DNA of 64,000 bases from Elusimicrobiota bacterium. GTDB lineage: Bacteria; Elusimicrobiota; Elusimicrobia; 2-02-FULL-39-32. This document shows, in pieces, positions 1-64,000 of this stretch. The position numbers and the translations under genes were made by a program. Numbering within the stretch: position 1 is the stretch's first letter; each line of letters starts with the position of its first letter. A model generated the notes under the pieces. It searched no databases. It saw nothing but the letters and a program-made list of their open reading frames with translations, and was not told where the DNA came from. The stretch lies in contig JACPBF010000001.1 in assembly GCA_016180425.1 (NCBI GenBank), positions 1 through 64,000 of the forward strand, read 5' to 3'.

Positions 1-2
1 TT

Positions 3-86
3 GAAATCTATGAACTCAATCAAGACCGCATTGAAAGAGGAGGTACTATTAGATCAGGTCAAATCCTGCTCCTACCTCAAAAATAA
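3..86 (+). CDS. LysM-domain protein, C-terminal end (partial)
   Basis: The third reading frame is open from the window edge to a TAA at 84-86 and encodes the last 27 residues of a protein. The pattern IYELNQDRI, a short gap, then IRSGQILLLP matches the second half of a LysM repeat, where a helix is followed by the 'I.pGQ.L.iP' strand. LysM modules bind peptidoglycan or other N-acetylglucosamine polymers, so this is probably the C-terminal anchoring module of an envelope protein. Its other domains lie outside the window. The assignment rests on a short stretch and is moderately sure. Confidence 0.6.
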   Translation, partial: EIYELNQDRIERGGTIRSGQILLLPQK

Positions 87-202
87 TTTATGAAATATAT
101 AGAACTTATTATTAATAATTGTTTTGCGAGCGAGTTTTGGTTTAGTCACACTCAACTAAATAAAATAATCCTTGAGAATAAAGCCTTTCATTAACACAAA
201 GT

Positions 203-856
203 ATGAATGATACTGATTTTGAAAAGCTAGTTTTTGGCATGGCTCATCAAATAAGAAACCCTTGCGGCATTATTCTAGCCAACGCCAGCCAAATTCTTAA
301 AAACAAAAAATTAGATAATGAAAACACCACATCTCTGCAAGCGATTGTGAATAGCATAAAATATCTGGATGCTCGTTTAGATGAGTTTGTAGAATTTTCA
401 AAACCTATGATTTTAAATTTCAAAGAAGTTTCTATTTCGCATTTGTTGCAAGAAGTAATCGCTATTGTCAGAGACAAATCTCATTTGCAAAGAGTGCGCA
501 TCCTGCTAAAAGAAGATAAAAATTTATCACACCCTAAAGCAGATCACCAACTGCTGCTCCTAGCTTTCCTTAATATAGTTTTAAACGCAATTGAGGCCAT
601 GCCTTCCGGAGGCACAGTTTCCATAGAAGCGAAAAAGCTGGATGGGAATTTTACATTTACCTTTAAAGACTCTGGGATTGGCATTCACCCCAAAGACTTA
701 CCTGAAATTTTTTCGCCGTTTTACACAACCAAAGAGGGAAACATTGGCATAGGACTCCCTATAAGCAAAAGGATCATTGAACAACACCAAGGGAATATTG
801 ATATTTCCAGTTTAGAAAAAAAAGGAACAACTGTAACTGTTAAAATACCTGCATAA
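203..856 (+). CDS. Soluble histidine kinase without sensor domain
   Basis: A 217-residue two-component histidine kinase reduced to its catalytic core. The H-box is GMAHQIRNP with phospho-accepting His15. The N-box has Asn124 and Asn128, G1 is DSGIG at 156-160, the F-box is IFSPFYTTK and G2 is GIGLP near 182-186. The order and motifs resemble NtrB-type kinases. No PAS, GAF, HAMP or membrane segment precedes the H-box, so the protein is cytoplasmic and senses nothing obvious itself. It lies 15 nt upstream of a response-regulator gene, its presumed partner and perhaps the source of its input. No clear ribosome-binding site is seen before the ATG. The kinase call is secure; the signal is unknown. 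Confidence 0.9.
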   Translation: MNDTDFEKLVFGMAHQIRNPCGIILANASQILKNKKLDNENTTSLQAIVNSIKYLDARLDEFVEFSKPMILNFKEVSISHLLQEVIAIVRDKSHLQRVRILLKEDKNLSHPKADHQLLLLAFLNIVLNAIEAMPSGGTVSIEAKKLDGNFTFTFKDSGIGIHPKDLPEIFSPFYTTKEGNIGIGLPISKRIIEQHQGNIDISSLEKKGTTVTVKIPA

Positions 857-871
857 AAAAAGAGGAAGATT

Positions 872-2149
872 ATGGCTAAAATTTTAGTTGTGGATGACGA
901 ACATGACATGATTTGGGCTCTGACCAATGTCCTGCTTTCAGAAAATCATACAGTCGTGTCTGTTGACTCTGGGGAAGAAGCTCTTAAAAAAATAGAACAA
1001 ACTCCCTTAGAACTAGTCCTGCTTGATTTCAGGCTGCCAGGCATGGATGGCATTCAGGTCTTGGAAAAAATTAGACAAAAAAAACCTGAACTCCCCGTGA
1101 TCATGGTCACAGGCTATGGGGGAGTTGAAGAGGCGGTGCAGGCCATTAAATTAGGAGCCACAGATTATGTCTCTAAACCTTTTGACAACGACCATTTAAT
1201 AGAGGTAATCAATAAAGCTCTGCAATTAGACACCTTAAAAAAGGGGGGGTTGTTTGAAAAAAGAGTGGTTGAAAAGTTAGAGCCTTTAAGAAGGCCAATC
1301 AAAGGACAGAACCTCTCTTCTATCAGTTCAATTCCTTTTAAGGGAACCAAACAGAATGGCTCTGAGATTAGGGAAGAAAAAATTATTGGAAACAACAAGA
1401 AAACTAAAATTTTTGTCTTTGTCTTTATCTCTCTTAGTTTTCTGTTAACTCTTGGAATTTTAACTAAAAAATTTTATAAACTTGAACCTCAGAAAATAGA
1501 GTACGTCATACCAAACTCAAAAGTTTCTGGGCTAGGGATTGATGGGGAAACCCTTTGGGTGTCAGATTGGTTTACTCAGACCATTTACCAATATCAAATC
1601 CAAGAAAAAAAATTAGTTTTAATTAAATCCTATTCCTTAAATGGTTTTCACCTTACAGGAATCGCTCCAGGGAATAACTCGCTCTATACCTGTGACTCTT
1701 GGAAAAAAATAATTGTTCGCCACCACTTAAATAACGCCTTGGATGTTAGAAATAGTTATCCAAGCCCTGGACCCAACCCTTCCGGACTCTATTTTGACGG
1801 CAAATACCTTTGGAGCTGCGATGCTACCACGCGCAAAATTTATCAGCATGCCTTAGACGATAAATTAACTGTCATTGCTACTTATGAGAGTCCTGGAACA
1901 TTCCCTGTGGGGCTTTTTCACAATAAGGATAATTTTTTTAGCGCGAGCGCCTTGGGCGGAAAAATATTTATAAATTCCATGCAGGAACGCTTTAAACTAG
2001 AGAAAACTTATATTATTAAGGAAGCTATAGAAAAAGGAAAACAGATTTCAGCTTTTACAATTCAAGAAAATAATGTCTGGATCGCTCTAGAAGGGGAGAG
2101 TACGATCATAAAGAAAAGATTAAGCGAACTTGAAAGTTTCTCTCATTAA
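872..2149 (+). CDS. Membrane-anchored response regulator with extracytoplasmic propeller-like domain
   Basis: Residues 1-120 form a receiver domain with the acidic pair Asp8/Asp9, phospho-acceptor Asp52, Thr80 and Lys102. A basic linker leads to one membrane segment at about 179-198. The remaining 225 residues, predicted outside the cytoplasm, contain repeats of the type 'GL.iDGetLWvsD', 'sGLyfDGKYLWscD' and 'sLYtCDsW', which resemble blades of a beta-propeller. No DNA-binding or enzymatic output domain is present. A strong AGAGGAAG ribosome-binding site precedes the ATG. With the soluble kinase upstream it forms an unusual two-component pair in which the regulator rather than the kinase crosses the membrane. 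The receiver is certain; the propeller is inferred from repeats. Confidence 0.88.
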   Translation: MAKILVVDDEHDMIWALTNVLLSENHTVVSVDSGEEALKKIEQTPLELVLLDFRLPGMDGIQVLEKIRQKKPELPVIMVTGYGGVEEAVQAIKLGATDYVSKPFDNDHLIEVINKALQLDTLKKGGLFEKRVVEKLEPLRRPIKGQNLSSISSIPFKGTKQNGSEIREEKIIGNNKKTKIFVFVFISLSFLLTLGILTKKFYKLEPQKIEYVIPNSKVSGLGIDGETLWVSDWFTQTIYQYQIQEKKLVLIKSYSLNGFHLTGIAPGNNSLYTCDSWKKIIVRHHLNNALDVRNSYPSPGPNPSGLYFDGKYLWSCDATTRKIYQHALDDKLTVIATYESPGTFPVGLFHNKDNFFSASALGGKIFINSMQERFKLEKTYIIKEAIEKGKQISAFTIQENNVWIALEGESTIIKKRLSELESFSH

Positions 2150-2179
2150 CCCGAATTTTTAACTAAAGTGGAAACATTC

Positions 2180-2212
2180 ACTTATGAAAATGTTTAAACC
2201 TCATTCATAAGT
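2180..2212. other. Inverted repeat in convergent intergenic region
   Basis: ACTTATGAA at 2180-2188 is exactly complementary to TTCATAAGT at 2204-2212, giving a 9-bp hairpin with a 15-nt loop. It follows the response-regulator stop codon and precedes the longer terminator hairpin. It may be an accessory terminator or an RNA 3'-end structure. No T-tract follows immediately. Confidence 0.4.
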
Positions 2213-2228
2213 ATAGACTTTTAAGTAA

Positions 2229-2283
2229 CCTAAAACATTTAGTTGGATTCACGGAATTCAAGAATCCAACTAAATGTTTTAGG
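2229..2283. terminator. Bidirectional terminator between response regulator and rpoD
   Basis: A perfect 22-bp stem (2229-2250 with 2262-2283) closes an 11-nt loop between two convergent genes. The arms begin CCTAAAACATTTAG and end in the complementary CTAAATGTTTTAGG, so the base of the stem is A/T-rich on both sides. It can therefore act as a terminator for the two-component genes and for the rpsU-dnaG-rpoD operon. The stem is unusually long and uninterrupted for an intrinsic terminator. Confidence 0.75.
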
Positions 2284-2293
2284 CATCTCTTCT

Positions 2294-4045
2294 TTACTCT
2301 AAATATTCTCTTAAACGTTTGCTTCTGGAAGGGTGTCTTAACTTGCGAATCGCTTTAGCTTCGATCTGACGCACTCTTTCCCGAGTAACACTAAAAATTT
2401 TACCTACCTCTTCCAAAGTTCGCGGATAGCCGGAAGAAATGCCAAAACGAAGCCTAATAATTTCCGCTTCTCTTTCAGAAAGAGTAGAGAGCACCCCTTC
2501 TATTTCCTGACGCTTTAAATATTCCATTGCGGATCTGGCAGGAGTGGGCCCTTGTTTATCTTCAATAAAATCTTCCAAATAAGAATCTTCATCTTCACCA
2601 ATTGGAGTGGTAAGAGAAATAGGTTCTTGCATTATTTTTAAGATAGAACGAACCTTATCTGTGGACAAGCGCAAGGCTTTGCTATACTCTTCTACCAAAG
2701 GTTCTCTGCCAAAATCCTGCCTGCATTTACGGGCAATCTTTGCCATTTTGGCGATCATCTCTTTCATGTGCACTGGAATTCTGATGGTTCTAGACTGGTC
2801 TGCAATAGCGCGGTTAATAGCCTGCCTCACCCACCAAGTAGCGTAAGTGGAAAATTTAAAACCTCTTTTCCATTCAAATTTTTCCACTGCTTTAATCAGT
2901 CCTAAGCCCCCTTCCTGAATTAAATCCGCAAGTTCCAAAGAAGATCCGCCCACATGCTTTTTAGCAATTGAAACCACTAAACGCAAATTAGCCTTAATCA
3001 GCTCTTTTTTATTGATAAGGATAGTCTCTTCTAACCGCTTAATTTCATTATATTTTTCAAGCAAATGGTTCTTGCTCACTGGCAGTAAAAGACACATTCG
3101 GTTATGCTTCTTTACAATATTCTTTAGATTGAGAATAGTGGATTCAATGCCCGTAAGCGTATAGCCTGTTGCTTTTCTAAAAACGCTGGCAGAGATTTTT
3201 CCTTTCTTGGACTGATCATAAACTCTAAAGAGTTCGATGAAGCTCATTTTAAACCTTTTCTCATAACGATGAATCTCATCTTCTGTTTCCAACACCTTTT
3301 GAGCCAAGGTCTTAATTTTATTGGTCAGCCTTCTAATTTTTTCCTGATTTAAATTTAAAGCAACAATTTTTTTAATAATCTCGTCTTTTTCTTTTCCCGC
3401 AACAGTCTCCCAGTATTGCCTCTTAGTTTCAGTTAAAGACCTGTCTTTTGCCTTGGATTGAGCAAACAAAAGTCTTTTCTCCGCTTGATTGATGAATTTA
3501 ACAACCTCTTTCATCTTTTTTTTCATGCGGTAAAGTTCCTGAGTTGTTTTTCTTCCCCGAGGCATGAGCTCCTTAGGCGTCATCTCTTGTTGAGTAATCA
3601 GGTTTTCCCAGTTGCGGATTTCCCGCATGGTAATGGGGGATTCTAATACAATCCACTTTAAAGTCTTTTCATTTTCTTTAATGTTGCGCGCTAAATGGAT
3701 CTCCTCTTCCCTATTTAAAAGCGGAACTTTGCCCATCTCAGTTAAATACATTCGAATTGAATTTTGAGTATCCACTTCCAGTTCGCTTATTTCATGGGCA
3801 GTTTCAATCTCCTCTGTAGAGGGAAGCTCTAAAGTAGGTGTCCCTCGATGCTGCTCTAAGAAATTAGCTTCATCCCCTTTCTTAATCACGGGTATGCCTA
3901 ATTCTTGCAGCCGGTCAAAAAGCGTATCTAATTCCTCCGTGTTCACATTAATATTCGGCAAATACCGGTGAATTTCTTCGTATGTGACGTAACCGCTTTC
4001 TCGCCCTTGCTCAATCAGCTCTTTTATAATTTCATTGTGATCCAT
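2294..4045 (-). CDS. rpoD: RNA polymerase primary sigma factor (sigma-70/RpoD)
   Basis: This is the 583-residue housekeeping sigma factor that directs RNA polymerase to most promoters. Region 1.1-like sequence starts the protein, then region 1.2 ([14 protein letters not shown]), a long charged non-conserved insert, and region 2 with the core-binding and -10-recognition stretch ([18 protein letters not shown], then [13 protein letters not shown]). Region 3 follows, and region 4.2 ends in the helix-turn-helix [19 protein letters not shown]. It is the third gene of the conserved rpsU-dnaG-rpoD operon. A 98-nt gap with a possible hairpin separates it from dnaG. AGGGTGGT precedes the ATG as a ribosome-binding site. 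Confidence 0.97.
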
Positions 4046-4070
4046 ATTTTTACTTTACCACCCTTATTTT

Positions 4071-4144
4071 AACCTGAAACTTACCCCAAGAACTCGACTT
4101 CAATTCTTAACCGGTGTGATGAATTTCTAATTCCCCTTCAGGTT
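4071..4144 (-). promoter_or_regulatory. Structured dnaG-rpoD intercistronic segment
   Basis: AACCTGAA at 4071-4078 can pair with TTCAGGTT at 4137-4144, enclosing about 58 nt that includes a weaker inner AAGAA/TTCTT pairing. The segment lies just after the dnaG stop on the minus strand. In E. coli the same junction carries a terminator and an RNase processing site that keep primase scarce relative to sigma-70. An equivalent role here is inference. Confidence 0.3.
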
Positions 4145-6009
4145 TAATTAACACACCTTTCTTTAAAATCGTATTTTTTATCTTTTCCCTTGCCTTTTAA
4201 AGTTTGGGTTAACTCTTGATAGCGAAGCAACTCCGCTTGTCCCACAGAGTCTCCGTTATTTAAAATTTGCACAAGATCTTTTTCCAAACTTTTTCTCTCA
4301 ACCTCTTTCATTTTTAACTCAATCCTATTAAAAATTAAGTCAAAAACTTCCCTGGGATTCGAAACTCCTCTTTGTTTCATTAAAAGATCGCTTAGCCGCT
4401 TTGAACTCTCCTCGCTTAAATGGTTTAAGAAACTGCCCAATTCTAAAAGCTCTTGTCTTTCAAAAAGTTCCAGACACTCTAAACTCCCAAGGTCAGAAAA
4501 AATTCCATATGTTTTTTGAGCTTGGACCAAAAAAGGTCTAAGGTCAAGAAAGCGAACAGCTAAACAAAGCAATTCTTCTTCCGCGGATAAAAGTTCTTTT
4601 TTTTGCAAATGTGAAGTTGAATTTGTCAATAATTTTTGAAATTTTGAAGTCTGGAACTCTTTAGCTAAAATTCGAGATTTCCCGTTTTGTATTTTTTTCA
4701 ATTCCGCATAAAGCAAATCCTCTTTTATTTTTAATCGAGAAGAAAGAATTTTTATCATTTCTGAGCGGGTAATCTCATTCTCAATTTTTAAAAGCAAAGG
4801 AAATAAACTCTGCAGCACAGTTGTTTTTTTAACCATTTCAGGCAAAGTAGAATTTTTCTCTAGCTCTAATTTAAGCTGAAACTCAAAAATAGTATATTTT
4901 TGTTCCAGCAGCTTCTCAAAATCTTCTCTAGGATGGTTTTTTAAATATTCATCCGCGTCCACCCCGGATGGAAGCCGCGTGACCATGGGCATAAAACCTA
5001 AATCCAAGAGAAGTTCAGCTCCTCTTTGTGTGGCTCTATCCCCAGCCGGGTCAGAATCAAATAATAAAGTTACCTGTTCCACATACCGCTTTAAAAGCTG
5101 GCATTGATCCATGGTTAAAGAAGTTCCTAAAGGAGCTGCCACATTTAGAATTCCAGCTTGGTGACAACCCACTACATCCATATACCCCTCTACCAGCACT
5201 AGCTCTTTTTGTTCCCTAATTTTTTTAAGTCCCTGAAAAAAACCATAAAGGTTTTTTCCTTTTTGAAAAATTGAACTCTCTTGAGAATTAATATATTTTG
5301 GCGGCTGATAGTCTCCAGATGATTTTTTCTCATTTAAAATTCTTCCGCCAAAACCAATCACATCCCCTTTAAGATCAAAAATTGGAAAGAGTATTCTTTC
5401 CCGAAACTGATCCAGACACTTGCCGCTTTCTTCTCTCTTAAAGATAAGTCCGATTTCTCTAAGTTCAGTTAATTCGATTCCGGCTTTTAATGCGGTCTTT
5501 AGTAAAGCAGCGCCTGATTTTTGAGCCCATCCTATTTGAAATTTTTCTATGGTTTCTAAAGTAAGCCCGCGCTCTTTAGTCAAATAATGACGCGCTGTGG
5601 CAGCTTCCTCAGACTCCATTAAACTTTTATGATAAAACCTGGCAGCTCTTTTAAGAATAAGAAGTTGTTTTTTTCTTTTTTCTTGTTCTTGGATATATTG
5701 GGGGTTAGTCTCTTTTTCCTCAACAGGAATCCCTTTTCTTTGCGCCAGCTTTTTGATCGCCTCCCCATAAGAACAGCGTTCCAACTCCATCACAAACTTA
5801 AAAACATCCCCTCCTACTCCGCAGCCAAAGCAGTGATAGATCCCTTTTTCAGAGCTCACCACAAAGGAAGGGGTTTTCTCCTGATGAAAAGGACAGTTCG
5901 CTTTATAGTCTTTGCCAGCGCGTTTTAAATGAGGCACATACTCGTGGATTACTTCCACAATTTCATTTGCCTCTCTTACGCGCGCAACCGTATCTTCAGA
6001 TATGAACAT
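4144..6009 (-). CDS. dnaG: DNA primase DnaG
   Basis: A 621-residue bacterial primase that makes RNA primers at the replication fork. The N-terminal CHC2 zinc-binding domain is visible as CPFHQEKTPSF and CFGCGVGGD at about 40-70. The catalytic core follows, with the TOPRIM Glu motif LVEGYMDVV and the acidic LLFDSDPAGDRA. The C-terminal 200 residues are the less conserved helicase-binding region. The start codon lies 4 nt after the rpsU stop codon and has no clear Shine-Dalgarno sequence, which suggests translational coupling to rpsU. Length, motifs and operon position all agree. Confidence 0.97.
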   Translation of the reverse strand: MFISEDTVARVREANEIVEVIHEYVPHLKRAGKDYKANCPFHQEKTPSFVVSSEKGIYHCFGCGVGGDVFKFVMELERCSYGEAIKKLAQRKGIPVEEKETNPQYIQEQEKRKKQLLILKRAARFYHKSLMESEEAATARHYLTKERGLTLETIEKFQIGWAQKSGAALLKTALKAGIELTELREIGLIFKREESGKCLDQFRERILFPIFDLKGDVIGFGGRILNEKKSSGDYQPPKYINSQESSIFQKGKNLYGFFQGLKKIREQKELVLVEGYMDVVGCHQAGILNVAAPLGTSLTMDQCQLLKRYVEQVTLLFDSDPAGDRATQRGAELLLDLGFMPMVTRLPSGVDADEYLKNHPREDFEKLLEQKYTIFEFQLKLELEKNSTLPEMVKKTTVLQSLFPLLLKIENEITRSEMIKILSSRLKIKEDLLYAELKKIQNGKSRILAKEFQTSKFQKLLTNSTSHLQKKELLSAEEELLCLAVRFLDLRPFLVQAQKTYGIFSDLGSLECLELFERQELLELGSFLNHLSEESSKRLSDLLMKQRGVSNPREVFDLIFNRIELKMKEVERKSLEKDLVQILNNGDSVGQAELLRYQELTQTLKGKGKDKKYDFKERCVN

Positions 6010-6013
6010 TTTT

Positions 6014-6208
6014 TTAACGAAAACGAGGATATTTCTTTTTAAATTTTCTTCTTGCTTCCTGAGCCTTTCTTTTACGCTTTACACTGGGAGATTCATAATG
6101 CTCTCTTCGTTTCATTTCAAGCATTAGTCCATGACGATCACATTCCCGTTTAAACCGTTTTAAGGCTTCTTCAATGGATTCATTTTCTCTAATCTTAATT
6201 CCAACCAT
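6014..6208 (-). CDS. rpsU: 30S ribosomal protein S21
   Basis: A 64-residue, strongly basic protein with the S21 signature: an acidic N-terminal start (IRENESIEEALKRFKREC), then HYESPSVKRKRK and a lysine/arginine-rich tail. S21 binds the 30S platform and helps initiation. A strong GGAGGTGAT ribosome-binding site lies upstream. It is the first gene of the rpsU-dnaG-rpoD macromolecular-synthesis operon, the conserved order in many bacteria. Confidence 0.96.
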   Translation of the reverse strand: MVGIKIRENESIEEALKRFKRECDRHGLMLEMKRREHYESPSVKRKRKAQEARRKFKKKYPRFR

Positions 6209-6250
6209 GATTTGTTAATATCACCTCCCAATACAATTTCTAAAATCTAT

Positions 6251-6595
6251 TTATCCTGGGGGCCAGCCTAACCTTCTTTTTCCCAAAAGATGCAAATGCA
6301 GATGATCCACTGCCTGTCCAGCATCAGCTCCGCAGTTAAAAACGAGACGAAACCCTGATTGATCCACTCCTTCCTGCTTTGCGACCCTTTTAGCTAAAAA
6401 AATCATCTGACTTAAAACTTTTTGATGATTTTCTTTAATTTCTAGCACAGAGGAGATATGTTCTTTAGGAATCACTAGAATATGAACTGGAGCTTGAGGG
6501 TTAACGTCGTAAAAAGCAAGAACTAAAGAGTTCTCAGCTGCGATTTTTGCGGGGATCTCTTTGCGAACAATTTTGCAAAAAATGCACCCCTCCAT
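6251..6595 (-). CDS. HIT-family purine nucleotide hydrolase (HinT-like)
   Basis: A 114-residue histidine-triad protein of the HinT branch. It opens with CIFCKIVRKEIPAKI, contains APVHILVIPKEHI, and ends with the catalytic triad DHLHLHLLG followed by a short GWPPG tail. Members hydrolyse phosphoramidate bonds such as those in AMP-lysine. Length and both ends are typical of the family. It lies upstream of rpsU on the same strand with a 42-nt gap, so it may be cotranscribed with the macromolecular-synthesis operon, though this is not shown. The cellular substrate cannot be read from the sequence. Confidence 0.93.
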   Translation of the reverse strand: MEGCIFCKIVRKEIPAKIAAENSLVLAFYDVNPQAPVHILVIPKEHISSVLEIKENHQKVLSQMIFLAKRVAKQEGVDQSGFRLVFNCGADAGQAVDHLHLHLLGKRRLGWPPG

Positions 6596-6767
6596 ATATT
6601 TTTATAATTATAGCAATTTTTTTTACCTTTTCAAGAGTATTTTTTAGAAATAATTTTTTAAAATTTTCCTGCCTAGATTGACCTAATTCTCCTATTGTAG
6701 ATGAAAGCAATCGCCTGTAAAATAATTTCTGTAACAAACAAAAGTGCCCTAAAAGGAGAAAAATAAA

Positions 6768-7205
6768 ATGACAACACTCCGTCTCTGTCAGATCAACGAT
6801 GTAAAATTAACTGGCCGTCTCACTCACGACCCAGAACTTAAATTTACAGCTAAAGGCCATGCAGTCTGCAAAATATCCATAGCTGTAAACAAATATTATA
6901 AAGATTCTAATCAAGAATGGAAAGAGCAAACTTCTTTTATTCCAGCGGTTGTTTGGCAAGAAACAGCCCAACTCTGCGGGGAACGTTTAAAAAAAGGAAG
7001 CCCGGTTTATGTGGAGGGACGCTTAAAGTCGCGCTCCTGGGAAAATAAAGAAGGCAAAAGGCACACCTCAATTGAGGTGGATGTTCGTAAGATCCAATTT
7101 CTTTCTAAACTAATTCAGCCGGATTCTGAAAACGCAAATGACCCCATCTTAGAGAATGAGCCTCAAAAAACAGATGAACTCTTTGAAGAAGCTGTCAACA
7201 GCTAA
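6768..7205 (+). CDS. ssb: Single-stranded DNA-binding protein
   Basis: A 145-residue SSB with one OB fold: NDVKLTGRLTHDPELK at the start, FIPAVVWQETAQLCGERLKKG in the middle and YVEGRLKSRSWENKEGKRH after it. It coats single-stranded DNA during replication and repair. A clear AAAAGGAG ribosome-binding site precedes the ATG. The C-terminal tail is short and acidic but ends ELFEEAVNS and lacks the DDIPF-type tip that normally recruits partner proteins. This may reflect a divergent interaction tail or a second SSB elsewhere. The first seven residues before the OB fold are also not typical. Confidence 0.92.
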   Translation: MTTLRLCQINDVKLTGRLTHDPELKFTAKGHAVCKISIAVNKYYKDSNQEWKEQTSFIPAVVWQETAQLCGERLKKGSPVYVEGRLKSRSWENKEGKRHTSIEVDVRKIQFLSKLIQPDSENANDPILENEPQKTDELFEEAVNS

Positions 7206-7210
7206 TGGAA

Positions 7211-7315
7211 TGCCCCAAAAGATCACGTAACGCCCATGTCTAAAGAGAACATTTTTCACCAAGTGGTGAAGGTATCTGGAGACGAACAAATCTCCTTACG
7301 TGAGGATTTGGGGGA
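7211..7315 (+). ncRNA. Candidate structured RNA, four-way junction upstream of barrel gene
   Basis: A long closing stem pairs 7213-7219 with 7307-7313 (CCCCAAA/TTTGGGG) and 7223-7230 with 7296-7303 (TCACGTAA/TTACGTGA), separated by a 3x3 internal loop. Three further helices lie inside: ATGT/ACAT at 7236-7252, TTCACC/GGTGAA at 7255-7270 with a 4-nt loop, and GGAGA/TCTCC at 7278-7295. The result is a multi-branched fold about 100 nt long in a gap without coding potential, 75 nt before the next gene. It could be a cis-regulatory RNA, an ssb 3'-end structure or part of a repeat element. I do not recognise it as a known riboswitch class. Confidence 0.45.
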
Positions 7316-7318
7316 ATA

Positions 7319-7387
7319 CCCTAACGCTTCTTTACAATGATTGCCGCGGAGTAAAGGTTGTAAAGCCGTTACTTAGGACACACTAGA
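7319..7387 (+). repeat. Palindromic repeat element, copy 1
   Basis: About 69 nt that recur in inverted orientation at 8364-8433, with only a few mismatches and a short indel. Each copy is itself an imperfect palindrome: CTTTACAA pairs with TTGTAAAG and TAACG with CGTTA, around a loop containing CCGCGG. This copy ends one base before the start codon of the PorV-like gene. The structure resembles REP-type elements. Confidence 0.75.
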
Positions 7388-7388
7388 A

Positions 7389-8333
7389 ATGAAGATAACT
7401 TTTCTTTTCCTTCTAATATTTTCTCTGACCAAAGCTTCGCTTGAAGCTGCATTTGAAATTGAAGAACTAGCTGCAGAAGCTAGTTCTTTAAACAATGCCT
7501 ATTCTGCTTTAGGGGATGACCCTTGGGCCATTCTTTATAACCCGGCTCAGGTCATGCGTTTAGAAGGGACACAGCTTTCCATGGGTTATTCCAGTCCACA
7601 TCCTGATTTTGAAAATCTTCAGGCAAAACTTGGGAACTGTATCTTAACCAGACAAATCCTGGATATTGGCTATGGGATCGGGATTCTCTTTGCCGACACC
7701 AATCTCTATTACAGAGAAATTACAGGCTTATTAAATATTGGCAAAAAATTTGGAGAAAAAGAAAATAGATGGGATCTAACTGCTGGCTCCAATTTTAAGC
7801 TGCTCTCTTTAAGGCGAGGAGACCCGCTCAACTCAACTGATCCTGCCCTAAATCCAATCACAATCAATAAATTTTCAGGGGATCTTGGATTAAATTTGAG
7901 AATTCAAAAAACCTACCTAGGAGCTTCCATGCAAAATATTCTCCCTGCAAATTTTGGCAGTTCCTCCAAAGAAAAAATTCCTTTAGAAATAAGAGTGGGG
8001 TTGGGGATAAGGAACATTCTGGAAATAGAAAAATTTCACCTTACTTTAAATCCCATGTTAGAAGTAAGTCATAGAAATAAGGATTTTATATCTCAAGGAG
8101 CTTTACAAATCAAAATTTTAGATAAAGCTGAACTAAATTTTGGAGCGGGAGAAAACAATCTTTCCAGTGGAATCACTTTTTACCTCAATCGCTTAAAACA
8201 AAAAAGAAATGAAAAAATTTTAAGCTCAAAAAAAGAAACATCCGCTTATAAATTAACGCTCAGTTATGAATTTCCTTTGCATGAAACTAGTTCCGAAGGT
8301 TCTTCCCTGGCAGGCATGACCTTTGTGTTCTAA
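7389..8333 (+). CDS. PorV-like outer-membrane beta-barrel protein
   Basis: A 314-residue protein with a signal peptide ending near residue 20 (FLLIFSLTKASLEAA) and then the typical PorV/UPF0164 opening, in which small residues precede 'NNAYSALGDDPWAILYNPA'. The rest alternates hydrophobic and polar residues in strand-length stretches, as in an outer-membrane barrel, and ends in the aromatic F-V-F. PorV-family proteins shuttle or anchor cargo in type IX secretion, and related barrels occur in many phyla without that system. The gene sits precisely between two inverted copies of a palindromic repeat and downstream of a structured RNA candidate. No usual ribosome-binding site is visible because the repeat occupies that position. 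Confidence 0.75.
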   Translation: MKITFLFLLIFSLTKASLEAAFEIEELAAEASSLNNAYSALGDDPWAILYNPAQVMRLEGTQLSMGYSSPHPDFENLQAKLGNCILTRQILDIGYGIGILFADTNLYYREITGLLNIGKKFGEKENRWDLTAGSNFKLLSLRRGDPLNSTDPALNPITINKFSGDLGLNLRIQKTYLGASMQNILPANFGSSSKEKIPLEIRVGLGIRNILEIEKFHLTLNPMLEVSHRNKDFISQGALQIKILDKAELNFGAGENNLSSGITFYLNRLKQKRNEKILSSKKETSAYKLTLSYEFPLHETSSEGSSLAGMTFVF

Positions 8334-8363
8334 CCTAAAAGTTCATGCTGATAAAGTGCTTTC

Positions 8364-8433
8364 CTAGTGGTGTGTCCTAGTAATGGCTTTACAACCTTTA
8401 CTCCGCGGCAATCATTCTAAAGAAGCGTTAGGG
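8364..8433 (-). repeat. Palindromic repeat element, copy 2 (inverted)
   Basis: The reverse complement of this stretch matches 7319-7387 with a handful of substitutions and a short indel. Its ends, GTGTCC and GGACAC, are mutually complementary, extending the palindrome seen in copy 1. The two copies enclose the PorV-like gene. No transposase or integrase lies nearby. Confidence 0.75.
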
Positions 8434-8471
8434 ACACTAGACTAGCAAGGTTTTGGGCCAATGAACATTCT

Positions 8472-9221
8472 ATGATGAACCCTTGTAGAAGAATCTTCAA
8501 AAAACTATTAAGTCTTGCTTTAACCGTAATGCTAATCTCTCTTTCCTTAAATGCGCAAGTTATTCAAGCTGAAACCCCAATAGAGATAAACCATGGAAAT
8601 CAAAACAGCCCTGTTCCTGATCTCAATCTCCCGATTCTTTATCCTACTATTGAATTTGATCCTATCATTAGCATTGGCATGATCTTAAGTATTGCCTTAG
8701 TTGACCGGAATTCAAACCAAATAGTTGGAAAAACTGTTTTTGTAAAAGTCCGATCTGAAGCGATTGTTTCTATCCCAGGATTAGGTCCAGTTCCCATATC
8801 TGGTAGAAAATTAAGCGAGGCTGTAAGAGAAATAAATCAGCTCACTGGCCAAATTTTTCAAATTGGAGTTGTGATGAGCCCCATGAACACAGTGCAGGTA
8901 TTAGGAAAAGTTCAAAAACCCGGGAACTATCCAGCAGACCTGCCTTTAAGCGCGCTGATTGCAGAGGCCATGGACAGGGCTCAAGGAAGCAATTTTAAAG
9001 TAAATTATTTTGATGGAGCTGAAAGAAAACTAAAAACCTTGCGTTATGAAGATATTGTAAAAGGAAAGGAAAACCCTTTAGTGCCTCAAGGCTCAATCAT
9101 CTACTTTCCACCCAGCGCAGGCTCTTTATTTGGAGAGCTCACAGAAAAACAGATTAACTTAATCTATCTTATTGTCATTACCATTAGCGCTCTGGGATTT
9201 ACAGCGATTACAAGACAATAA
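8472..9221 (+). CDS. SLBB-domain polysaccharide export-like protein
   Basis: A 249-residue exported protein. An N-terminal signal segment (about 10-30) is followed by a polysaccharide-export-like region. The VKVRSEAIVSIPGLGPVPISG stretch is the strand-loop found in Wza-type proteins, with 'GRKLSEAVREINQL' after it. An SLBB-like unit (VQVLGKVQKPGNYPADLPL) comes next, and a C-terminal hydrophobic helix at about 225-245 anchors the protein. Wza-family proteins form periplasmic and outer-membrane channels for polysaccharide export. This one is short and may be an accessory. An alternative ATG lies one codon downstream. The polysaccharide genes elsewhere in the window give a plausible context. Confidence 0.75.
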   Translation: MMNPCRRIFKKLLSLALTVMLISLSLNAQVIQAETPIEINHGNQNSPVPDLNLPILYPTIEFDPIISIGMILSIALVDRNSNQIVGKTVFVKVRSEAIVSIPGLGPVPISGRKLSEAVREINQLTGQIFQIGVVMSPMNTVQVLGKVQKPGNYPADLPLSALIAEAMDRAQGSNFKVNYFDGAERKLKTLRYEDIVKGKENPLVPQGSIIYFPPSAGSLFGELTEKQINLIYLIVITISALGFTAITRQ

Positions 9222-9344
9222 GTTAAAATACAGTTTTTTTTTGACTTTGGAATCAATCAGCTTAAAAAACTCTGGGTTCGCATCTCTAAACACTTATTGC
9301 TTTTAACCAATTCTTATGGAACATTCAAAAATTCAAGAACATGT

Positions 9345-9350
9345 TATAAT
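9345..9350 (+). promoter_or_regulatory. -10 box for a probable leaderless gene
   Basis: TATAAT lies exactly 6 nt before the ATG at 9357, so transcription should begin at or next to the start codon. There is no room for a ribosome-binding site. No strong -35 hexamer is visible. Confidence 0.5.
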
Positions 9351-9356
9351 TTCTGT

Positions 9357-9944
9357 ATGTTAAATAAACAAAAAAACTCATTGGGTCGTCCCGCGCTTTG
9401 GAATGAAGAAAAAGTGCTCAAAGCAGTGCAACAACTCTGTAAAAATAGGTATGTGGATGCCTCCCATTTCCCTCCAGCGCTATATAAAGCATGTAAAAAA
9501 TATTGTGGAACTCTAAGACGAGCAAAATGGAAAGCAAAAATTTTAAATGATCGTCATTGGAACTACGAAAAATTTATAGCAAGCGTGCAACAATATTGTT
9601 TAAAAGAATATAAAAATGAAAAAGATTGGCCAAAAAACTTAAGAGCTTTAGCTAAGAAATATTGCGGCTCCGTACGCAAAGCAAAATGGGAAGCTGGGAT
9701 TATTATAGATATAAGGAAAAAAAAGAGAAAAAAACATGAAGTTTTGAAGATCAAATGGACAAAAGAAAAATTTTTAAATTGGGTCTGGGAATTTTGCAGA
9801 TGGGGATACCAAAAACCAGAATCCTGGCCCAATTACATGAGAGAGCTGGCTGTGCGTTATTGTTCTTCAGTGAGAGCAGCTAAATGGGAAGCTAAAATCC
9901 TCCAAGAACAAAGAAAAAATTCAAGAAAATTCCTGCCTACATAG
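9357..9944 (+). CDS. Three-repeat protein related to HNH/homing-endonuclease-associated repeats
   Basis: About 195 residues made of three tandem units of about 50 residues. Each begins with a W..EK helix, has a conserved Cys and a 'WP..LR.LA' segment (FPPALYKA in the first unit), and ends in 'kYCGS(V/L)R.AKWEAgI'. The pattern resembles the homing-endonuclease-associated repeat (HNH_repeat), whose units end in a similar 'fGSw..AleaAG' motif and are thought to bind DNA. The protein is very basic, consistent with nucleic-acid binding, but no HNH or other nuclease domain is attached. I chose the ATG at 9357 over the longer frame from 9297 because a TATAAT box precedes it and the repeats start just after. 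The function is unknown. Confidence 0.6.
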   Translation: MLNKQKNSLGRPALWNEEKVLKAVQQLCKNRYVDASHFPPALYKACKKYCGTLRRAKWKAKILNDRHWNYEKFIASVQQYCLKEYKNEKDWPKNLRALAKKYCGSVRKAKWEAGIIIDIRKKKRKKHEVLKIKWTKEKFLNWVWEFCRWGYQKPESWPNYMRELAVRYCSSVRAAKWEAKILQEQRKNSRKFLPT

Positions 9945-10005
9945 AACAAACCTAGAGATTGAGTAACGCTCCTTCTTTATCTAAACTTTATTATTAAAAT
10001 AAAGT

Positions 10006-10162
10006 TGAATAAATATCTATGAATATTATCCAAAGATTATATTTAGAGGGGCTCACTGGGCTTGGCACTCGCATTCTGACAAGCCCAGTGCATGCTGAGC
10101 CCGCAGGGGCGAGCGTCCCCTCTAAATATAATCTTTGGATAATATTCAAAAGATATTCATTC
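10006..10162. repeat. Large palindromic element overlapping a start codon
   Basis: Arms of about 46 nt face each other (10006-10051 and 10117-10162). They include an uninterrupted 31-bp match from GAATATTATCC to the GAGGGG core. Inside lies a second 11-bp hairpin, CACTGGGCTTG at 10054-10064 with CAAGCCCAGTG at 10080-10090. The central part is visibly GC-richer than its surroundings. The element covers the ATG at 10019 and about 45 codons of the next gene while keeping the frame open, like palindromic elements inserted in frame in Rickettsia genes. Confidence 0.8.
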
Positions 10163-13100
10163 ATATCTCTCTTCTTTATCCTAAATTTTAATAAATTCCT
10201 TAACGCGCGTGTTCCTCAATTTAGAGATTTTATAGAGACAAATCCCTGCGCACTAGAAGCGTTTTGGATAGAAAATGAAAATACAAAAATCAGTTCCACG
10301 CTTTTAGAAAAAATTTTATCTGTTTTTGTAGCTCCGCCAAAAAAGTATGAAATCACCCTTAAAACCTGCTCTAATTTTTCTCCAAGTTATATCCTTGCAA
10401 TCTATGACGACATTTATCAAGGAACAGATTTAGCTGTGCGATTAGATCCTCTGGGCAATGGAATTTATAAAGGTAAATTAGATTTTGAAGCATCTCCTAA
10501 AACAAGTGATTCTTTAGGCATGGAAAAAGAAAATTATTATGCAAGAGACTTTCAATTTAAAAAATTGGAATTTTATCAAATCAAAGGAGTCCCAGGTTGG
10601 GTCCATAGCAATCATCTAACCCAGGAGATGTGGGATAAAGGCATAGAAAAAGTTCAAGAAAATGGGAGTTGGCGCATCCATTGCCACAATGGACAAAGAG
10701 AGGTTTGGCTCTTAGGAAAAAATCTAGATAGTTTTAAAGAAATTTTTAGCAGTGTGGGGGGTGTTCAGGTTTGGGTCAATCCCTTTCCTCAGCTTAGCTC
10801 TTCTCTTTCAATGAATGTCATTTTAAAAATAACATCGCTTGCGGAAGAACTCCAAAAAGTTTCTGATGATTTAGGCGTTTGGAGATCTGTGCCTAGTTTA
10901 GAAGGGGTCAAGATTGATTGGAATGGAAAAGAAACAAATCTATCTGAAAATCAAACCGCTTTAGTTAAAAAAGAAAACGGATTTTTAAAAATCCTTTGGA
11001 AAAGCGATGATCTTTTTTTAAAAATTAAACCCATGTCAATCCATCTTAATCTTTTCCGACCCAACAAAAATGGTTTCACAACCATGGATAGTTCCGGAGA
11101 ATACCAGTTTTTTAGCTTAACGCCTCCCCAAACAAGCTGGCAAAAAGGGGTTTGGCAGGAGTGGGTGATCCCAGAGGATGAATTTAAAAATGTGGGCTCG
11201 CAAAAAAAGTTGGAACCTGGTTTTAGATCTGGTCTCTATTTTTTTAAGATACTAGTTACAAACTTTGCTGAAAATAGCATAGATAAAATATTCTCTTTTC
11301 AAATCAGCGGTGAACCTCCGGAAATAAAAGTAAAAGAAATTAAACAAAAAGAATCTTCTGAACTAGAATTTATTTTTGAAAAAAGAAAACTAAACAGCCG
11401 CTTTGATCTGTCTGTTTCCACCTCTCAGCAAGGACCTTTTCATCTACTTTCCAGAGATGTGATTGAAAACCCGCCGCCAGCCTTGCCCTGGACCCCTTAT
11501 ACTCTTTCTCCTGAGGAAAGATGGGAACACTTTAGCGATGATTCCCAAAGGATTCTACTGGATTTTAAAAAAGTAAGAGAAATCAGGGATTTTAAAACAG
11601 CTACAAAACTATTTTTTAAATTTAGAGCTCAGGATGAATTTGGCAATATTTTTAAAGGAAATCCAATAGAATTTGAATGGATAAAAAAAGATCAGAATTC
11701 TCCATTGATAACTATTGAAAGGGGTGAAAGGGGAAAAGTGGAAATAAATGATTTTGGAGAATTAAGCCCTTTACGAGGAACTGTAAAAGAGACATCTTCA
11801 ATAAACAACAGTTTTGTTTGGCTCTCTTTAGTAAAAGAAGGGATCGTAATCGCTTCTGGAACAGTTTTTCTTAACACATCTCTTGCCCCCTGGTCTTTAG
11901 GGATCCCAGAAAAAAACAGCTCTCTTTTACCCAATGGGATTCATTCCCTTAACTTGCATGCGTTTGATATAGATGGCAACGAAACCATTCTGCCGATAGA
12001 ATTAAAAGTAGATATTCTTGATTTTGAACTTAAAATAAAAAATCCTTTTTATACCCAATCCTTTGAAATAGAACAAAATGGAAAAAAGCTTTCATTTATT
12101 AATTTTAATGCTGAGGCTAAAGAAAATTCTTTTTTTACTTTAAACATCTCAGAAAAAAATTGGATAAGCGATTATTTTAATCAAGCAGAACGGCAAATTA
12201 ATAAAAGAATTTTTAGTGAGCATTCTCTAACCACAGGTTCTCATCAAGCTAAAGCAATTTTGAGGCGAGATAGCGGCAGTAAAGAGATAAATTTTGAATT
12301 AATTGTGGATAATCAAAGCCCAAAAATTGAAAAACTTATTGATAAAGAAACTAAAGAAAAACTTCTTAGTTCTCAACTGACTTTAGCAAATATTTTAAAT
12401 AAAGGAACAGTCTCACTCCAGATAAAAGTAAGTGAAGATCAATCCCCCGTAAACCTCACCTACGCTTTAGAAGACTCTATGGATGAAGTTTCAAAAATTC
12501 TATCGCGGGGTGGAAAAACCTTTGTTTCTGAAGAAACCCCGCTCATTTGCCCTCCAAATCAAACAGTCATCCTTGGGATTCTAGCAACGGATGCTGCAGG
12601 GAATTCTTCATCTATAGCTTTTTTCCCTCTCCATTATGATACCCAACCCCCCTCTCTCCAAATGTCATCTATTGAACAAAAAGACCCTGGTTTTAAAAGT
12701 TTCGACCGCAACCATTTTTGGATCTATCTTCAAGAAAAAAACAAGGAGATGATCTTACCCAGATACGATCTAAGTGTCAGTTTAAATCAAGATGGGCCTT
12801 GGCATTTAGTGACTCGTTCTATTGTAGAGGTTGAACCTGACCCATCTGATTGGGTTTGGAACGAACTTCTAAATCAAGAAGAATGGTTTAATATTAAAAA
12901 AATTGAAGAAAAAATTATTCCATTCAGCCTTTCTCTGCAGAAAATTAAACAGGCTTTAAACATAGAACAATTCCCGGAAAATGAAACCCATGGAAAATTT
13001 TACATACGTCTTAGAGCCAAAGATTTTGCCGGAAATGTATTTAGAGGAGAACCCTTTCCCTTTATGTTTTTGTTAGATCGCAGCGCTCCAAAAATTGAGT

Positions 13101-15505
13101 TAGAAACTGAAAACTTTTCAATCATTGATTTTGGCGAAAAAGGTTCATTTATCTCTGGAAGAATTCAGGATGAACCTTTTGAAAATAGCCCCATTTCTGT
13201 TCAACTATGGAAAGAGGATCTAATGATTGCCGAAGAATTTGTTTCTATGAAAATAAATAGAGAATTTCTATTTATGATACCTGAAGAAAAATCACAATAT
13301 TTGCCCAATGGTTCGCATCTTTTAAAAATTAAAACGATTGACATTGACGGCAACAGAGATGAAAAATTAATTCATCTAAATGTAAATAAAAAACCATTTA
13401 AAATAGATCTACCGGAAAAACTTCAAGTAAAATCCCTTGCGGGATTTGAGGGACAGGGACAAGCCTTGGATCTGGAACTTCCAGTCATCCCCAATTCCAA
13501 ACTAAATTTAAGAGTCAATGGAAAAGAAATTTTTAAAGATTATTCCATAGGTTTAAATAACACTCTAAAAACAGTTATTAATCTTCCCTTTAAACTTTCA
13601 GCTGGGGAACATCCTGCAATGATACAATTCATTAAAAATGGGAAAAGCATTTCCAAACTTTTTACTCTGGTTTTAGATCAAGGCGATTTCTTTAACGATC
13701 CTCCAGAGTTAAGTTTAAGCGGTCTGCCTGGGAACATACGCATTTATGATTTAGGTCAGTATGGGGGGCTTTCAGGCACCGTTCGAGATAAGCCATTCCA
13801 AAATGATAATTTTACTCAAATCACTTTGGAAAAAGATGGAATTTCAATTGCAACTACTGTGGTCAGAACGGATAGCGATCTTTTATACCGCTGGGAGCTC
13901 ATAGTGCCTCAGTCCGCTGGAACGCTCCTAAAAAATGGGGAACAAAATTTAACGCTCATTGCTAAAGATTCAGATGGCAATGTTACAAAAGAGGAGTTTA
14001 AAGCGATCTTAGACATTGCCCCGCTAAATATAGAAATTGAGGAGCCCTATTTTATTCAAAGCAACCTTTTATTTGACCAGAGAAAAAAAAGCAGTTTTCC
14101 TTTAAAAGCTGTGCTTAAAGAAAATAGCGAATTCAGTTTAGAAATAGATGGAAAATTTTTAGCCCAAGGAATTTTTACAGGACAAAGAAAAAAATTTGAA
14201 GAGATTTTGGAAAGTGATTTTATCCTGGCAGAAGGGGCCCACGCTGCAAACTTGACTTTAAGCCGGGGCAAAGAAAAAATCAATAAACAATTTAAAGTAT
14301 TTGTGGATAATAGTCCTCCAAAACTTCTTGAACTCTCTGAAGAAAATTCTGGAATAAAATTAAAAGAAGAGATAGAAAACAAACTTAAAATTAGAAATTT
14401 AAAATTCTCCCTTAAACTTAATGAACCAAATTTTAAAGAAGGCAGGGTATCCATGGATCAAGATTATTCCAAAATGTTAAGAAATTTAAGCCTTGGCTTT
14501 AAATTTAAAGATCAATTCGAACTCTTTCTTTCTACTACAACACCTCATTATTTAGGCATAGAACTAGAAGATCTCGCTGGCAATAGCAGCAGAACCTTTT
14601 TTCTTCTTTCATCCCATTTTGATTCTGATCCTATTCTAAATAACAACTCCTTAACCCCTCCCACATTAAAAATAAACGCCAAACTTAAAGATAGCGTATT
14701 CCTTGAAGGTTCTGCAGAGCCAAATCCAGCTCTTAGCATTGTTTTAATTGAAAAAAAAGGAGAACTTCTGGGAAAAGCTCCAGTCTATTTTCAAAATGGA
14801 GAAAATAAAAGCCTTTGGAGCAAAAAATTAGAGTCATTAGAGCCAAGAGATTATGAAATATTTGCTTATGCGCAAGATGAATCTGGCAAAAAATCTCCTT
14901 TATCAGTCCCCGTAAGGTTCACCATTTATAAAACTGAAGGGGCTAAACCTAAACTAAATGATTTTACAAATGGCAGAGGGATCTACACTAAATCTAGGAA
15001 ACCAACGCTTTCCGGAAATAGCGGGATGCCAAAAACTCAAATGCAAATCTTTGAAACTGGGAATTATATTGGCTATGCATTTTCTGACTTGGAAGGGAAC
15101 TTTTCTTTTACTCCAGAAGAAAATCTAAAAAATGGCTGGAAAAATTTCGTCATTGTAGTTTTTAATTCGGATGGGGAAAGAATTGAAAGCGAGCCTTTGC
15201 AAATCTATCTCTCCGCATCAGATCTGCCTGAAGAAAATTTAAAATCCTTTCTCAAAGCAAAAAAGGAGATAGATCTTCGTTTTACCCCAAACCATGATGG
15301 GATCAATGACTCTATTTCCTTTGATCCAGCAGATGTTCCTCTATCTATTTTGCAGTTTAGAAAAGGAAAAATAGTTAAAACAATCACTGAAAAAGAACGG
15401 GCTTTTTGGGATGGCACCAATGAAAACGGAACAGACTGCGAAATAGGACTCTACTTAGCGCGCACTAGCCAAGGCAGAAAACTTGTCATTTCTTTATACA
15501 GATGA
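10019..15505 (+). CDS. Giant secreted repeat protein with gliding-motility/FlgD-type C-terminal domain
   Basis: An 1828-residue protein. After about 45 residues encoded by a palindromic element comes a hydrophobic export segment (YSFISLFFILNF). The body contains about three long related repeats, each with a 'fDLSvS...GPfHL..R' block, a 'kFRaqDefGNifkG' block, a 'G.V.d.pf..' block and a 'LPNG.h.L...a.DiDGN' block, typical of Ig-like or cadherin-like modules. Two shorter Ig-like units lie near the C-terminus. The last 70 residues hold FTPNHDGIND and FWDGTNENG, the mark of gliding-motility-associated or FlgD-like C-terminal domains used for surface sorting. Probably cell-surface. The true start is uncertain; a GTG at 10088 is another in-frame option. 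Confidence 0.8.
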   Translation: MNIIQRLYLEGLTGLGTRILTSPVHAEPAGASVPSKYNLWIIFKRYSFISLFFILNFNKFLNARVPQFRDFIETNPCALEAFWIENENTKISSTLLEKILSVFVAPPKKYEITLKTCSNFSPSYILAIYDDIYQGTDLAVRLDPLGNGIYKGKLDFEASPKTSDSLGMEKENYYARDFQFKKLEFYQIKGVPGWVHSNHLTQEMWDKGIEKVQENGSWRIHCHNGQREVWLLGKNLDSFKEIFSSVGGVQVWVNPFPQLSSSLSMNVILKITSLAEELQKVSDDLGVWRSVPSLEGVKIDWNGKETNLSENQTALVKKENGFLKILWKSDDLFLKIKPMSIHLNLFRPNKNGFTTMDSSGEYQFFSLTPPQTSWQKGVWQEWVIPEDEFKNVGSQKKLEPGFRSGLYFFKILVTNFAENSIDKIFSFQISGEPPEIKVKEIKQKESSELEFIFEKRKLNSRFDLSVSTSQQGPFHLLSRDVIENPPPALPWTPYTLSPEERWEHFSDDSQRILLDFKKVREIRDFKTATKLFFKFRAQDEFGNIFKGNPIEFEWIKKDQNSPLITIERGERGKVEINDFGELSPLRGTVKETSSINNSFVWLSLVKEGIVIASGTVFLNTSLAPWSLGIPEKNSSLLPNGIHSLNLHAFDIDGNETILPIELKVDILDFELKIKNPFYTQSFEIEQNGKKLSFINFNAEAKENSFFTLNISEKNWISDYFNQAERQINKRIFSEHSLTTGSHQAKAILRRDSGSKEINFELIVDNQSPKIEKLIDKETKEKLLSSQLTLANILNKGTVSLQIKVSEDQSPVNLTYALEDSMDEVSKILSRGGKTFVSEETPLICPPNQTVILGILATDAAGNSSSIAFFPLHYDTQPPSLQMSSIEQKDPGFKSFDRNHFWIYLQEKNKEMILPRYDLSVSLNQDGPWHLVTRSIVEVEPDPSDWVWNELLNQEEWFNIKKIEEKIIPFSLSLQKIKQALNIEQFPENETHGKFYIRLRAKDFAGNVFRGEPFPFMFLLDRSAPKIELETENFSIIDFGEKGSFISGRIQDEPFENSPISVQLWKEDLMIAEEFVSMKINREFLFMIPEEKSQYLPNGSHLLKIKTIDIDGNRDEKLIHLNVNKKPFKIDLPEKLQVKSLAGFEGQGQALDLELPVIPNSKLNLRVNGKEIFKDYSIGLNNTLKTVINLPFKLSAGEHPAMIQFIKNGKSISKLFTLVLDQGDFFNDPPELSLSGLPGNIRIYDLGQYGGLSGTVRDKPFQNDNFTQITLEKDGISIATTVVRTDSDLLYRWELIVPQSAGTLLKNGEQNLTLIAKDSDGNVTKEEFKAILDIAPLNIEIEEPYFIQSNLLFDQRKKSSFPLKAVLKENSEFSLEIDGKFLAQGIFTGQRKKFEEILESDFILAEGAHAANLTLSRGKEKINKQFKVFVDNSPPKLLELSEENSGIKLKEEIENKLKIRNLKFSLKLNEPNFKEGRVSMDQDYSKMLRNLSLGFKFKDQFELFLSTTTPHYLGIELEDLAGNSSRTFFLLSSHFDSDPILNNNSLTPPTLKINAKLKDSVFLEGSAEPNPALSIVLIEKKGELLGKAPVYFQNGENKSLWSKKLESLEPRDYEIFAYAQDESGKKSPLSVPVRFTIYKTEGAKPKLNDFTNGRGIYTKSRKPTLSGNSGMPKTQMQIFETGNYIGYAFSDLEGNFSFTPEENLKNGWKNFVIVVFNSDGERIESEPLQIYLSASDLPEENLKSFLKAKKEIDLRFTPNHDGINDSISFDPADVPLSILQFRKGKIVKTITEKERAFWDGTNENGTDCEIGLYLARTSQGRKLVISLYR

Positions 15506-15658
15506 TTTGCAGGATAAGGCTAAAAGCCTAAAAATCCAACATTTCATTATCTCTCATAAATCTCGTTGAATAATTCGGGTCAATAAAATATTTTTAAAAA
15601 ACATGCTTAAGACGCAATAATTGACGAAAAGGTCGCTATTTTATATAAAGGTTTTCAT

Positions 15659-15732
15659 GCGGGTATAATTCAGTGGTAGAATGACAGCCTTCCAAGCTGT
15701 ATATGCGGGTTCGATTCCCGCTACCCGCTCCA
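15659..15732 (+). tRNA. tRNA-Gly(TCC)
   Basis: A complete cloverleaf. The acceptor GCGGGTA pairs with TACCCGC at 15722-15728, the anticodon loop CTTCCAA gives TCC, and the T-loop is TTCGATT. The CCA end is encoded at 15730-15732. The last bases of the gene begin a 34-bp sequence that recurs at 19115, after the restriction-modification genes. Confidence 0.96.
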
Positions 15733-15759
15733 CATTAAATCCCTATCACCTTTATCTGA
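15726..15759 (+). repeat. Direct repeat at tRNA-Gly 3' end (attL-like)
   Basis: The 34 nt starting CGCTCCA in the tRNA 3' end and continuing through ATTAAATCCCTATCACC and TTTATCTGA recur at 19115-19148 with a single mismatch. The pair brackets the restriction-modification genes, as expected of attachment sites left by an element integrated at a tRNA gene. No integrase is present between them. Confidence 0.75.
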
Positions 15760-15789
15760 ACAAAAACAGAAAAAAATTTATGTTTAAAG

Positions 15790-15795
15790 TATAAT
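15790..15795 (+). promoter_or_regulatory. -10 box for the restriction-modification operon
   Basis: TATAAT ends 6 nt before the GTG at 15802, placing the transcription start at the start codon. The same spacing occurs at other genes in this window. No good -35 hexamer is visible. Confidence 0.45.
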
Positions 15796-15801
15796 AAAGT
15801 A

Positions 15802-17040
15802 GTGAAAAAATTCTACACGATGCCAGAAATTCCGATCAAAATCTTTGGAAACAATTTAAAACTGTTGCCTTCAGTGGATGAATTATTTGAGTTAGAGCTG
15901 GCTCATCTGGAATACAGCACACTGAACGAGCAAGAACTCATTGAACGAAGCGCATTTTTTGAATCTGTGAATGGCATCCGGACAAATCATTACAAGCTAT
16001 ATGCAACTCCTCATGCGTCACGTTCAGAAGGGCGCTCCGCGCAGACAAAAAGTTACTTTGAGAACGGACAATTTTCCACAGGATATGCCACGCATGGCCT
16101 ATTCCCTTACCGAGGCAAGTTTCATCCCCAGTTGATCAAAGGATTATTAAATATTCTTGGTGTTAAACCGGGGGAAACCATATTAGATCCAATGTGTGGT
16201 AGCGGAACGGCAAACATTGAGGCAGCATTATTGGGTATCAATTCCTATGCAGTGGACCAAAGCCCATTCTGTCAGTTCATGACAAAAACAAAGCACGAGG
16301 CTTTAACTATTGGGATTGAAGCCTTGAATGAAATCAATCAACAAAATGGCAATTTATTCAGTTTCTTTGATGTGAAAGATATTTTTAAACGATTGGAAGC
16401 GATCAATGATCCTGAAAAGTCAAAGGTCTATGATCTTGCATTGTTGGCATTTTTGGACTCAATGGGCTACTCGATGCGCGTAACAATGTCAAGCCACAAG
16501 CAATTGTTCGAAAAAGTTATTCGGCGTTATTATGCTACGGTCCATAGCCTTCTCTCCAACCCGCATTTTAAAAAAGAACAAGTTGGCAGCATCAAAGTGC
16601 TTGCCAACTCAAACGCAATGAAACTCGAATTAGTTGACAGTTCGGTTGACTGTATCATTACCTCGCCTCCCTATTCCTTTGCCATAGACTATGTAAAAAA
16701 TGACGCACCCCAATTGAATTACTTGGGTTGCGATATTGATGCCATGAGGTCTAAAATGATTGGGCTCATTGGAAAAAATATATCCGAACGCCTAAATAAC
16801 TACTTTGACCACATGAAAATCGTCTGTTCCGAGGTTGCGCGTGTTTTAAAAAAAGGGAAATATTTTGTTATGATCATTGGCTCAAATACGAACCAAACAG
16901 GTGGCATCAGATTGGAGGGTCAAGTCATTGAATCCGCAAAAAAATCCGGCTTGACTCTTGTCAAAAGCATCTTAAAACCTATCAAAGGCATGCGTAATAT
17001 TATGAGGGAAGAATATATTTTATTTTTTGAGAAAACATGA
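15802..17040 (+). CDS. DNA methyltransferase, SPPY type (probable N4-cytosine)
   Basis: A 412-residue S-adenosylmethionine-dependent DNA methyltransferase. An AdoMet-binding region begins with YRGKFHPQLIKGLL, then motif I DPMCGSGT at 129-136, then catalytic motif IV TSPPY at 287-291. SPPY points to amino-group methylation, usually N4 of cytosine. The order motif I before motif IV is the reverse of the second methylase of this operon. It presumably protects host DNA from the nuclease encoded next, 6 nt downstream. The GTG start has a -10 box 6 nt upstream; an ATG six codons later is an alternative. Codon use looks richer in G and C than the flanking genes. Confidence 0.85.
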   Translation: MKKFYTMPEIPIKIFGNNLKLLPSVDELFELELAHLEYSTLNEQELIERSAFFESVNGIRTNHYKLYATPHASRSEGRSAQTKSYFENGQFSTGYATHGLFPYRGKFHPQLIKGLLNILGVKPGETILDPMCGSGTANIEAALLGINSYAVDQSPFCQFMTKTKHEALTIGIEALNEINQQNGNLFSFFDVKDIFKRLEAINDPEKSKVYDLALLAFLDSMGYSMRVTMSSHKQLFEKVIRRYYATVHSLLSNPHFKKEQVGSIKVLANSNAMKLELVDSSVDCIITSPPYSFAIDYVKNDAPQLNYLGCDIDAMRSKMIGLIGKNISERLNNYFDHMKIVCSEVARVLKKGKYFVMIIGSNTNQTGGIRLEGQVIESAKKSGLTLVKSILKPIKGMRNIMREEYILFFEKT

Positions 17041-17046
17041 TTTTAA

Positions 17047-18024
17047 ATGAAATCATCTGAACTAAAGTTCAAAACCGTCATAGAGAAGAACACCTTTTAT
17101 TTTTTCAATCCGATTTTCGAGGAGAAATACGAAGGATATTTAAACTCGGTGAAGGAAACCCTTCTTGTCCTCAAGAATGAAATAGAAAACAAAGGACTAA
17201 AAAAAGAATCGTTTGAACGCCTCATAGCTGAAAAGAAAAATGGCTTGCGCGCTTTGCTTGCTTTGACAGGATTTTCTAATGAGTATCTGAAACGCCTGAC
17301 AACCCTTATCCGCGTTGTAGATGATCCCGAACTTTCAAAACTAGTTCTAAAAGATCAATGGCTTGAACATGACCCTCTCGAAAAAATCAAGGAATGGTCT
17401 GATGAAAAAATTCAAACAATGATAAACACAAACTCACATTTTAGAAGAGGGGTTGTGAACATTTTCTTTGAGGGGTCAACTATCCCATTTTTATCAAAAA
17501 CACTCCCGCTCTTTGAGCTTAAAAAATTGAGCATATCGAAGCTAAAATTTGATCTTTCTGCGATGATTGATACCCTCATTCGATACAAGGAAAAGGGATA
17601 TTATTCTGGAATGAAAGAAAATAACCCTGAAACGCTGGTTGAAGGTTTACTTGATAAACTTGGGATCAGCTATGAAACTGGCGACCTTGGCCAGCTCATT
17701 AAGAATGCGCCGGATACGAAACGGACAATGGACTTCATTATTCCTAACAAACAAGAACCACAAATAATCGCTGAGTGCTCATTTGTGGTGACGACATCTT
17801 CCGGACAAGGTGACAAATCTAAGACAGAAATCTCAATTGGTTCTCTCATCAAGAAGCACTATCCGAAAGCAAAATTTATCGGTTTTGTAGATGGGATTGG
17901 TTGGTATGTGCGTAAGGGCGATTTAAAAAGGATGGTCACAGCTTACGAAGACATTTTCACGTTTCACAAAGACGAATTAACACGCTTTAAAAGATATTTG
18001 GAAGATGAGTTCAAAAATAATTGA
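17047..18024 (+). CDS. Probable type II restriction endonuclease
   Basis: A 325-residue protein between two DNA methylase genes, overlapping the second by 20 nt. The C-terminal part has a PD-(D/E)XK-like arrangement: MDFII with Asp229, a beta strand, then IIAECSFV with Glu243, and a TTSSGQGDKSK stretch. The overall layout resembles the C-terminal half of DpnII-type enzymes, where a 'D...E.nFY...GSK' motif is catalytic. The usual E-x-K lysine is replaced here (ECS), and Lys257 may substitute. The N-terminal 180 residues are helical and unrecognised. Nuclease function is inferred mainly from gene order and this motif, with fair confidence. The recognition sequence is unknown. Confidence 0.7.
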   Translation: MKSSELKFKTVIEKNTFYFFNPIFEEKYEGYLNSVKETLLVLKNEIENKGLKKESFERLIAEKKNGLRALLALTGFSNEYLKRLTTLIRVVDDPELSKLVLKDQWLEHDPLEKIKEWSDEKIQTMINTNSHFRRGVVNIFFEGSTIPFLSKTLPLFELKKLSISKLKFDLSAMIDTLIRYKEKGYYSGMKENNPETLVEGLLDKLGISYETGDLGQLIKNAPDTKRTMDFIIPNKQEPQIIAECSFVVTTSSGQGDKSKTEISIGSLIKKHYPKAKFIGFVDGIGWYVRKGDLKRMVTAYEDIFTFHKDELTRFKRYLEDEFKNN

Positions 18025-19006
18025 TAAATTTATAAATAGAGCCAACCATGGCGACTGTTTGGAACTTTTCAGTCAAATTCCCGATAACAGCGTTGACATC
18101 ACGTTTGCTGATCCTCCTTTTAACCTAAAAAAAAAATACAACGGCTATAAGGACAGCCTCGAGTTTTCGGAGTATTTAAATTGGTGCAGAAAATGGATCG
18201 CAGAAATGGCTAGAGTTACAAAACCAACCGGCTCAATCTTCTTGCATAATATTCCCAAATGGCTGACTTATTATTCCAATTTCCTAAATGAGTTTTCATA
18301 TTTTAAGCACTGGATATCATGGGATGCCCCCACGTCTCCAATGGGTAAGTCACTTCAGCCAGCACACTATGGAATTTTATTTTATGCAAAAGACCCCAAA
18401 CAAAATAAATTCTATGAAATACGTTATCCCCACAAACGATGTCGGAAATGTGGGTACTTGCTTAAGGATTATGGCGGAAAAAAGGAGATGCTTCACACTT
18501 TTGGGCCTCTTGTTTCAGATGTTTGGACTGATATTCACCGGATTAAACATGACAAATATCGAGCTGAGCATCCCTGCCAGCTTCCAATTCATTTACTAGA
18601 GCGAGTCATTTTAATGTCCACGGATGATGGGGATATTGTTTTGGATCCTTTTCTCGGAACAGGGACAACAGCGATTGCAGCGAAAAGATTGGGACGGAAA
18701 TTCATTGGATTTGAAATGGATAAACATTACGTAAATATCGCAATGAGCAAACTAAATCAGGAAAGACAATCTTCGAAAATGGGCAAGGTCTGGGTGAGTT
18801 ATTTTTTGGGAGACCTTGTCACCATAAGAGACAAGGATTGGGATGAGTTATCTAAAAATTATTATATTCCTGAGCCCGCCAGTCAAATAGACCATACGAA
18901 GATTATGCGCAAAAATGTCAAAAAGATTTGCTCGCATTTTGAGGTGACCAATAAAAATGATGGGTCATCAGATAAAAATGGCCAGCTACAATTGATAGCT
19001 GATTAA
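18005..19006 (+). CDS. DNA methyltransferase, DPPF type (probable N6-adenine, beta class)
   Basis: A 333-residue DNA methylase with catalytic motif IV DPPFN at 36-40 and AdoMet motif I DPFLGTGT at 214-221, the order of the beta class of N6-adenine methylases. Between them is a target-recognition region with a small CRKCG motif that may bind zinc. About 70 residues after the catalytic fold are unassigned. The start ATG lies inside the end of the endonuclease gene, so the two are likely coupled in translation. It probably protects one strand or sequence version of the target while the first methylase modifies another. Confidence 0.88.
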   Translation: MSSKIIDKFINRANHGDCLELFSQIPDNSVDITFADPPFNLKKKYNGYKDSLEFSEYLNWCRKWIAEMARVTKPTGSIFLHNIPKWLTYYSNFLNEFSYFKHWISWDAPTSPMGKSLQPAHYGILFYAKDPKQNKFYEIRYPHKRCRKCGYLLKDYGGKKEMLHTFGPLVSDVWTDIHRIKHDKYRAEHPCQLPIHLLERVILMSTDDGDIVLDPFLGTGTTAIAAKRLGRKFIGFEMDKHYVNIAMSKLNQERQSSKMGKVWVSYFLGDLVTIRDKDWDELSKNYYIPEPASQIDHTKIMRKNVKKICSHFEVTNKNDGSSDKNGQLQLIAD

Positions 19007-19114
19007 CTCAGGCATCTCCCGCGCGCGACGAAAAAAAATCTATTATTTTTTTTGGATCAACAAAATCTTTATCACGGCCTTCTTCAAAAATGAATAGAGC
19101 TACAGGATAAAGAG

Positions 19115-19148
19115 CGCTCCAAATTAAATCCCTATCACCTTTATCTGA
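19115..19148 (+). repeat. Direct repeat after the restriction-modification genes (attR-like)
   Basis: A 34-nt near-copy of 15726-15759 (one C/A difference), including the last bases of tRNA-Gly. It marks the right end of the restriction-modification block and lies 7 nt upstream of the -35 box of the peroxiredoxin promoter. Confidence 0.75.
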
Positions 19149-19154
19149 CAAATC

Positions 19155-19193
19155 TTGACAAAAAAGTAGTATTTTTATATATTTTTACTACTT
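19155..19193 (+). promoter_or_regulatory. ahpC promoter with overlapping operator-like palindrome
   Basis: TTGACA at 19155-19160 and TATATT at 19178-19183 are separated by exactly 17 nt. AAGTAGTA at 19164-19171 is perfectly complementary to TACTACTT at 19186-19193, so the arms lie in the spacer and just beyond the -10 box. A repressor bound there would block RNA polymerase. A peroxide- or metal-responsive regulator would suit a peroxiredoxin gene, but the sequence is not a clear PerR or Fur box. Confidence 0.7.
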
Positions 19194-19216
19194 AATTTTG
19201 AAAAAGGAGATTTAAG

Positions 19217-19840
19217 ATGAGTGAAGAAAAATGTTGTTTGTCAGTTGGAAAATCTGTGCCTAATTTTGAAATGGAAGTCTTTGATCCTAAAAGAAATGAT
19301 TTTGGAAAAATATCTTTAGAATCCTTGCTAAAAGAAAAAAAATGGGTGGTTCTTTATTTTTATCCCGCAGACTTTACCTTTGTCTGCCCCACAGAACTCT
19401 CGGACCTTGCAGAAAAATATGAAGACCTTAAAAAAGAAGGGGCAGAAGTTATTTCCGTTAGCACGGACACTAAATTCTCTCACCTGGCCTGGAAAAATAG
19501 CGAAAAACTCTTGGAAAATATTAAATACCTTATGGGCGCGGATCCAACAGGAAATGTTTCCAGACTTTTTGGCGTATATGATGAAAACACAGGCCTTGCT
19601 TTAAGAGGAACTTTTATCATCTCACCCGATGGCAAATTGATCTCTTCAGAAGTAAACTTCTATAATGTAGGACGTAATGCAAATGAACTTGCAAGAAAAA
19701 TATCCGCCAATGCTTACCTTTCTAATCATACAGATGAGGTTTGTCCTTCTGGCTGGAACAAAGGGGATAAAACATTAAAACCTGGTCCGCAAATGGTGGG
19801 CAAAGTCTTCGAAGCTTTGAAAGAAACAGTAAGAAAATAA
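19217..19840 (+). CDS. ahpC: 2-Cys peroxiredoxin (AhpC/Prx1 family)
   Basis: A 207-residue typical 2-Cys peroxiredoxin that reduces hydrogen peroxide and organic hydroperoxides. The peroxidatic cysteine lies in FTFVCPTEL near residue 57 and the resolving cysteine in EVCPSGW near residue 176. The extended C-terminus GPQMVGKVFEAL is typical of the AhpC group. The ribosome-binding site AAAAAGGAG precedes the ATG. A strong promoter with an operator-like palindrome lies upstream and an intrinsic terminator downstream. Reducing power could come from the thioredoxin encoded at 22171 or from a reductase elsewhere. Confidence 0.95.
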   Translation: MSEEKCCLSVGKSVPNFEMEVFDPKRNDFGKISLESLLKEKKWVVLYFYPADFTFVCPTELSDLAEKYEDLKKEGAEVISVSTDTKFSHLAWKNSEKLLENIKYLMGADPTGNVSRLFGVYDENTGLALRGTFIISPDGKLISSEVNFYNVGRNANELARKISANAYLSNHTDEVCPSGWNKGDKTLKPGPQMVGKVFEALKETVRK

Positions 19841-19872
19841 TTCTTAGCATCTTTTCTTTAAAAAAAAAGGAT

Positions 19873-19910
19873 AGAAGGGTAAAAGCTGTATTTACCCTTC
19901 TATTTTTTTT
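19873..19910 (+). terminator. Intrinsic terminator after ahpC
   Basis: An 11-bp stem (AGAAGGGTAAA at 19873-19883 with TTTACCCTTCT at 19891-19901) with a 7-nt loop is followed by a run of eight T. It ends ahpC transcription. It also overlaps the apparent signal-peptide coding region of the next gene. Confidence 0.85.
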
Positions 19911-19911
19911 C

Positions 19912-20841
19912 TTGCTTCTTTGTGAAGTTCATCCCAGTGAAAAATGGGGAATCATAGTGCATTCAGTAGCTGATCTTAGATCAGCCTCTACCACCACCCC
20001 AAGTTCCCTGGATTTTGATCCTTTGCAAGAAACCCAGCTTCTCTATGGAGAATTCATCAAAATTAAAAATGAAAGCGGGGATTGGTTAAAAGTGGAGGCA
20101 GTGGAGCAGTTAGAATATTCCCACAGTCATTCCTGGGAAGGGTACCCCGGATGGATTAAAAAAGATGCTGTGCTATTCATAGATAAAATTGTGCTGCCCA
20201 ATTCAGTCATTAATAAAAAAACAACTTATCTTTATTCCGCTCCTGATTCAAACTCAATTATTCTTCCACTCTCACTAGGCACAAAAATTAAAGCTGCAAA
20301 GGAAGTGCGGCAAGGTTTTAGAAAAATAGAAACTATGGATAAGAAAACTGCATGGATTAAAGATTTAGATATTCATTCATTAAAAATCAAAGGTTCAGAT
20401 ACAATAAAAAGAGAGCTCATCATACAAAGCGCATCTCAGCTTTTAAATGACCCTTATTTTTGGGGAGGACGATCCGCTCACATGCCAGAACTAGAAACTC
20501 AGGTGACTGCTACAGACTGTTCAGGCTTAGTTAATCTTGCCTATAGAGTTGCCGGCATGGATATTCCAAGAGACTCTTATGAACAATATCTAAAAGCTAA
20601 GAAAATTAAAAAAAATAAATTAAAAAAGGGGGATCTTATTTTTAGCGCTTCCAAAGAAAATAAAGAAAAAATTTCTCATGTTGCTATTTTTATAAATAAA
20701 GAAACGCTGATTGAAGCGCCTAAAACAGGCGGGTTTGTAAGAATCATTAAATTTAAAGAAAAATTCGGTATCTCTTTAGATGAAGTGAATGAAAATAAAG
20801 CTGTGGGAAATCGTTTTATCTATTTTGCAACCTATTTTTAA
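19912..20841 (+). CDS. NlpC/P60 peptidoglycan hydrolase with SH3-like domains, probable lipoprotein
   Basis: At least 309 residues. Two SH3-like domains (about 10-80 and 85-155) are followed by an NlpC/P60 cysteine peptidase with DPYFWGGRS, catalytic TDCSGLV, and catalytic His in ISHVAIFI. Such enzymes cleave peptide cross-links or stems in peptidoglycan. Only a TTG at 19912 can start this frame conventionally. Yet the frame is open further upstream and encodes KKKDRRVKAVFTLLFFLLLC, a full lipoprotein signal ending in a lipobox LLLC. That region has no ATG, GTG or TTG and coincides with the ahpC terminator. An ATT at 19840, overlapping the ahpC stop, is one possible rare start; a lost start codon is another. 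Confidence 0.85.
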   Translation: MLLCEVHPSEKWGIIVHSVADLRSASTTTPSSLDFDPLQETQLLYGEFIKIKNESGDWLKVEAVEQLEYSHSHSWEGYPGWIKKDAVLFIDKIVLPNSVINKKTTYLYSAPDSNSIILPLSLGTKIKAAKEVRQGFRKIETMDKKTAWIKDLDIHSLKIKGSDTIKRELIIQSASQLLNDPYFWGGRSAHMPELETQVTATDCSGLVNLAYRVAGMDIPRDSYEQYLKAKKIKKNKLKKGDLIFSASKENKEKISHVAIFINKETLIEAPKTGGFVRIIKFKEKFGISLDEVNENKAVGNRFIYFATYF

Positions 20842-20904
20842 AATAAGACGCATATAAAACAAAGCCCATAATTCTATTATAGAATTCGGGTTGAAGTCTC
20901 TCTT

Positions 20905-22137
20905 ATGATTAAGAACTCCAACTTATTATTTACCGTACTTTGTTCGATTGTAGTTTTGATCCAATTCCTTTCTTGCGCTAAGGGAATAAAAAAGATATTT
21001 AATTATTTACCAGTCCCTTTCTGGTGCTATTTTACCCCAACGATACTTTCTACTTTAAACTTCATACCTTACGAACATGCTCTCTATAACACACTAAGCA
21101 AAATTCTCTTACCCAGCGCTCTTTTTCTTCTTTTAATTGGCACAGATATCCCCTCTCTATTTAAATTAAGTAAAAAAGCTTTAATTGCAATGGGAATAGG
21201 CACTGTGGGAATTTTTTTAGGAGGAATAGGAAGCTTCCTTATCCTGATTAACTATGCAAGCTCTCCTTTGAATGCAATAGAGCAGGAATTCTGGAAAGGC
21301 TGGGGATGCCTTTCAGCGACTTGGACTGGAGGAAGCGCAAATATGATTTCTGTAAGAGAAATTTTACAAACCCCTGCATCTCTTTTTTCTAATTTAATTA
21401 TTACAGATACAGTGGTTGCCTATTGCTGGATGGCTCTGTTGGTTTTTCTTTCACAATATCAAAAACAGATAGATAATCTTTTAGGGATTCCTATACAAGA
21501 AAATTTTAAAGAACTTTCTTCAATAGATTCAAATGCTTTGCCCGCACTTGAACCAAAAACCAAAATAAAAAGAGAAAAAAAAATCTTTCAAGAGATCTCA
21601 AAATTTGCGATCCTTTTAATCCTTTCTTATCTTATGACTCAACTTTACTTTTTCCTTGCTCAAAAATGTCCGGAGGTTGGAATTGTTTTAAACCAATGGA
21701 CATGGGTCATTCTTTTTGCTACCTTACTTCCTCTTTTGCTTTCCTGCACAAAATTAAAAAAAATCGAAGATTGGGGAGCTTTAAAACTAGGCAACTTTCT
21801 TCTCTATATCCTTCTAACTTCTATTGGAGCTAAGGCAAACCTTCATGCGCTTACTCATGCGCCTTTATTCATCAGCTTAGGGTTTAGTTGGGTTTTCTTT
21901 CATGGATTTTTTTTGCTTTTGTTTTCTAAAATTTACAAAATCCCAATCTTTCTTTTAGCTACAGCCAGCCAAGCCAATGTAGGGGGAACTATTTCAGCTC
22001 CTTTAGTAGCCAGCATCTATCAAAAAAATTCAGCTCCTTTGGGTGTGATTTTAGCAATACTTGGAAATATTTACGGCACATGGTTAGGACTACTTCTAGC
22101 GGAAATTTGTAGAAACATTTTAGATTTGTTAAAATAA
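20905..22137 (+). CDS. DUF819-family integral membrane protein
   Basis: A 410-residue polytopic membrane protein with about ten hydrophobic segments. The family signature is visible as 'GCLSATWTGGSANMISV' near 130-150, and its repeat in the second half appears as 'ATASQANVGGTISAPLVAS' with 'APLGVILAILGNIYGT' after it. The two-fold pseudo-symmetry is typical of DUF819 proteins, which look like transporters of unknown substrate. A short charged loop near 205-225 separates the halves. No canonical ribosome-binding site is visible. The start is 63 nt after the NlpC/P60 gene and the stop is 33 nt before trxA, so cotranscription is possible. Confidence 0.85.
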   Translation: MIKNSNLLFTVLCSIVVLIQFLSCAKGIKKIFNYLPVPFWCYFTPTILSTLNFIPYEHALYNTLSKILLPSALFLLLIGTDIPSLFKLSKKALIAMGIGTVGIFLGGIGSFLILINYASSPLNAIEQEFWKGWGCLSATWTGGSANMISVREILQTPASLFSNLIITDTVVAYCWMALLVFLSQYQKQIDNLLGIPIQENFKELSSIDSNALPALEPKTKIKREKKIFQEISKFAILLILSYLMTQLYFFLAQKCPEVGIVLNQWTWVILFATLLPLLLSCTKLKKIEDWGALKLGNFLLYILLTSIGAKANLHALTHAPLFISLGFSWVFFHGFFLLLFSKIYKIPIFLLATASQANVGGTISAPLVASIYQKNSAPLGVILAILGNIYGTWLGLLLAEICRNILDLLK

Positions 22138-22170
22138 AAAAATATTAATTTAATTGGAGGAACTTCATCC

Positions 22171-22488
22171 ATGGCAGAAGAAATAAATGATACGGATTTT
22201 GAAGAAAAAGTTTTAAAATCCCAACAGCCTGTTTTAGTTGACCTCTGGGCGCCTTGGTGCGGACCATGCAGAATGCTTTCGCCTATTATTGAAAAACTAG
22301 GCAACGAATATAATGGAAAAGTAAGGGTCTTTAAGCTGAACACAGATGACAATCCAAACACAGCTATTCAATATAGAGTCCAGGCCATCCCCACGCTTCT
22401 ATTATTCAAATCTGGAAAATTAGTTGAACAGCTTGTTGGGGTGCAGCCGGAAAAAGAGATTCGCCAAAAAATGGAGAGTCTTCTTTAA
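22171..22488 (+). CDS. trxA: Thioredoxin
   Basis: A 105-residue classical thioredoxin with active site WAPWCGPC, buried Asp in the LVDLWAP strand, and the cis-proline loop VQAIPTLLLFKSG. It reduces protein disulfides in the cytoplasm. A TTGGAGGAAC ribosome-binding site precedes the ATG. The arsenate-reductase-like phosphatase 280 nt downstream belongs to a family reduced by thioredoxin, and the peroxiredoxin 2.3 kb upstream may also depend on it. Confidence 0.97.
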   Translation: MAEEINDTDFEEKVLKSQQPVLVDLWAPWCGPCRMLSPIIEKLGNEYNGKVRVFKLNTDDNPNTAIQYRVQAIPTLLLFKSGKLVEQLVGVQPEKEIRQKMESLL

Positions 22489-22559
22489 ATCCTTATTTTA
22501 AGATAGGCCTTTGTCAAATCCAATCTCCTATTTCAAAATATAGATTTAAAGATAGGTTA

Positions 22560-22587
22560 TTGATTTTTTATAACTGTCTGTTATAAT
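22560..22587 (+). promoter_or_regulatory. Promoter upstream of the small ORF/arsC-like pair
   Basis: TTGATT at 22560-22565 and TATAAT at 22582-22587 with a 16-nt spacer. An AAAGG ribosome-binding-like sequence follows at 22593-22597, in front of the TTG of the 53-residue reading frame. Confidence 0.5.
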
Positions 22588-22607
22588 TTAATAAAGGCTG
22601 GATCGTA

Positions 22608-22769
22608 TTGGCTTTTGTAGAAAAACACCAAGCGCAAGAAAAGAATTATAAAACCCTTGCGCACTACTTTAAAGAGGAGGAATCATATGGGACCAAAATC
22701 ACCTTGCGGTTGCTAAATTCTATTCACAAAAATAAGCCTATTGACTTAAAACATTTTGGGTTAAAATGA
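22608..22769 (+). CDS. Small hypothetical protein coupled to the arsC-like gene
   Basis: A 53-residue frame starting at TTG (MAFVEKHQAQEK...) and ending ...DLKHFGLK. It has a -10 box and a weak ribosome-binding site upstream, and its TGA overlaps the next ATG (ATGA), the usual sign of translational coupling. The composition is charged and helical with no recognised family. Inside it, in another frame, a GAGGAGG sequence precedes a 9-codon ORF (22687-22716) encoding MGPKSPCGC. The two readings compete, and either could be a leader for the phosphatase gene. Existence as a protein is uncertain. Confidence 0.4.
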   Translation: MAFVEKHQAQEKNYKTLAHYFKEEESYGTKITLRLLNSIHKNKPIDLKHFGLK

Positions 22770-23164
22770 AACCAAAAATTTTATTTGTCTGCATAGGCAA
22801 TTCCTGCAGAAGTCAAATGGCAGAAGGGTTTGCTAAAGCGCTTGCTGAAGAAAAAATAGAAGCTTACAGCGCTGGATCTAGACCCTTAGGTTATATTCAT
22901 CCTAGAACCATTCAAGTCATGCATGAGGTGGGGATAGATATTAGCCACAAGGCTTCCAAAAGCCTCTATCAAGTACCTCAAATCCACTATGATCTAGTTG
23001 TTGGGATGGGATGCGAAGATGTTTGTCCTCAAATTAAAACCAAAGAAAGATTGGATTGGAAAATACCAGACCCTTTTAGCGGGAGAGCTGAGGAGTTTAA
23101 AAAAGTGAGAGACCAAATAAAAAAGCAGGTTTTAGAATTATTAAAAGAGAAAAAATTCATTTAA
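22766..23164 (+). CDS. Low-molecular-weight phosphatase / thioredoxin-type arsenate reductase
   Basis: A 132-residue protein of the low-molecular-weight tyrosine phosphatase fold. The P-loop CIGNSCRSQMAEGF gives the C-x5-R motif with Cys9 and Arg15, and the general acid lies in IPDPFSG. A second cysteine pair, GCEDVCP near 92-96, corresponds in position to the redox cysteines of thioredoxin-dependent arsenate reductases (ArsC of S. aureus), though spaced more closely. Arsenate reduction is therefore likely, but protein phosphatase activity cannot be excluded. The start overlaps the stop of the small upstream ORF. Confidence 0.85.
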   Translation: MKPKILFVCIGNSCRSQMAEGFAKALAEEKIEAYSAGSRPLGYIHPRTIQVMHEVGIDISHKASKSLYQVPQIHYDLVVGMGCEDVCPQIKTKERLDWKIPDPFSGRAEEFKKVRDQIKKQVLELLKEKKFI

Positions 23165-23192
23165 AACCAAATAAATTAAATTCTACTTCTTT

Positions 23193-24572
23193 ATGGTAGA
23201 AAACCAACTGACTCTCTTTCCTCTTCATAAATCGTCTTACAAAATCACTCAAGTCATCAAAAGAAACGGACAAATAGTAGCTTTTGACAAAGAAAAAATC
23301 ACAAATGCTATTTTTAAAGCAGCGGTGCAGGTTGAGGGAAAAGATAGAGAGCTTGCGGTTCTTCTTGCAAATCAAGTCATCCGAAAAATAAACAAAACCT
23401 ATATTGACCATACAATTCCCACTGTGGAAGAAATCCAGGATCTAATTGAAAAAGTATTGATTGAAAATGGGCATGCGCGCACAGCCAAAGCTTTTATCCT
23501 TTATAGAGCTGAACGCTCAAGAATCAGAGAAAAAAAAGAATTGACTGTAGCCGCAGAGGATACAATTCCCTATAAACTGGTATGGAAAGTTTATTCCTGG
23601 AATGTGGATCATGCTTGCGACAGCGTGGAAAAATTGAACGCTTTAATGGAAAATGGTCTTTGGAAAAAACTCGTTTCTGATTCAGAAAAACATTATCAGG
23701 AACAAATCCAGAGAGTTGCTGAGACCCTTAAAAAAAAGATCGGTCAAATAAAATTAATGATCGTTGCCGGGCCATCAAGTTCTGGAAAAACCACCACAAC
23801 TTTTAAAATCAGCGAATCTTTAAAGTCAAAAGGGATTTCATTCGTTTTAATGAATTTAGACAATTATTTTAAAAGTCTGGAAGCTCATCCAAAAGATCAA
23901 TATGGGGATTATGATTTTGAAAGGCCGGATGCGCTGGATATTGCGCTCATCAATGAAGATTTAAATAAACTTTTAAAAGGAAAAAAAATAAAAATGCCTT
24001 TGTACGATTTTAAAACCGGAAAAAGGGTTGGATTTTCTCAAGAACTCTATTTAAAAAAAGGCGAGATTATTTTAATTGACAGCCTTCATGGCCTGCACGA
24101 GAAACTGACACAGGTTGTGCCTAAAGAACAAAAATTTAAATTTTATATTGAAGCGATCTGCCAAATTAAAGATAAGGACGGCAACTTCGTGCGCTGGACA
24201 GACCTTAGACTTTTACGCAGAATGATCCGGGACAGCTGGCAAAGAGGCTGTGATGCCACTAGAACAGTGGGGCATTGGCACTATGTTAGAAGGAGCGAAA
24301 AAAGATATATTGTTCCTTTTATTTCTAACGCGGACATTGTATTTAATGGATCTATCCCCTATGAGCTTCCTGTATATAAAAGCATGATTGAAAAAAAATT
24401 TCCAGAAATCATAGAAAAATATAGAAAAGAGCCGCACAAAATGGATGCTTTTATCCGATCCCAAAGGGTTTATAAATTGCTAAAATCATTAAAAGCTTTT
24501 CCAGAAACGGATTTTATTCCAAAAAATTCCATCTTGCGGGAATTTATTGGAGGGGGTATTTATAACTATTAA
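23193..24572 (+). CDS. ATP-cone domain fused to uridine-kinase-like P-loop kinase
   Basis: A 459-residue fusion. Residues 17-110 are an ATP-cone (VIKRNGQIVAFDKEKI, then GHARTAKAFILYRAER), the nucleotide-sensing module best known from ribonucleotide reductases and NrdR. Residues 185-430 are a uridine kinase/phosphoribulokinase-type domain with Walker A GPSSSGKT at 193-200, the LDNYFKS and YDFERPDALD motifs, and IILIDSLHGL in place of the usual Walker B/lid start. The likely reaction is phosphorylation of a nucleoside or sugar, controlled by ATP or dATP at the cone. The substrate is unknown. The stop codon overlaps the start of the next small gene. Confidence 0.85.
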   Translation: MVENQLTLFPLHKSSYKITQVIKRNGQIVAFDKEKITNAIFKAAVQVEGKDRELAVLLANQVIRKINKTYIDHTIPTVEEIQDLIEKVLIENGHARTAKAFILYRAERSRIREKKELTVAAEDTIPYKLVWKVYSWNVDHACDSVEKLNALMENGLWKKLVSDSEKHYQEQIQRVAETLKKKIGQIKLMIVAGPSSSGKTTTTFKISESLKSKGISFVLMNLDNYFKSLEAHPKDQYGDYDFERPDALDIALINEDLNKLLKGKKIKMPLYDFKTGKRVGFSQELYLKKGEIILIDSLHGLHEKLTQVVPKEQKFKFYIEAICQIKDKDGNFVRWTDLRLLRRMIRDSWQRGCDATRTVGHWHYVRRSEKRYIVPFISNADIVFNGSIPYELPVYKSMIEKKFPEIIEKYRKEPHKMDAFIRSQRVYKLLKSLKAFPETDFIPKNSILREFIGGGIYNY

Positions 24573-24862
24573 TGTTAAAACTTTTTAATACAAAATATCA
24601 TCCAAAAGGAATGCAAAATCTCCCTACCTTTGAAATAAAAGAGAGTTTTATTTTTACCACAACCAATCACCCTGACGGCCAAGATTTAAACCCTTGGTAC
24701 CAGATAAGAGAAAATAAAATCTATCCGGCTCCAACCCATCCTCAAAAAGCTCCAGTTCAATACCCTTGGTATGAAATAGTTGAAAATAAAGTTTATCCCA
24801 CAGAATTCCATACCCATGGAAAAGAAAATGTTCCATGGTTTGAAATCCAGGACATACACTAG
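24572..24862 (+). CDS. Small protein of four imperfect PWYEI/NKVYPT repeats
   Basis: A 96-residue protein starting on the last base of the kinase stop codon (TAATG). It consists of about four units of roughly 27 residues: 'PTFEIKESFIFTTTNHPDG', 'PWYQIRENKIYPAPTHPQ', 'PWYEIVENKVYPTEFHTHG' and 'PWFEI'. Each unit pairs a Pro-aromatic-EI strand, an Asn/Lys-aromatic-Pro turn and a histidine-containing link. The regular strand pattern suggests a small beta solenoid or bristle-like fold. I do not recognise the family. The overlap implies coordinated expression with the ATP-cone kinase. Confidence 0.65.
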   Translation: MLKLFNTKYHPKGMQNLPTFEIKESFIFTTTNHPDGQDLNPWYQIRENKIYPAPTHPQKAPVQYPWYEIVENKVYPTEFHTHGKENVPWFEIQDIH

Positions 24863-24945
24863 TACAAGGATGGGTTCAGGAAGCCCTGTCTTATCAGATA
24901 AAAAGTGGGATATTTTAACAAGTTAAAAAAACAAATGAATCTTCA

Positions 24946-25749
24946 ATGATTGAGAATCTATCATCTAATTGCTGCGTTCTCTTAGATTCTTTTGAGTCAG
25001 TCCAGATAGGTCCGATCGCGAAGGCCATCTCTGAAATAACGCAAATTCCAGTTTTTGACGCAACACAGAAACTCGCCAAAAGTTTTGGTTTTCTTTTGGA
25101 AAACTGCACCATGGATACCGCTCAAAAGTGCGTCGCAGCGCTAGAGGCGTCCAACATAAAAGCACGCGTATTCCAGAATAAAGATCTGATTCAACTGCCT
25201 GATTTCATAGAGATTAAAAAAGCGCTGTTCAGCGCTGAGAATCTCTCCTATTTCACACAGGGTTCTGAAAACCAATTTACATCAGAATGGAAAAATATCG
25301 CGCTGATATCAACGGGTGTCTTTAGACAAGAAATTAAATCCGAACATACACAAATGGTCAAACCTTCCACTAGAGAACAGGCTGCCCGTGTAGGTCTTAT
25401 GGCAGTGGGAATTCCCATAGGGTTTGCTAAAGAACAGAAAGTGACAGTGAAATCAAAGGAAACCGCTCTTTATTTTTCCTTAGATCTTTTTTTGAAAAAC
25501 CCTGCTGCAAGAATCAGAATCAATCCCAACTCCTTTACATTCGATTGCCTAAAAGAGCAGAGAACATATTCCTCAACGACCAATTTTCGGTTGTGCGTTC
25601 AGGAGCTTATAAAATTTTCTCCCTCCGCCCATAAAAATCAGGGAACCGAATTTATCCTTGCGGGGAAAGCTTTGAACCTGCTGCATTATGAGTCCCCATA
25701 TGACCTTGATAAAGAAAGCCAGTGGATACTCTCTATCTCAGGATACTAA
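24946..25749 (+). CDS. Hypothetical protein
   Basis: A 267-residue protein with no recognised domain. Residues 1-85 have a helix-strand pattern (PIAKAISEITQIPVFDATQKLAKS, then AALEASNIKARVF) that recalls the ligand-binding domain of ribosomal L7/L12-like folds or small alpha/beta sensors. The middle and end are beta-rich, with a Gly/Pro hinge at VGLMAVGIPIGFAKEQ. No signal peptide or membrane segment is evident. Codon use is somewhat more GC-rich than its neighbours. It is followed by a strong hairpin terminator. Its partner or pathway cannot be inferred from context. Confidence 0.7.
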   Translation: MIENLSSNCCVLLDSFESVQIGPIAKAISEITQIPVFDATQKLAKSFGFLLENCTMDTAQKCVAALEASNIKARVFQNKDLIQLPDFIEIKKALFSAENLSYFTQGSENQFTSEWKNIALISTGVFRQEIKSEHTQMVKPSTREQAARVGLMAVGIPIGFAKEQKVTVKSKETALYFSLDLFLKNPAARIRINPNSFTFDCLKEQRTYSSTTNFRLCVQELIKFSPSAHKNQGTEFILAGKALNLLHYESPYDLDKESQWILSISGY

Positions 25750-25760
25750 ACCTTGCAAAA

Positions 25761-25800
25761 AAAAATCGTTCTGACCTTTTTAACGGGCAGAACGATTTTT
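25761..25800. terminator. Bidirectional intrinsic terminator
   Basis: AAAAATCGTTCTG at 25761-25773 pairs perfectly with CAGAACGATTTTT at 25788-25800 across a 14-nt loop, with A-tract and T-tract flanks on both sides. It ends the hypothetical gene on the plus strand and could also stop transcription leaving the initiator tRNA on the minus strand. Confidence 0.85.
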
Positions 25801-25856
25801 GTTGCGGGGGCTGGCACCGAACTCCCATGTCTTTAAGGTACGGTACCCGCCCCCGT
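25801..25856 (-). other. tRNA-like remnant beside tRNA-fMet
   Basis: The 14-nt GTTGCGGGGGCTGG at 25801-25814 duplicates the 3' end of tRNA-fMet (25878-25891), exactly one tRNA length away. CGGGGGC near 25805 can pair with GCCCCCG near 25850. The inside no longer folds as a cloverleaf and has no D arm. It looks like a decayed tandem tRNA copy or an old insertion scar. Confidence 0.35.
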
Positions 25857-25875
25857 GACTTACGAAATTTTAAAA

Positions 25876-25952
<77 letters not shown>

Positions 25953-25992
25953 AAATTACTATATCATAATGAACAAAACTGGTCAAATTAAC

Positions 25993-26021
25993 TTGACACT
26001 TGTTCTATTCTCTGATAAATT
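25993..26021 (+). promoter_or_regulatory. Promoter of the propeller/sorting-domain gene
   Basis: TTGACA at 25993-25998 and TAAATT at 26016-26021 with a 17-nt spacer. The predicted start of transcription falls within about 2 nt of the ATG at 26030, giving a leaderless or nearly leaderless mRNA. Confidence 0.65.
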
Positions 26022-26029
26022 TATATTTA

Positions 26030-27280
26030 ATGAAGTTCTTTTTAAAAGTACCCTTAGCTCTTTCCTTTGTTTTTTTTCATACCAATAGTATCCTTGCGGC
26101 ATGGAAATCTCAAAATTCTGGCGTTACCACTGATCTTAATGCAGTTCATTTCCAAGATTCTGAAACAGGATGGACTGTTGGCTCTCAAGGAGTAATACTA
26201 AAAACCACAAACGGCGGCTCTACATGGAGTTCTCAAACCTCTGGAACCACAACAGCTTTAAGAGATGTGCATTTCATCAATTCTTCTACAGGTCTTGTAG
26301 TTGGAAGCGATGGGGTTATTCTTAAATCGTCCGATACTGGAACTACATGGAGCGCAATCACCAGCGGAATTAACAACATTCTTTATAGTGTCTATTGGGT
26401 CAATCTCAGTACTGCCTGGGCCGCTGGGGAACTGGGCAGAATAAGAAAATCTCAAGATGGCGGAGCAAGCTGGTCCAATGGCGCTTTAAATGGAAGCACC
26501 TCTAACGACTTAAGGGCGATCTTTTTCATCAATACATCTACAGGATGGGCAGTTGGTAATTCCGGCACAATTTTGAAAACCCTAGATGGAGGAGAAAATT
26601 GGAGCGCTCAGACTAGCGGTACAACTGAAAATTTAAGATCACTATTTTTTATTAGTGTTTCCACAGGCTGGGTGGCAGGCGCAAATGGTGTGATTCGCAA
26701 ATCTACAGACAGCGGTTCAACTTGGAGTTCCTTAATTAGTACTACAACTAATTTTAATGCTCTACATTTTATAAGCACAACAACCGGATGGGTTGTAGGA
26801 AATTCTGGAATTGTTGTTAAATCCAGCGACAGTGGAAGAAATTTCGAAAGTGAAAAAAGCTCCACAACTAATCAATTAAATGATGTCTTCTTTTCTACTG
26901 ACACTGTTGGCTATGCGGTAGGAGCATCCGGAACCATAATAAAAAATTCAACAACATCAACAACAGAAACTGCCGCAAGCGAGTCCACCCCCCAAGGATC
27001 CCTAAAAGCGATCAATAATCTTTTTGACCCTTCTAAAGCCGAGGTAACAACCATAGAGTACAGTATTTTAAATCAAGGAAATGTTGTGATACGCATTTAT
27101 AACATGCAGGGTAGAAAGGTTAAAACCTTAGTCAATGAAGCGAAAAATGCAAGCACCAACTATTCCATTACTTGGGATGGAAAAAATGAAGATGGTGAAA
27201 TAGTAGGCAGTGGAATTTATTTTGTGCATATTGAAGGACCTAGTTTTTCTAAAACTCAAAAAATAGCTATTGTCCAATAA
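26030..27280 (+). CDS. Secreted YCF48-like beta-propeller with T9SS-type C-terminal sorting domain
   Basis: About 416 residues. A signal peptide (MKFFLKVPLALSFVFF) is followed by seven blades of about 42 residues, each with 'fFi(N/S)..TGW.vG..G.i.Kt.dGG..W', the Ycf48/BNR propeller motif. Residues from about 330 on form an FlgD-like immunoglobulin domain (VRIYNMQGRKVKTL, then WDGKNEDGEIVGSGIYF) like the type A sorting signals of type IX secretion. It is likely exported to the cell surface. I chose the ATG at 26030 over 26000 because it begins the signal peptide and lies at the promoter's predicted start site. The PorV-like gene follows without a gap. Confidence 0.85.
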   Translation: MKFFLKVPLALSFVFFHTNSILAAWKSQNSGVTTDLNAVHFQDSETGWTVGSQGVILKTTNGGSTWSSQTSGTTTALRDVHFINSSTGLVVGSDGVILKSSDTGTTWSAITSGINNILYSVYWVNLSTAWAAGELGRIRKSQDGGASWSNGALNGSTSNDLRAIFFINTSTGWAVGNSGTILKTLDGGENWSAQTSGTTENLRSLFFISVSTGWVAGANGVIRKSTDSGSTWSSLISTTTNFNALHFISTTTGWVVGNSGIVVKSSDSGRNFESEKSSTTNQLNDVFFSTDTVGYAVGASGTIIKNSTTSTTETAASESTPQGSLKAINNLFDPSKAEVTTIEYSILNQGNVVIRIYNMQGRKVKTLVNEAKNASTNYSITWDGKNEDGEIVGSGIYFVHIEGPSFSKTQKIAIVQ

Positions 27281-28489
27281 ATGAAAAAAGAACTTTTTTT
27301 TAAAAAAAATAAAATTTGGCGTATTTCCTTAAATTTCTTTATTCTTATCTTTTCTCAATTGAATAATACTTCTTATCTTTTAGCAGGAGCAGGCAAAACT
27401 GCAGCTAACTTTCTTTTAGAAAATTTGGATGCAAAAGAGGTTGCCCGGGGAGGGGTAGGAACTGTCAAGGTGCTTAAACTCGATGCTCTAAGCAGTAATC
27501 CTGCAAGCTTAGCCCAAATCCTCCAGCCTGAAATTAATTTATCTTTTGTTTCAAGTTTTGATCAAGCTGTTTATGGAGGAACTCATTATGCGCAAAGTTT
27601 TTCCAATAAACGCAAAACTTTTAAGGTTGGCATTGGCGCTGGCATCACTTATTACTCTGCGGGAAATATAGATATTAATTATTCCAATGGAACCACCCAG
27701 TCCTTTAGCGCGGAAAAAAGCTTTGCATCTGGAATCACTGTTTCTGGAATGTTTTCTAATTGGTTTAATATTGGGCTTTCTCCTAAAATGATTCATTCCA
27801 CTTTAGTAGATCAATATACAGGCAGATCTTATGCGCTAGACGCAGGCATACTTTTTTTCCCTTTTCCTAAACATTTTTCCAAACGGGTCAACCTTGGAGC
27901 CACAATTAAAAATTTAGGCACAAAACTAAGCTATAAATCAAAAGAACATGATTTGCCTCTAGTTGAATCCGTAGGGTTAGGATTAGATCTCTGGGATAAT
28001 GAAAATGTTGGCGCTTTAAGTATAGGGGCTCAAGGTGAAAAAGTGCTTGGAGAAAACATTAAAGTTCGCGTTGGCGGGGACTATGGTTTAGGAGGGGAAA
28101 AAGGAAGAAGAACCTTTTTTCTGCGTGGGGGTTACAGAATGGATTTTGCGGATGAAGATTACAGTTTAGGGATTGGCATCAGCGAAAGAAATCTTACTCT
28201 AGACTATGCTTATGTCAATAGAATTGAACTGGAAAAAACGCATCGGGTTACATTAATTTTTCACTTTGGAAAAATAAAGGATGAAATCTATTCTCCCAGC
28301 ACTGACAATGAACTTTTGGATAAAACAATAGTGAAAGAGGAAAAAATAGAATTAATAAAGCCAATCAAAGAAGAAAAAAATATTTTAATTGAAGAAAAGA
28401 AAGAAAGAAATGAACTGATTAAAGAAGAAAAAGAAAAACCAAGCCTAATTGATAAAGACCATAAAGAAGAGTATCGTCTGATTCGTTAA
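27281..28489 (+). CDS. PorV-like outer-membrane barrel with charged C-terminal tail
   Basis: A 402-residue protein that begins directly after the stop of the propeller gene. After a signal peptide it has the PorV/UPF0164 opening (GAGKTAANFLLENLDAKEVARGG, then DALSSNPASL) and alternating strands typical of an outer-membrane barrel, ending near residue 335 at LIFHFGK. Residues 345-402 are an unusual Lys/Glu-rich tail built from repeats of 'IKEEK' and 'LI'. This tail may reach into the periplasm or bind peptidoglycan or partners. PorV proteins receive T9SS cargo, so pairing with a protein that has a sorting domain is meaningful. Confidence 0.82.
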   Translation: MKKELFFKKNKIWRISLNFFILIFSQLNNTSYLLAGAGKTAANFLLENLDAKEVARGGVGTVKVLKLDALSSNPASLAQILQPEINLSFVSSFDQAVYGGTHYAQSFSNKRKTFKVGIGAGITYYSAGNIDINYSNGTTQSFSAEKSFASGITVSGMFSNWFNIGLSPKMIHSTLVDQYTGRSYALDAGILFFPFPKHFSKRVNLGATIKNLGTKLSYKSKEHDLPLVESVGLGLDLWDNENVGALSIGAQGEKVLGENIKVRVGGDYGLGGEKGRRTFFLRGGYRMDFADEDYSLGIGISERNLTLDYAYVNRIELEKTHRVTLIFHFGKIKDEIYSPSTDNELLDKTIVKEEKIELIKPIKEEKNILIEEKKERNELIKEEKEKPSLIDKDHKEEYRLIR

Positions 28490-28492
28490 ACC

Positions 28493-29524
28493 CTAAAAAA
28501 GATTCCCTTGAGAGGGTGGAATCTTCAAATTCTCAATTTTTAAAGATTTAATTGCAGATTCATTCACTTTTCTTCCTAAACGGGTTCGGCTAAGCAATCC
28601 TATCTTTAAAAGATAAGGTTCAACCATCTCCTCTAAGGTTTCAGCAGCTTCATTCAATGTGGCTGCAATGGTTTCAATTCCTACGGGTCCACCCTGATGG
28701 TGATCTAAGATAACCTTAATATATTTCTTGTCCAGCTCATCCAAACCCAAATGGTCTATTCCTTCAATTCTTAAAGATTCAATTGTAGAATCAAGACTAA
28801 TTTTTCCCGCTGCTTTCACCTGGGCAAAATCACGCACCCGCTTTAAGAGACGATTGGCAATTCTAGGAGTGCCTCGTGAACGCTTCGCAACTTCCTGGGC
28901 AACCTCATGACTGATTTCTATAGAAAGAAGTCCTGAAGATCTCTTAACAATTTTCACTAAATCCTCAGTCTCGTAAAAATTTAAATGATAGGTGAGTCCA
29001 AATCTTTCCCTTAAAGGCGCTGAAAGAAATCCAGCGCGAGTAGTTGCTCCAATCAAAGTAAACCTTTTCAAAGGCACATTCAGGGTTTTAGCGTAAGCTC
29101 CTTTATCCACCACAAAATCAATTTTAAAATCTTCCATGGCAGGGTAAAGAAATTCTTCCACGATTTTAGATAGACGGTGAATCTCATCAATAAAAAGAAT
29201 ATCTCCCTCCTGAAGGTTTGTCAGTATTCCAATTAAGTCAGCGGACCTTTCTAAAGCAGGGCCAGAAGTTGCAAAAATTTTACAGTTAGTTTCTCTTGAT
29301 ATAATATGAGCCAGGGTAGTTTTTCCAAGCCCCGGAGGCCCATAAAGCAGCATATGTTCTAAAGGCTCTTCTCTTTTTTTCGCGGCTGCCAAAGAAATGG
29401 AAAGTTTATCCACTACCCCCTTCTGCCCAATAAATTCATTTAAAACCTGAGGCCTAAGGCTTAAATTCCAGCTTTCTTCTTCCTGCGAAACTTCTTTTGG
29501 AGAAACAACCCTTTCTCTACTCAT
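28493..29524 (-). CDS. ruvB: Holliday junction branch migration helicase RuvB
   Basis: A 343-residue AAA+ ATPase with Walker A GPPGLGKTT, Walker B LFIDEIHRL and the RuvB signature FTLIGATTRAGFLSAPLRERFG. The C-terminal winged-helix part includes GPVGIETIAATLNE. With RuvA it drives branch migration of Holliday junctions, which RuvC then resolves. The gene overlaps ruvA by 8 nt in the minus-strand cluster YebC-ruvC-ruvA-ruvB. The stop is 4 nt from the convergent PorV-like gene. Confidence 0.98.
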   Translation of the reverse strand: MSRERVVSPKEVSQEEESWNLSLRPQVLNEFIGQKGVVDKLSISLAAAKKREEPLEHMLLYGPPGLGKTTLAHIISRETNCKIFATSGPALERSADLIGILTNLQEGDILFIDEIHRLSKIVEEFLYPAMEDFKIDFVVDKGAYAKTLNVPLKRFTLIGATTRAGFLSAPLRERFGLTYHLNFYETEDLVKIVKRSSGLLSIEISHEVAQEVAKRSRGTPRIANRLLKRVRDFAQVKAAGKISLDSTIESLRIEGIDHLGLDELDKKYIKVILDHHQGGPVGIETIAATLNEAAETLEEMVEPYLLKIGLLSRTRLGRKVNESAIKSLKIENLKIPPSQGNLF

Positions 29525-30167
29525 GACTCATTTTATTTTTCATTTTAAAAATTTCCTGAATCATCTCTTCAGAACTGTTTACTTGAGGATTTTTTCCTAA
29601 AACCGCATCAATCAGTTTTTGCGCTTCAAATTCGCTATATCCCACCTGTTTTAAGACCTGCAACACTTCTAGGTGAAAATCAGGTTCAGATTTTACGGAC
29701 AAAGGACTTTCTTCCTGATCTAAAATAAATTTTTTCATTCTTCCTTTTAAAGTCGCTACCATCTTCTCAGCGGTTCTAGAACCAATATGGGGCAATTTCT
29801 TTAAAGTCGCGCAATCATTCCTTTCAATCGCTAAAGCAATTCTTTGAATAGGCAATATTAAAGATTTTAAAGCTGTTTTATAGCCAATCCCTTCAACGCT
29901 TGTGTAGGCAAGAAAAAAATCTTTTTCTATCTTTCTTTTAAACCCTACTAAGCGGACAAACTGATTTCCATGTCCTGTACTCCCTTCAAGATATTGAATC
30001 GTATAAAAAATTTCCGACCCCTCATTATTTTGAACACCCTTAAATTTTTTTCTATAAAAATCTATAACGCTTCCAGGGACAAATAATTCATAAGCAAATT
30101 CATTGACTTGCAAAGTAATTGAATTTTCACTTACATCTATCACTTTCCCGGAAATTTGAGTAATCAT
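29517..30167 (-). CDS. ruvA: Holliday junction DNA-binding protein RuvA
   Basis: A 216-residue RuvA. The N-terminal OB fold starts MITQISGKVIDV, helix-hairpin-helix motifs follow (KLPHIGSRTAEKMVATLKGRM) and the C-terminal RuvB-binding domain ends KNKMSHE. I placed the start at 30167, not at the longer 30194, because family members begin with this motif and because ATG overlaps the ruvC TGA (ATGA). It binds the four-way junction and loads RuvB. Residues 50-60 carry a modest insertion relative to E. coli. Confidence 0.95.
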   Translation of the reverse strand: MITQISGKVIDVSENSITLQVNEFAYELFVPGSVIDFYRKKFKGVQNNEGSEIFYTIQYLEGSTGHGNQFVRLVGFKRKIEKDFFLAYTSVEGIGYKTALKSLILPIQRIALAIERNDCATLKKLPHIGSRTAEKMVATLKGRMKKFILDQEESPLSVKSEPDFHLEVLQVLKQVGYSEFEAQKLIDAVLGKNPQVNSSEEMIQEIFKMKNKMSHE

Positions 30168-30658
30168 GCTCGAAGCATCCTGTGCGCGTGGCAAAGAGCT
30201 ACTGCCAGGGCATCTGCCACATCATCTGGTTTTGGCACGGTTTCAAGTTTAAGAGTTCTTTGCACCATCTTTTGCATCTGTAATTTTGTGCCTCTCCCAT
30301 ATCCTAACAATATTTTTTTAATTTGTATTGGGAAATAACTAAATACAGGAATTTTTCTTTGAGCTGCTGCCAAAAGAACTATCCCTTGAACGTTGCCAAT
30401 AAAAATAGCGCTTCTAGGGAATTGACTAACCGAATAAATCTCTTCTATGGCTAAAACTGAAGGGGAAAACTCTTGAAGAAGGTCGTTTAAACTTTTATAA
30501 ATCTCACAAAGCCGTTCTGAAATAGTCTTATTTTGCTTAGATTTTAAAACCCCAGCTTCCAGTATTTCCGTATTTTTGGCTCTAGAGCCGTGGATTTCTA
30601 TAAGACCGTATCCTGTAATTCCAAAGCCCGGGTCAATACCTAGAATCACCACACTCAA
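30164..30658 (-). CDS. ruvC: Holliday junction resolvase RuvC
   Basis: A 164-residue endonuclease that cuts Holliday junctions. The family opening VVILGIDPGFGITGYGLIE carries the first catalytic Asp, VLAIEEIYSV carries the catalytic Glu, and KPDDVADALAVALCHAH carries the last acidic pair. It overlaps the upstream YebC-family gene by 4 nt and the downstream ruvA by 4 nt, so the cluster is translationally coupled. Confidence 0.97.
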   Translation of the reverse strand: MSVVILGIDPGFGITGYGLIEIHGSRAKNTEILEAGVLKSKQNKTISERLCEIYKSLNDLLQEFSPSVLAIEEIYSVSQFPRSAIFIGNVQGIVLLAAAQRKIPVFSYFPIQIKKILLGYGRGTKLQMQKMVQRTLKLETVPKPDDVADALAVALCHAHRMLRA

Positions 30659-31407
30659 ACACTCATTTTCAATAAAATTTCTTTAGGAATGTCAAAATTG
30701 GAGAAAACAGATTTTACGTCCTCATGCTCTTCCAATTCCTGTATAAGAGAAAGAAGTTTTTGCGCCTCCTCTCCAGAAACAGTTATGGAGGTTTGAGATA
30801 TTTGAGTTAATTCCTGATTAGTTACTGAAATTTTTTTAGATTCTAAAGCATCCTTTACTTTTTGAAAATCTTGCGGCATTGTAAAAATCTCATAATAGTC
30901 TTCATCGCTGGACTTCATATCTTCTGCCCCAGAATCCAAAGCCAAAGATAAAAGAGATTCTTCGCTTACTACTTTTTTTTCCACCGCAATATAGCCTTTT
31001 AAGGAAAACATCCAAGCCACAGCTCCAGCCTCTGCAATATTGCCGCCGTGCTCAGAAAATATTTTTCTAATTTCAGCAGTGGTCCTATTTTTGTTGTCTG
31101 TTGTGGCTTCCACTAAAATAGCCACTCCCTGTGGGCCATACCCTTCATAGCGCACCTCTTCAAAACTAACTCCAGGGATTTCTCCTGTTCCTCTTTGAAT
31201 AGCCCGTTTAATATTTTCTTGCGGCATATTAACTTCTCTTGCGTCATCCATGGCTTTGCGCAGCCGCGCGTTATTTTCCGGATTGCCGCCCCCTTCTTTA
31301 GCGGCAACGCTTATCTCCCGGCCAATCCTTGTAAAAATCTTGCCTCTTTTAGAGTCAATAATTGCTTTTTTATGTTTTATACCAGCCCATCTTGAATGTC
31401 CAGACAT
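30655..31407 (-). CDS. YebC/PmpR-family protein
   Basis: A 250-residue member of the YebC/TACO1 family, with the start MSGHSRWAGIKHKKAIIDSKR and the conserved YEGYGPQGVAILVE and HGGNIAEAGAVAWMF stretches. Such proteins are known as DNA-binding regulators and, more recently, as factors easing translation of proline-rich stretches. It is commonly encoded beside ruvC, as here. The GAGAGGAGCTCTC region just before the ATG provides a ribosome-binding site. Confidence 0.96.
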   Translation of the reverse strand: MSGHSRWAGIKHKKAIIDSKRGKIFTRIGREISVAAKEGGGNPENNARLRKAMDDAREVNMPQENIKRAIQRGTGEIPGVSFEEVRYEGYGPQGVAILVEATTDNKNRTTAEIRKIFSEHGGNIAEAGAVAWMFSLKGYIAVEKKVVSEESLLSLALDSGAEDMKSSDEDYYEIFTMPQDFQKVKDALESKKISVTNQELTQISQTSITVSGEEAQKLLSLIQELEEHEDVKSVFSNFDIPKEILLKMSV

Positions 31408-31452
31408 GAGAGCTCCTCTCTAATCTTAATTTTAATTTAAATATTTTATCAT

Positions 31453-34143
31453 TTATTGTGGAAGGGATTGAATCAAATTTTTCACTTCAACATCAGATGA
31501 GTCATTGTTTAAAATCCTCTCATAGATATTCCTTGCTTCTTTAAAACGGTTCTCTGAACGATAAGTTAAGGCTAAATTGCTTAAAGCGATTTTATGGTTT
31601 GGTTCAATTTCCAATGCTTTTAAAAATTGATTTTCAGCCTCTCTCCATTGTTTTAATTCAAAATTAGTATTTGCCAAAATAAATCGCGCCTGAAATAAAT
31701 TAGGAAACCTATTTACAAGTTCTTGGGCTTTGTCCTTTAAATGGTTCCAATCTTTAGCTTGTATGTAAAGAAGAATATCTGAAACTAATTGGTCATTGTC
31801 AATCAATGGATCTTGTTTCCTTTTGGTTTGAATCATAAAGGCCTTTATATTTCGTCTGGTTAACTCATGAAATGGATCTATGGATTGAGCGGTCTTTAAA
31901 GTAAGATAAGCCTGATCAAAAAGCTGAGACTGAATTTCAAAATATGCTTTATTAACCCAAAAATCTCTTTCCTCAGGAAAAAAAGTCGTTGCCTTCTCAT
32001 ATAATTTTACTCCTTGAGGCAAATAATTCTTTAAATTTTGCAAATACACATTCCCTAAAAGGTTATAAGATTCTTTAGAAAGGGGGTTAATGGCCAAGGC
32101 TCTACTATAATTATAAATGGCTCCTCTACTTTGTTTTTCCAAACCTTGCACCTGTATCCCTCTCGGATTTAATACAGAAAAATTTGAAAATTTATCTTCA
32201 AACCAACCCATCTGTGATTGAGTAGCAGCAAGATTAAAATAAATTTCATCATACCCAGCGTTGGCTCTTAAAGCCTCTAAGTATGCCCAAATAGCCATGA
32301 AGCGCCAATTTTGGGCGAGAGAATTTAAACCAGACTGTATGTTTTGCTGGGCTAAACGGGAATAAGTATTTGCAAGTTCATAGTTTGTATTCACTTCTCT
32401 AGGATACCATTTCCATGCACTTTCCAACTCTCTGCGCGCTAAATCTTGATGATCCTTAGATTGTGAAACCTTAAATCCTCTAAAATAATAGATTTCCTGA
32501 AACTCTCTTTTAAAATTCCACACACAGATTAAAGAAAGAAATAAAATTAATATATAAAATATGCTGCTAGAAAAAAGAGTAGTTGTGCTCAAACAATAGA
32601 CGGTTGAATCCTTTCTATTTTTTACAATATTCTCATTTCGGACCATTCCCATTAAAAGACCGCTCTGCCACCAAAAAAGAAAAGCAGGCACCGTAAAATG
32701 AAGGGATACATTTCCAAAAAAATTATCAGTAAACATAGCTATAGAGCCAACAGTTAAAGCCCAACTCCACAAAGAATCATCTCTTTTTTCAAACCTATAA
32801 AATTGACTTACTTTCCAACCTGCGAAGATCAGAGCAACCCATATCCATAAATAGATTCCCATGCCAATAAAACCTGTTTGAGACCAAATCTCAATCACCT
32901 CATTATGAGCATTATTTGCATGAGTGCGAAACCTCTTTAATAAAGGATGATAAAGAGATTTGCCCTGATAATAAGGATAAAAAAGCTCAAGTAAACCCCA
33001 CCCTTTTCCTAAAAATGGATGATCCTTTACCATGCTCCAACAGGAGGTCCAAATCAATATTCGCTGATGCCAAGGTCCATAACCTTGTTTATTTTTTACA
33101 TTTTGGATTTCAATAATGCGTTCCCATGGATTTGCATAACCGCCTACTTTGCTTTTAGGCCAAAAAAACATGCAAAAGGCAGCCAAACCAAAAAAAATCG
33201 CCAAAGTTCTAATATTTTTTTTAATAAATTCACGAATTGAAGGACTTAATGGAAGAAGAAAGATAGAGATAACTAAACCAACCCATGTGGAACGCGTCAT
33301 GGTTGCAATAATTCCTGCAGTAATAAGGATTAACAAAAAAGATGTGATTAAAAATGTAGATTTCAGTTTAGACGAGCATAATTGCGCCACCAGCAAAGGA
33401 AAAAGCAAAAGCAAATAAGAAGAAAGAAAATTAGGATTCCCAAAAGTAGAAACAGGCCGATTGCCAAAGGGGGTTAAACCACCCTTCCAGATTATTTCAA
33501 AACCATAGGATTGCATCAAACCATAAAAAGCCGACAAAGCTCCTACCCAAAAAGTAAACAATATAAATCTCCTTCTCCATTTAGGTTCAATTAGAGTAGC
33601 GGCATAAAAAACTAAAATTACATTGACAATCAAAAAAATCCAAGATTTTATACCTTCTGAAAATATAGATGAGTAAAAAGAGCTCTCATGGCTAAAAAAA
33701 GAGGCTAACAAAGAAATTACGGATAGCGCAAGAAAACTAAAAAGGGGGATATCTAAAAGTGTCTTTGGAAATATTAATTTTTTATTTATTAAGCCATCAA
33801 AAAAATAAACTATCCATAAATAAGCAATCCAAATATTAAATAAGATAATTTGAGTAAAATAAGGGTTCCTGGTTAGACTAGTAAAAAAAAGAATGGGACA
33901 AACCGTATGTATAACGACTAAAAGAATAAGCAAAGCAACTTCATGTTTCCATAAAGCCGCTAAAATAAGCAGTAAGGTTAATCCTAAATTAAGTAAAAAA
34001 AGTATTATAAACCAGCCTGGACCTTGAAAAATTTCTAAAACATGGACGCCTGCACATTGACCTAAATGCTTAGTCAAAAAATAAGTTAAAAAGCCTTGTA
34101 AAAGCGCAAGCAGCCATGCTGAGCTTTTTTTGAAGAGAATCAT
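31453..34143 (-). CDS. O-antigen ligase/polymerase-like membrane protein with TPR tail
   Basis: An 896-residue protein. The first 500 residues hold at least ten membrane segments and the Wzy_C-type periplasmic loop (GKGWGLLELFYPYYQG, then NNAHNEVIEIWSQTGFIGMG). After a last membrane segment near 520-540, the C-terminal 350 residues are tetratricopeptide repeats such as 'FILANTNFELKQWREAENQFLKALEIEPN'. Wzy_C proteins polymerise or transfer O-antigen, or glycosylate proteins. The TPRs probably sit in the periplasm and bind partners. It lies 49 nt downstream of a second protein with the same architecture. Confidence 0.88.
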   Translation of the reverse strand: MILFKKSSAWLLALLQGFLTYFLTKHLGQCAGVHVLEIFQGPGWFIILFLLNLGLTLLLILAALWKHEVALLILLVVIHTVCPILFFTSLTRNPYFTQIILFNIWIAYLWIVYFFDGLINKKLIFPKTLLDIPLFSFLALSVISLLASFFSHESSFYSSIFSEGIKSWIFLIVNVILVFYAATLIEPKWRRRFILFTFWVGALSAFYGLMQSYGFEIIWKGGLTPFGNRPVSTFGNPNFLSSYLLLLFPLLVAQLCSSKLKSTFLITSFLLILITAGIIATMTRSTWVGLVISIFLLPLSPSIREFIKKNIRTLAIFFGLAAFCMFFWPKSKVGGYANPWERIIEIQNVKNKQGYGPWHQRILIWTSCWSMVKDHPFLGKGWGLLELFYPYYQGKSLYHPLLKRFRTHANNAHNEVIEIWSQTGFIGMGIYLWIWVALIFAGWKVSQFYRFEKRDDSLWSWALTVGSIAMFTDNFFGNVSLHFTVPAFLFWWQSGLLMGMVRNENIVKNRKDSTVYCLSTTTLFSSSIFYILILFLSLICVWNFKREFQEIYYFRGFKVSQSKDHQDLARRELESAWKWYPREVNTNYELANTYSRLAQQNIQSGLNSLAQNWRFMAIWAYLEALRANAGYDEIYFNLAATQSQMGWFEDKFSNFSVLNPRGIQVQGLEKQSRGAIYNYSRALAINPLSKESYNLLGNVYLQNLKNYLPQGVKLYEKATTFFPEERDFWVNKAYFEIQSQLFDQAYLTLKTAQSIDPFHELTRRNIKAFMIQTKRKQDPLIDNDQLVSDILLYIQAKDWNHLKDKAQELVNRFPNLFQARFILANTNFELKQWREAENQFLKALEIEPNHKIALSNLALTYRSENRFKEARNIYERILNNDSSDVEVKNLIQSLPQ

Positions 34144-34192
34144 GCTAATTAAAATATTCTATTTTTTAAGATAGTTGAAGATAAAAATACCA

Positions 34193-36982
34193 TCATCTCT
34201 TTGCTGAGTTCTGGTTATGAATAATTCTTTGCACATCAGGATCATTCGGATTTAACTGATAAACTTTATTCCAGTAGCGCAATGACTCTTCATTTCTCCC
34301 ATGCTGAGCATAAAAAGATGCAAGCTTTTTAATAAAATCAGTATTCTGAGGTCTTAAAATAACCGCTCTTTTATAAGCGTTTTCAGCTTTAGGAAGATCA
34401 TTTTTTAAAAATGCATAAAAATCTCCTAAAATCACCCAAGCCTCAGGCTTAGTCACACTTACAATGTCATGAGTATGTTGTGGGCTTCCTAAGTCGTAAC
34501 GATTTTCAGGCGAACCCATATAGGGAACATAAAAGCCTCCAAAAATATGATGGTAGGATTTCTTACACTCTTTTGCCTCAATATGATCCAAATAAACCTG
34601 TTCAGCTTTATCTAAATCCCCTAACTGAATATAAACTTGGGCCTGACGATAAAAATTCTGATCATAAACCGGATCAATTTTATAATATAATTGATAAAAT
34701 TTTAGAGCTTTGATCAAATGTTCTTTATAAACTTTTCTATATTCTTGCGCTAATTCATTTTTTCCATATTTTTCTGCCGCAGATGCAAGCCCATTATAAA
34801 AATCACCCCATTTATGCTCTACCAGTCCAACTTGATGATGCATTTGAACATAGTTAGGACCTAATCTTCTTGTATCCGCATACGCGGACATGGCTTTACC
34901 CCACAATTCTTCAGTTTTTTTTCTAAAAATCTCTCCCTGAGCAATATCACCTCTCTGATACGCTTCATTAGTTTTTTGAGCAAATTGTGAACCCCAATCA
35001 TTATAGACGTTCCCTCTAAAATAGTGAGCCATGATAAAATCTGGCTTTAAACGATTAACTTGATCATAATGTTCAATGGCAGCGCCAATCCCATATCTTC
35101 TCCAAAAAATATCTGGAAAAAAAAATCCAAAAAATTTTCCTACTTTTGAATCCTTATCTATGGACCCTATTCCAGTTCCAGAATAGATTGTCCGATATTC
35201 CAATGGGAAGCCAACAGATTTTGCATCATTTTCAGCATCCCTTGCCCACATGCCCTGCTTTGAAAAAAATATGGCTCGATTGTGATTTACATCTCCCACA
35301 AAAAAGCCCCAAAAAAATATCAATAAGGGAACTAATCCTAAAATGACCCCTAAAGATTTTAATCGTGTACAATTCAGAGCAATTTTTGTAAACCACCAAA
35401 CTGAACTTCCCCAACATAAAAGAAAAATAACCCATGTGATCATAAAATGAGGTGATTCATTAGGATTTCTCATTCCATCCCTGCCTTGGCACCAATCAAA
35501 TTCTCTTAAAATTCTAATAGCTGCAATCAGGATAGCTGCAACCACAAAAAATCTAAAAATTTTTAAGAAGTACCCCTTAAAATTATCAAGGGATGCAAAA
35601 GGTCCTTTATCTTGAAACATAACATTGGTTTGTTTTTCAGGAATAGGGGAGTACATGATTAAGGATGCGTTTAATCCTGCCAACAACCAAAAAGGAGCCC
35701 CGGAAGAAACAAAACGCATTGAGACATCTGTATTATTATGGATTAACATCCCTAAAAAACCAGAAAAAAAACCAAGCATATGGTATGCCTCCTCTGGAAT
35801 TCTTTTCTTTTCACCAGGAGGACCGGTTGAAGGTTGAGCAGTGATAACTGATAACACTCTATAAATTCCAATACTAATCATCAGAATCATCCATAACCAA
35901 ATTCCCATGCCAATCAAACCCTCATCCTGCCATACCTCCATGTGTTCATTCTCCGAATGGTCAGTTTCAGTGTTATGTTTAGACTCAATATGAAAAATGG
36001 CAGGTCTTCTATAAGCAGGATAAATGACCCAAAAAGTTCCTATTCCATTTCCTAAAATGGGTTTGGCATTGATCATTTCCCATGTGGATAACCATGTATA
36101 CATTCGAAATGTGAAAGAAGTAATTCCACCTTGAACAAATACTCTTAAATAAATATATGAGCCTAAACATAGCACAATAAAAAAAGCAGTTAAAATTATA
36201 AAGAATTTTATTTTTTTATTCTGAATAAAAAAAAGGATGAGTAAAAAAGAAAAAACCGTAGTTCCTGCAATCAACCCCATAGCAGGACCTTTTGAGTTGG
36301 TCCAATAGATATTTGCCAAGGTAAGGATAATTAAGGGCACTACATAAAATTGACGAGTACGAAAATAATGTGCCATCATCACAGGAATCATAATCACAAG
36401 GAAATTGCTATAGAAGTTAGGATTGCCAAACGTAGAAAATACCCTCCCACCAAAAGCCCATCTCCAAACAAATTTATCAATTCCTATACTTGGTGGACCT
36501 GAAGGAAAAAAACGAGTATCAATAAACTGAATAAACCCATAAATAGTACATACAGCTACAGCAATAATCAGCCAGCGAGATATCCTTCTAAAATCTACTA
36601 AAGAAGTGACCTCTGTCACTGTGATCATGGCAATTCCTATATAAATGACGCGCCGAACAAAAAAATCAAAACTTCCCCAATGTAATGGGGACCGGACAAA
36701 AGAAAATACGCCACAAGTAAAAAAAGCTATAAAAGGTAAAAGTAATAATGTCTGATTATTACTAAAAGGCCACCGGCCGCTCTCAAAAATTTTACACAGC
36801 CATAAAGCGATTAAAATCGTCCCGAACATTTGCACTTCTGTAATTTTAACCATTGCAGAATCATAAGTGCGTAAATAAAAAGAAATAGCAAGCAAAAAGA
36901 AAAAAATAGGTAAAGCCGTATCCAGATAGCCTGATATTTTATGGACAATATTACGATTCCCTTGAGTCATTGTATTAGCCAT
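34193..36982 (-). CDS. O-antigen ligase/polymerase-like membrane protein with TPR tail (second copy)
   Basis: A 929-residue protein with the same layout as its downstream neighbour but low visible identity, so not a recent duplicate. About ten membrane segments in the first 450 residues surround the Wzy_C loop (GNGIGTFWVIYPAYRRP, then TDHSENEHMEVWQDEGLIGMG). Two further membrane segments follow near 500-570. TPR units start near 640, including 'AQVYIQLGDLDKAEQVYLDHI' and 'AENAYKRAVILRPQNTDF'. Likely substrates are lipid-linked glycans. The pair forms a minus-strand unit with the PorV-like gene further upstream. Confidence 0.88.
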   Translation of the reverse strand: MANTMTQGNRNIVHKISGYLDTALPIFFFLLAISFYLRTYDSAMVKITEVQMFGTILIALWLCKIFESGRWPFSNNQTLLLLPFIAFFTCGVFSFVRSPLHWGSFDFFVRRVIYIGIAMITVTEVTSLVDFRRISRWLIIAVAVCTIYGFIQFIDTRFFPSGPPSIGIDKFVWRWAFGGRVFSTFGNPNFYSNFLVIMIPVMMAHYFRTRQFYVVPLIILTLANIYWTNSKGPAMGLIAGTTVFSFLLILFFIQNKKIKFFIILTAFFIVLCLGSYIYLRVFVQGGITSFTFRMYTWLSTWEMINAKPILGNGIGTFWVIYPAYRRPAIFHIESKHNTETDHSENEHMEVWQDEGLIGMGIWLWMILMISIGIYRVLSVITAQPSTGPPGEKKRIPEEAYHMLGFFSGFLGMLIHNNTDVSMRFVSSGAPFWLLAGLNASLIMYSPIPEKQTNVMFQDKGPFASLDNFKGYFLKIFRFFVVAAILIAAIRILREFDWCQGRDGMRNPNESPHFMITWVIFLLCWGSSVWWFTKIALNCTRLKSLGVILGLVPLLIFFWGFFVGDVNHNRAIFFSKQGMWARDAENDAKSVGFPLEYRTIYSGTGIGSIDKDSKVGKFFGFFFPDIFWRRYGIGAAIEHYDQVNRLKPDFIMAHYFRGNVYNDWGSQFAQKTNEAYQRGDIAQGEIFRKKTEELWGKAMSAYADTRRLGPNYVQMHHQVGLVEHKWGDFYNGLASAAEKYGKNELAQEYRKVYKEHLIKALKFYQLYYKIDPVYDQNFYRQAQVYIQLGDLDKAEQVYLDHIEAKECKKSYHHIFGGFYVPYMGSPENRYDLGSPQHTHDIVSVTKPEAWVILGDFYAFLKNDLPKAENAYKRAVILRPQNTDFIKKLASFYAQHGRNEESLRYWNKVYQLNPNDPDVQRIIHNQNSAKR

Positions 36983-37065
36983 TGGAACAATCCTTTTCTA
37001 GTATCATTAATGTTTTCCTTTGCGGGACGGGATACCACATCTCTTCCCTTTATGAATCTGGAAGT

Positions 37066-38040
37066 TCATTTCCATTTTAAATCTACTGCAATACGATGGG
37101 TAAGACCTAATTCCCCTTGAGAAGCTGTTGCATAGTCCAAAGACCAGCTTGAAAAAAAGAATCCTAACCCAAATGAAAAACCATTAGGAAGAGAAAGAGT
37201 AGAGCCTAATCCCTGTTTTTTTAAGTGATAAATATATCCAGATCTTAAATAAAATTGTTTAGATAAGGGAACTTCAATTCCAGAGCGTAAAGAGCCCGCA
37301 GATTCAAAAGGTTTAAAAAATTCAATGGCTCCCAAACTATTTTCCGGAATAAAAGGAAAACCAAAATTCTTTAATCTTCTAATAGAAACACCAGCTTTTA
37401 ATAGATAAGGCAAATGGTTTGACACTTGAGAAGAACTAATTTTAAAACCCAAATGCTGTAGAGCAAAACCTATTTTCAATGGATTTATTTTTGAAGCATA
37501 AAGAAATCCGACGTCAAAAGATATCGCGGAATTGATTTCATCATTTAAAGATTCTCTTAAATAAGCCATTGTGGTTCCAAACGCAAATTGACGATTTAAT
37601 TTTTGTCCCATAGATACGGACATCTTTAAATCATAAGTTGAAAAATCTTCTATTTCTCTAAAACCATCGGTAAGGGATGCATCAGCTACTGTTTTCTTAA
37701 AGCCTCCAACATGAAACATTCCACCCTGAACAGCCCAAGCTCCCTTTGAGTTTGGCTGAACATAAACTATATTATTATATTTAATTCCTTCCACAAAAGG
37801 GGGAATAAGACTGGGAAAATATAAATGTTTTTCATTTTCAAAACCAAGTCCAGACGGGTTAAAAAAAACAGTTTCCGGCCCTTCTGCCACAGCCACAAAT
37901 GCTTCTCCCATGGAACCTGCCTTAGGGCTAGGGGAAATTAATAAAAAAGGGTAAGAACTATTTCCAGAAGAGTGACTTTTATAAGGAAAGCCAACCAAAA
38001 TAAGCGCCAGAAAAAAAATAACAATTTTTAATTTTATCAT
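37066..38040 (-). CDS. PorV-like outer-membrane barrel protein
   Basis: About 324 residues: a signal peptide (MIKLKIVIFFLALILVGFP), then the PorV/UPF0164 opening 'SPSPKAGSMGEAFVAVAEGPETVFFNPSGL', then barrel strands ending in the aromatic-terminated VDLKWK. I prefer the ATG at 38040 because the preceding eight codons of the longer frame are basic and precede a normal signal peptide. It is the third member of this family in the window. Position upstream of two O-antigen ligase-like genes suggests an envelope role, but cargo is unknown. Confidence 0.82.
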   Translation of the reverse strand: MIKLKIVIFFLALILVGFPYKSHSSGNSSYPFLLISPSPKAGSMGEAFVAVAEGPETVFFNPSGLGFENEKHLYFPSLIPPFVEGIKYNNIVYVQPNSKGAWAVQGGMFHVGGFKKTVADASLTDGFREIEDFSTYDLKMSVSMGQKLNRQFAFGTTMAYLRESLNDEINSAISFDVGFLYASKINPLKIGFALQHLGFKISSSQVSNHLPYLLKAGVSIRRLKNFGFPFIPENSLGAIEFFKPFESAGSLRSGIEVPLSKQFYLRSGYIYHLKKQGLGSTLSLPNGFSFGLGFFFSSWSLDYATASQGELGLTHRIAVDLKWK

Positions 38041-38078
38041 AGTGTTGCGTCTCAAATTTCTCAAAAAATCTCTTTTTT

Positions 38079-38150
38079 AGCCGGGAGCGAGGGTCGAACT
38101 CGCGGCCTACGGTTTACGAAACCGTTGCTCTACCACTGAGCTATCCCGGC
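38079..38150 (-). tRNA. tRNA-Thr(CGT)
   Basis: A complete cloverleaf on the minus strand. The acceptor GCCGGGA pairs with TCCCGGC, the anticodon loop TTCGTAA gives CGT, and the T-loop is TTCGACC. CCA is not encoded. Confidence 0.94.
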
Positions 38151-38213
38151 AAAATTTTTATTCTAAAACAGTATTCTATCAAAAATCTATGAAAGAACAA
38201 TTGCAAAATTTTG

Positions 38214-38219
38214 TAAAAT
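38214..38219 (+). promoter_or_regulatory. -10 box of the SpoIID-like gene
   Basis: TAAAAT ends 6 nt before the ATG at 38226, the same spacing seen at 9345, 15790 and 58196. This predicts a leaderless transcript. Confidence 0.4.
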
Positions 38220-38225
38220 ACGAAA

Positions 38226-39356
38226 ATGTTCAGGAAAGCTCTGGCAGCATTCTTTCTTCTAATCCTTTCTAGTCCACCTGTTTTTAGCCTGGAAATCCCT
38301 GAAACCATTATCAAGGTAGCTATATTAGAAAATGTTTCAAATCTTAATGTTGAATCTGAAAAAAAATTTTTCATTTATGATTTAATCCGGGGGGTTAAAA
38401 AAAATCTAGAAAAACAAACCTTTTGCCAAATTTCTGCAAATAAAAAAGGTTTGTTTGTAGGAGATGAGGAATGGAGCGATTTGATTCGAATCGTTCCGGA
38501 AGAAGAACATTTTATTATTGTAAATGGAAAAAAATATAGAGATACTCTCATCCTAAAAAAAACAGTCCAGGAAAAGATAACCGTGATCAATGAATTAGGG
38601 CTGGATCATTACCTTTACGGTATCTTGCCGAAAGAAGTATCTTCGGATTGGCCAAAAGAATCCCTTAAAGCTCAAGCTGTGATCAGTAGGACCTTTGCTT
38701 TAAAAAACTTAAAAAGACATGAAAGCGAAGGATTTCATTTTTGCAGCAAAGTCCATTGCCAGGTTTATGGCGGGCTGAATAGTGAAAAAGAGATGACCAA
38801 TCAGGCTGTGGATGAAACTGATCATGAAATTTTAACTTATCGCGATGAACTTATAAATTCTGTTTTTTTTGCCAATTGCGGCGGACAAACCGAACAAGTC
38901 TCCAATACATGGCTAACGAATATCATTTATCCTTACTTAAAGTCAGTCCGATGCAGATTCTGCAGGAATGAACCAAATTACTTCTGGAAAAGATTAGTCA
39001 CTGAAACCGAAATAGTTGAATCTTTGAAAAAGAACCGTTATGAAATTTCCCTGCCACTACATTCAATCCGAAATGCTAGTTACGGAAGATCTGGAAGAAC
39101 AAAATTCTTAAAAATCAGCCATGGAGATGGAATTCTTAACATTCGAGCCAGCCAGTTTCGCATGAGTTTAGGTCCAGACAGAATACGTTCTACTCTAATT
39201 AAAGACATTAAAAAAATCAAAGAAGGTTTCATTTTTCGTGGAAAAGGATGGGGGCATGGAATTGGCCTGTGAGGATTGGCCAGTAAAGGAACATCTTACA
39301 AAAAAATTCTTCATTTTTATTATTCTGGAACCAAGATAGAAAAATTGGAATATTAA
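38226..39356 (+). pseudogene. SpoIID/LytB-domain protein interrupted by an in-frame TGA
   Basis: A signal peptide is followed by a SpoIID domain with YLYGILPKEVSSDWPKESLKAQAV and later SVFFANCGGQTE. These enzymes are lytic transglycosylases acting on peptidoglycan. Translation ends at a TGA (39270-39272) right after GWGHGIGL, where the family normally continues with CQWGA. The same frame then encodes GLASKGTSYKKILHFYYSGT and ends at TAA 39354-39356, matching the normal family C-terminus minus about five residues. A small deletion that created TGA is the simplest reading. Whether the 348-residue product is active is unknown. Confidence 0.75.
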
Positions 39357-39405
39357 GAAATTTTTGTTATAATAATTTTTTATATAAAAAATTAAGGAGA
39401 AATTC

Positions 39406-39768
39406 ATGATCAGTTTAGCTTATGCCAATGCGCCGTCAGGACCCCAAGCAAACCCGCCATCCCCTATGGTCAGTTTAATGCCGCTTTTTATTATTTTCAT
39501 TATCTTTTATTTTCTTTTGATCCGCCCTCAACAAAAAAAAATGAAACAACATAAAAAAATGCTGGAAAGTTTAACAAAAGGGGATAAAATACTAACCTCT
39601 TCAGGATTTTATGCGATAGTGGTCTCTGTGGGTGAAAAAAGCGTTGAAATTAAACTAGCTGAAAATTTAAAAGTAAAAATTCTAAAAAGCGCTGTTTCTG
39701 AGATTATCAGAAATGGGAGCGGTGAAATAGTCTCCACTTCCATCAAACAAGAAGAGATTAAAGAATAA
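39406..39768 (+). CDS. yajC: Preprotein translocase subunit YajC
   Basis: A 120-residue protein with one N-terminal membrane segment (MPLFIIFIIFYFLLIRPQQKK) and the family-defining basic stretch after it, then a small soluble beta domain (LTKGDKILTSSGFYAIV). YajC associates with SecDF and SecYEG to assist export. AAGGAG precedes the ATG. SecD follows 17 nt downstream, the conserved order. Confidence 0.95.
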   Translation: MISLAYANAPSGPQANPPSPMVSLMPLFIIFIIFYFLLIRPQQKKMKQHKKMLESLTKGDKILTSSGFYAIVVSVGEKSVEIKLAENLKVKILKSAVSEIIRNGSGEIVSTSIKQEEIKE

Positions 39769-39785
39769 GTTCTTTCCAACTTTTT

Positions 39786-41237
39786 ATGAATAAACTCGCC
39801 ATTCGATTTGTAATCATAGCCGTACCTATCCTCCTCTCTTTATACCTTTTATATCCCACATTGGTATGGGTTCGTCTTCCTGCGCAAGAACGACAAAATA
39901 GAGAATTCAATAAAGACTCTTTATTAGGAAAGATATTAAATTTAGGGCTGGACCTAAGAGGAGGATCTCACCTGGTTCTAGAATTAGATACAGATAAACT
40001 AATTGACAAAAAAGGGGATCATAAAACCGCTGTAACAGATGCCTTAGATAGAGCCATAGAAATCATTAGAAATCGCATTGATCAATTTGGAGTCGCTGAG
40101 CCTTTAATTGCAAGACAAGGAGAAAAATGGATTGTGGTTCAACTTCCCGGCATTAAAGACCCGGAGCGCGCAAAAGAACTCATAGGAAAAACAGCTCTGT
40201 TAGAATTTAAGATTGTGGATGATTCTCCTGCCATGGAAAATATTCTTACAGCCTTAAGAGATAAAAATATTAGCCTTTCCTCAGCAGCCGCCAACCCTTC
40301 AACTTTACCGCAAGAAATTCTTACTCTATTTCCAACCGGCTATGTTTTAGCGCCTGGACGGGAAGAACGCTTTTTCCTTTTAAAATCAACTCCAGAAATG
40401 ACTGGCGCTTATTTGACCAATGCCAAAGTGCAGCTAGGAGGCGGTTCAGGATTTGGCTACCCGGAAGTCTCAATTGAATTTAACCCTGATGGAGCAAAAA
40501 TTTTCTCCAGAGTCACAGAACTCAACATCAATAAAAATTTAGCGATTGTCTTAGATGGGGTTGTGCAATCTGCGCCAACCATAAGGACTAGAATCCCAGA
40601 TGGTAAAGCTGTAATTGAAGGAAGTTTTAGCACAGAGGAGGCTAAACTTCTTTCAACCGTGTTACGAGCTGGCGCTTTGCCTGCTCCGGTAAATATTATT
40701 GAAGAAAGAACTGTGGGCCCAACTTTAGGCGAGGACTCCATTCGTTCTGGAATATGGTCTTGTTTAATTGGAATTTGCTTAGTGATCTTATTTATGGCCA
40801 TTTATTACAAAGGAGCTGGGTTAATCAGCAATATTGCCCTCCTCCTTAATTTCCTGCTTCTTTTAGCTGCCATGGTTTATTTCAAAGCTACTCTAACGCT
40901 TCCCGGCATAGCAGGAATTATTCTTTCCTTAGGCATGGCAGTAGATGCCAATGTATTGATTCTAGAAAGAACCCGAGAAGAGATGAAAAATAATAAAACT
41001 ATAAAAATGGCTTTAGATCTAGGTTATAATAAAGCTTTTACTACGATCCTTGATTCTAATTTAACTACCTTGATTGCTGCATTATTTCTTTTTCAATTCG
41101 GCACAGGACCGATAAAAGGTTTTGCTGTTACTTTAACCATTGGCATACTCATATCCATGTTTACTGCGATTTTTGTAACAAGAACTTATTACCATTGGCG
41201 TTTAAAAAGTCAGACTTATACTACGTTAAGTATTTAA
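39786..41237 (+). CDS. secD: Protein translocase subunit SecD
   Basis: A 483-residue RND-like membrane protein with an N-terminal helix, a large periplasmic P1 region (LGLDLRGGSHLVLELD, then RNRIDQFGVAEPLI) and five C-terminal membrane helices with the proton-path motif GMAVDANVLI. SecD and SecF use proton motive force to pull translocating proteins across the membrane. The C-terminal tail is typical. The next gene, 87 nt on, is secF; two hairpins occupy the gap. Confidence 0.97.
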   Translation: MNKLAIRFVIIAVPILLSLYLLYPTLVWVRLPAQERQNREFNKDSLLGKILNLGLDLRGGSHLVLELDTDKLIDKKGDHKTAVTDALDRAIEIIRNRIDQFGVAEPLIARQGEKWIVVQLPGIKDPERAKELIGKTALLEFKIVDDSPAMENILTALRDKNISLSSAAANPSTLPQEILTLFPTGYVLAPGREERFFLLKSTPEMTGAYLTNAKVQLGGGSGFGYPEVSIEFNPDGAKIFSRVTELNINKNLAIVLDGVVQSAPTIRTRIPDGKAVIEGSFSTEEAKLLSTVLRAGALPAPVNIIEERTVGPTLGEDSIRSGIWSCLIGICLVILFMAIYYKGAGLISNIALLLNFLLLLAAMVYFKATLTLPGIAGIILSLGMAVDANVLILERTREEMKNNKTIKMALDLGYNKAFTTILDSNLTTLIAALFLFQFGTGPIKGFAVTLTIGILISMFTAIFVTRTYYHWRLKSQTYTTLSI

Positions 41238-41249
41238 ATGAAACACTCA

Positions 41250-41302
41250 TGCCAACTAGATTGGCACAAAGGAACATGAAAATCCAACTAGTAGGATTTT
41301 CA
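41250..41302 (+). promoter_or_regulatory. Tandem hairpins between secD and secF
   Basis: TGCCAA/TTGGCA (41250-41266, 5-nt loop) is followed by TGAAAATCC/GGATTTTCA (41277-41302, 8-nt loop). An A-rich run follows, not a T-tract, so these are more likely mRNA processing or translation-control elements than a terminator. The second ends about 20 nt before the secF start codon. Confidence 0.45.
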
Positions 41303-41324
41303 CGGTAAAAAAAAAGGCACCCAT

Positions 41325-42254
41325 ATGCTTGAACTCATACCCAAAACAAACATAGATTTCGTAGGAAAAAGATACATATTTTTTGCGCTCTCAGGGATTC
41401 TTCTAGCTGCTGGCATTTCTTCCTTGATTTTTAAAAAGGGTCCAAAATGGGGAATAGATTTTACTGGAGGAACTTTAGTAGAAGTTAAATTTACGAATCC
41501 ACCCCCTGTAGAAAATGTTCGCAAAGCGCTTGCTGAAAAAAACATATCTTCAGTTGAAATTCAAACCGTGCCGGATCAAGGAATATTTATCATACGGTCT
41601 CAAGCAGAAACAAATAGGCGCCCTGCTGAAAAAGAGGATATTGGAAAACTGATCCAAAACTCTTTAGAAGAATCTTTTAAAGAACAATCTCCTATCTTAT
41701 TAAGGAAAGAATTTGTAGGTCCAACAGTAGGCAAACATTTAATCCGACAAACTTCCGCTGCTTTTCTTTTAACTTTTGTTGGGATTATTATCTACACTGC
41801 TTTTAGATTCCACTCTGGAATTTGGGGCATGGGAGGAGTTCTAGCGATTATTCATGATGTTTTAGCAACCATTGGTTTATTTTCTCTGCTAAATAAAGAA
41901 ATTACAGTAACCATTGTTGCGGCGCTCCTAACCATTGCGGGCTATTCCATCAATGACACGATCGTTGTATTTGATTTTATGAGAGAACGTCTCCGCTTTA
42001 GAAAAAATGAATCGTTGTATGAGCTTATTAACCAAAGCATCAATACCACTCTTTCTAGAACCATTATTACCAATCTAACTGTTTTTTTAGTTGTGCTCAC
42101 TCTCTATTTTTTTGGCGGGGAAGTAATACATGATTTTGCAGTTGCCATGATATTCGGAGCGATCATTGGAACCTATTCCACTATTGGGATTGCAACTCCT
42201 CTCATCTATGAATGGGTTGAAGTTCGTTCCAAAAAAAACAAGCCTTTTAAATAG
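41325..42254 (+). CDS. secF: Protein translocase subunit SecF
   Basis: A 309-residue partner of SecD with six membrane helices. It contains GIDFTGGTLVEVKF, the periplasmic P4 region, and the SecF motif GYSINDTIVVFDFMRE. It forms the SecDF complex with the protein encoded upstream. A weak AAGG ribosome-binding sequence precedes the ATG. Confidence 0.97.
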   Translation: MLELIPKTNIDFVGKRYIFFALSGILLAAGISSLIFKKGPKWGIDFTGGTLVEVKFTNPPPVENVRKALAEKNISSVEIQTVPDQGIFIIRSQAETNRRPAEKEDIGKLIQNSLEESFKEQSPILLRKEFVGPTVGKHLIRQTSAAFLLTFVGIIIYTAFRFHSGIWGMGGVLAIIHDVLATIGLFSLLNKEITVTIVAALLTIAGYSINDTIVVFDFMRERLRFRKNESLYELINQSINTTLSRTIITNLTVFLVVLTLYFFGGEVIHDFAVAMIFGAIIGTYSTIGIATPLIYEWVEVRSKKNKPFK

Positions 42255-42298
42255 ATCTAAAAAATCTCTCAATTTTATCGCCCGAAGTTGTCACTGTT

Positions 42299-42865
42299 AT
42301 GATCAAAAAGATTAAAAAGTATAAAATAAGCCTGCGTCCATCCTTTGTCCTTAAAAATTTTAAAAGAAAAACTGCAGCTGACTTGAAGGAAGAGGAACTC
42401 CAACAAAAAATAAAACTGGAAATAGATCTTCTTAAACCTTTTATTGTCCCTTCCGCAGTCTATGATACAGTCCCTCCAACCGCAATTCCGGAACCATTAA
42501 AAGTGATTTTAAACAGCTGCCCAAAAAATACAGTTTCAGTTTCTTTATGCGCTGCAACCATTGGAAAAGAGCTGGAAATAAAGATAAAGAACCTGCGCGA
42601 AAATAATGATCTAGAAAAACGTTCCCTAGCAGAATCCATTGCTGAGGAAGCTCTGGAGCAGTCTTTAAATTTTATCTCAAAACTATTAGCAGACGAATCA
42701 AAATTGGAAGGGTGTGAATCTTCAGCGCTTTTCACCTTAAACAGGGACTTGGCCTTTGAAACCCTGCATTTTCTAGAATCAGAAAAAGTAGAAATTTTAT
42801 TAGAAAATAATCAAATGTCGCCACTTTACAGTTCAATCGCTTACGCTTTTTGGACCCCGCTTTAA
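42299..42865 (+). CDS. Protein resembling the B12-dependent methionine synthase activation domain
   Basis: A 188-residue soluble protein. The stretch VSVSLCAATIGKELEIKIKNL, followed by a helix 'LAESIAEEALEQSLNFISKLL', resembles the reactivation (AdoMet-binding) domain of cobalamin-dependent methionine synthase, including its 'TiG..ie' strand and helix of small residues. The N-terminal IKKYKISLRPS and a 'PSAVYDT' segment are also typical of stand-alone versions of that domain. Such proteins accompany MetH variants that lack the domain. No methionine synthase lies in the window. The assignment is a pattern match and only moderately sure. The stop overlaps a possible TTG start of the next gene. 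Confidence 0.5.
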   Translation: MIKKIKKYKISLRPSFVLKNFKRKTAADLKEEELQQKIKLEIDLLKPFIVPSAVYDTVPPTAIPEPLKVILNSCPKNTVSVSLCAATIGKELEIKIKNLRENNDLEKRSLAESIAEEALEQSLNFISKLLADESKLEGCESSALFTLNRDLAFETLHFLESEKVEILLENNQMSPLYSSIAYAFWTPL

Positions 42866-42876
42866 AAAAAATCTTA

Positions 42877-44847
42877 ATGCAAAAACTACTCCTTTTTTTT
42901 ATCCCGCGCTTAGCGTGGTTCTATCTTATTTTGGTTGGAAAAACCTCTAAAATTGTTTGGCAGGATTTAAAAATTAGAGAGGATCTGGAAATAAAATTTA
43001 ATAACTTTATATACGCTTTCTGGCATGGAAGACAGTTTCTTATCCCTTGGGCTTATCGGTACAAGAATCATTATTGCCTTGTTTCCCAAAGTAAAGATGG
43101 AGAATACATCGCGCGTGTTATGCGGCTTTTTGGTTTAAAAGCTATACGCGGATCCTCATCCCGAGGAGCTGTGCGGGCTTTGGTTGAGCTAAAAAAAAAA
43201 TTAGAGAATGGAAAAACCATTGGATTAACTCCTGATGGCCCAAGAGGCCCTAAAGGACTCGTGGCTCCCGGCATACTTTTTTTAGCTCAAAAAACTAAAA
43301 AACCAATCTTGCCTCTTACCTATTCCGCAAAATTAAAATTAATTTTCCACGGCTGGGACGATTATTGGATTCCTCTGCCTTTTAATAAGATCGTTATTCA
43401 TTATGGCAACCCAATCTTTGTTTCCCCTGAAAATGAGCTTACAGAAAAAGCAGAGGAGCTAGCAGGTGAATTAAACCGCATTACAGAGGAAGCAGACCAG
43501 ATCGCTTCAAAAAAAACTATTGAACAATGGTTTAAAAAATTATTAGAAAACTTTTTATTTGGAATATATAATTCTTGTCTTCTCCTTTTTAGCCCATTCA
43601 TACTTTTGTCTATGCTTTTTTATTACAGGGATCTTTTTTTCAATCACCTTTTTAAAGGTCTTAAAGAAAGATTAGCACTCCTGCCAACCCTTGCCTTTAC
43701 AAAACCTCCTCTTTGGGTTCATGCAGCGAGCCTGGGGGAAGCCAGAGCAGCTTATCCTTTTATACGCGCTCTAAAAGAAAAATATCCAGATCAACCTATT
43801 GTATTTACCTCCAACACTCTTACCGGAGTAAACGAAGGAAGAAAATTAGAATTAGGAGAACTCAATTTGTTTGCTCCAATGGATTTTCCCTGGGTTACAA
43901 AACGATTTTTTAAAATAATTAAACCTAAAATGATACTTTTACTAGAATCTGAAATTTGGCCAAATTGGTTAAGAGTCGCAAAAAAATCAAACATCCCTGT
44001 GGCCATTATCAATGGCAGAATTTCTAAAAAGAGCGCCTCAAGATATTTAAAAATAAAAATACTTATAGGGTTGATCCTAAAAAAAATAGAACTGTTCCTT
44101 TGCAGGGAAAAAGAGGATGGGGAAAGATTTGAAAAAATTGGAGCTCTTAAAACAAAAATCTTTGTCACCGGCAACTTAAAATTCGATTCTTTTTCTTGGG
44201 AGTTTAAATCCAGCCAATCAAAAGTTCCGATAAAACAAGAGTTCTTAAATTCCTTAAATAAAAATTGGAGACTCTTGGTCACAGGAAGCATTAGAGATGG
44301 GGAAGAAAATCTTTTAATTGAAACTTATCTTACTCTTATCAAAAAACATACGGATCTTAAGCTGCTTTTAGCTCCCAGACATATGGAGCAACTGCCTCTC
44401 ATAAAAAAACTTTTGGAGAAAAATCTGCTTTGCTTTGTCCTAAAAAGCCAGGCTGCTACAGAGACAAACCCAAAAAAAGATTGGGATGTTCTTATCTGGG
44501 ATACTTTTGGAGATTTATGGCAAGCTTATCAATCTGCCAGCATTATCTTCATTGGAGGCTCTTTAGTGGCGCTGGGAGGACAGAACCCAATTGAGCCAGC
44601 TAGCTTTTCAAAACCAATTCTCTTTGGACCATGCATGGAAAATTTTTCTGAACCAGCTAAACTCCTTTTAGAATCCAATGGAGCAATTCAGGTACAGGAT
44701 CAAAAAGAGCTCTGCCAAAAAATTGAAGAACTGCTTTCTTCCCCAGAAAAAATAATTGCTTTAGGAAGGAACGCGAATGAAGTTGTTCAAAAACTTAAAG
44801 GAAAAGCAACGAACAACACTCTTGAACTCTTAAAAAAATATTTATAA
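42877..44847 (+). CDS. waaA: Fusion of DUF374 acyltransferase-like domain and Kdo transferase WaaA
   Basis: A two-domain protein of about 656 residues. The N-terminal 210 residues are a DUF374/lysophospholipid-acyltransferase-like domain with AFWHGRQFLIPWAY, a SQSKDGEYIARV motif and PDGPRGPKG. The remainder is a Kdo transferase: a membrane anchor, then WVHAASLGEARAAYPFI with the catalytic Glu, LLLESEIWPNW and GGSLVALGGQNPIEPA. WaaA adds Kdo to lipid A precursor. The attached domain may acylate the same lipid. I chose ATG 42877; a TTG at 42850 would add nine residues and overlap the previous gene. Confidence 0.9.
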   Translation: MQKLLLFFIPRLAWFYLILVGKTSKIVWQDLKIREDLEIKFNNFIYAFWHGRQFLIPWAYRYKNHYCLVSQSKDGEYIARVMRLFGLKAIRGSSSRGAVRALVELKKKLENGKTIGLTPDGPRGPKGLVAPGILFLAQKTKKPILPLTYSAKLKLIFHGWDDYWIPLPFNKIVIHYGNPIFVSPENELTEKAEELAGELNRITEEADQIASKKTIEQWFKKLLENFLFGIYNSCLLLFSPFILLSMLFYYRDLFFNHLFKGLKERLALLPTLAFTKPPLWVHAASLGEARAAYPFIRALKEKYPDQPIVFTSNTLTGVNEGRKLELGELNLFAPMDFPWVTKRFFKIIKPKMILLLESEIWPNWLRVAKKSNIPVAIINGRISKKSASRYLKIKILIGLILKKIELFLCREKEDGERFEKIGALKTKIFVTGNLKFDSFSWEFKSSQSKVPIKQEFLNSLNKNWRLLVTGSIRDGEENLLIETYLTLIKKHTDLKLLLAPRHMEQLPLIKKLLEKNLLCFVLKSQAATETNPKKDWDVLIWDTFGDLWQAYQSASIIFIGGSLVALGGQNPIEPASFSKPILFGPCMENFSEPAKLLLESNGAIQVQDQKELCQKIEELLSSPEKIIALGRNANEVVQKLKGKATNNTLELLKKYL

Positions 44848-44857
44848 CTTAAAGACT

Positions 44858-46357
44858 ATGCTAAAAATTCTCATTGTCCGATTTTCATCTTTAGGAGATG
44901 TCATCTTAACCACCCCTCTAGTTCATAATTTAAAACAACAGTTGCCGGATTCTAAAATTTTTTTTGCTGTTAAAAAAAAATATGCTGGGGTCTTAGAACA
45001 GAATCCATTTATTGACCAAATTATCGCTTTAGAAGATGGGGAATCCATCTTTTCTCTCATTAAACGAATTCGCAGGGAAAAAATAGATATTTTAATTGAT
45101 CTGCATCAAACTTTAAGATCATGGATCCTTTCTCTTATATCCCAAATCCCTAAGGTTGTGAGATACAAAAAAGCATTTTTTAGCCGCAGACTATATGTTT
45201 TTAAAAAAATGAAAAGTTCAGAACTAAAAAACCATACGGTTCAGCGTTACCTAAATGTCTTAAAAGATTTAGGACTTGAACCTAAAACAATGGAACCTGA
45301 AATTTTTACGCAAAACTCATCCAATGTTAAAACTCCAGATTTAAAAATTTTAGTGATTCAAACCGCTTTTTTAGGAGATGCTGTGCTTACGACTCCACTT
45401 CTAAAAGTTCTTAAGCAAAAATTTCCTTTAGCAAAAATAACTTTGCTTTGCACACCGGAAATTAAAGAACTCTTTACTGAAAATAGTTCCATTGACCATC
45501 TCTTCATCATGGATAAGCGAGGGAAAGATAGTTCCTACCTTTCCGTCTTTAGATGGGCAAAAAAACTAAAAGGGCAATTTGATATTGCGATCCTGCCGCA
45601 CCGATCTTTTAAAAGCGCCTTGATCACAGCGTTAGCTAAAATTCCAAAAAGAATTGGTTTTAAAAACAGCGAGGGTAAATTTTTCCTAACTGATTTGGTT
45701 CCCTTTGACTGGAACACCCATGATTCAGAAAGAAATTTAAAATTGTTGGAAGTCTTAGGAATCACTTCAAAACAAACTGAACTGGAAGTGCCTGTAAAAA
45801 ACGATTCTATTTATTTTATACAATTCCTTCAGGAACACCAAGTCAAAGAGGGAACCCTCTTAATAGGCATTAATCCAGGATCAGTCTGGAAAACCAAACG
45901 CTGGTTACCAGAATATTTTGCAGAAGTAGCTGATCAGCTTACGAAAGAATGGAACTGTAGAGTTCTTATCTTTGGCTCTCACAAAGATTTAGAGTCAGCA
46001 AATTCAGTCATCTCTCAGATGAAAATGCCAGCTATTAATCTCTGCGGTAAAACAGATCTTAAAGAATTAGTTATCCTTATATCCCATTGTTCTTTATTCA
46101 TCACTAATGATTCTGGTCCCATGCATATAGCCAGCGCAACCCATGTTCCTTTAGTTGCCATTTTTGGTCCCACTACCAGAGAACTTGGATTTTTTCCTTT
46201 AGGAAATAAAAGTATTGTGGTTGAACTGGATTTACCTTGCAGGCCGTGTTCTCTACATGGGGGTAAAAAATGTCCCTTAAGCCATTTTAAATGTATGAAG
46301 GATTTAACTCCACAACTGGTTCTAAAAGAATGTAAAAAACTCCTTACATTTTCATAA
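44858..46357 (+). CDS. GT9 heptosyltransferase with duplicated N-terminal half
   Basis: 499 residues. Residues 1-160 look like the N-terminal half of a GT9 heptosyltransferase (LIVRFSSLGDVILTTPLVHNL). From about 168 a complete GT9 begins again (LVIQTAFLGDAVLTTPLLKVL) and runs to the C-terminal nucleotide-sugar site with NPGSVWKTKRW and FITNDSGPMHIASA. These enzymes transfer heptose to the LPS core; the complete domain resembles WaaF. The first half lacks the donor-binding domain and is probably not an enzyme alone. The stop is directly before the next start. Confidence 0.88.
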   Translation: MLKILIVRFSSLGDVILTTPLVHNLKQQLPDSKIFFAVKKKYAGVLEQNPFIDQIIALEDGESIFSLIKRIRREKIDILIDLHQTLRSWILSLISQIPKVVRYKKAFFSRRLYVFKKMKSSELKNHTVQRYLNVLKDLGLEPKTMEPEIFTQNSSNVKTPDLKILVIQTAFLGDAVLTTPLLKVLKQKFPLAKITLLCTPEIKELFTENSSIDHLFIMDKRGKDSSYLSVFRWAKKLKGQFDIAILPHRSFKSALITALAKIPKRIGFKNSEGKFFLTDLVPFDWNTHDSERNLKLLEVLGITSKQTELEVPVKNDSIYFIQFLQEHQVKEGTLLIGINPGSVWKTKRWLPEYFAEVADQLTKEWNCRVLIFGSHKDLESANSVISQMKMPAINLCGKTDLKELVILISHCSLFITNDSGPMHIASATHVPLVAIFGPTTRELGFFPLGNKSIVVELDLPCRPCSLHGGKKCPLSHFKCMKDLTPQLVLKECKKLLTFS

Positions 46358-47434
46358 ATGAAAATATTACATTTATTAGATATTCCTTGGTGGAGCGGCC
46401 TGACCAGCTATGCATTTGACACCATTCAAGCTCATCAAAATTTAGGAATCCAAGTCACCCTAGCCATCTCCAAAGATTCAATAGCGTATAAGAAATCTAA
46501 AAATCTTAACTGTTCCATTTTGCCAATCAAAGGACGCAAAGGGTTTAAAGCTCTTTTCAATTTCGTTCTTATAAGTCAAGAAATTTTAAAAAATAAACCG
46601 GATTGGATTATTTCTCATACAGGATCTACTCATTGGATCGCGCTTTCTTTAGGACTTTTATTCCAAATTCCTATTATCCGAGTCCGCGCGATCTCTCAGA
46701 AATTAAAGACTCATTGGATCAATAAAATGATCTATCAAAAATCTTCTTATATTGTTACAGCATCTGAAAACCTTCGGTTTGAATGTTTAAATCTTGTTTC
46801 CTCTAACTATAAAAATAAAATCCGAACAATCTATCCTAAGGTGGTCGAAGAGTTTATTGGACATAAAGGCCCACAGCCTAATCCTGCAAATAAACATGAG
46901 AAAAAAATAGGAATAGTAGCTAGGCTGGACCCGGTAAAAGGACTTTTCAATTTCTTAAAAGTTGCGAAAATCGTTCAAGAGTCTTACCCTGAAGCAGAAT
47001 TTCAAATCGCGGGCCCAGAAGAAAATATCCCCTGGCATTCCCTGCTAAATCAGGCAAAAACATTGGGACTTAAAAATTTAACTTATCATGGATTTCTGGA
47101 TTCTAAAAGTCTAGTAAAATTTATGAATCAATGTTCTATGGGTCTTATTACCTCAACTGGTTCTGAAGAGGTCTCAAGGGTTCTAATTGAATGGATGTCT
47201 TTAGGAAAGACAGTTATTTCCACAAATGTTGGATCTATCCCGGAAATTCTGCAAGACGGAAAAGGCGGCTACCTTGTCCAGCCAAATGAACCTTTAAAAA
47301 TGGCAGAGAGAATCATTCAACTTTTTAAAAATCAAAATCTACTAGATGAAATGGGACAATTTAATTGGGATCTTTGCAAAAATAAATTTAATCAAGAACG
47401 CTTTTGCAGCGAATGGAAAAATCTTTTAGGCTAG
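46358..47434 (+). CDS. GT4-type glycosyltransferase
   Basis: A 358-residue GT-B glycosyltransferase. It opens with KILHLLDIPWWSGLTSYAF. The C-terminal domain has IGIVARLDPVKGLFNFLK and the sugar-nucleotide site TGSEEVSRVLIEWMSLGKTVISTNVGS, a family GT4 signature, followed by IPEILQDGKGGYLV. It starts immediately after the GT9 stop codon. It probably adds a sugar to the LPS core or another envelope glycan; donor and acceptor are not readable from sequence. Confidence 0.88.
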   Translation: MKILHLLDIPWWSGLTSYAFDTIQAHQNLGIQVTLAISKDSIAYKKSKNLNCSILPIKGRKGFKALFNFVLISQEILKNKPDWIISHTGSTHWIALSLGLLFQIPIIRVRAISQKLKTHWINKMIYQKSSYIVTASENLRFECLNLVSSNYKNKIRTIYPKVVEEFIGHKGPQPNPANKHEKKIGIVARLDPVKGLFNFLKVAKIVQESYPEAEFQIAGPEENIPWHSLLNQAKTLGLKNLTYHGFLDSKSLVKFMNQCSMGLITSTGSEEVSRVLIEWMSLGKTVISTNVGSIPEILQDGKGGYLVQPNEPLKMAERIIQLFKNQNLLDEMGQFNWDLCKNKFNQERFCSEWKNLLG

Positions 47435-47455
47435 CCCAGAAGCTTAATTTTAAAA

Positions 47456-48490
47456 ATGGATGGCAGTGGAAAATCTAATATGAAATTTCAGCCTCAAACT
47501 CGTTTTCTCTTAATAAGGACTGATAAAATTGGGGATTTGCTGCTCACCACCCCGGCAATCCAAGTTCTAAAGAAAAGATATCCAAATTCATTTATTGCGT
47601 TTCTTTGTAGTTCCTATGCTGCTGCTCTTTTAGAAAATAATCCATGGATTGATTTGATTATCAAAACCGATGACAAAGATTCAAATTTTTTTGAAACAGT
47701 GCGCAAAGTAAAAAAACTAAAATTTGATGTGGCAATACACTTTTACATCGAGTGGAAATCTATTTGGATAACACGCTTTGCAAACATACCTCTAAGGATA
47801 GGCCCCAAATCAAAGCCAGCTTCAGTTTTTCTAAATTTCCCAATTGCGCAAAAAAGGTCTCGCGTTGAAAAACACGAAGCTGAATATAATTTGGATTTAG
47901 TAAAAATCTGCGATGCTTTTGACTCTATCCCTCCCTCAACTCCTCAAATTTTTTTACAAGAGACTGAAAGTACTAAAGGAAAAGAGAACCTTGCAAAAAT
48001 TTTGAAAAATCAAAATAAAAAACCAATCTTTATTCACCCAGGATCCAAAGGATCTGCTCAAAACTGGCCTCTAAACTCTTTCCTAGAATTAGCAAAATGT
48101 ATTGAGGCTCAAGGTTTAAATGTGATTGTTACAGGAGGAGAAGAAGAGGAAGAATTTCTTAAAACCGTTGAAAGATGTAACCTGCCTCATCTTCACAGAT
48201 GCCCTTCAAATCTTACTTTAAGAGAATTCGCTGCTCTGATCCATGAAGGAGAACTCATGATTTCTAATTCTACTGGCCCCTTGCATATGGCAGCAGCGCT
48301 TGGGATTCCAACTCTTTCTTTCTATCCACACCTTCCAATAACTACTTCAGCTAAACGCTGGGGACCCTATCCTCCTAGCTCCAAGCATATAATTCTCAAG
48401 CCAAAACAAGAGAATGATCCGCTTTTCATCATTTCCGTACAAGAAGCATTCGAAACAACAAAAGAAATATTAAGCCGTATCATTCACTAA
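47456..48490 (+). CDS. GT9 heptosyltransferase-like protein
   Basis: A 344-residue GT9 protein with FLLIRTDKIGDLLLTTPAIQVL at the N-terminus and IFIHPGSKGSAQNWPLNSF and LMISNSTGPLHMAAALGIP in the donor-binding half. It is a complete single copy, unlike the duplicated enzyme at 44858. A second ATG at 47480 would remove eight residues and starts just before the conserved strand. It is the last gene of the plus-strand LPS-core cluster, followed by a convergent membrane-protein gene. Confidence 0.88.
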   Translation: MDGSGKSNMKFQPQTRFLLIRTDKIGDLLLTTPAIQVLKKRYPNSFIAFLCSSYAAALLENNPWIDLIIKTDDKDSNFFETVRKVKKLKFDVAIHFYIEWKSIWITRFANIPLRIGPKSKPASVFLNFPIAQKRSRVEKHEAEYNLDLVKICDAFDSIPPSTPQIFLQETESTKGKENLAKILKNQNKKPIFIHPGSKGSAQNWPLNSFLELAKCIEAQGLNVIVTGGEEEEEFLKTVERCNLPHLHRCPSNLTLREFAALIHEGELMISNSTGPLHMAAALGIPTLSFYPHLPITTSAKRWGPYPPSSKHIILKPKQENDPLFIISVQEAFETTKEILSRIIH

Positions 48491-48543
48491 GCGCTAGCCC
48501 AAAGAGATTATTTGGATTTAGGACAAGGGTGGGAGGTAAAAAA

Positions 48544-49611
48544 CTATGATTTCTGAGAGTATTCCTCTTTGTAAATCCGAACAAATGCAATTAAAAGAGC
48601 AATAACCAATGGGCCTAAAAAAATACCCATGGGCCCATAGACCTTTACCCCGCCCAAAAGTCCAAAGAAAAGAAATAAAATTGGCAGCTTTGCTCTGCTT
48701 CCAATCAAAATAGGCCGAAGAAAATTGTCCACCAGGCTGACAACAAAAATACCCCAAAAAAGCATAAAAAGACCCTGCCCTAAAGCGCCTTGAACCAGAT
48801 AATAAATAGAGATGGGCAGCCAAATAGCCGCTGGACCCACTAAAGGAACTAATGCTGCAAAAATCGTAGAAAAACCTAAAACAACAGGAGATGGAACTCC
48901 TGCAAAAAAATATCCCACCCCTGCCAAAGTTCCTTGAACCACTGCCACAATAAATACCCCGCGTACAACTCCAGTGACTGTTAAATAGAGTTGGGTAGAA
49001 ATTAAATCTTTATGCTTTTCATCCATGGGGACCAGCTCTTTAAATTTATGGAATAAACTAGGCCCGTCCCTAAATAAAAAAAACATCGTAAAGATCATGA
49101 CTAGAACATTAATCATTAAAATCAACGCATATTTCGGTAAATGCTTGCCCATATTAGCGGCAAAAGAAACTAAATTTTTGCTCAAACTGGTAAGAACCAC
49201 CTGTAAATTGAGCTGCACTAAACTTAATAAACCATCTAATTTTATTTCTAATTGTTCAAGTCCTGGGATGTGAAGAAATGAACCGTTCTGGTGCCAAGCG
49301 CTCAACAAATCACTAAAACGCTTTACTGTAGGATAGATATCTGTAAGTTCCTTAAATAATAACCAGCTAAAAAAAATAAATGGAAATACAATCAGAGCCA
49401 TCACTAAGATGGTTGAAATACCACTGGAAAGATTAGGGCGGTGAACTCCTATTTTTTTTAAAATAAGGCGATGAAGGGGGAAAAAAATTAAGGTAAGAAC
49501 AATGGCTCCTAATATCCCTGTATAAAAAGGGGAAAGAATATGAAGAATTTGATAAAGAATAAAAAGAAAAACTCCTAAAAAGAAAAAACGAAAAAGTTGT
49601 TCTCTATTCAT
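48544..49611 (-). CDS. AI-2E/PerM-family membrane transporter
   Basis: About 355 residues with eight predicted membrane segments. A long periplasmic stretch around 75-150 and the family motifs GVPSPVVLGFSTIFAALVPLVGP and LVDNFLRPILIGSRAKLP place it in the AI-2E (UPF0118) family. Members export small signals or act in Na+/H+ exchange; the substrate is unknown here. I placed the start at 49611, where the ATG overlaps the end of the upstream TerC gene, instead of a longer frame that has a basic extension. Confidence 0.88.
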   Translation of the reverse strand: MNREQLFRFFFLGVFLFILYQILHILSPFYTGILGAIVLTLIFFPLHRLILKKIGVHRPNLSSGISTILVMALIVFPFIFFSWLLFKELTDIYPTVKRFSDLLSAWHQNGSFLHIPGLEQLEIKLDGLLSLVQLNLQVVLTSLSKNLVSFAANMGKHLPKYALILMINVLVMIFTMFFLFRDGPSLFHKFKELVPMDEKHKDLISTQLYLTVTGVVRGVFIVAVVQGTLAGVGYFFAGVPSPVVLGFSTIFAALVPLVGPAAIWLPISIYYLVQGALGQGLFMLFWGIFVVSLVDNFLRPILIGSRAKLPILFLFFGLLGGVKVYGPMGIFLGPLVIALLIAFVRIYKEEYSQKS

Positions 49612-50557
49612 ATTTTTTAGAAGCCGGCTCCTGCGGAGTTGGAACTTTACCCTTAAATAAATAAGAGGCAACTATAGAAAGGCTTAATATTCCAGCAACA
49701 ATCCCTAGGGAAAGACCAGTAGGAATTTTATAAATATCCACTAAAATCATTTTAACTCCAACGTAAAAAAGCACAATGGAAATTCCAAATTTAAGATAAG
49801 TAAAAAGAGGCATGATTCCGCTTAAAAGAAAATAAAGAGTTCTTAAACCTAAAATTGCAAAAACATTAGAGGTATAGACAATAAAGGGATCTCTGGAAAC
49901 CGCCAATACCGCTGGAATAGAATCAATGGCAAAGACCACATCTGAACTTTCAATTAAAAGAAGAACTACAAATAAAGGGGTGGCATGCAAAATCCCATTG
50001 AGCTTAATAAAAAATTTTTGATCTACAAATTCTCTGGAGGCAATCGGCATGATTTTTTTAAAAAATTTAAGAAGAGGATTTTTTTCTGGCTCAATTTTTT
50101 TGTCCTCGCTAAATGCGGTTTTAATTCCTGTAAAAATTAAAATTCCGCCAAAAAGATAAATCATCCAATGAAATTTGTGAAGCAAAGCAGTTCCAGCAAA
50201 TATCATGATAAAGCGCATCACCAGAGCCCCCAAAATACCCCAATGCAAAACCCTCGGCTGATAGATTGCCGGAACAGAAAAATAGTCAAAAATCATTAAG
50301 AACACAAAAAGATTGTCTATGCTTAAAGACTGTTCAATGACATAACCAGTAAGGAATTGCAGAGCTTTTTCATGCCCTAAAAAAAAATAAATACCAACAT
50401 CAAAAACAAGGGCCAAAACCACCAAAAAACCAAACCATAAAGATGCTTCTTTCATGAAAATCACGTGGGCATGGCGGTGAATGATCTTAAGATCTATTGT
50501 CATGATACCTAAGACTAATAGATTAAAAAGAATCCAAAATAAAATTGAATTGCTCAT
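49604..50557 (-). CDS. TerC/Alx-family integral membrane protein
   Basis: A 317-residue protein with about nine membrane segments and the TerC motifs EQSLSIDNLFVFLMIFDYF and LLLIESSDVVFAIDSIPAVLAVSRD. The Asp and Glu residues in these helices bind metal. Relatives (Alx, MeeY-type) export manganese. Its start is 8 nt after the DedA gene's stop. No manganese-riboswitch-like structure is visible in the short upstream gap. The C-terminus ends in a Pro/Lys tail. Confidence 0.92.
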   Translation of the reverse strand: MSNSILFWILFNLLVLGIMTIDLKIIHRHAHVIFMKEASLWFGFLVVLALVFDVGIYFFLGHEKALQFLTGYVIEQSLSIDNLFVFLMIFDYFSVPAIYQPRVLHWGILGALVMRFIMIFAGTALLHKFHWMIYLFGGILIFTGIKTAFSEDKKIEPEKNPLLKFFKKIMPIASREFVDQKFFIKLNGILHATPLFVVLLLIESSDVVFAIDSIPAVLAVSRDPFIVYTSNVFAILGLRTLYFLLSGIMPLFTYLKFGISIVLFYVGVKMILVDIYKIPTGLSLGIVAGILSLSIVASYLFKGKVPTPQEPASKKYE

Positions 50558-50565
50558 AAAATTTA

Positions 50566-51207
50566 TTATTTCGCTTTTGCCATTTTTAATCTTAACCAGA
50601 GAACCAATGCAATTGCAGATAAAACAATAAACCCAGAAACCAACCCCTCCACAAAATTAAACCCGTCAGCAATCGTCACATAAGTATCGTGCATTAGCCA
50701 GCCCAGGTATCCCAAAAATAAACAGCGTGGGATAGAACCTAAAAATGTCCACATAGTAAAAGGAGTTACTGGCATGCGAAGCGCGCCCGCTGCGGCAGAA
50801 ATTAAGGAAAGGGGAACTATAGGCAAAGCTCTTAATGCAAAAAGAATGGGGCCGCTGTTCTTAGAAAAATATTTTTGCTCCATGGCTAAAATATCTTCCC
50901 AATTAAATCCTAAAAATTTTTGAGTGCGGTCAATCACAGGCTTTCCTCCCCAAAAAGCTACACCATAACCTAAATAAGCTCCAAGGGTTGAGGCAAAAGA
51001 ACCAGGAAGAACAATTTTAAAAAATATAAGAGGAAAAGATTGCAGGGTGGAAGCGGCTGGATCAATTAAAATCGCTCCAGCTCCCATAATAATGAGAGGG
51101 GAAGGAATTGGGACAATGATGGATTCAATAATAACGCCTATAAAAACACTTAAGGCTCCATTGGTTTGGAGCAGCTGCATAATCCATTGAGTGAGAGAGT
51201 GAATCAT
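50566..51207 (-). CDS. DedA/VTT-family membrane protein
   Basis: A 213-residue protein with the family's signature helices: 'ESIIVPIPSPLIIMGAGAIL' at the N-terminus, GSFASTLGAYLGYGVAFWGG, and 'ALRALPIVPLSLISAAAGALRMP' near the middle. VTT/DedA proteins include flippases that recycle undecaprenyl phosphate and phospholipids. In this LPS- and peptidoglycan-rich setting a lipid-carrier role is plausible but inferred. It is the first gene of a unit with TerC and AI-2E. Confidence 0.9.
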   Translation of the reverse strand: MIHSLTQWIMQLLQTNGALSVFIGVIIESIIVPIPSPLIIMGAGAILIDPAASTLQSFPLIFFKIVLPGSFASTLGAYLGYGVAFWGGKPVIDRTQKFLGFNWEDILAMEQKYFSKNSGPILFALRALPIVPLSLISAAAGALRMPVTPFTMWTFLGSIPRCLFLGYLGWLMHDTYVTIADGFNFVEGLVSGFIVLSAIALVLWLRLKMAKAK

Positions 51208-51240
51208 ATTTGGTTTTCCATTATCCCATATCCATAACTT

Positions 51241-51615
51241 TTAAGTCAATAAAAATATTTTTTTAAGACTTTTACGTCTGCGCCTTGCTTTTTGTTTTTG
51301 CAATTTGCTGATTTGTTTTAAACGAATGGAAGTTTCAGGCGAGCATTGCATTTCTATTCTATCTACTAATTCCCTTAAAGCTAAAAAACGATTCAGGGAT
51401 CTTTGCCTAGCTTTTTGCACTCTAATCATTAAATTTAAAGGATCATAATGCAAAGTTACGCAATTTGCGGTTTTATTGATTTTCTGGCCCCCAGGGCCGC
51501 CTCCGCAACTAAACTCTTCTCTAATTTGGCTAATATCAATTTTTAAAGTATGAATTCTTTGAATGAGTTCTTTAACCTTATGGAAAGATACAGGGAATTT
51601 CTCATTTAAGTTCAT
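51241..51615 (-). CDS. GGQ-containing release-factor-like protein (ArfB/RF-H type)
   Basis: A 124-residue protein carrying only the catalytic domain of class I release factors: CGGGPGGQKINKTANCVTLHYDP, in which GGQ triggers peptidyl-tRNA hydrolysis. The codon-recognition domain is absent, and a strongly basic C-terminus (KLQKQKARRRRKSLKK) follows. This architecture matches ArfB (YaeJ) or related rescue factors that free stalled ribosomes, inserting a basic tail in the mRNA channel. RF-H-like function is the other option. The gene sits alone on the minus strand upstream of the DedA gene. Confidence 0.88.
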   Translation of the reverse strand: MNLNEKFPVSFHKVKELIQRIHTLKIDISQIREEFSCGGGPGGQKINKTANCVTLHYDPLNLMIRVQKARQRSLNRFLALRELVDRIEMQCSPETSIRLKQISKLQKQKARRRRKSLKKIFLLT

Positions 51616-51714
51616 TGATTTCTCATAAAGCCATGTGTTTTAGTTCCAATAATATAATTCTAGAAGTTTTAAAAATTAGTCTGATTCGGCTAAACTTTTT
51701 AGAGATCCTAGAGG

Positions 51715-53685
51715 TCATTCACCCTCTTCATACTGATCTTTTAATTTGGCTACAACAGTTGCATCTGCTAGAGTTGTGGTATCTCCTAAAGCCCTGCCTT
51801 CCGCAATATCGCGTAAAAGACGGCGCATAATTTTACCGGAACGCGTTTTAGGGAGTTCCGCGGTAAAAAAAATATCATCCGGCCGAGCTAGAGAGCCAAT
51901 CTTTTTTGTAACATGCGCTTTTAACTGTTCAATTAATTCAACATGGCCATTCCCTTTTTTTACAGACTCTTTAAGCGTAACAAAAGCAGAGATCGCTTGT
52001 CCTTTAATTTCATGATTTTTGCCTACGACTGCAGATTCTGCTACTAAGGGATGATCCACTAACGCGCTCTCCACTTCCATGGTGCTAATTCTATGACCGG
52101 AAACATTCATTACATCGTCAATCCTGCCCAATAACCAAAAATAACCGTCTTTGTCTTTTTTAGCGCCATCCCCGGTAAAATAACATCCAGGGAACTTACT
52201 CCAATATTGATTTTTATACCGTTTCATATCTCCATAGATTCCCCTCAACATGCTTGGCCATGGAGTTGTTAAAACTAAGTAACCACTAGAACCAGAATCA
52301 ACTTCTATGCCTGATTCATCCACAATTTTTGCTTTAATTCCTGGAAATGGATGTGTGGCGGAACCTGGCTTTAATGAGGTAATGGCAGGAAGGGGGGAAA
52401 TTAAAATCATGCCGGTTTCTGTCTGCCACCATGTGTCTATAACTGGACATTTTTCTCTCCCGATATTTTTATAATACCACATCCAGGCTTCAGGATTAAT
52501 CGGCTCCCCTACTGTTCCTAGAAGTCTTAGTGAAGAAAGATCACATTGCTTAGGAAATTGTTCTCCCCATTTCATAAAAGTACGAATCGCTGTAGGAGCA
52601 GTATAAAAAATAGTAACCCCAACTTTTTCAATGATCCTCCAAAAACGATCCTTTTCAGGAAAATCTGGTGAACCCTCATACATCACAATCGTTGCGCCAT
52701 TGGAAAGCGGTCCATAAACAATATAAGAATGGCCTGTCACCCAACCAATATCAGCGCTGCACCAATAGATGTCACTCTCTTTTAAATCAAAAATCCATCG
52801 GCTGGTAAGATTGACTCCCAAAAGATACCCAGCAGAGGTATGCACAATTCCCTTTGGTTTACCTGTAGTTCCAGAGGTATAAAGAGTAAATAGCATATCT
52901 TCCGAATCCATAACTTCAGCTTCACATTTTGCATTAACTTCATTCATTAAACGATGCCACCAAAAATCTCTGCCAGCCTGTAAGGGCACATGGGTTGGAT
53001 CCATTGCTCTATTGACTACCACTACGCTTTTTACTGAGGTCGCTTCCTCTAAAGCAGCATCTACGTTTTTTTTAAGCTGAATAATAGAACCTCTGCGAAA
53101 CCCACCGCTGGCAGTGATAACTACTTTAGCTTCTGCATCATTGATCCTATCGCGCAAGGCTTCAGAAGAAAATCCGCCAAAAACAACGCTGTGCACAGCT
53201 CCTATCCTAGCACAAGCAAGCATCGCAATGGGAAGTTCCGGAATCATAGGCATATAAAGAATAACTCGATCCCCTTTTTTTACCCCAAGTTTTTTTAAAA
53301 CATTCGCGCACTTACAAACTTCTGTATAAAGTTGCCTATAGGTTAGAGTTTGGCTATCCCCGGGTTCGCCTTCCCAGATAATGGCTGCTTTATTTTGTGT
53401 AGGAGTTCCAATAAAACGATCAAGGCAGTTGAAGGATACATTCAGTTTTCCTCCTACAAACCATTGCGCGAATGGCTCTTTCCACTCCAATACTTTCTTC
53501 CAGGGTTTAAACCAAACCAAATTTTTTGCTTGCTCAGCCCAAAATCTTTCTGGATTTTTAAATGCCTTTTCATAAATTTTCCTATCCCCAATATTTGCTT
53601 GTTTAGCAAATAGTGCTCTTGGCTTTAAAATTTTTGAATCCTCAAAAAGTCCATCAAACTTTTTATTATTATTATCCTTTGCCAT
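51715..53685 (-). CDS. acs: Acetyl-CoA synthetase
   Basis: A 656-residue AMP-forming ligase that makes acetyl-CoA from acetate, ATP and CoA. Motifs include [15 protein letters not shown] (AMP loop), [15 protein letters not shown] and the C-terminal [21 protein letters not shown] with the catalytic and acetylation-regulated Lys. I shortened the frame by 14 codons to the ATG at 53685, which has a GGAGGTTG ribosome-binding site and begins [13 protein letters not shown]. The longer frame would overlap the upstream amidotransferase gene. Confidence 0.96.
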
Positions 53686-53716
53686 TTTTTCAACCTCCAC
53701 CCTATAAAAATTGTAC

Positions 53717-54445
53717 TTATTGACCACACCAGATAAAACTTTTATTTTCTAACAAGTCCCAGGAAGAAGTAATCTCCATCAATGGTTCGGAACAAAATAT
53801 TTTGTTTTCTCCGATCTTTGCTGAATATAAAGTATAGTAATCTCTAAATTGAGGATCACAATCTCTAAAAACAAAAATCATTTTTCCATTGGTCAACAAA
53901 AAGGTGAGTGAACTATACTGAAAATTTCTCTTAATTTCTTCAGTTGCTTTTCTTAGTTCTATCAATACCTCATCCTTATTTCTAGGATGAGAGTATTCTA
54001 AATGCTCCATTAAATAAAGAAAAAATTGTTCAGAATCGGTTCCACCGGCAGGTTTTAATTTTTTTAAAGGAATTTTCTCATGATCGTATATAGTGCCATT
54101 GTGCGCAAAAGCCCACTCTTTATAAAGAAAAGGATGCGTATTAGAGATAGAGAGACTGCCTACAGAAGTTTTGCGCAGATGAGTTAAAACGATTTTAGAG
54201 CGTGAGATTTCCAAAACTTTTGCAGCGCTTTTAAAATCCTTTTCATCTTCCAGGATGGAATGAGGTTCACGGGCTAAATATTTTGGGGAATCTTCTTGAG
54301 AATAACTGACTAAACCCCATCCATCCTTGTGACCAGGTTCTGTCATATCACATCTGATTTTTCCATTAATGGCTAAAGATTTAAAGGTTGTAAGCCAACT
54401 AGCCTTGATCCCCTCTTTTGCCAAAAGCGCCATCATTCTACACAT
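53717..54445 (-). CDS. Class II glutamine amidotransferase (YafJ-like)
   Basis: A 242-residue protein starting [15 protein letters not shown], where Cys2 is the N-terminal nucleophile after Met removal. [20 protein letters not shown] and [12 protein letters not shown] are the glutamine-pocket motifs and [13 protein letters not shown] the next. Only the glutaminase domain is present, as in YafJ/EgtC-type proteins. The acceptor reaction is unknown. It lies 32 nt upstream of acs on the same strand. Confidence 0.9.
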
Positions 54446-54454
54446 AAAAATAAA

Positions 54455-54528
54455 AGGCGCGGGTCGGATTTGAACCGACGAATCGCGGTTTTGCAGACCG
54501 CTCCCTTAGGCCACTTGGGTACCGCGCC
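54455..54528 (-). tRNA. tRNA-Cys(GCA)
   Basis: A cloverleaf on the minus strand. The acceptor GGCGCGG pairs with CCGCGCC, the anticodon loop CTGCAAA gives GCA, and the T-loop is TTCAAAT. CCA is not encoded. It follows tRNA-Ile(CAT) with a 42-nt gap and likely shares its promoter. Confidence 0.94.
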
Positions 54529-54570
54529 AAAAATAACTGAAAAATAAGTTTATACCATTCCAAAAAATTG

Positions 54571-54644
54571 TGGGCCCTGCTGGACTTGAACCAGCGACCA
54601 TCCCGTTATGAGCGGGGTGCTCTAACCAACTGAGCTAAGGGCCC
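54571..54644 (-). tRNA. tRNA-Ile(CAT), lysidine type
   Basis: The anticodon is CAT, but the body (GGGCCCTTAGCTCAG start, TGGTCGCTGGTTCAAGTCC T-arm region) closely matches E. coli tRNA-Ile2, so the C34 is expected to be changed to lysidine by TilS to read AUA. CCA is not encoded. A TATAAT box lies upstream on the minus strand. Its 5' half and promoter are duplicated at 55799-55874. Confidence 0.88.
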
Positions 54645-54680
54645 GATTTTCTATCGTAGTTTGTGATTATACTATTTTTT
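54606..54680 (-). repeat. tRNA-Ile 5'-half and promoter, intact copy of a direct repeat
   Basis: From TTATGAGCGGGG in the anticodon arm through the tRNA 5' end (54606-54646), and again TTTGTGATTATACTATTTTTT at 54660-54680, the sequence recurs at 55799-55839 and 55854-55874. About 13 nt between the two blocks differ. The repeated segment contains the -10 box (TATAAT on the minus strand). Confidence 0.85.
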
Positions 54681-54988
54681 GTCGGGTTTCTCTTTACAGC
54701 AGAAACCCCAGACGACGCGGTCAAAAAAGCAAAAGAGAAGAATGTTACGATTGTCTCAGTATTTACAAAGAGGCCTCAAGTATGGAGGAATCTAACCCAG
54801 TGGGTCATTACCTTCCTGCAAGGGCAGGAGCTAAGAATTCAGGGGCAAGAGTTGAAGATGTTAAAGAGTTGTTTCAGGGAAAGTTGAGAAGAGTTGGAAG
54901 CGAGCTTGTGATCCCCAAAGAGTCTTTGGGATTAGAAGGAACCGAAAACTATTTCCGACAGACCGTCCACTTCGAACTGCAAGCTTAA
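54663..54988 (+). pseudogene. Frameshifted gene remnant
   Basis: One frame reads ETPDDAVKKAKEKNVTIVSV until about 54780. The coherent reading then continues two frames over as ESNPVGHYLPARAGAKNSG and ARVEDVKELFQGKLRR to a TAA at 54986-54988. Both parts have protein-like composition and are GC-richer than the host genes. I do not recognise the family. It starts at the promoter of tRNA-Ile on the opposite strand and lies inside the duplicated-tRNA block, so it is probably debris of an inserted element. Confidence 0.35.
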
Positions 54989-54994
54989 ATCTAA

Positions 54995-55171
54995 TTATTT
55001 TCTGGCGGTAGTAGTAACACGATGTTTTTTCAAAAATTTTTTCCAGAAGGGATCATTTTCAACTTCTTCTTGCATTTTTTTTACTCTTTCTTCTAACGAA
55101 AGTCCAATATATTTTCGATCTAAGTCCTTCCTAGTCTTTCTCATGAACTCAACTGCTTTAAAATTCTCCAT
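54995..55171 (-). CDS. Small antitoxin-like partner of the PIN toxin
   Basis: A 58-residue protein (MENFKAVEFMRKTRKDLDRKY, then LSLEERVKKMQEEVENDPFW). It overlaps the end of the PIN gene by 14 nt. Small proteins with 'F.aVe.mR..R..l...' and a 'L..EE.i....' helix commonly follow or precede PIN toxins and are taken to be their antitoxins. The start at 55171 has a strong AAAGGAG ribosome-binding site. A toxin-first order is less common among VapBC-type pairs. Confidence 0.7.
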   Translation of the reverse strand: MENFKAVEFMRKTRKDLDRKYIGLSLEERVKKMQEEVENDPFWKKFLKKHRVTTTARK

Positions 55172-55622
55172 ACAATATCTCCTTTGGCGCACGAATCTCT
55201 AATAAAGGATAGCCCTCTCTAAGATTGACACTGTTATAAGCATGAATCCTTGTTATATTAACAATGTCCTTAAAATTCCAACTGACTAATACATCTACCC
55301 TATTTACTGTAGCAACTGCAATGTGTAATGCGTCGTTGTATGATTTTTCAGGGATGGCATTTGACTCAATATAATTCCTCGCTAAAGTAATGGCTTCCTG
55401 CGATTCCAAAACAGTTTCTATAATATCATCTGGCAAATGATCCAACAGTTCCTTAACTTTTTGTGGAGCATCTTTTAATTCTCTAAGGGTAGTTTCAGAA
55501 ACAACAGCGATTATTTCACCGTTTTTAAATCTTTCAAAAAGTCTATTAGAGTCGGTTTCAAACTCCGAATCCAAACAGCCACCGATGACCGAGGTATCAA
55601 TGTAAACTCTTAGCTTATGCAC
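55158..55622 (-). CDS. PIN-domain ribonuclease, VapC-like toxin
   Basis: A 154-residue PIN-domain protein: YIDTSVIGG with the first catalytic Asp9, ETTLRELKDAP with an acidic residue near 48, KSYNDALHIAVAT with Asp97, and LVSWNFKDIV near the end. PIN toxins cleave RNA and are neutralised by a small partner, here the overlapping downstream gene. The pair lies between two copies of the tRNA-Ile 5' half, suggesting acquisition by insertion at that tRNA. Confidence 0.85.
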   Translation of the reverse strand: MHKLRVYIDTSVIGGCLDSEFETDSNRLFERFKNGEIIAVVSETTLRELKDAPQKVKELLDHLPDDIIETVLESQEAITLARNYIESNAIPEKSYNDALHIAVATVNRVDVLVSWNFKDIVNITRIHAYNSVNLREGYPLLEIRAPKEILYGEF

Positions 55623-55656
55623 AACTAATTATACCCTCAATTTTTACTATCCGCAA

Positions 55657-55719
55657 GGTGTCCATAAAGGTGTCTATGCTCAGGTCAGAGTGGGTCATAT
55701 AGGGTTAGATCGGGTCAAA
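55657..55719. repeat. Intergenic repeat, copy A
   Basis: A 63-nt stretch with GGTGTC, AAAGGTGTCTAT, GTGGGTCA, AGGGT, AGATC and GGTCAAA in that order. The same ordered motifs recur at 57656-57723. It begins about 35 nt beyond the PIN gene. Confidence 0.6.
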
Positions 55720-55798
55720 TGGATTTAGGGTAGTTTATTGACGATAAATCAGGAAAGTCCTAACCCTTTAAGATTTTTCAAAATCTGGCCCAGACCGA

Positions 55799-55874
55799 TT
55801 ATGAGCGGGGTGCTCTAACCAACTGAGCTAAGGGCCCGAAAAAGCTTACGCAATTTGTGATTATACTATTTTTT
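55799..55874 (-). pseudogene. Truncated tRNA-Ile copy with promoter
   Basis: The 5' half of tRNA-Ile (acceptor 5' strand, D arm and half the anticodon arm) plus its upstream -10 region, about 1.19 kb from the intact gene and in the same orientation. After the anticodon the sequence diverges, so it cannot fold as a tRNA. The rest of the gap from 55622 to 56163 holds only repeat A and this copy; I see no convincing gene in it. Confidence 0.8.
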
Positions 55875-56162
55875 ATTGGAAGGGAGCGCTAGGCTGAATT
55901 TCTATAGAAGAGGAAGTTTAGGGGATCCTCCCGCCCAAAACCCATATTATTCTAATGAGTGTGATCTCAAATTTAGAATGGATTTACTCGTTTTCGATTT
56001 TTCGAAAAAACCATCATTTCAAAAATTCATATTTTGCCATACCTTATCTATAGATTTTAAAAACTATTTATGGAGTGACCAAGCTCATTACTGTAATGTC
56101 AAAAACACGTGGAACATGAAGTAATCTGTCATGACAAGCGCCATCTTCCTTGCACCCGATGG

Positions 56163-56723
56163 TTAGTTGGTCTTATCATTTAGGGTGTCTAAATGCTTTA
56201 TGAATCGAGACCATCCCCCTAATAATTTGGAAATAAAATTGTTGACATGCAATACAATAAGTGGATTTACCATATTAAAATTTTTAACGTATAGCTTTTT
56301 GATATTTTCTCCTGTCCACCTTGTTAATAGTTTGATAGAGACAGAATCCATTGGATTATTATTTAGTGCGGTTATACTCGCTTTACGAATCCCCTCTTCA
56401 AATGACTGCTGGAATGTTTCAATCTCGTTTAGATAAGTGCTTTTCATATCTGGAGACTCACCTCCGCTTAGAAAGCAGGAGCGAACAACATGAGCCATTT
56501 TTAGTGAGTGGATATTTGCAATAGATCTTAATTCGAGAGAAAACAAAGCTATAAAAAAATCCATTTTTGCCATATTTTTATCCTCAATCAGCAATTTGTC
56601 GTTTCCCCAAGTCTCTGTGAGTTGAGAAAGTAATATCGGCCAGTTTTTATTTACACCTTCAATCATCACCGAAACAAAAAGTGTTGCAATTTCATCATCT
56701 TTTAACACACGATTTTCATTCAT
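56163..56723 (-). CDS. Hypothetical protein of the toxin-rich region
   Basis: A 186-residue, mostly helical protein without signal peptide or membrane segment. It contains 'MIEGVNKNWPILLSQLTETWG' and 'FIALFSLELRSIAN', with no motif I recognise. It lies between the PIN pair and the zeta-toxin pair and may be an accessory or cargo gene of the same mobile region. Confidence 0.5.
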   Translation of the reverse strand: MNENRVLKDDEIATLFVSVMIEGVNKNWPILLSQLTETWGNDKLLIEDKNMAKMDFFIALFSLELRSIANIHSLKMAHVVRSCFLSGGESPDMKSTYLNEIETFQQSFEEGIRKASITALNNNPMDSVSIKLLTRWTGENIKKLYVKNFNMVNPLIVLHVNNFISKLLGGWSRFIKHLDTLNDKTN

Positions 56724-56852
56724 CAGAATTCTTTAGCCCAATTAGATAATACAGAACCGAATTGACACAATGCGATCGCTCATAATTGAGCAAGTAGGCG
56801 AGCAATATTGCACAGTAACGGGGTTAATTAACTGACAAAATTTTTCCATGAA

Positions 56853-57005
56853 TCAAGGTTGTTGAAGGACAACCTTGCCATTTCGCCAAACGGCCAATGG
56901 AATTCCTAAACGACGGTGTTCTTCCACCACTTCCGCCACAGCAGAACGCATCGCTTTAATGGCTTTACTAGCTATTAAAGGCAACCTCTTTGTTTTTTTC
57001 TTCAT
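56853..57005 (-). CDS. Small partner of the zeta-like toxin
   Basis: A 50-residue reading frame starting MKKKTKRLPLIASKAIKAM and ending GKVVLQQP. Its ATG overlaps the stop of the zeta-like gene (ATGA). The charged N-terminus, helix 'AVAEVVEEHRRLGIPLAVW' and the terminal 'RNGKVV' strand match small partner proteins often found beside this type of zeta kinase. It is probably the antitoxin, but that is inference from position. Confidence 0.7.
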   Translation of the reverse strand: MKKKTKRLPLIASKAIKAMRSAVAEVVEEHRRLGIPLAVWRNGKVVLQQP

Positions 57006-57589
57006 CTTAAATTAACCTCCCCATTTGTTCGTATCACATTAAATAGTTTATGATTAAAAATTTCTGCTTTACCTTTAGCAATCAAAGCAACTAATTCTGG
57101 GTATTCCGTAGAATTGTCTAAAATCAAAATGGAATCGAATAGCTCTTTATAAATGCCAAAAAGATGATTGAGTCCCTTCTTAAATCGTCTACGCACCACT
57201 TGTTCTGGCACATTATGCCCACCTTTTTTAACTCTCTCATCGATCCTCTTTAATGATAGCTCTACATTGGGAACCCAAAGAAAGAAAAGAAATAGCTTGT
57301 AATTCAATTTGCGAAGAGCTTTAAATAATCTCAAATAACTTCGGCCAGATAATGTTGTTTCAAACGAAAAACTTTTGCGTTTTTGAATTAAATCCTGAAT
57401 GCGGTTTAAAAATAGTTTTCCCGCTTGAGTCATTGCGCTCTCTGGATCCAAGGGAGAAACGCCTGAAGCAATTAAATCCGCATTAACAAATTCAGTTGTA
57501 GCAATTTCTGGAAGAAATTTAAGAGCGAACGTGGTTTTTCCTGCACCATTCGCACCCGCAATAACATAAACAACTGGATTGTTTTTCAT
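57002..57589 (-). CDS. Zeta-toxin-family P-loop kinase
   Basis: A 195-residue kinase with P-loop AGANGAGKTT at about 12-21, NADLIASGVSP, FETTLSGRSYL and the lid 'ERVKKGGHNVPEQVVRRRFKKGL'. Zeta toxins phosphorylate UDP-N-acetylglucosamine and so block peptidoglycan synthesis. This subfamily is shorter than classical zeta, and its substrate has to be inferred. The small gene overlapping its stop codon is the probable antitoxin. Repeats A and B lie on either side of this block. Confidence 0.85.
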   Translation of the reverse strand: MKNNPVVYVIAGANGAGKTTFALKFLPEIATTEFVNADLIASGVSPLDPESAMTQAGKLFLNRIQDLIQKRKSFSFETTLSGRSYLRLFKALRKLNYKLFLFFLWVPNVELSLKRIDERVKKGGHNVPEQVVRRRFKKGLNHLFGIYKELFDSILILDNSTEYPELVALIAKGKAEIFNHKLFNVIRTNGEVNLR

Positions 57590-57655
57590 ATAGTCTCAAT
57601 AATGTATAGATTTTAGCATATTTAACTATTCCATCAATTTAGCGGATTTACAAGA

Positions 57656-57723
57656 GGTGTCCTAAAGAGGTGTCTATAAGAGGGGTAAAATGGGTCAACA
57701 AACAGGGTCAGATCAGGTCAAAA
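57656..57723. repeat. Intergenic repeat, copy B
   Basis: The counterpart of 55657-55719, with GGTGTC, AGAGGTGTCTAT, ATGGGTCA, AGGGTCAGATC and GGTCAAA in the same order and orientation. It runs into the stop codon of the DUF1232 gene at 57718. Between the copies lie the tRNA remnant, the hypothetical gene and the zeta pair. Confidence 0.6.
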
Positions 57724-57999
57724 TTCGTATTTAGCGCGAATTCTAGAGTCTTCAACCACTTCTTTTGGAATAAATTTTAAAGCTAAAAACACTAATAAAC
57801 CAATTAACAAAATATCATCTAAATAACCTAAGCCTGGTATAAAATCTGGAATAAGGTCAAATGGCATCAAGGCATAAAGGATTGCTAAAGCAAGGAGAAA
57901 TTTTGACACCATAGGCGTGCGTTGATCTTTTAAAATAAACTTCCAAACTTTAACCTCCCGCTTTACACTTTTTACAATCTCTTTTAATTTCTCAATCAT
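57718..57999 (-). CDS. DUF1232/YkvA-family membrane protein
   Basis: A 93-residue protein. An N-terminal basic helix is followed by the DUF1232 core 'LYALMPFDLIPDFIPGLGYLDDILLIGLLVFLAL', in which the 'P.DLIPD.iP..G..DD' loop links two membrane helices. The biochemical role of the family is unknown. The final codons coincide with repeat B, so its C-terminus may have been altered by that repeat. Confidence 0.88.
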   Translation of the reverse strand: MIEKLKEIVKSVKREVKVWKFILKDQRTPMVSKFLLALAILYALMPFDLIPDFIPGLGYLDDILLIGLLVFLALKFIPKEVVEDSRIRAKYEF

Positions 58000-58195
58000 A
58001 TTTATTATTTAAATAGTCCCAAAAAGATTAAAAAACACCCGCCCACTGATATAAAAAAACCAAGCGCGCCTATTTGAAACCAAATTTTTAATTCCTTGAA
58101 TTCATATTCTATAAGATAAACATGATACTTTAAAGGTGAGTCTATTTCCACGATCCAATGACAATCCGATCTGTCACTTTCATGTTCGTATTTGA

Positions 58196-58201
58196 TACAA
58201 T
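58196..58201 (+). promoter_or_regulatory. -10 box of the lipoprotein gene
   Basis: TACAAT ends exactly 6 nt before the ATG at 58208. With the similar boxes at 9345, 15790 and 38214 it predicts leaderless transcription. The gap from 57999 to 58208 is otherwise featureless. Confidence 0.4.
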
Positions 58202-58207
58202 AAATTT

Positions 58208-58645
58208 ATGAATAATAGCACTCTTATATTAATGCCAATCTTTGTTTTTGCTTCTATAATAATACCTGCATGTAAAAATCAAGAAAAAGCAGGTAAAAAT
58301 TCTTTAGACATTTCTGGAACAATCCAAATTGATCCAAAACTGAAAGATTCTGCTAAAGATTCAGATGTTATTTTTTTAATTGCCCGACCACTGCAAGGGG
58401 GGCCACCCATTGCGGTGCAAAAACTAACAGGCAAATCTTATCCCTACCACTTTCATTTAACTCCACAAAACCTAATGATGCCAAATGCCACTTTAGATGA
58501 ACCCGTTAATTTAATAGTTAGGATAGACAAAGATGGGGATGCAATGACGAAAAACCATGGAGATCTAGCGGGGGAATATGAAAAAAACCCTGTCTCCTTG
58601 AACAGCAGTGATCTGCTAATTACAGTTAACCAAAAAATAGAATAA
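58208..58645 (+). CDS. Lipoprotein related to the CcmI/CycH C-terminal domain
   Basis: A 145-residue protein with a signal peptide and lipobox-like IIPACKN near residue 22. The mature part (ISGTIQIDPKL, VIFLIARPLQGGPPIAV, LTPQNLMMPNATL, RIDKDGDAMTKNHGDLAGE) resembles the C-terminal periplasmic domain of cytochrome c biogenesis proteins CcmI/CycH. There the domain binds apocytochrome or assists haem attachment. No other Ccm genes lie in the window, so the role is unsure. The neighbouring genes are for polysaccharide assembly. Confidence 0.65.
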   Translation: MNNSTLILMPIFVFASIIIPACKNQEKAGKNSLDISGTIQIDPKLKDSAKDSDVIFLIARPLQGGPPIAVQKLTGKSYPYHFHLTPQNLMMPNATLDEPVNLIVRIDKDGDAMTKNHGDLAGEYEKNPVSLNSSDLLITVNQKIE

Positions 58646-58661
58646 ACTTTCTAAACTCTAC

Positions 58662-59432
58662 ATGGACATCCCTGTTTCTATCATTCTCCTTACCAAAAAC
58701 TCAAGTCAAACAGCGCATGCCTGTTTAGATTCCATTAAAGAGATAGCAACCGAGATTATAGTTGTGGATGATGGTTCAACTGACCAAACACTTTCTATTG
58801 CCAGAGAATTCCAGGCAAAAATCTTTACTAAAAAATTAGAATCTTTTGGGGAGCAGAAACAGTTTGCTTTGGATCAAACTTCTTCTGAATGGGTCTTCTT
58901 GATTGATTCAGATGAACAAGCGCCTCTGGAATTAAAAAAAGAAATAAAAAAGGTTTTAACTCTAAACTCTTCCTTTGCCGCTTACCGAATACCCAGAAAA
59001 AACTATTATTTTGGTCAATGGCTTAGGTTTGGCGGTAAATATCCAGACTATCAGGTGCGGCTTTTAAAAAAAAATAACTGCTCTTTTTCCAAAGAACTTG
59101 TGCATGAAAAAATTAATTGTAATGGAAAAATAGGCACTTTAAAATCAGCGATCCTGCACGACTCCTATCCTGACATGGAAACATGGTTCAATAAGCTTAA
59201 ACTTTTCGTAAAATTTAAAAGCGAGCTACTCCTTAAAAATGGGGTGAGACCTTCATTCTTTAACTTAATCCGCTTCTCTATTTTAAGACCCCTTACTCGC
59301 TTCTTAAGACGTTATATTTTTAAATTAGGATTTTTGGATGGTCTGCCTGGACTACTGGCATGCATCCATGATGCCCTCACAGAAATATTGAGCTATTTTA
59401 TTCTTCACCAAAAATCAAAACTAGGTTCATGA
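58662..59432 (+). CDS. GT2-family glycosyltransferase (WaaE-like)
   Basis: A 256-residue GT2 enzyme: IILLTKNSSQTAHACLDSI, VVDDGSTDQT, FLIDSDEQ with the metal-binding acidic residues, and RKNYYFGQWLRFGGKYPDYQVRLLKK with the acceptor-side motif typical of the WaaE/KdtX group that adds glucose or similar sugars to the LPS core. A C-terminal hydrophobic region with 'FLDGLPGLLACIHDALTEILSYF' matches the family. It overlaps the O-antigen ligase gene by 4 nt. Confidence 0.9.
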   Translation: MDIPVSIILLTKNSSQTAHACLDSIKEIATEIIVVDDGSTDQTLSIAREFQAKIFTKKLESFGEQKQFALDQTSSEWVFLIDSDEQAPLELKKEIKKVLTLNSSFAAYRIPRKNYYFGQWLRFGGKYPDYQVRLLKKNNCSFSKELVHEKINCNGKIGTLKSAILHDSYPDMETWFNKLKLFVKFKSELLLKNGVRPSFFNLIRFSILRPLTRFLRRYIFKLGFLDGLPGLLACIHDALTEILSYFILHQKSKLGS

Positions 59433-60718
59433 GTCTTTCAAAGGCCATCGAGATTCCTCTTTTTCTCTATGCGCTCTCTCTGCCTCTTTCCATGAGCGCG
59501 ACCAATATTTCTTTAGCTCTTATTTTATTTACGGCTCTCATGGTTTTTTTAATAGGAAAAGAAAAAATCTTTATTCCTAAATCATTTTTCCTAATCCTTA
59601 TTTTTTTTACCTGGGCATGGTTGACAAATTGGATCATTCAAGAAGAAATACTATTCTCAAGCATTAAATCTTTTGCCAAAAGCTGGAATTTTCTTCCCTA
59701 TCTTTTAATCCCTTTACTCACACCCTTTCTATCTGGAAAGGAAGAAAAAATTATAAAAATTCTAATAGTCCTGGGTTCCCTTGTAGTCCTATTAGGGATC
59801 TTTCAATATTGGGGTGGGGTTCATTTTTTTTTCGAAGGTTGGTTTGCAAAAGGTTTATTAGTTAGAGACAAAAGATTCTTTGGGTTTCAATCCTACCCCC
59901 TGCACACTGCTGGTCTTTATACCATCCTCTATCTATTTTCAATCAGTCAAGCCCTTTTTTTAACCCCAGAATTGTCATTGGATTGTGGAATTCCAAAAAA
60001 AAGTTGGGCTTTTTCCTTCAGCACAGATAAAATTTTTTGGTGGTCTGCTTCCCTGATCCTTCTTCTAGGGGTTCTCTTAACCGGCTCAAGAAGCTATTAT
60101 CTCGCACTCATCCTCTGCTCTCTGGTTCTTCTTTCACTCAAAGGAAAAAAATTTTTATTAACAGGGCTTATTCTTGGATCAGCCCTATTCTATTCCATCA
60201 TGGGATTAGAACCTTATGTAAAAGAACGGTTTCAAACTATTAATATAAACCATATGGATGAATCTGGAAAACAAAGAATTTACATGTGGAAATCAGCTTT
60301 GCAAATGATTCAAGATCACCCTTTAGTAGGTGTGGGCTACAGAAATTGGGGAAAAAATCTCAACTCTTACGCAAAAAATTTTCCGGAATGGAAAATAATG
60401 GACCCTGCAGCCATTGGGCATGCTCACAACAGTTATCTTACCATTGCATCAGAAACTGGGTTAATAGGTTTAGCTATTTTTTTATTTTTTTGGGGTTTCC
60501 TTTTGAAAGAAGAGGTCGAAACTATAAATAAATTAAAAAAAAATCAGCTTGGGTTTGCCCTTTCTTTAGGCTCTTCCAGCTCAATTATCGCAATTCTTAT
60601 AGCTGGTTTTTTTGAACATAATTTTCTTACAGCAACTGTTTCTCTTTCATTATTTTTTCTTATTGGCATTACACGCAGTGTAAGAAAAGCTGAAATAGAA
60701 AAAAACTTAATCAAGTGA
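59429..60718 (+). CDS. O-antigen ligase family protein
   Basis: A 429-residue polytopic protein with about eleven membrane segments and the Wzy_C-type loop (PLVGVGYRNWGKNLNSYAKN, then GHAHNSYLTIASETGLIGLAIF). Unlike the two long proteins at 31-37 kb it has no TPR tail, as in classical WaaL. It likely attaches polymerised O-antigen to lipid A-core in the periplasm. Coupling to the GT2 gene upstream supports an LPS role. Confidence 0.9.
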   Translation: MSLSKAIEIPLFLYALSLPLSMSATNISLALILFTALMVFLIGKEKIFIPKSFFLILIFFTWAWLTNWIIQEEILFSSIKSFAKSWNFLPYLLIPLLTPFLSGKEEKIIKILIVLGSLVVLLGIFQYWGGVHFFFEGWFAKGLLVRDKRFFGFQSYPLHTAGLYTILYLFSISQALFLTPELSLDCGIPKKSWAFSFSTDKIFWWSASLILLLGVLLTGSRSYYLALILCSLVLLSLKGKKFLLTGLILGSALFYSIMGLEPYVKERFQTININHMDESGKQRIYMWKSALQMIQDHPLVGVGYRNWGKNLNSYAKNFPEWKIMDPAAIGHAHNSYLTIASETGLIGLAIFLFFWGFLLKEEVETINKLKKNQLGFALSLGSSSSIIAILIAGFFEHNFLTATVSLSLFFLIGITRSVRKAEIEKNLIK

Positions 60719-60800
60719 GCTTAAAATGATCACCTCATGCCAAAAAGTTAGTGCAAAGGAGCGAGAAAATCCAGCGGCAATAAAAGAGGAACTCTTTTAG

Positions 60801-61904
60801 ATGAAAATCCTACATATCACCAATGCGATCGGCTGGTCCGGAGGCATGGAACAGATTTCACTTTTAATTCAAGAGCTCCATAAAAGAGATCACCAAAACA
60901 TCCTTGTTTGTCCTCCTGCTTCAGAACTCATACCAAAGCTAAAAGCCATTCCAATCCCACTTGAGCCTCTATCCATGTTTCAGGACTATGATCTGCCAGC
61001 AGCCTATCGTCTCTATCATCTTCTTAAAGACAATCGTCCAGAAATTGTTCATGCACATCACCCCACAGCTCATGCCATCAGCTTACTTGCGTTGAGCCTT
61101 AATCTTTCCCCTAGTTTTATTGTCTCCCGACGTGTTTCTTTTTCCTTAAGAGCTAACCCTTTCAGTAAATGGAAATATCGTTCAAACAGAATTGATCGTT
61201 ATTCTGTGGTCAGTAAAGCTGTAAAAGAAACCATGATTCAAGGCGGTGTTAAACCAGAAAAAATAGAAGTGATTTACAGCGCTTTTAGCCAAGAAAAATT
61301 TATTAATTGCGCCCCAAACCAAAAATTAAAAGAGGAATTAAAAATTCCAAATGATTGTAAAATAGTGGGGAAAATAGCTAATTTTTCCCTTTGGAAAGGG
61401 CAGCATGTTTTTCTGGAAGCAGCAAAACTTTGTCTTAAAAAAAATCCTAAAATCTTCTTTTTACTTGCAGGAAAAAAGACAGAATCTCTTTTTTCAAAAA
61501 CGCAAGAACTAGGGATATCTAAATCAGTTAGGCTCTTAGGCTTTAGAAAAGATATTCCGGAAATTCTCTCTCTCTTAAATTTAAGCGTAAATTCCAGCAT
61601 TGAAGGAGAGGGGCTCTCTGGAGCTTTAAGGGAATCTTTAGCGCTAGGAATCCCAGTTGTGGCTTCTAACCTGAGCGGCAATCGGGAAATAGTACAAGAC
61701 GGCATTACAGGTTTTCTTGCGCCAGTGAATGATCCCGAAAAACTAGCTGAAAAAATTTTGTTTTGTATTGCCAATGAAATTCAGGCAAAGGAATGCGCAA
61801 AAAAAGGTCAAGAGTGGGTTAGAGAACATGCTGCTTGCAAAGTGATGGTAGATCATACCCTTCAACTTTATCAATCCGCTTTAAAACAAAGGATGAATAT
61901 TTAG
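60801..61904 (+). CDS. GT4-type glycosyltransferase
   Basis: A 367-residue GT-B enzyme. The N-terminal half starts ILHITNAIGWSGGMEQISLL and has VHAHHPTAHAISLLAL. The donor domain has IGKIANFSLWKGQHVFLEA-type (seen as VGKIANFSLWKGQ) and NSSIEGEGLSGALRESLALGIPVVAS, with the E-x7-E of GT4 enzymes. It probably adds a sugar to the LPS core. An 82-nt gap separates it from the ligase gene. Confidence 0.9.
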   Translation: MKILHITNAIGWSGGMEQISLLIQELHKRDHQNILVCPPASELIPKLKAIPIPLEPLSMFQDYDLPAAYRLYHLLKDNRPEIVHAHHPTAHAISLLALSLNLSPSFIVSRRVSFSLRANPFSKWKYRSNRIDRYSVVSKAVKETMIQGGVKPEKIEVIYSAFSQEKFINCAPNQKLKEELKIPNDCKIVGKIANFSLWKGQHVFLEAAKLCLKKNPKIFFLLAGKKTESLFSKTQELGISKSVRLLGFRKDIPEILSLLNLSVNSSIEGEGLSGALRESLALGIPVVASNLSGNREIVQDGITGFLAPVNDPEKLAEKILFCIANEIQAKECAKKGQEWVREHAACKVMVDHTLQLYQSALKQRMNI

Positions 61905-61983
61905 TCTCATGCTTAGAAAACCCTTTTGTAGCGTGAAAAGATTTTGAGATTTAAAATGAATTCTTAAATATCTATTTAAAACT

Positions 61984-63852
61984 ATGTGTGGAATTTGTGG
62001 AATTTTAAATTTTAATGGCCAGCCTGTTCATCCTGAAACCATTAAATCAATGGCAGAAATGCTTAGTCACCGCGGGCCTGACGAAGAAGGATTCTTTATT
62101 TCCAATCCTGATTCTTCATCCCAATCTAAAATTGGCCTTGGCTTTAGAAGACTTTCTATTATTGATTTAGCCAATGGCCATCAGCCCATGCAATACCAAA
62201 ACCTCGCGATAGTCTTTAACGGAGAAATTTATAATTTTAAAGAACTAAAAAAAGAATGCGTAAACCTTGGACACACATTCCTCACCCAGAGCGACACAGA
62301 AGTATTGCTGCATCTATTTTCTGAATACAATGAAAAAGCGTTAGAAAAGCTGAACGGGATGTTTGCTTTTGCCCTCTGGAACAATAAGACAAATGAACTG
62401 CTGCTTGCCAGGGACAGGATTGGCATAAAACCTCTCTATTATTCTTTTGATTCAAAAAAAATTATCTTCTCTTCTGAACTAAAATCATTGCTTGCTTCCG
62501 GAAGAGTCCCTTTTGAACTGGACTCTAGAGCTCTCCAAGATTTTTTTTCTTTTCGCTTTGTCCCAGCGCCTTACACGCTTTTAAAAAACGTGCGCAAACT
62601 AGCTCCCGGTCATTTTCTTACTTTTAAAGAAGGAAAAATAAAGGATCAAGTTTATTGGAATTTAAATGCTGCTTTTGACCCTTTAAAAAAAGATGAGGAA
62701 ACTTTTGAAAACGAACTTTTTGATCTTTTGAATGAGAGCGTAAAACTGCAAATGCAAAGCGATGTGCCCTTAGGCGCTTTTTTAAGCGGCGGGGTGGACT
62801 CCAGCCTGATTACCGCCCTCATGGTTAAAAACTCATCTAAAAAAATAAAAACATTTTCTATTGGCTTTGAAAAAGGAACCGGGGTAGATGAATCTAAATA
62901 CGCAAGAACTGTTGCTAAAATTTTGGGCACAGAACATCATGAATTATTCTTAACTGAAAATGATCTAACCCAAGCTGAAAAATATTTATCGAAAATGAAT
63001 GAGCCTGTGGCAGATCCTACAATCCTGCCGACCGCGCTTCTCTCTCGGTTTGCTCGTGAAGAGGTAAAAGTTACGCTCACAGGAGAAGGCGGAGATGAGC
63101 TTTTTGCCGGCTACAACCGCTATAAAGCTCTGCTGCTTTCAGAATGGATTCTAAAATCCCCAAAATTTTTGCAAAAACCTTTTAGTTTTATTGCAAAAAA
63201 ATTTGGGAAAGGTCAAGCTTTTCAAAACATCCCCTGGATCACACCTTTAAATTGGTTTGATTTAAATCAGGATTTTTCATCAGAGATCATTGAATCCCTA
63301 TTTGAAAATAATGAAAATAGACAAAAAAATTCAGGATATCTTAAAATGATTACTCCTTCGTTACTTAACCACGAAAACTCTCAGCTTTTAAATGAAGTCC
63401 TTAAGTTAGAAAGCTCCACAGCTCTACCAGAACGTTTATTAATGAAAGTGGATATGGCCAGCATGAGCGAATCCCTGGAAGCCAGGCCTCCCTATTTAGA
63501 CCATCGGATCGTAGAACTCGCGTGGAAAATTCCATCCAGCCAAAAGATAAAATTCTTCAAGGGCAAATATATCTTAAGAAAAATCGCAGGCAGGTTTCTT
63601 CCCAGGACTATCGCTTGGAGAAAAAAACATGGTTTTATTCTGCCTTTAGCTCACTGGGTGCGCAGTTTTAAAAAAGATTTTATTCAAACCAGTTTAGAGG
63701 ATTCAATTTTTGACTTAAATCCTATTTTCAATAAAAAAACAATTCAAAATCTTAAAAATTCAATGTCCCAAACACAAAGCGATGAACAAATTGCTTTAGC
63801 CTGGCCAATGGTCGTACTCTCTTTATGGAGCAAATCATTAAAAAAATCTTAA
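61984..63852 (+). CDS. asnB: Asparagine synthase (glutamine-hydrolysing), AsnB type
   Basis: A 622-residue two-domain enzyme: an N-terminal glutaminase (MCGICGIL with nucleophile Cys2, then VFNGEIYNF and SDTEVLLHLF) and a C-terminal synthase with the PP-loop FLSGGVDSSLITALM and LTGEGGDELFAGYNRY. Within polysaccharide clusters, AsnB-type enzymes often amidate sugars instead of making free asparagine, so both roles are open here. The start of the next gene lies inside its 3' end. Confidence 0.93.
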   Translation: MCGICGILNFNGQPVHPETIKSMAEMLSHRGPDEEGFFISNPDSSSQSKIGLGFRRLSIIDLANGHQPMQYQNLAIVFNGEIYNFKELKKECVNLGHTFLTQSDTEVLLHLFSEYNEKALEKLNGMFAFALWNNKTNELLLARDRIGIKPLYYSFDSKKIIFSSELKSLLASGRVPFELDSRALQDFFSFRFVPAPYTLLKNVRKLAPGHFLTFKEGKIKDQVYWNLNAAFDPLKKDEETFENELFDLLNESVKLQMQSDVPLGAFLSGGVDSSLITALMVKNSSKKIKTFSIGFEKGTGVDESKYARTVAKILGTEHHELFLTENDLTQAEKYLSKMNEPVADPTILPTALLSRFAREEVKVTLTGEGGDELFAGYNRYKALLLSEWILKSPKFLQKPFSFIAKKFGKGQAFQNIPWITPLNWFDLNQDFSSEIIESLFENNENRQKNSGYLKMITPSLLNHENSQLLNEVLKLESSTALPERLLMKVDMASMSESLEARPPYLDHRIVELAWKIPSSQKIKFFKGKYILRKIAGRFLPRTIAWRKKHGFILPLAHWVRSFKKDFIQTSLEDSIFDLNPIFNKKTIQNLKNSMSQTQSDEQIALAWPMVVLSLWSKSLKKS

Positions 63853-64000
63853 TCATTCAACTCCGAAGGATTGGGGATGTAGTATTTACCTTGCCTGTGC
63901 TCGATCTTTTAAAGAGAAATTTTCCAAATGCGCAGATTGATTTTTTGGTAGAACCTCCCGCGGATGAACTAACTCAATTAAATCCTAATATCCATGAAAC
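63825..64000 (+). CDS. GT9 heptosyltransferase-like protein, N-terminus (partial)
   Basis: An open frame begins at ATG 63825, overlapping the last 28 nt of the asparagine synthase gene, and runs off the window. It encodes LIIQLRRIGDVVFTLPVLDLLKRNFPNAQIDFLVEPP, the N-terminal strand-loop-helix of GT9 heptosyltransferases. It continues the LPS biosynthesis cluster. Confidence 0.85.
   Translation, partial: MEQIIKKILIIQLRRIGDVVFTLPVLDLLKRNFPNAQIDFLVEPPADELTQLNPNIHE

Follow-up and report, generated by a model that had tools for sequence, protein, structure and literature searches.

A soluble histidine kinase and a response regulator that crosses the membrane, with a receiver on the cytoplasmic side and a predicted periplasmic beta-propeller, are encoded next to each other at the start of the window (the whole stretch of 64,000 nucleotides that was analysed). 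A soluble kinase with a receiver-helix-propeller regulator is rated here as a new form of two-component signalling; response regulators normally act in the cytoplasm. There is an even chance that a trans-envelope assembly for surface proteins is controlled by the pair at its cytoplasmic end, from the inside out and without transcription. If this is true, phosphorylation inside the cell can act directly on the outer envelope through a receiver wired to an external propeller. A phrase search, with most subscription literature outside its scope, turned up no publication describing a response regulator bound or anchored to the membrane.

The window forms the first part of a 659-kb contig (C18) in a genome of 2.6 Mb that is 98% complete. 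The kinase (217 aa) is encoded at 203-856 (+) and the regulator (425 aa) at 872-2149 (+), 15 bases past the kinase stop, exactly where the original prediction had placed the two genes. The gene after the regulator is convergent and encodes an rpoD-type sigma factor. Between these two genes lies a 22-bp perfect stem with an 11-base loop (2229-2283, no strand), which has a fold of -31.5 kcal/mol (z -8.3), matches itself on the opposite strand and is probably a two-way terminator.

The chain of the kinase begins right at the H-box, and its Pfam content is HisKA (8.3e-07) and HATPase_c (1.1e-25) only. The phospho-acceptor histidine is H15 (245-247, +). The ATP-binding N and G boxes of a two-component kinase are also present, as N128 (584-586, +), D156 (668-670, +) with G158 and G160 in the DxGxG motif, and G182 and G184 in the GxG motif. 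No sensor part was found by Pfam on the 217 residues, and the one stretch with weak hydrophobicity, starting at residue 117, belongs to the catalytic domain as its N-box helix. A kinase made up of an H-box and a catalytic domain, with no sensing or membrane part, is what had been described from the sequence, and the Pfam and residue checks bear it out. Truncation of the kinase gene was ruled out because in-frame stops lie upstream and relatives in the family likewise have 217-219 aa.

The regulator begins with a receiver domain (residues 4-113; 881-1210, +; Pfam Response_reg 4.3e-32). Its acidic pair D8 and D9, the phospho-acceptor D52 (1025-1027), T80 and K102 are all present, as in a two-component receiver, and are invariant across 12 aligned homologues. 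A basic linker with 14 K/R against 7 D/E (residues 119-178; 1226-1405, +) leads to a single membrane helix (residues 180-198; 1409-1465, +), which has a hydropathy of 2.56 and is the only hydrophobic segment. Beyond the helix lies a predicted periplasmic five-bladed propeller (residues 209-424; 1496-2143, +). No Pfam family other than Response_reg exceeds its cut-off on the regulator, and no cytoplasmic output domain was found there; only linker, helix and propeller follow the receiver. Neither protein of the pair showed a DNA-binding or enzymatic output domain.

The regulator was modelled by AlphaFold2 with 12 homologues. In the model the receiver has a pLDDT of mostly 72-93, the linker is predicted to be disordered (pLDDT below 50 for most of residues 125-179) and the helix spans residues 180-201. 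Residues 209-424 form 20 strands and a closing strand at a pLDDT of about 90-96, that is, five four-stranded blades. Foldseek places the propeller nearest to the five-bladed glutaminyl cyclases among PDB folds (TM-score over the target 0.64-0.73, 11-15% identity). The likeness is taken as one of fold only, and a glutaminyl cyclase enzyme was not adopted. Homologues of the propeller give weak SGL/NHL/Vgb_lyase matches, and a PDB sequence search with the propeller profile returned only weak LRP and Vgb propeller matches. Pfam, hydropathy and AlphaFold2 thus agree with the original prediction of a receiver, a basic linker, one membrane helix and a propeller-like part without an output domain, and the structure prediction it had proposed for the C-terminal part resolves the latter into five blades.

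Evidence that this arrangement is genuine is provided by its conservation. All named relatives recovered by protein search are metagenome genomes of Elusimicrobia; the one in the same genus, Elusimicrobia bacterium RIFCSPLOWO2_02_FULL_39_32, is 93-94% identical. Proteins homologous over the full length share 94% identity within the genus, 54% within the family and 31-40% in other families of the class. The propeller family is spread through environmental Elusimicrobiota, with profile matches in 113 of 295 genomes of the phylum and none, among the matches listed, in f10, a family of small genomes (about 1.3-1.8 Mb). The survey covers 103 propeller proteins in 98 loci, 83 proteins in a first set and 20 in a second; gene calls in relatives are six-frame readings, and other phyla were covered by one narrow pattern scan only.

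A membrane helix lies directly N-terminal to the propeller in all 103 proteins. The spacing between the two has a median of 13 residues in the 83 proteins measured, and the cytoplasmic flank of the helix is the more positive one in 54 of these, against 18. A receiver is carried by 50 of the 83 propeller proteins of the first set, with the full DDD[T/S]K residues in 46 of the 50, and a kinase lies directly upstream in 40 of the 46 receiver-bearing loci with enough upstream DNA.

A chance fusion or an assembly error could in principle join a receiver gene to a membrane propeller gene, and a sequencing error between the receiver and the membrane segment had been named as a danger. The probability of such an artefact is negligible, since about 50 proteins, from many Elusimicrobiota families and independent assemblies, show the same fused order within one open frame. 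The search for homologous pairs therefore confirms that the order of receiver, membrane helix and propeller is conserved. Receiver and propeller are far from always being separate proteins in homologues: a separate receiver gene was seen only in L166 and L167, where it is genuine and lies between a kinase that has its histidine and a propeller partner without a receiver.

The cytoplasmic end of the propeller protein is interchangeable. Other first-set proteins carry in its place a degenerate receiver, TPR repeats, a long or short coiled coil, or a coiled coil with a degenerate receiver; one of the seven scored as degenerate receivers (L046) is probably a mere truncated reading frame. The kinases vary as well, and giant coiled-coil forms have 900 to 2600 aa. 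A coiled-coil start motif, ETARLALRWALxKIR, is shared by giant kinases, by separate proteins encoded upstream of kinases, and by proteins in which it is fused to the helix-propeller part. This shared motif suggests that the coiled-coil-motif proteins, the kinases and the helix-propeller proteins act in one complex.

Replacement of the receiver is matched by a change in the kinase. Among 54 adjacent kinase/propeller pairs with complete data, 44 keep the kinase histidine together with receiver D52 and K102. In the other 10 the kinase has no histidine (Arg in seven, Gln in three) and its partner has TPR repeats or a degenerate receiver. Mixed pairs number 0 of 54. Two further kinases without the histidine (Asn and Asp; L169, L170) are paired with degenerate receivers. 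This joint loss of the histidine and the receiver Asp/Lys ties kinase and receiver together as partners, and it indirectly supports the predicted phosphotransfer from the window kinase to its receiver.

The match should not be read as many independent events, because two changes suffice for the ten histidine losses on a quick tree of kinase cores; loss and gain are indistinguishable on that tree, and an independent-pairs test on the joint loss had no power.

The histidine-less kinases of the 54 pairs retain the N, DxGxG and GxG residues, so ATP binding is expected and they should still be able to bind ATP. Together with the two further cases there are twelve kinase-like proteins of this kind that keep ATP-binding residues (L110, L112, L113, L115, L107, L108, L132, L051, L066, L068, L169 and L170); one ATP-binding glycine differs in L169. 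By their sequences, these twelve are a natural set of histidine pseudokinases beside TPR or dead-receiver partners, and the gene pair, as predicted from the same residues, outlives phosphotransfer. The family thus offers a natural case of a two-component pair turned into a complex without phosphotransfer, in a phylum with little experimental work. Such a conversion makes it testable what these pairs do beyond the transfer of phosphate.

One reading of these variants is that kinase-like and propeller proteins form a structural plug which anchors an envelope assembly to cytoplasmic coiled coils, with phosphotransfer being ancestral or a minor modulation. Non-phosphorylatable versions are retained in several families with the ATP-binding residues of the kinase kept, TPR repeats and coiled coils replace the receiver, and coiled coils of up to about 2600 aa occur on kinases or propeller proteins, all of which fits a static scaffold. 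Such a scaffold is nonetheless improbable, as a whole and in the minor role it gives to phosphotransfer: most kinase-bearing lineages, the window's included (the 44 of 54 pairs), strictly keep the phosphotransfer residues, for which a pure scaffold would have no use.

The pair belongs to a larger gene cassette, of which the window holds one more piece. In frame 3, positions 3-86 (+) read EIYELNQDRIERGGTIRSGQILLLPQK followed by a stop, the last 27 codons of a gene for a PorV/PorP-like barrel with a coiled coil and a LysM domain, which is cut by the contig start. This tail matches residues 448-473 of the PorV-LysM protein from genome G003 at 73% identity. The rest of the gene was not found elsewhere in the genome, where about eight or nine barrel paralogues occur; the matches are paralogues 28-47% identical and the 73% tail only. 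Contigs of two species (G000 and G001; window 1-86 and the end of L033) break within about 30 codons of the 3' end of the barrel-LysM gene, perhaps because assembly is halted by a repeat among the genes upstream.

Full-length barrel-LysM copies lie upstream of the same kinase in L034, L035, L037 and L041. The order of the cassette was read from such relatives, in which the kinase is intact on longer contigs. In these four loci an fn3 protein with a type IX-like C-terminal sorting domain (CTD) comes first, followed by a small CTD protein, the barrel with coiled coil and LysM, the kinase, and the receiver-helix-propeller protein. The barrel and CTD assignments rest on homology: the L037 barrel reaches 74.1 bits (E 1.4e-20) against NF033709, the PorV/PorQ family, with a cut-off of 90, and the window itself holds the LysM tail only. 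A structure model of the barrel-LysM protein (pLDDT 49.5) was too poor for use.

The association recurs in the survey. A barrel-LysM gene lies within 2.5 kb upstream of 20 of the 25 short kinases (up to 720 aa); by chance a barrel gene would be expected there in about one case in a hundred, a rough figure from some nine barrel paralogues per 2.6 Mb. A CTD protein lies within 5 kb of 19 of the 25. At 14 loci, from some of the lineages whose kinases are giant coiled-coil forms, a search within 2.5 kb gave no barrel gene; in such lineages the fetched DNA was mostly too short to reach one. Where the DNA reached far enough (L044, L052, L114), a barrel lies 5-6.5 kb upstream, and LysM-only genes adjoin the regulator in several giant-kinase loci (L038, L039, L060, L118).

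Other parts of the window encode related proteins. A further PorP/SprF-like barrel gene, without LysM, lies at 7389-8333. At 26000-27280 a YCF48-like repeat protein (PSII_BNR) ends in a FlgD_ig/Por_Secre_tail type IX-like sorting domain and is likely another surface cargo. An 1828-aa protein (10019-15505), with a Big_13 bacterial Ig-like domain near its C-terminus and otherwise no Pfam family, is a candidate large surface protein.

The barrel can be present when the kinase is not. In 12 second-set loci (L152-L157 and L160-L165) the barrel-LysM gene is followed directly by a degenerate-receiver-helix-propeller gene, and no kinase was found nearby. The barrel gene is also kept in L123-L125 and L129, where the cytoplasmic part is a coiled coil. 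As judged from these gene neighbourhoods, propeller and barrel are the constant core of the system and the cytoplasmic module is variable. The reversed topology of the original prediction stands; the surface and outer-membrane cassette resembling a type IX secretion system (T9SS) and the interchangeable cytoplasmic module went unseen in it.

Eight long coiled-coil propeller proteins have neither barrel nor kinase neighbours. One of them (L049, 1242-7830), a long coiled coil followed by a helix and a propeller, lies beside Wza-like export and Wzc-like tyrosine-kinase genes, which suggests that the propeller module may also serve exopolysaccharide export. Similar long coiled-coil proteins occur in L054, L056 and L059; neighbour genes were scanned in L049 only.

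The direction of the signal can be considered in the light of these loci. The propeller protein could act as the sensor subunit of a sensor kinase that has been split in two. The state of the envelope (barrel occupancy, glycan or cell-wall contact) would then move propeller and helix, and a kinase-docked receiver would pass on the signal or feedback while the kinase acts on other regulators. Such an outside-in flow would suit a window kinase that has no sensor domain of its own, and kinases stay adjacent even where the receiver is replaced by TPR repeats or a dead receiver. In the hybrid systems of Bacteroidota, too, propellers usually serve as the sensor domains (PMC3243724), and additional receiver genes lie nearby in some loci (L113, L122, L135). 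However, propeller and barrel persist without any kinase in the 12 loci above, the window cassette contains no regulator with a DNA-binding output and is followed by a convergent gene, and standard phosphate transfer is impossible for the kinases without histidine. Outside-in signalling, including envelope sensing by the propeller and relay through a docked receiver, is therefore unlikely.

The persistence of propeller and barrel in those 12 loci suits a structural part or effector of the envelope better than a kinase-feeding sensor. Since propeller and barrel persist without a kinase and a functional receiver, the propeller's job is seemingly not to feed the kinase, and so inside-out action is favoured over both outside-in signalling and a static scaffold. 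Of the two options in the original prediction, an inside-out signal to the envelope has thus gained ground through the 12 kinase-less loci, and external binding that feeds back on the kinase has lost it.

In the inside-out mechanism proposed here, a surface protein with a type IX-like C-terminal domain would sit on the PorV/PorP-like barrel in the outer membrane. This barrel would grip peptidoglycan with its periplasmic coiled coil and LysM domain. The propeller of the inner-membrane protein would dock on the periplasmic side of the barrel or on a partner near the cell wall. A cytoplasmic cue, delivered in relatives by the long coiled coils fused to the kinase, would drive the soluble kinase to phosphorylate the receiver. 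Phosphorylation would alter how helix and propeller are spaced or how they oligomerise, and in this way the holding, positioning or secretion of the surface protein may be changed. Because helix and propeller, mostly with barrel-LysM, are constant and the cytoplasmic module varies, kinase and receiver may be read as an optional regulatory plug on the inner-membrane propeller subunit.

A more specific form of the inside-out proposal is that receiver phosphorylation directly changes how the periplasmic propeller holds or drives the outer-membrane surface-protein assembly, and that relatives use a phosphotransfer-free version made of a pseudokinase and a TPR or dead-receiver partner. This form is tentative, its chances being somewhat short of even.

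The genome holds other pieces of a T9SS-like apparatus. A SprA-like 1869-aa frame has four matching segments, the best at 49.5 bits with a cut-off of 200, and at least 11 CTD-like domains are present. The search for a PorU sortase gave CTD-region matches only, and no catalytic part was found. A working T9SS is not established, because the barrel and SprA matches (74.1 of 90 bits and 49.5 of 200) fall below the curated cut-offs.

Several known systems share parts of this design. Mycobacterial PknD has the same order of cytoplasmic signalling domain, one membrane helix and external propeller. It differs in being a Ser/Thr kinase with a six-bladed NHL propeller and no receiver or histidine-kinase partner.

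In the hybrid two-component systems of Bacteroidota, one chain carries two 7-bladed Reg_prop propellers and a YYY domain, which feed its kinase, and has a transcriptional output (PMC3243724). These resemble the Elusimicrobiota pair in having a propeller outside, a membrane helix, and kinase and receiver inside. In the Elusimicrobiota, by contrast, a single five-bladed propeller is fused after the receiver and the kinase is a separate soluble protein. Identity with the hybrid systems was rejected, as there are two genes and no HTH; Reg_prop was matched in one of 13 propellers, at E 0.02, and a YYY domain in none.

PorXY is a two-component pair in a T9SS context, in which PorX acts on a sigma factor (PMC7712824). 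Both pairs are tied to a T9SS-type surface CTD protein. PorY, however, includes a membrane region and PorX ends in a PglZ domain and acts on the sigma factor, whereas the Elusimicrobiota regulator crosses the membrane and contains neither a PglZ nor a sigma-binding part. The regulator was rejected as a PorX (for NF052313 the receiver part alone matches, with 72.7 bits where the cut-off is 300), and no protein anywhere in the genome exceeds that cut-off.

The Elusimicrobiota assembly may work most like the PorP-PorE-CTD complex of Porphyromonas gingivalis, in which the propeller-bearing PorE binds the barrel PorP, and PorP in turn holds a type B CTD protein; genes of the porP and porE types often lie side by side (PMC9143113). 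Like that complex, the proposed Elusimicrobiota assembly would bring together an outer-membrane barrel, a surface CTD protein, a periplasmic propeller partner and a peptidoglycan-binding domain. Of the PorE-type domains only the propeller was found in the window regulator, with no OmpA domain, and the TPR repeats of some relatives lie N-terminal to the membrane helix, unlike a PorE layout. PorE is a lipoprotein with TPR, propeller, a carboxypeptidase-regulatory-like fold and an OmpA domain, and it has no inner-membrane anchor, receiver or kinase. In the Elusimicrobiota, it is the barrel that carries the peptidoglycan-binding domain (LysM), and the propeller is linked to a receiver and to the inner membrane.
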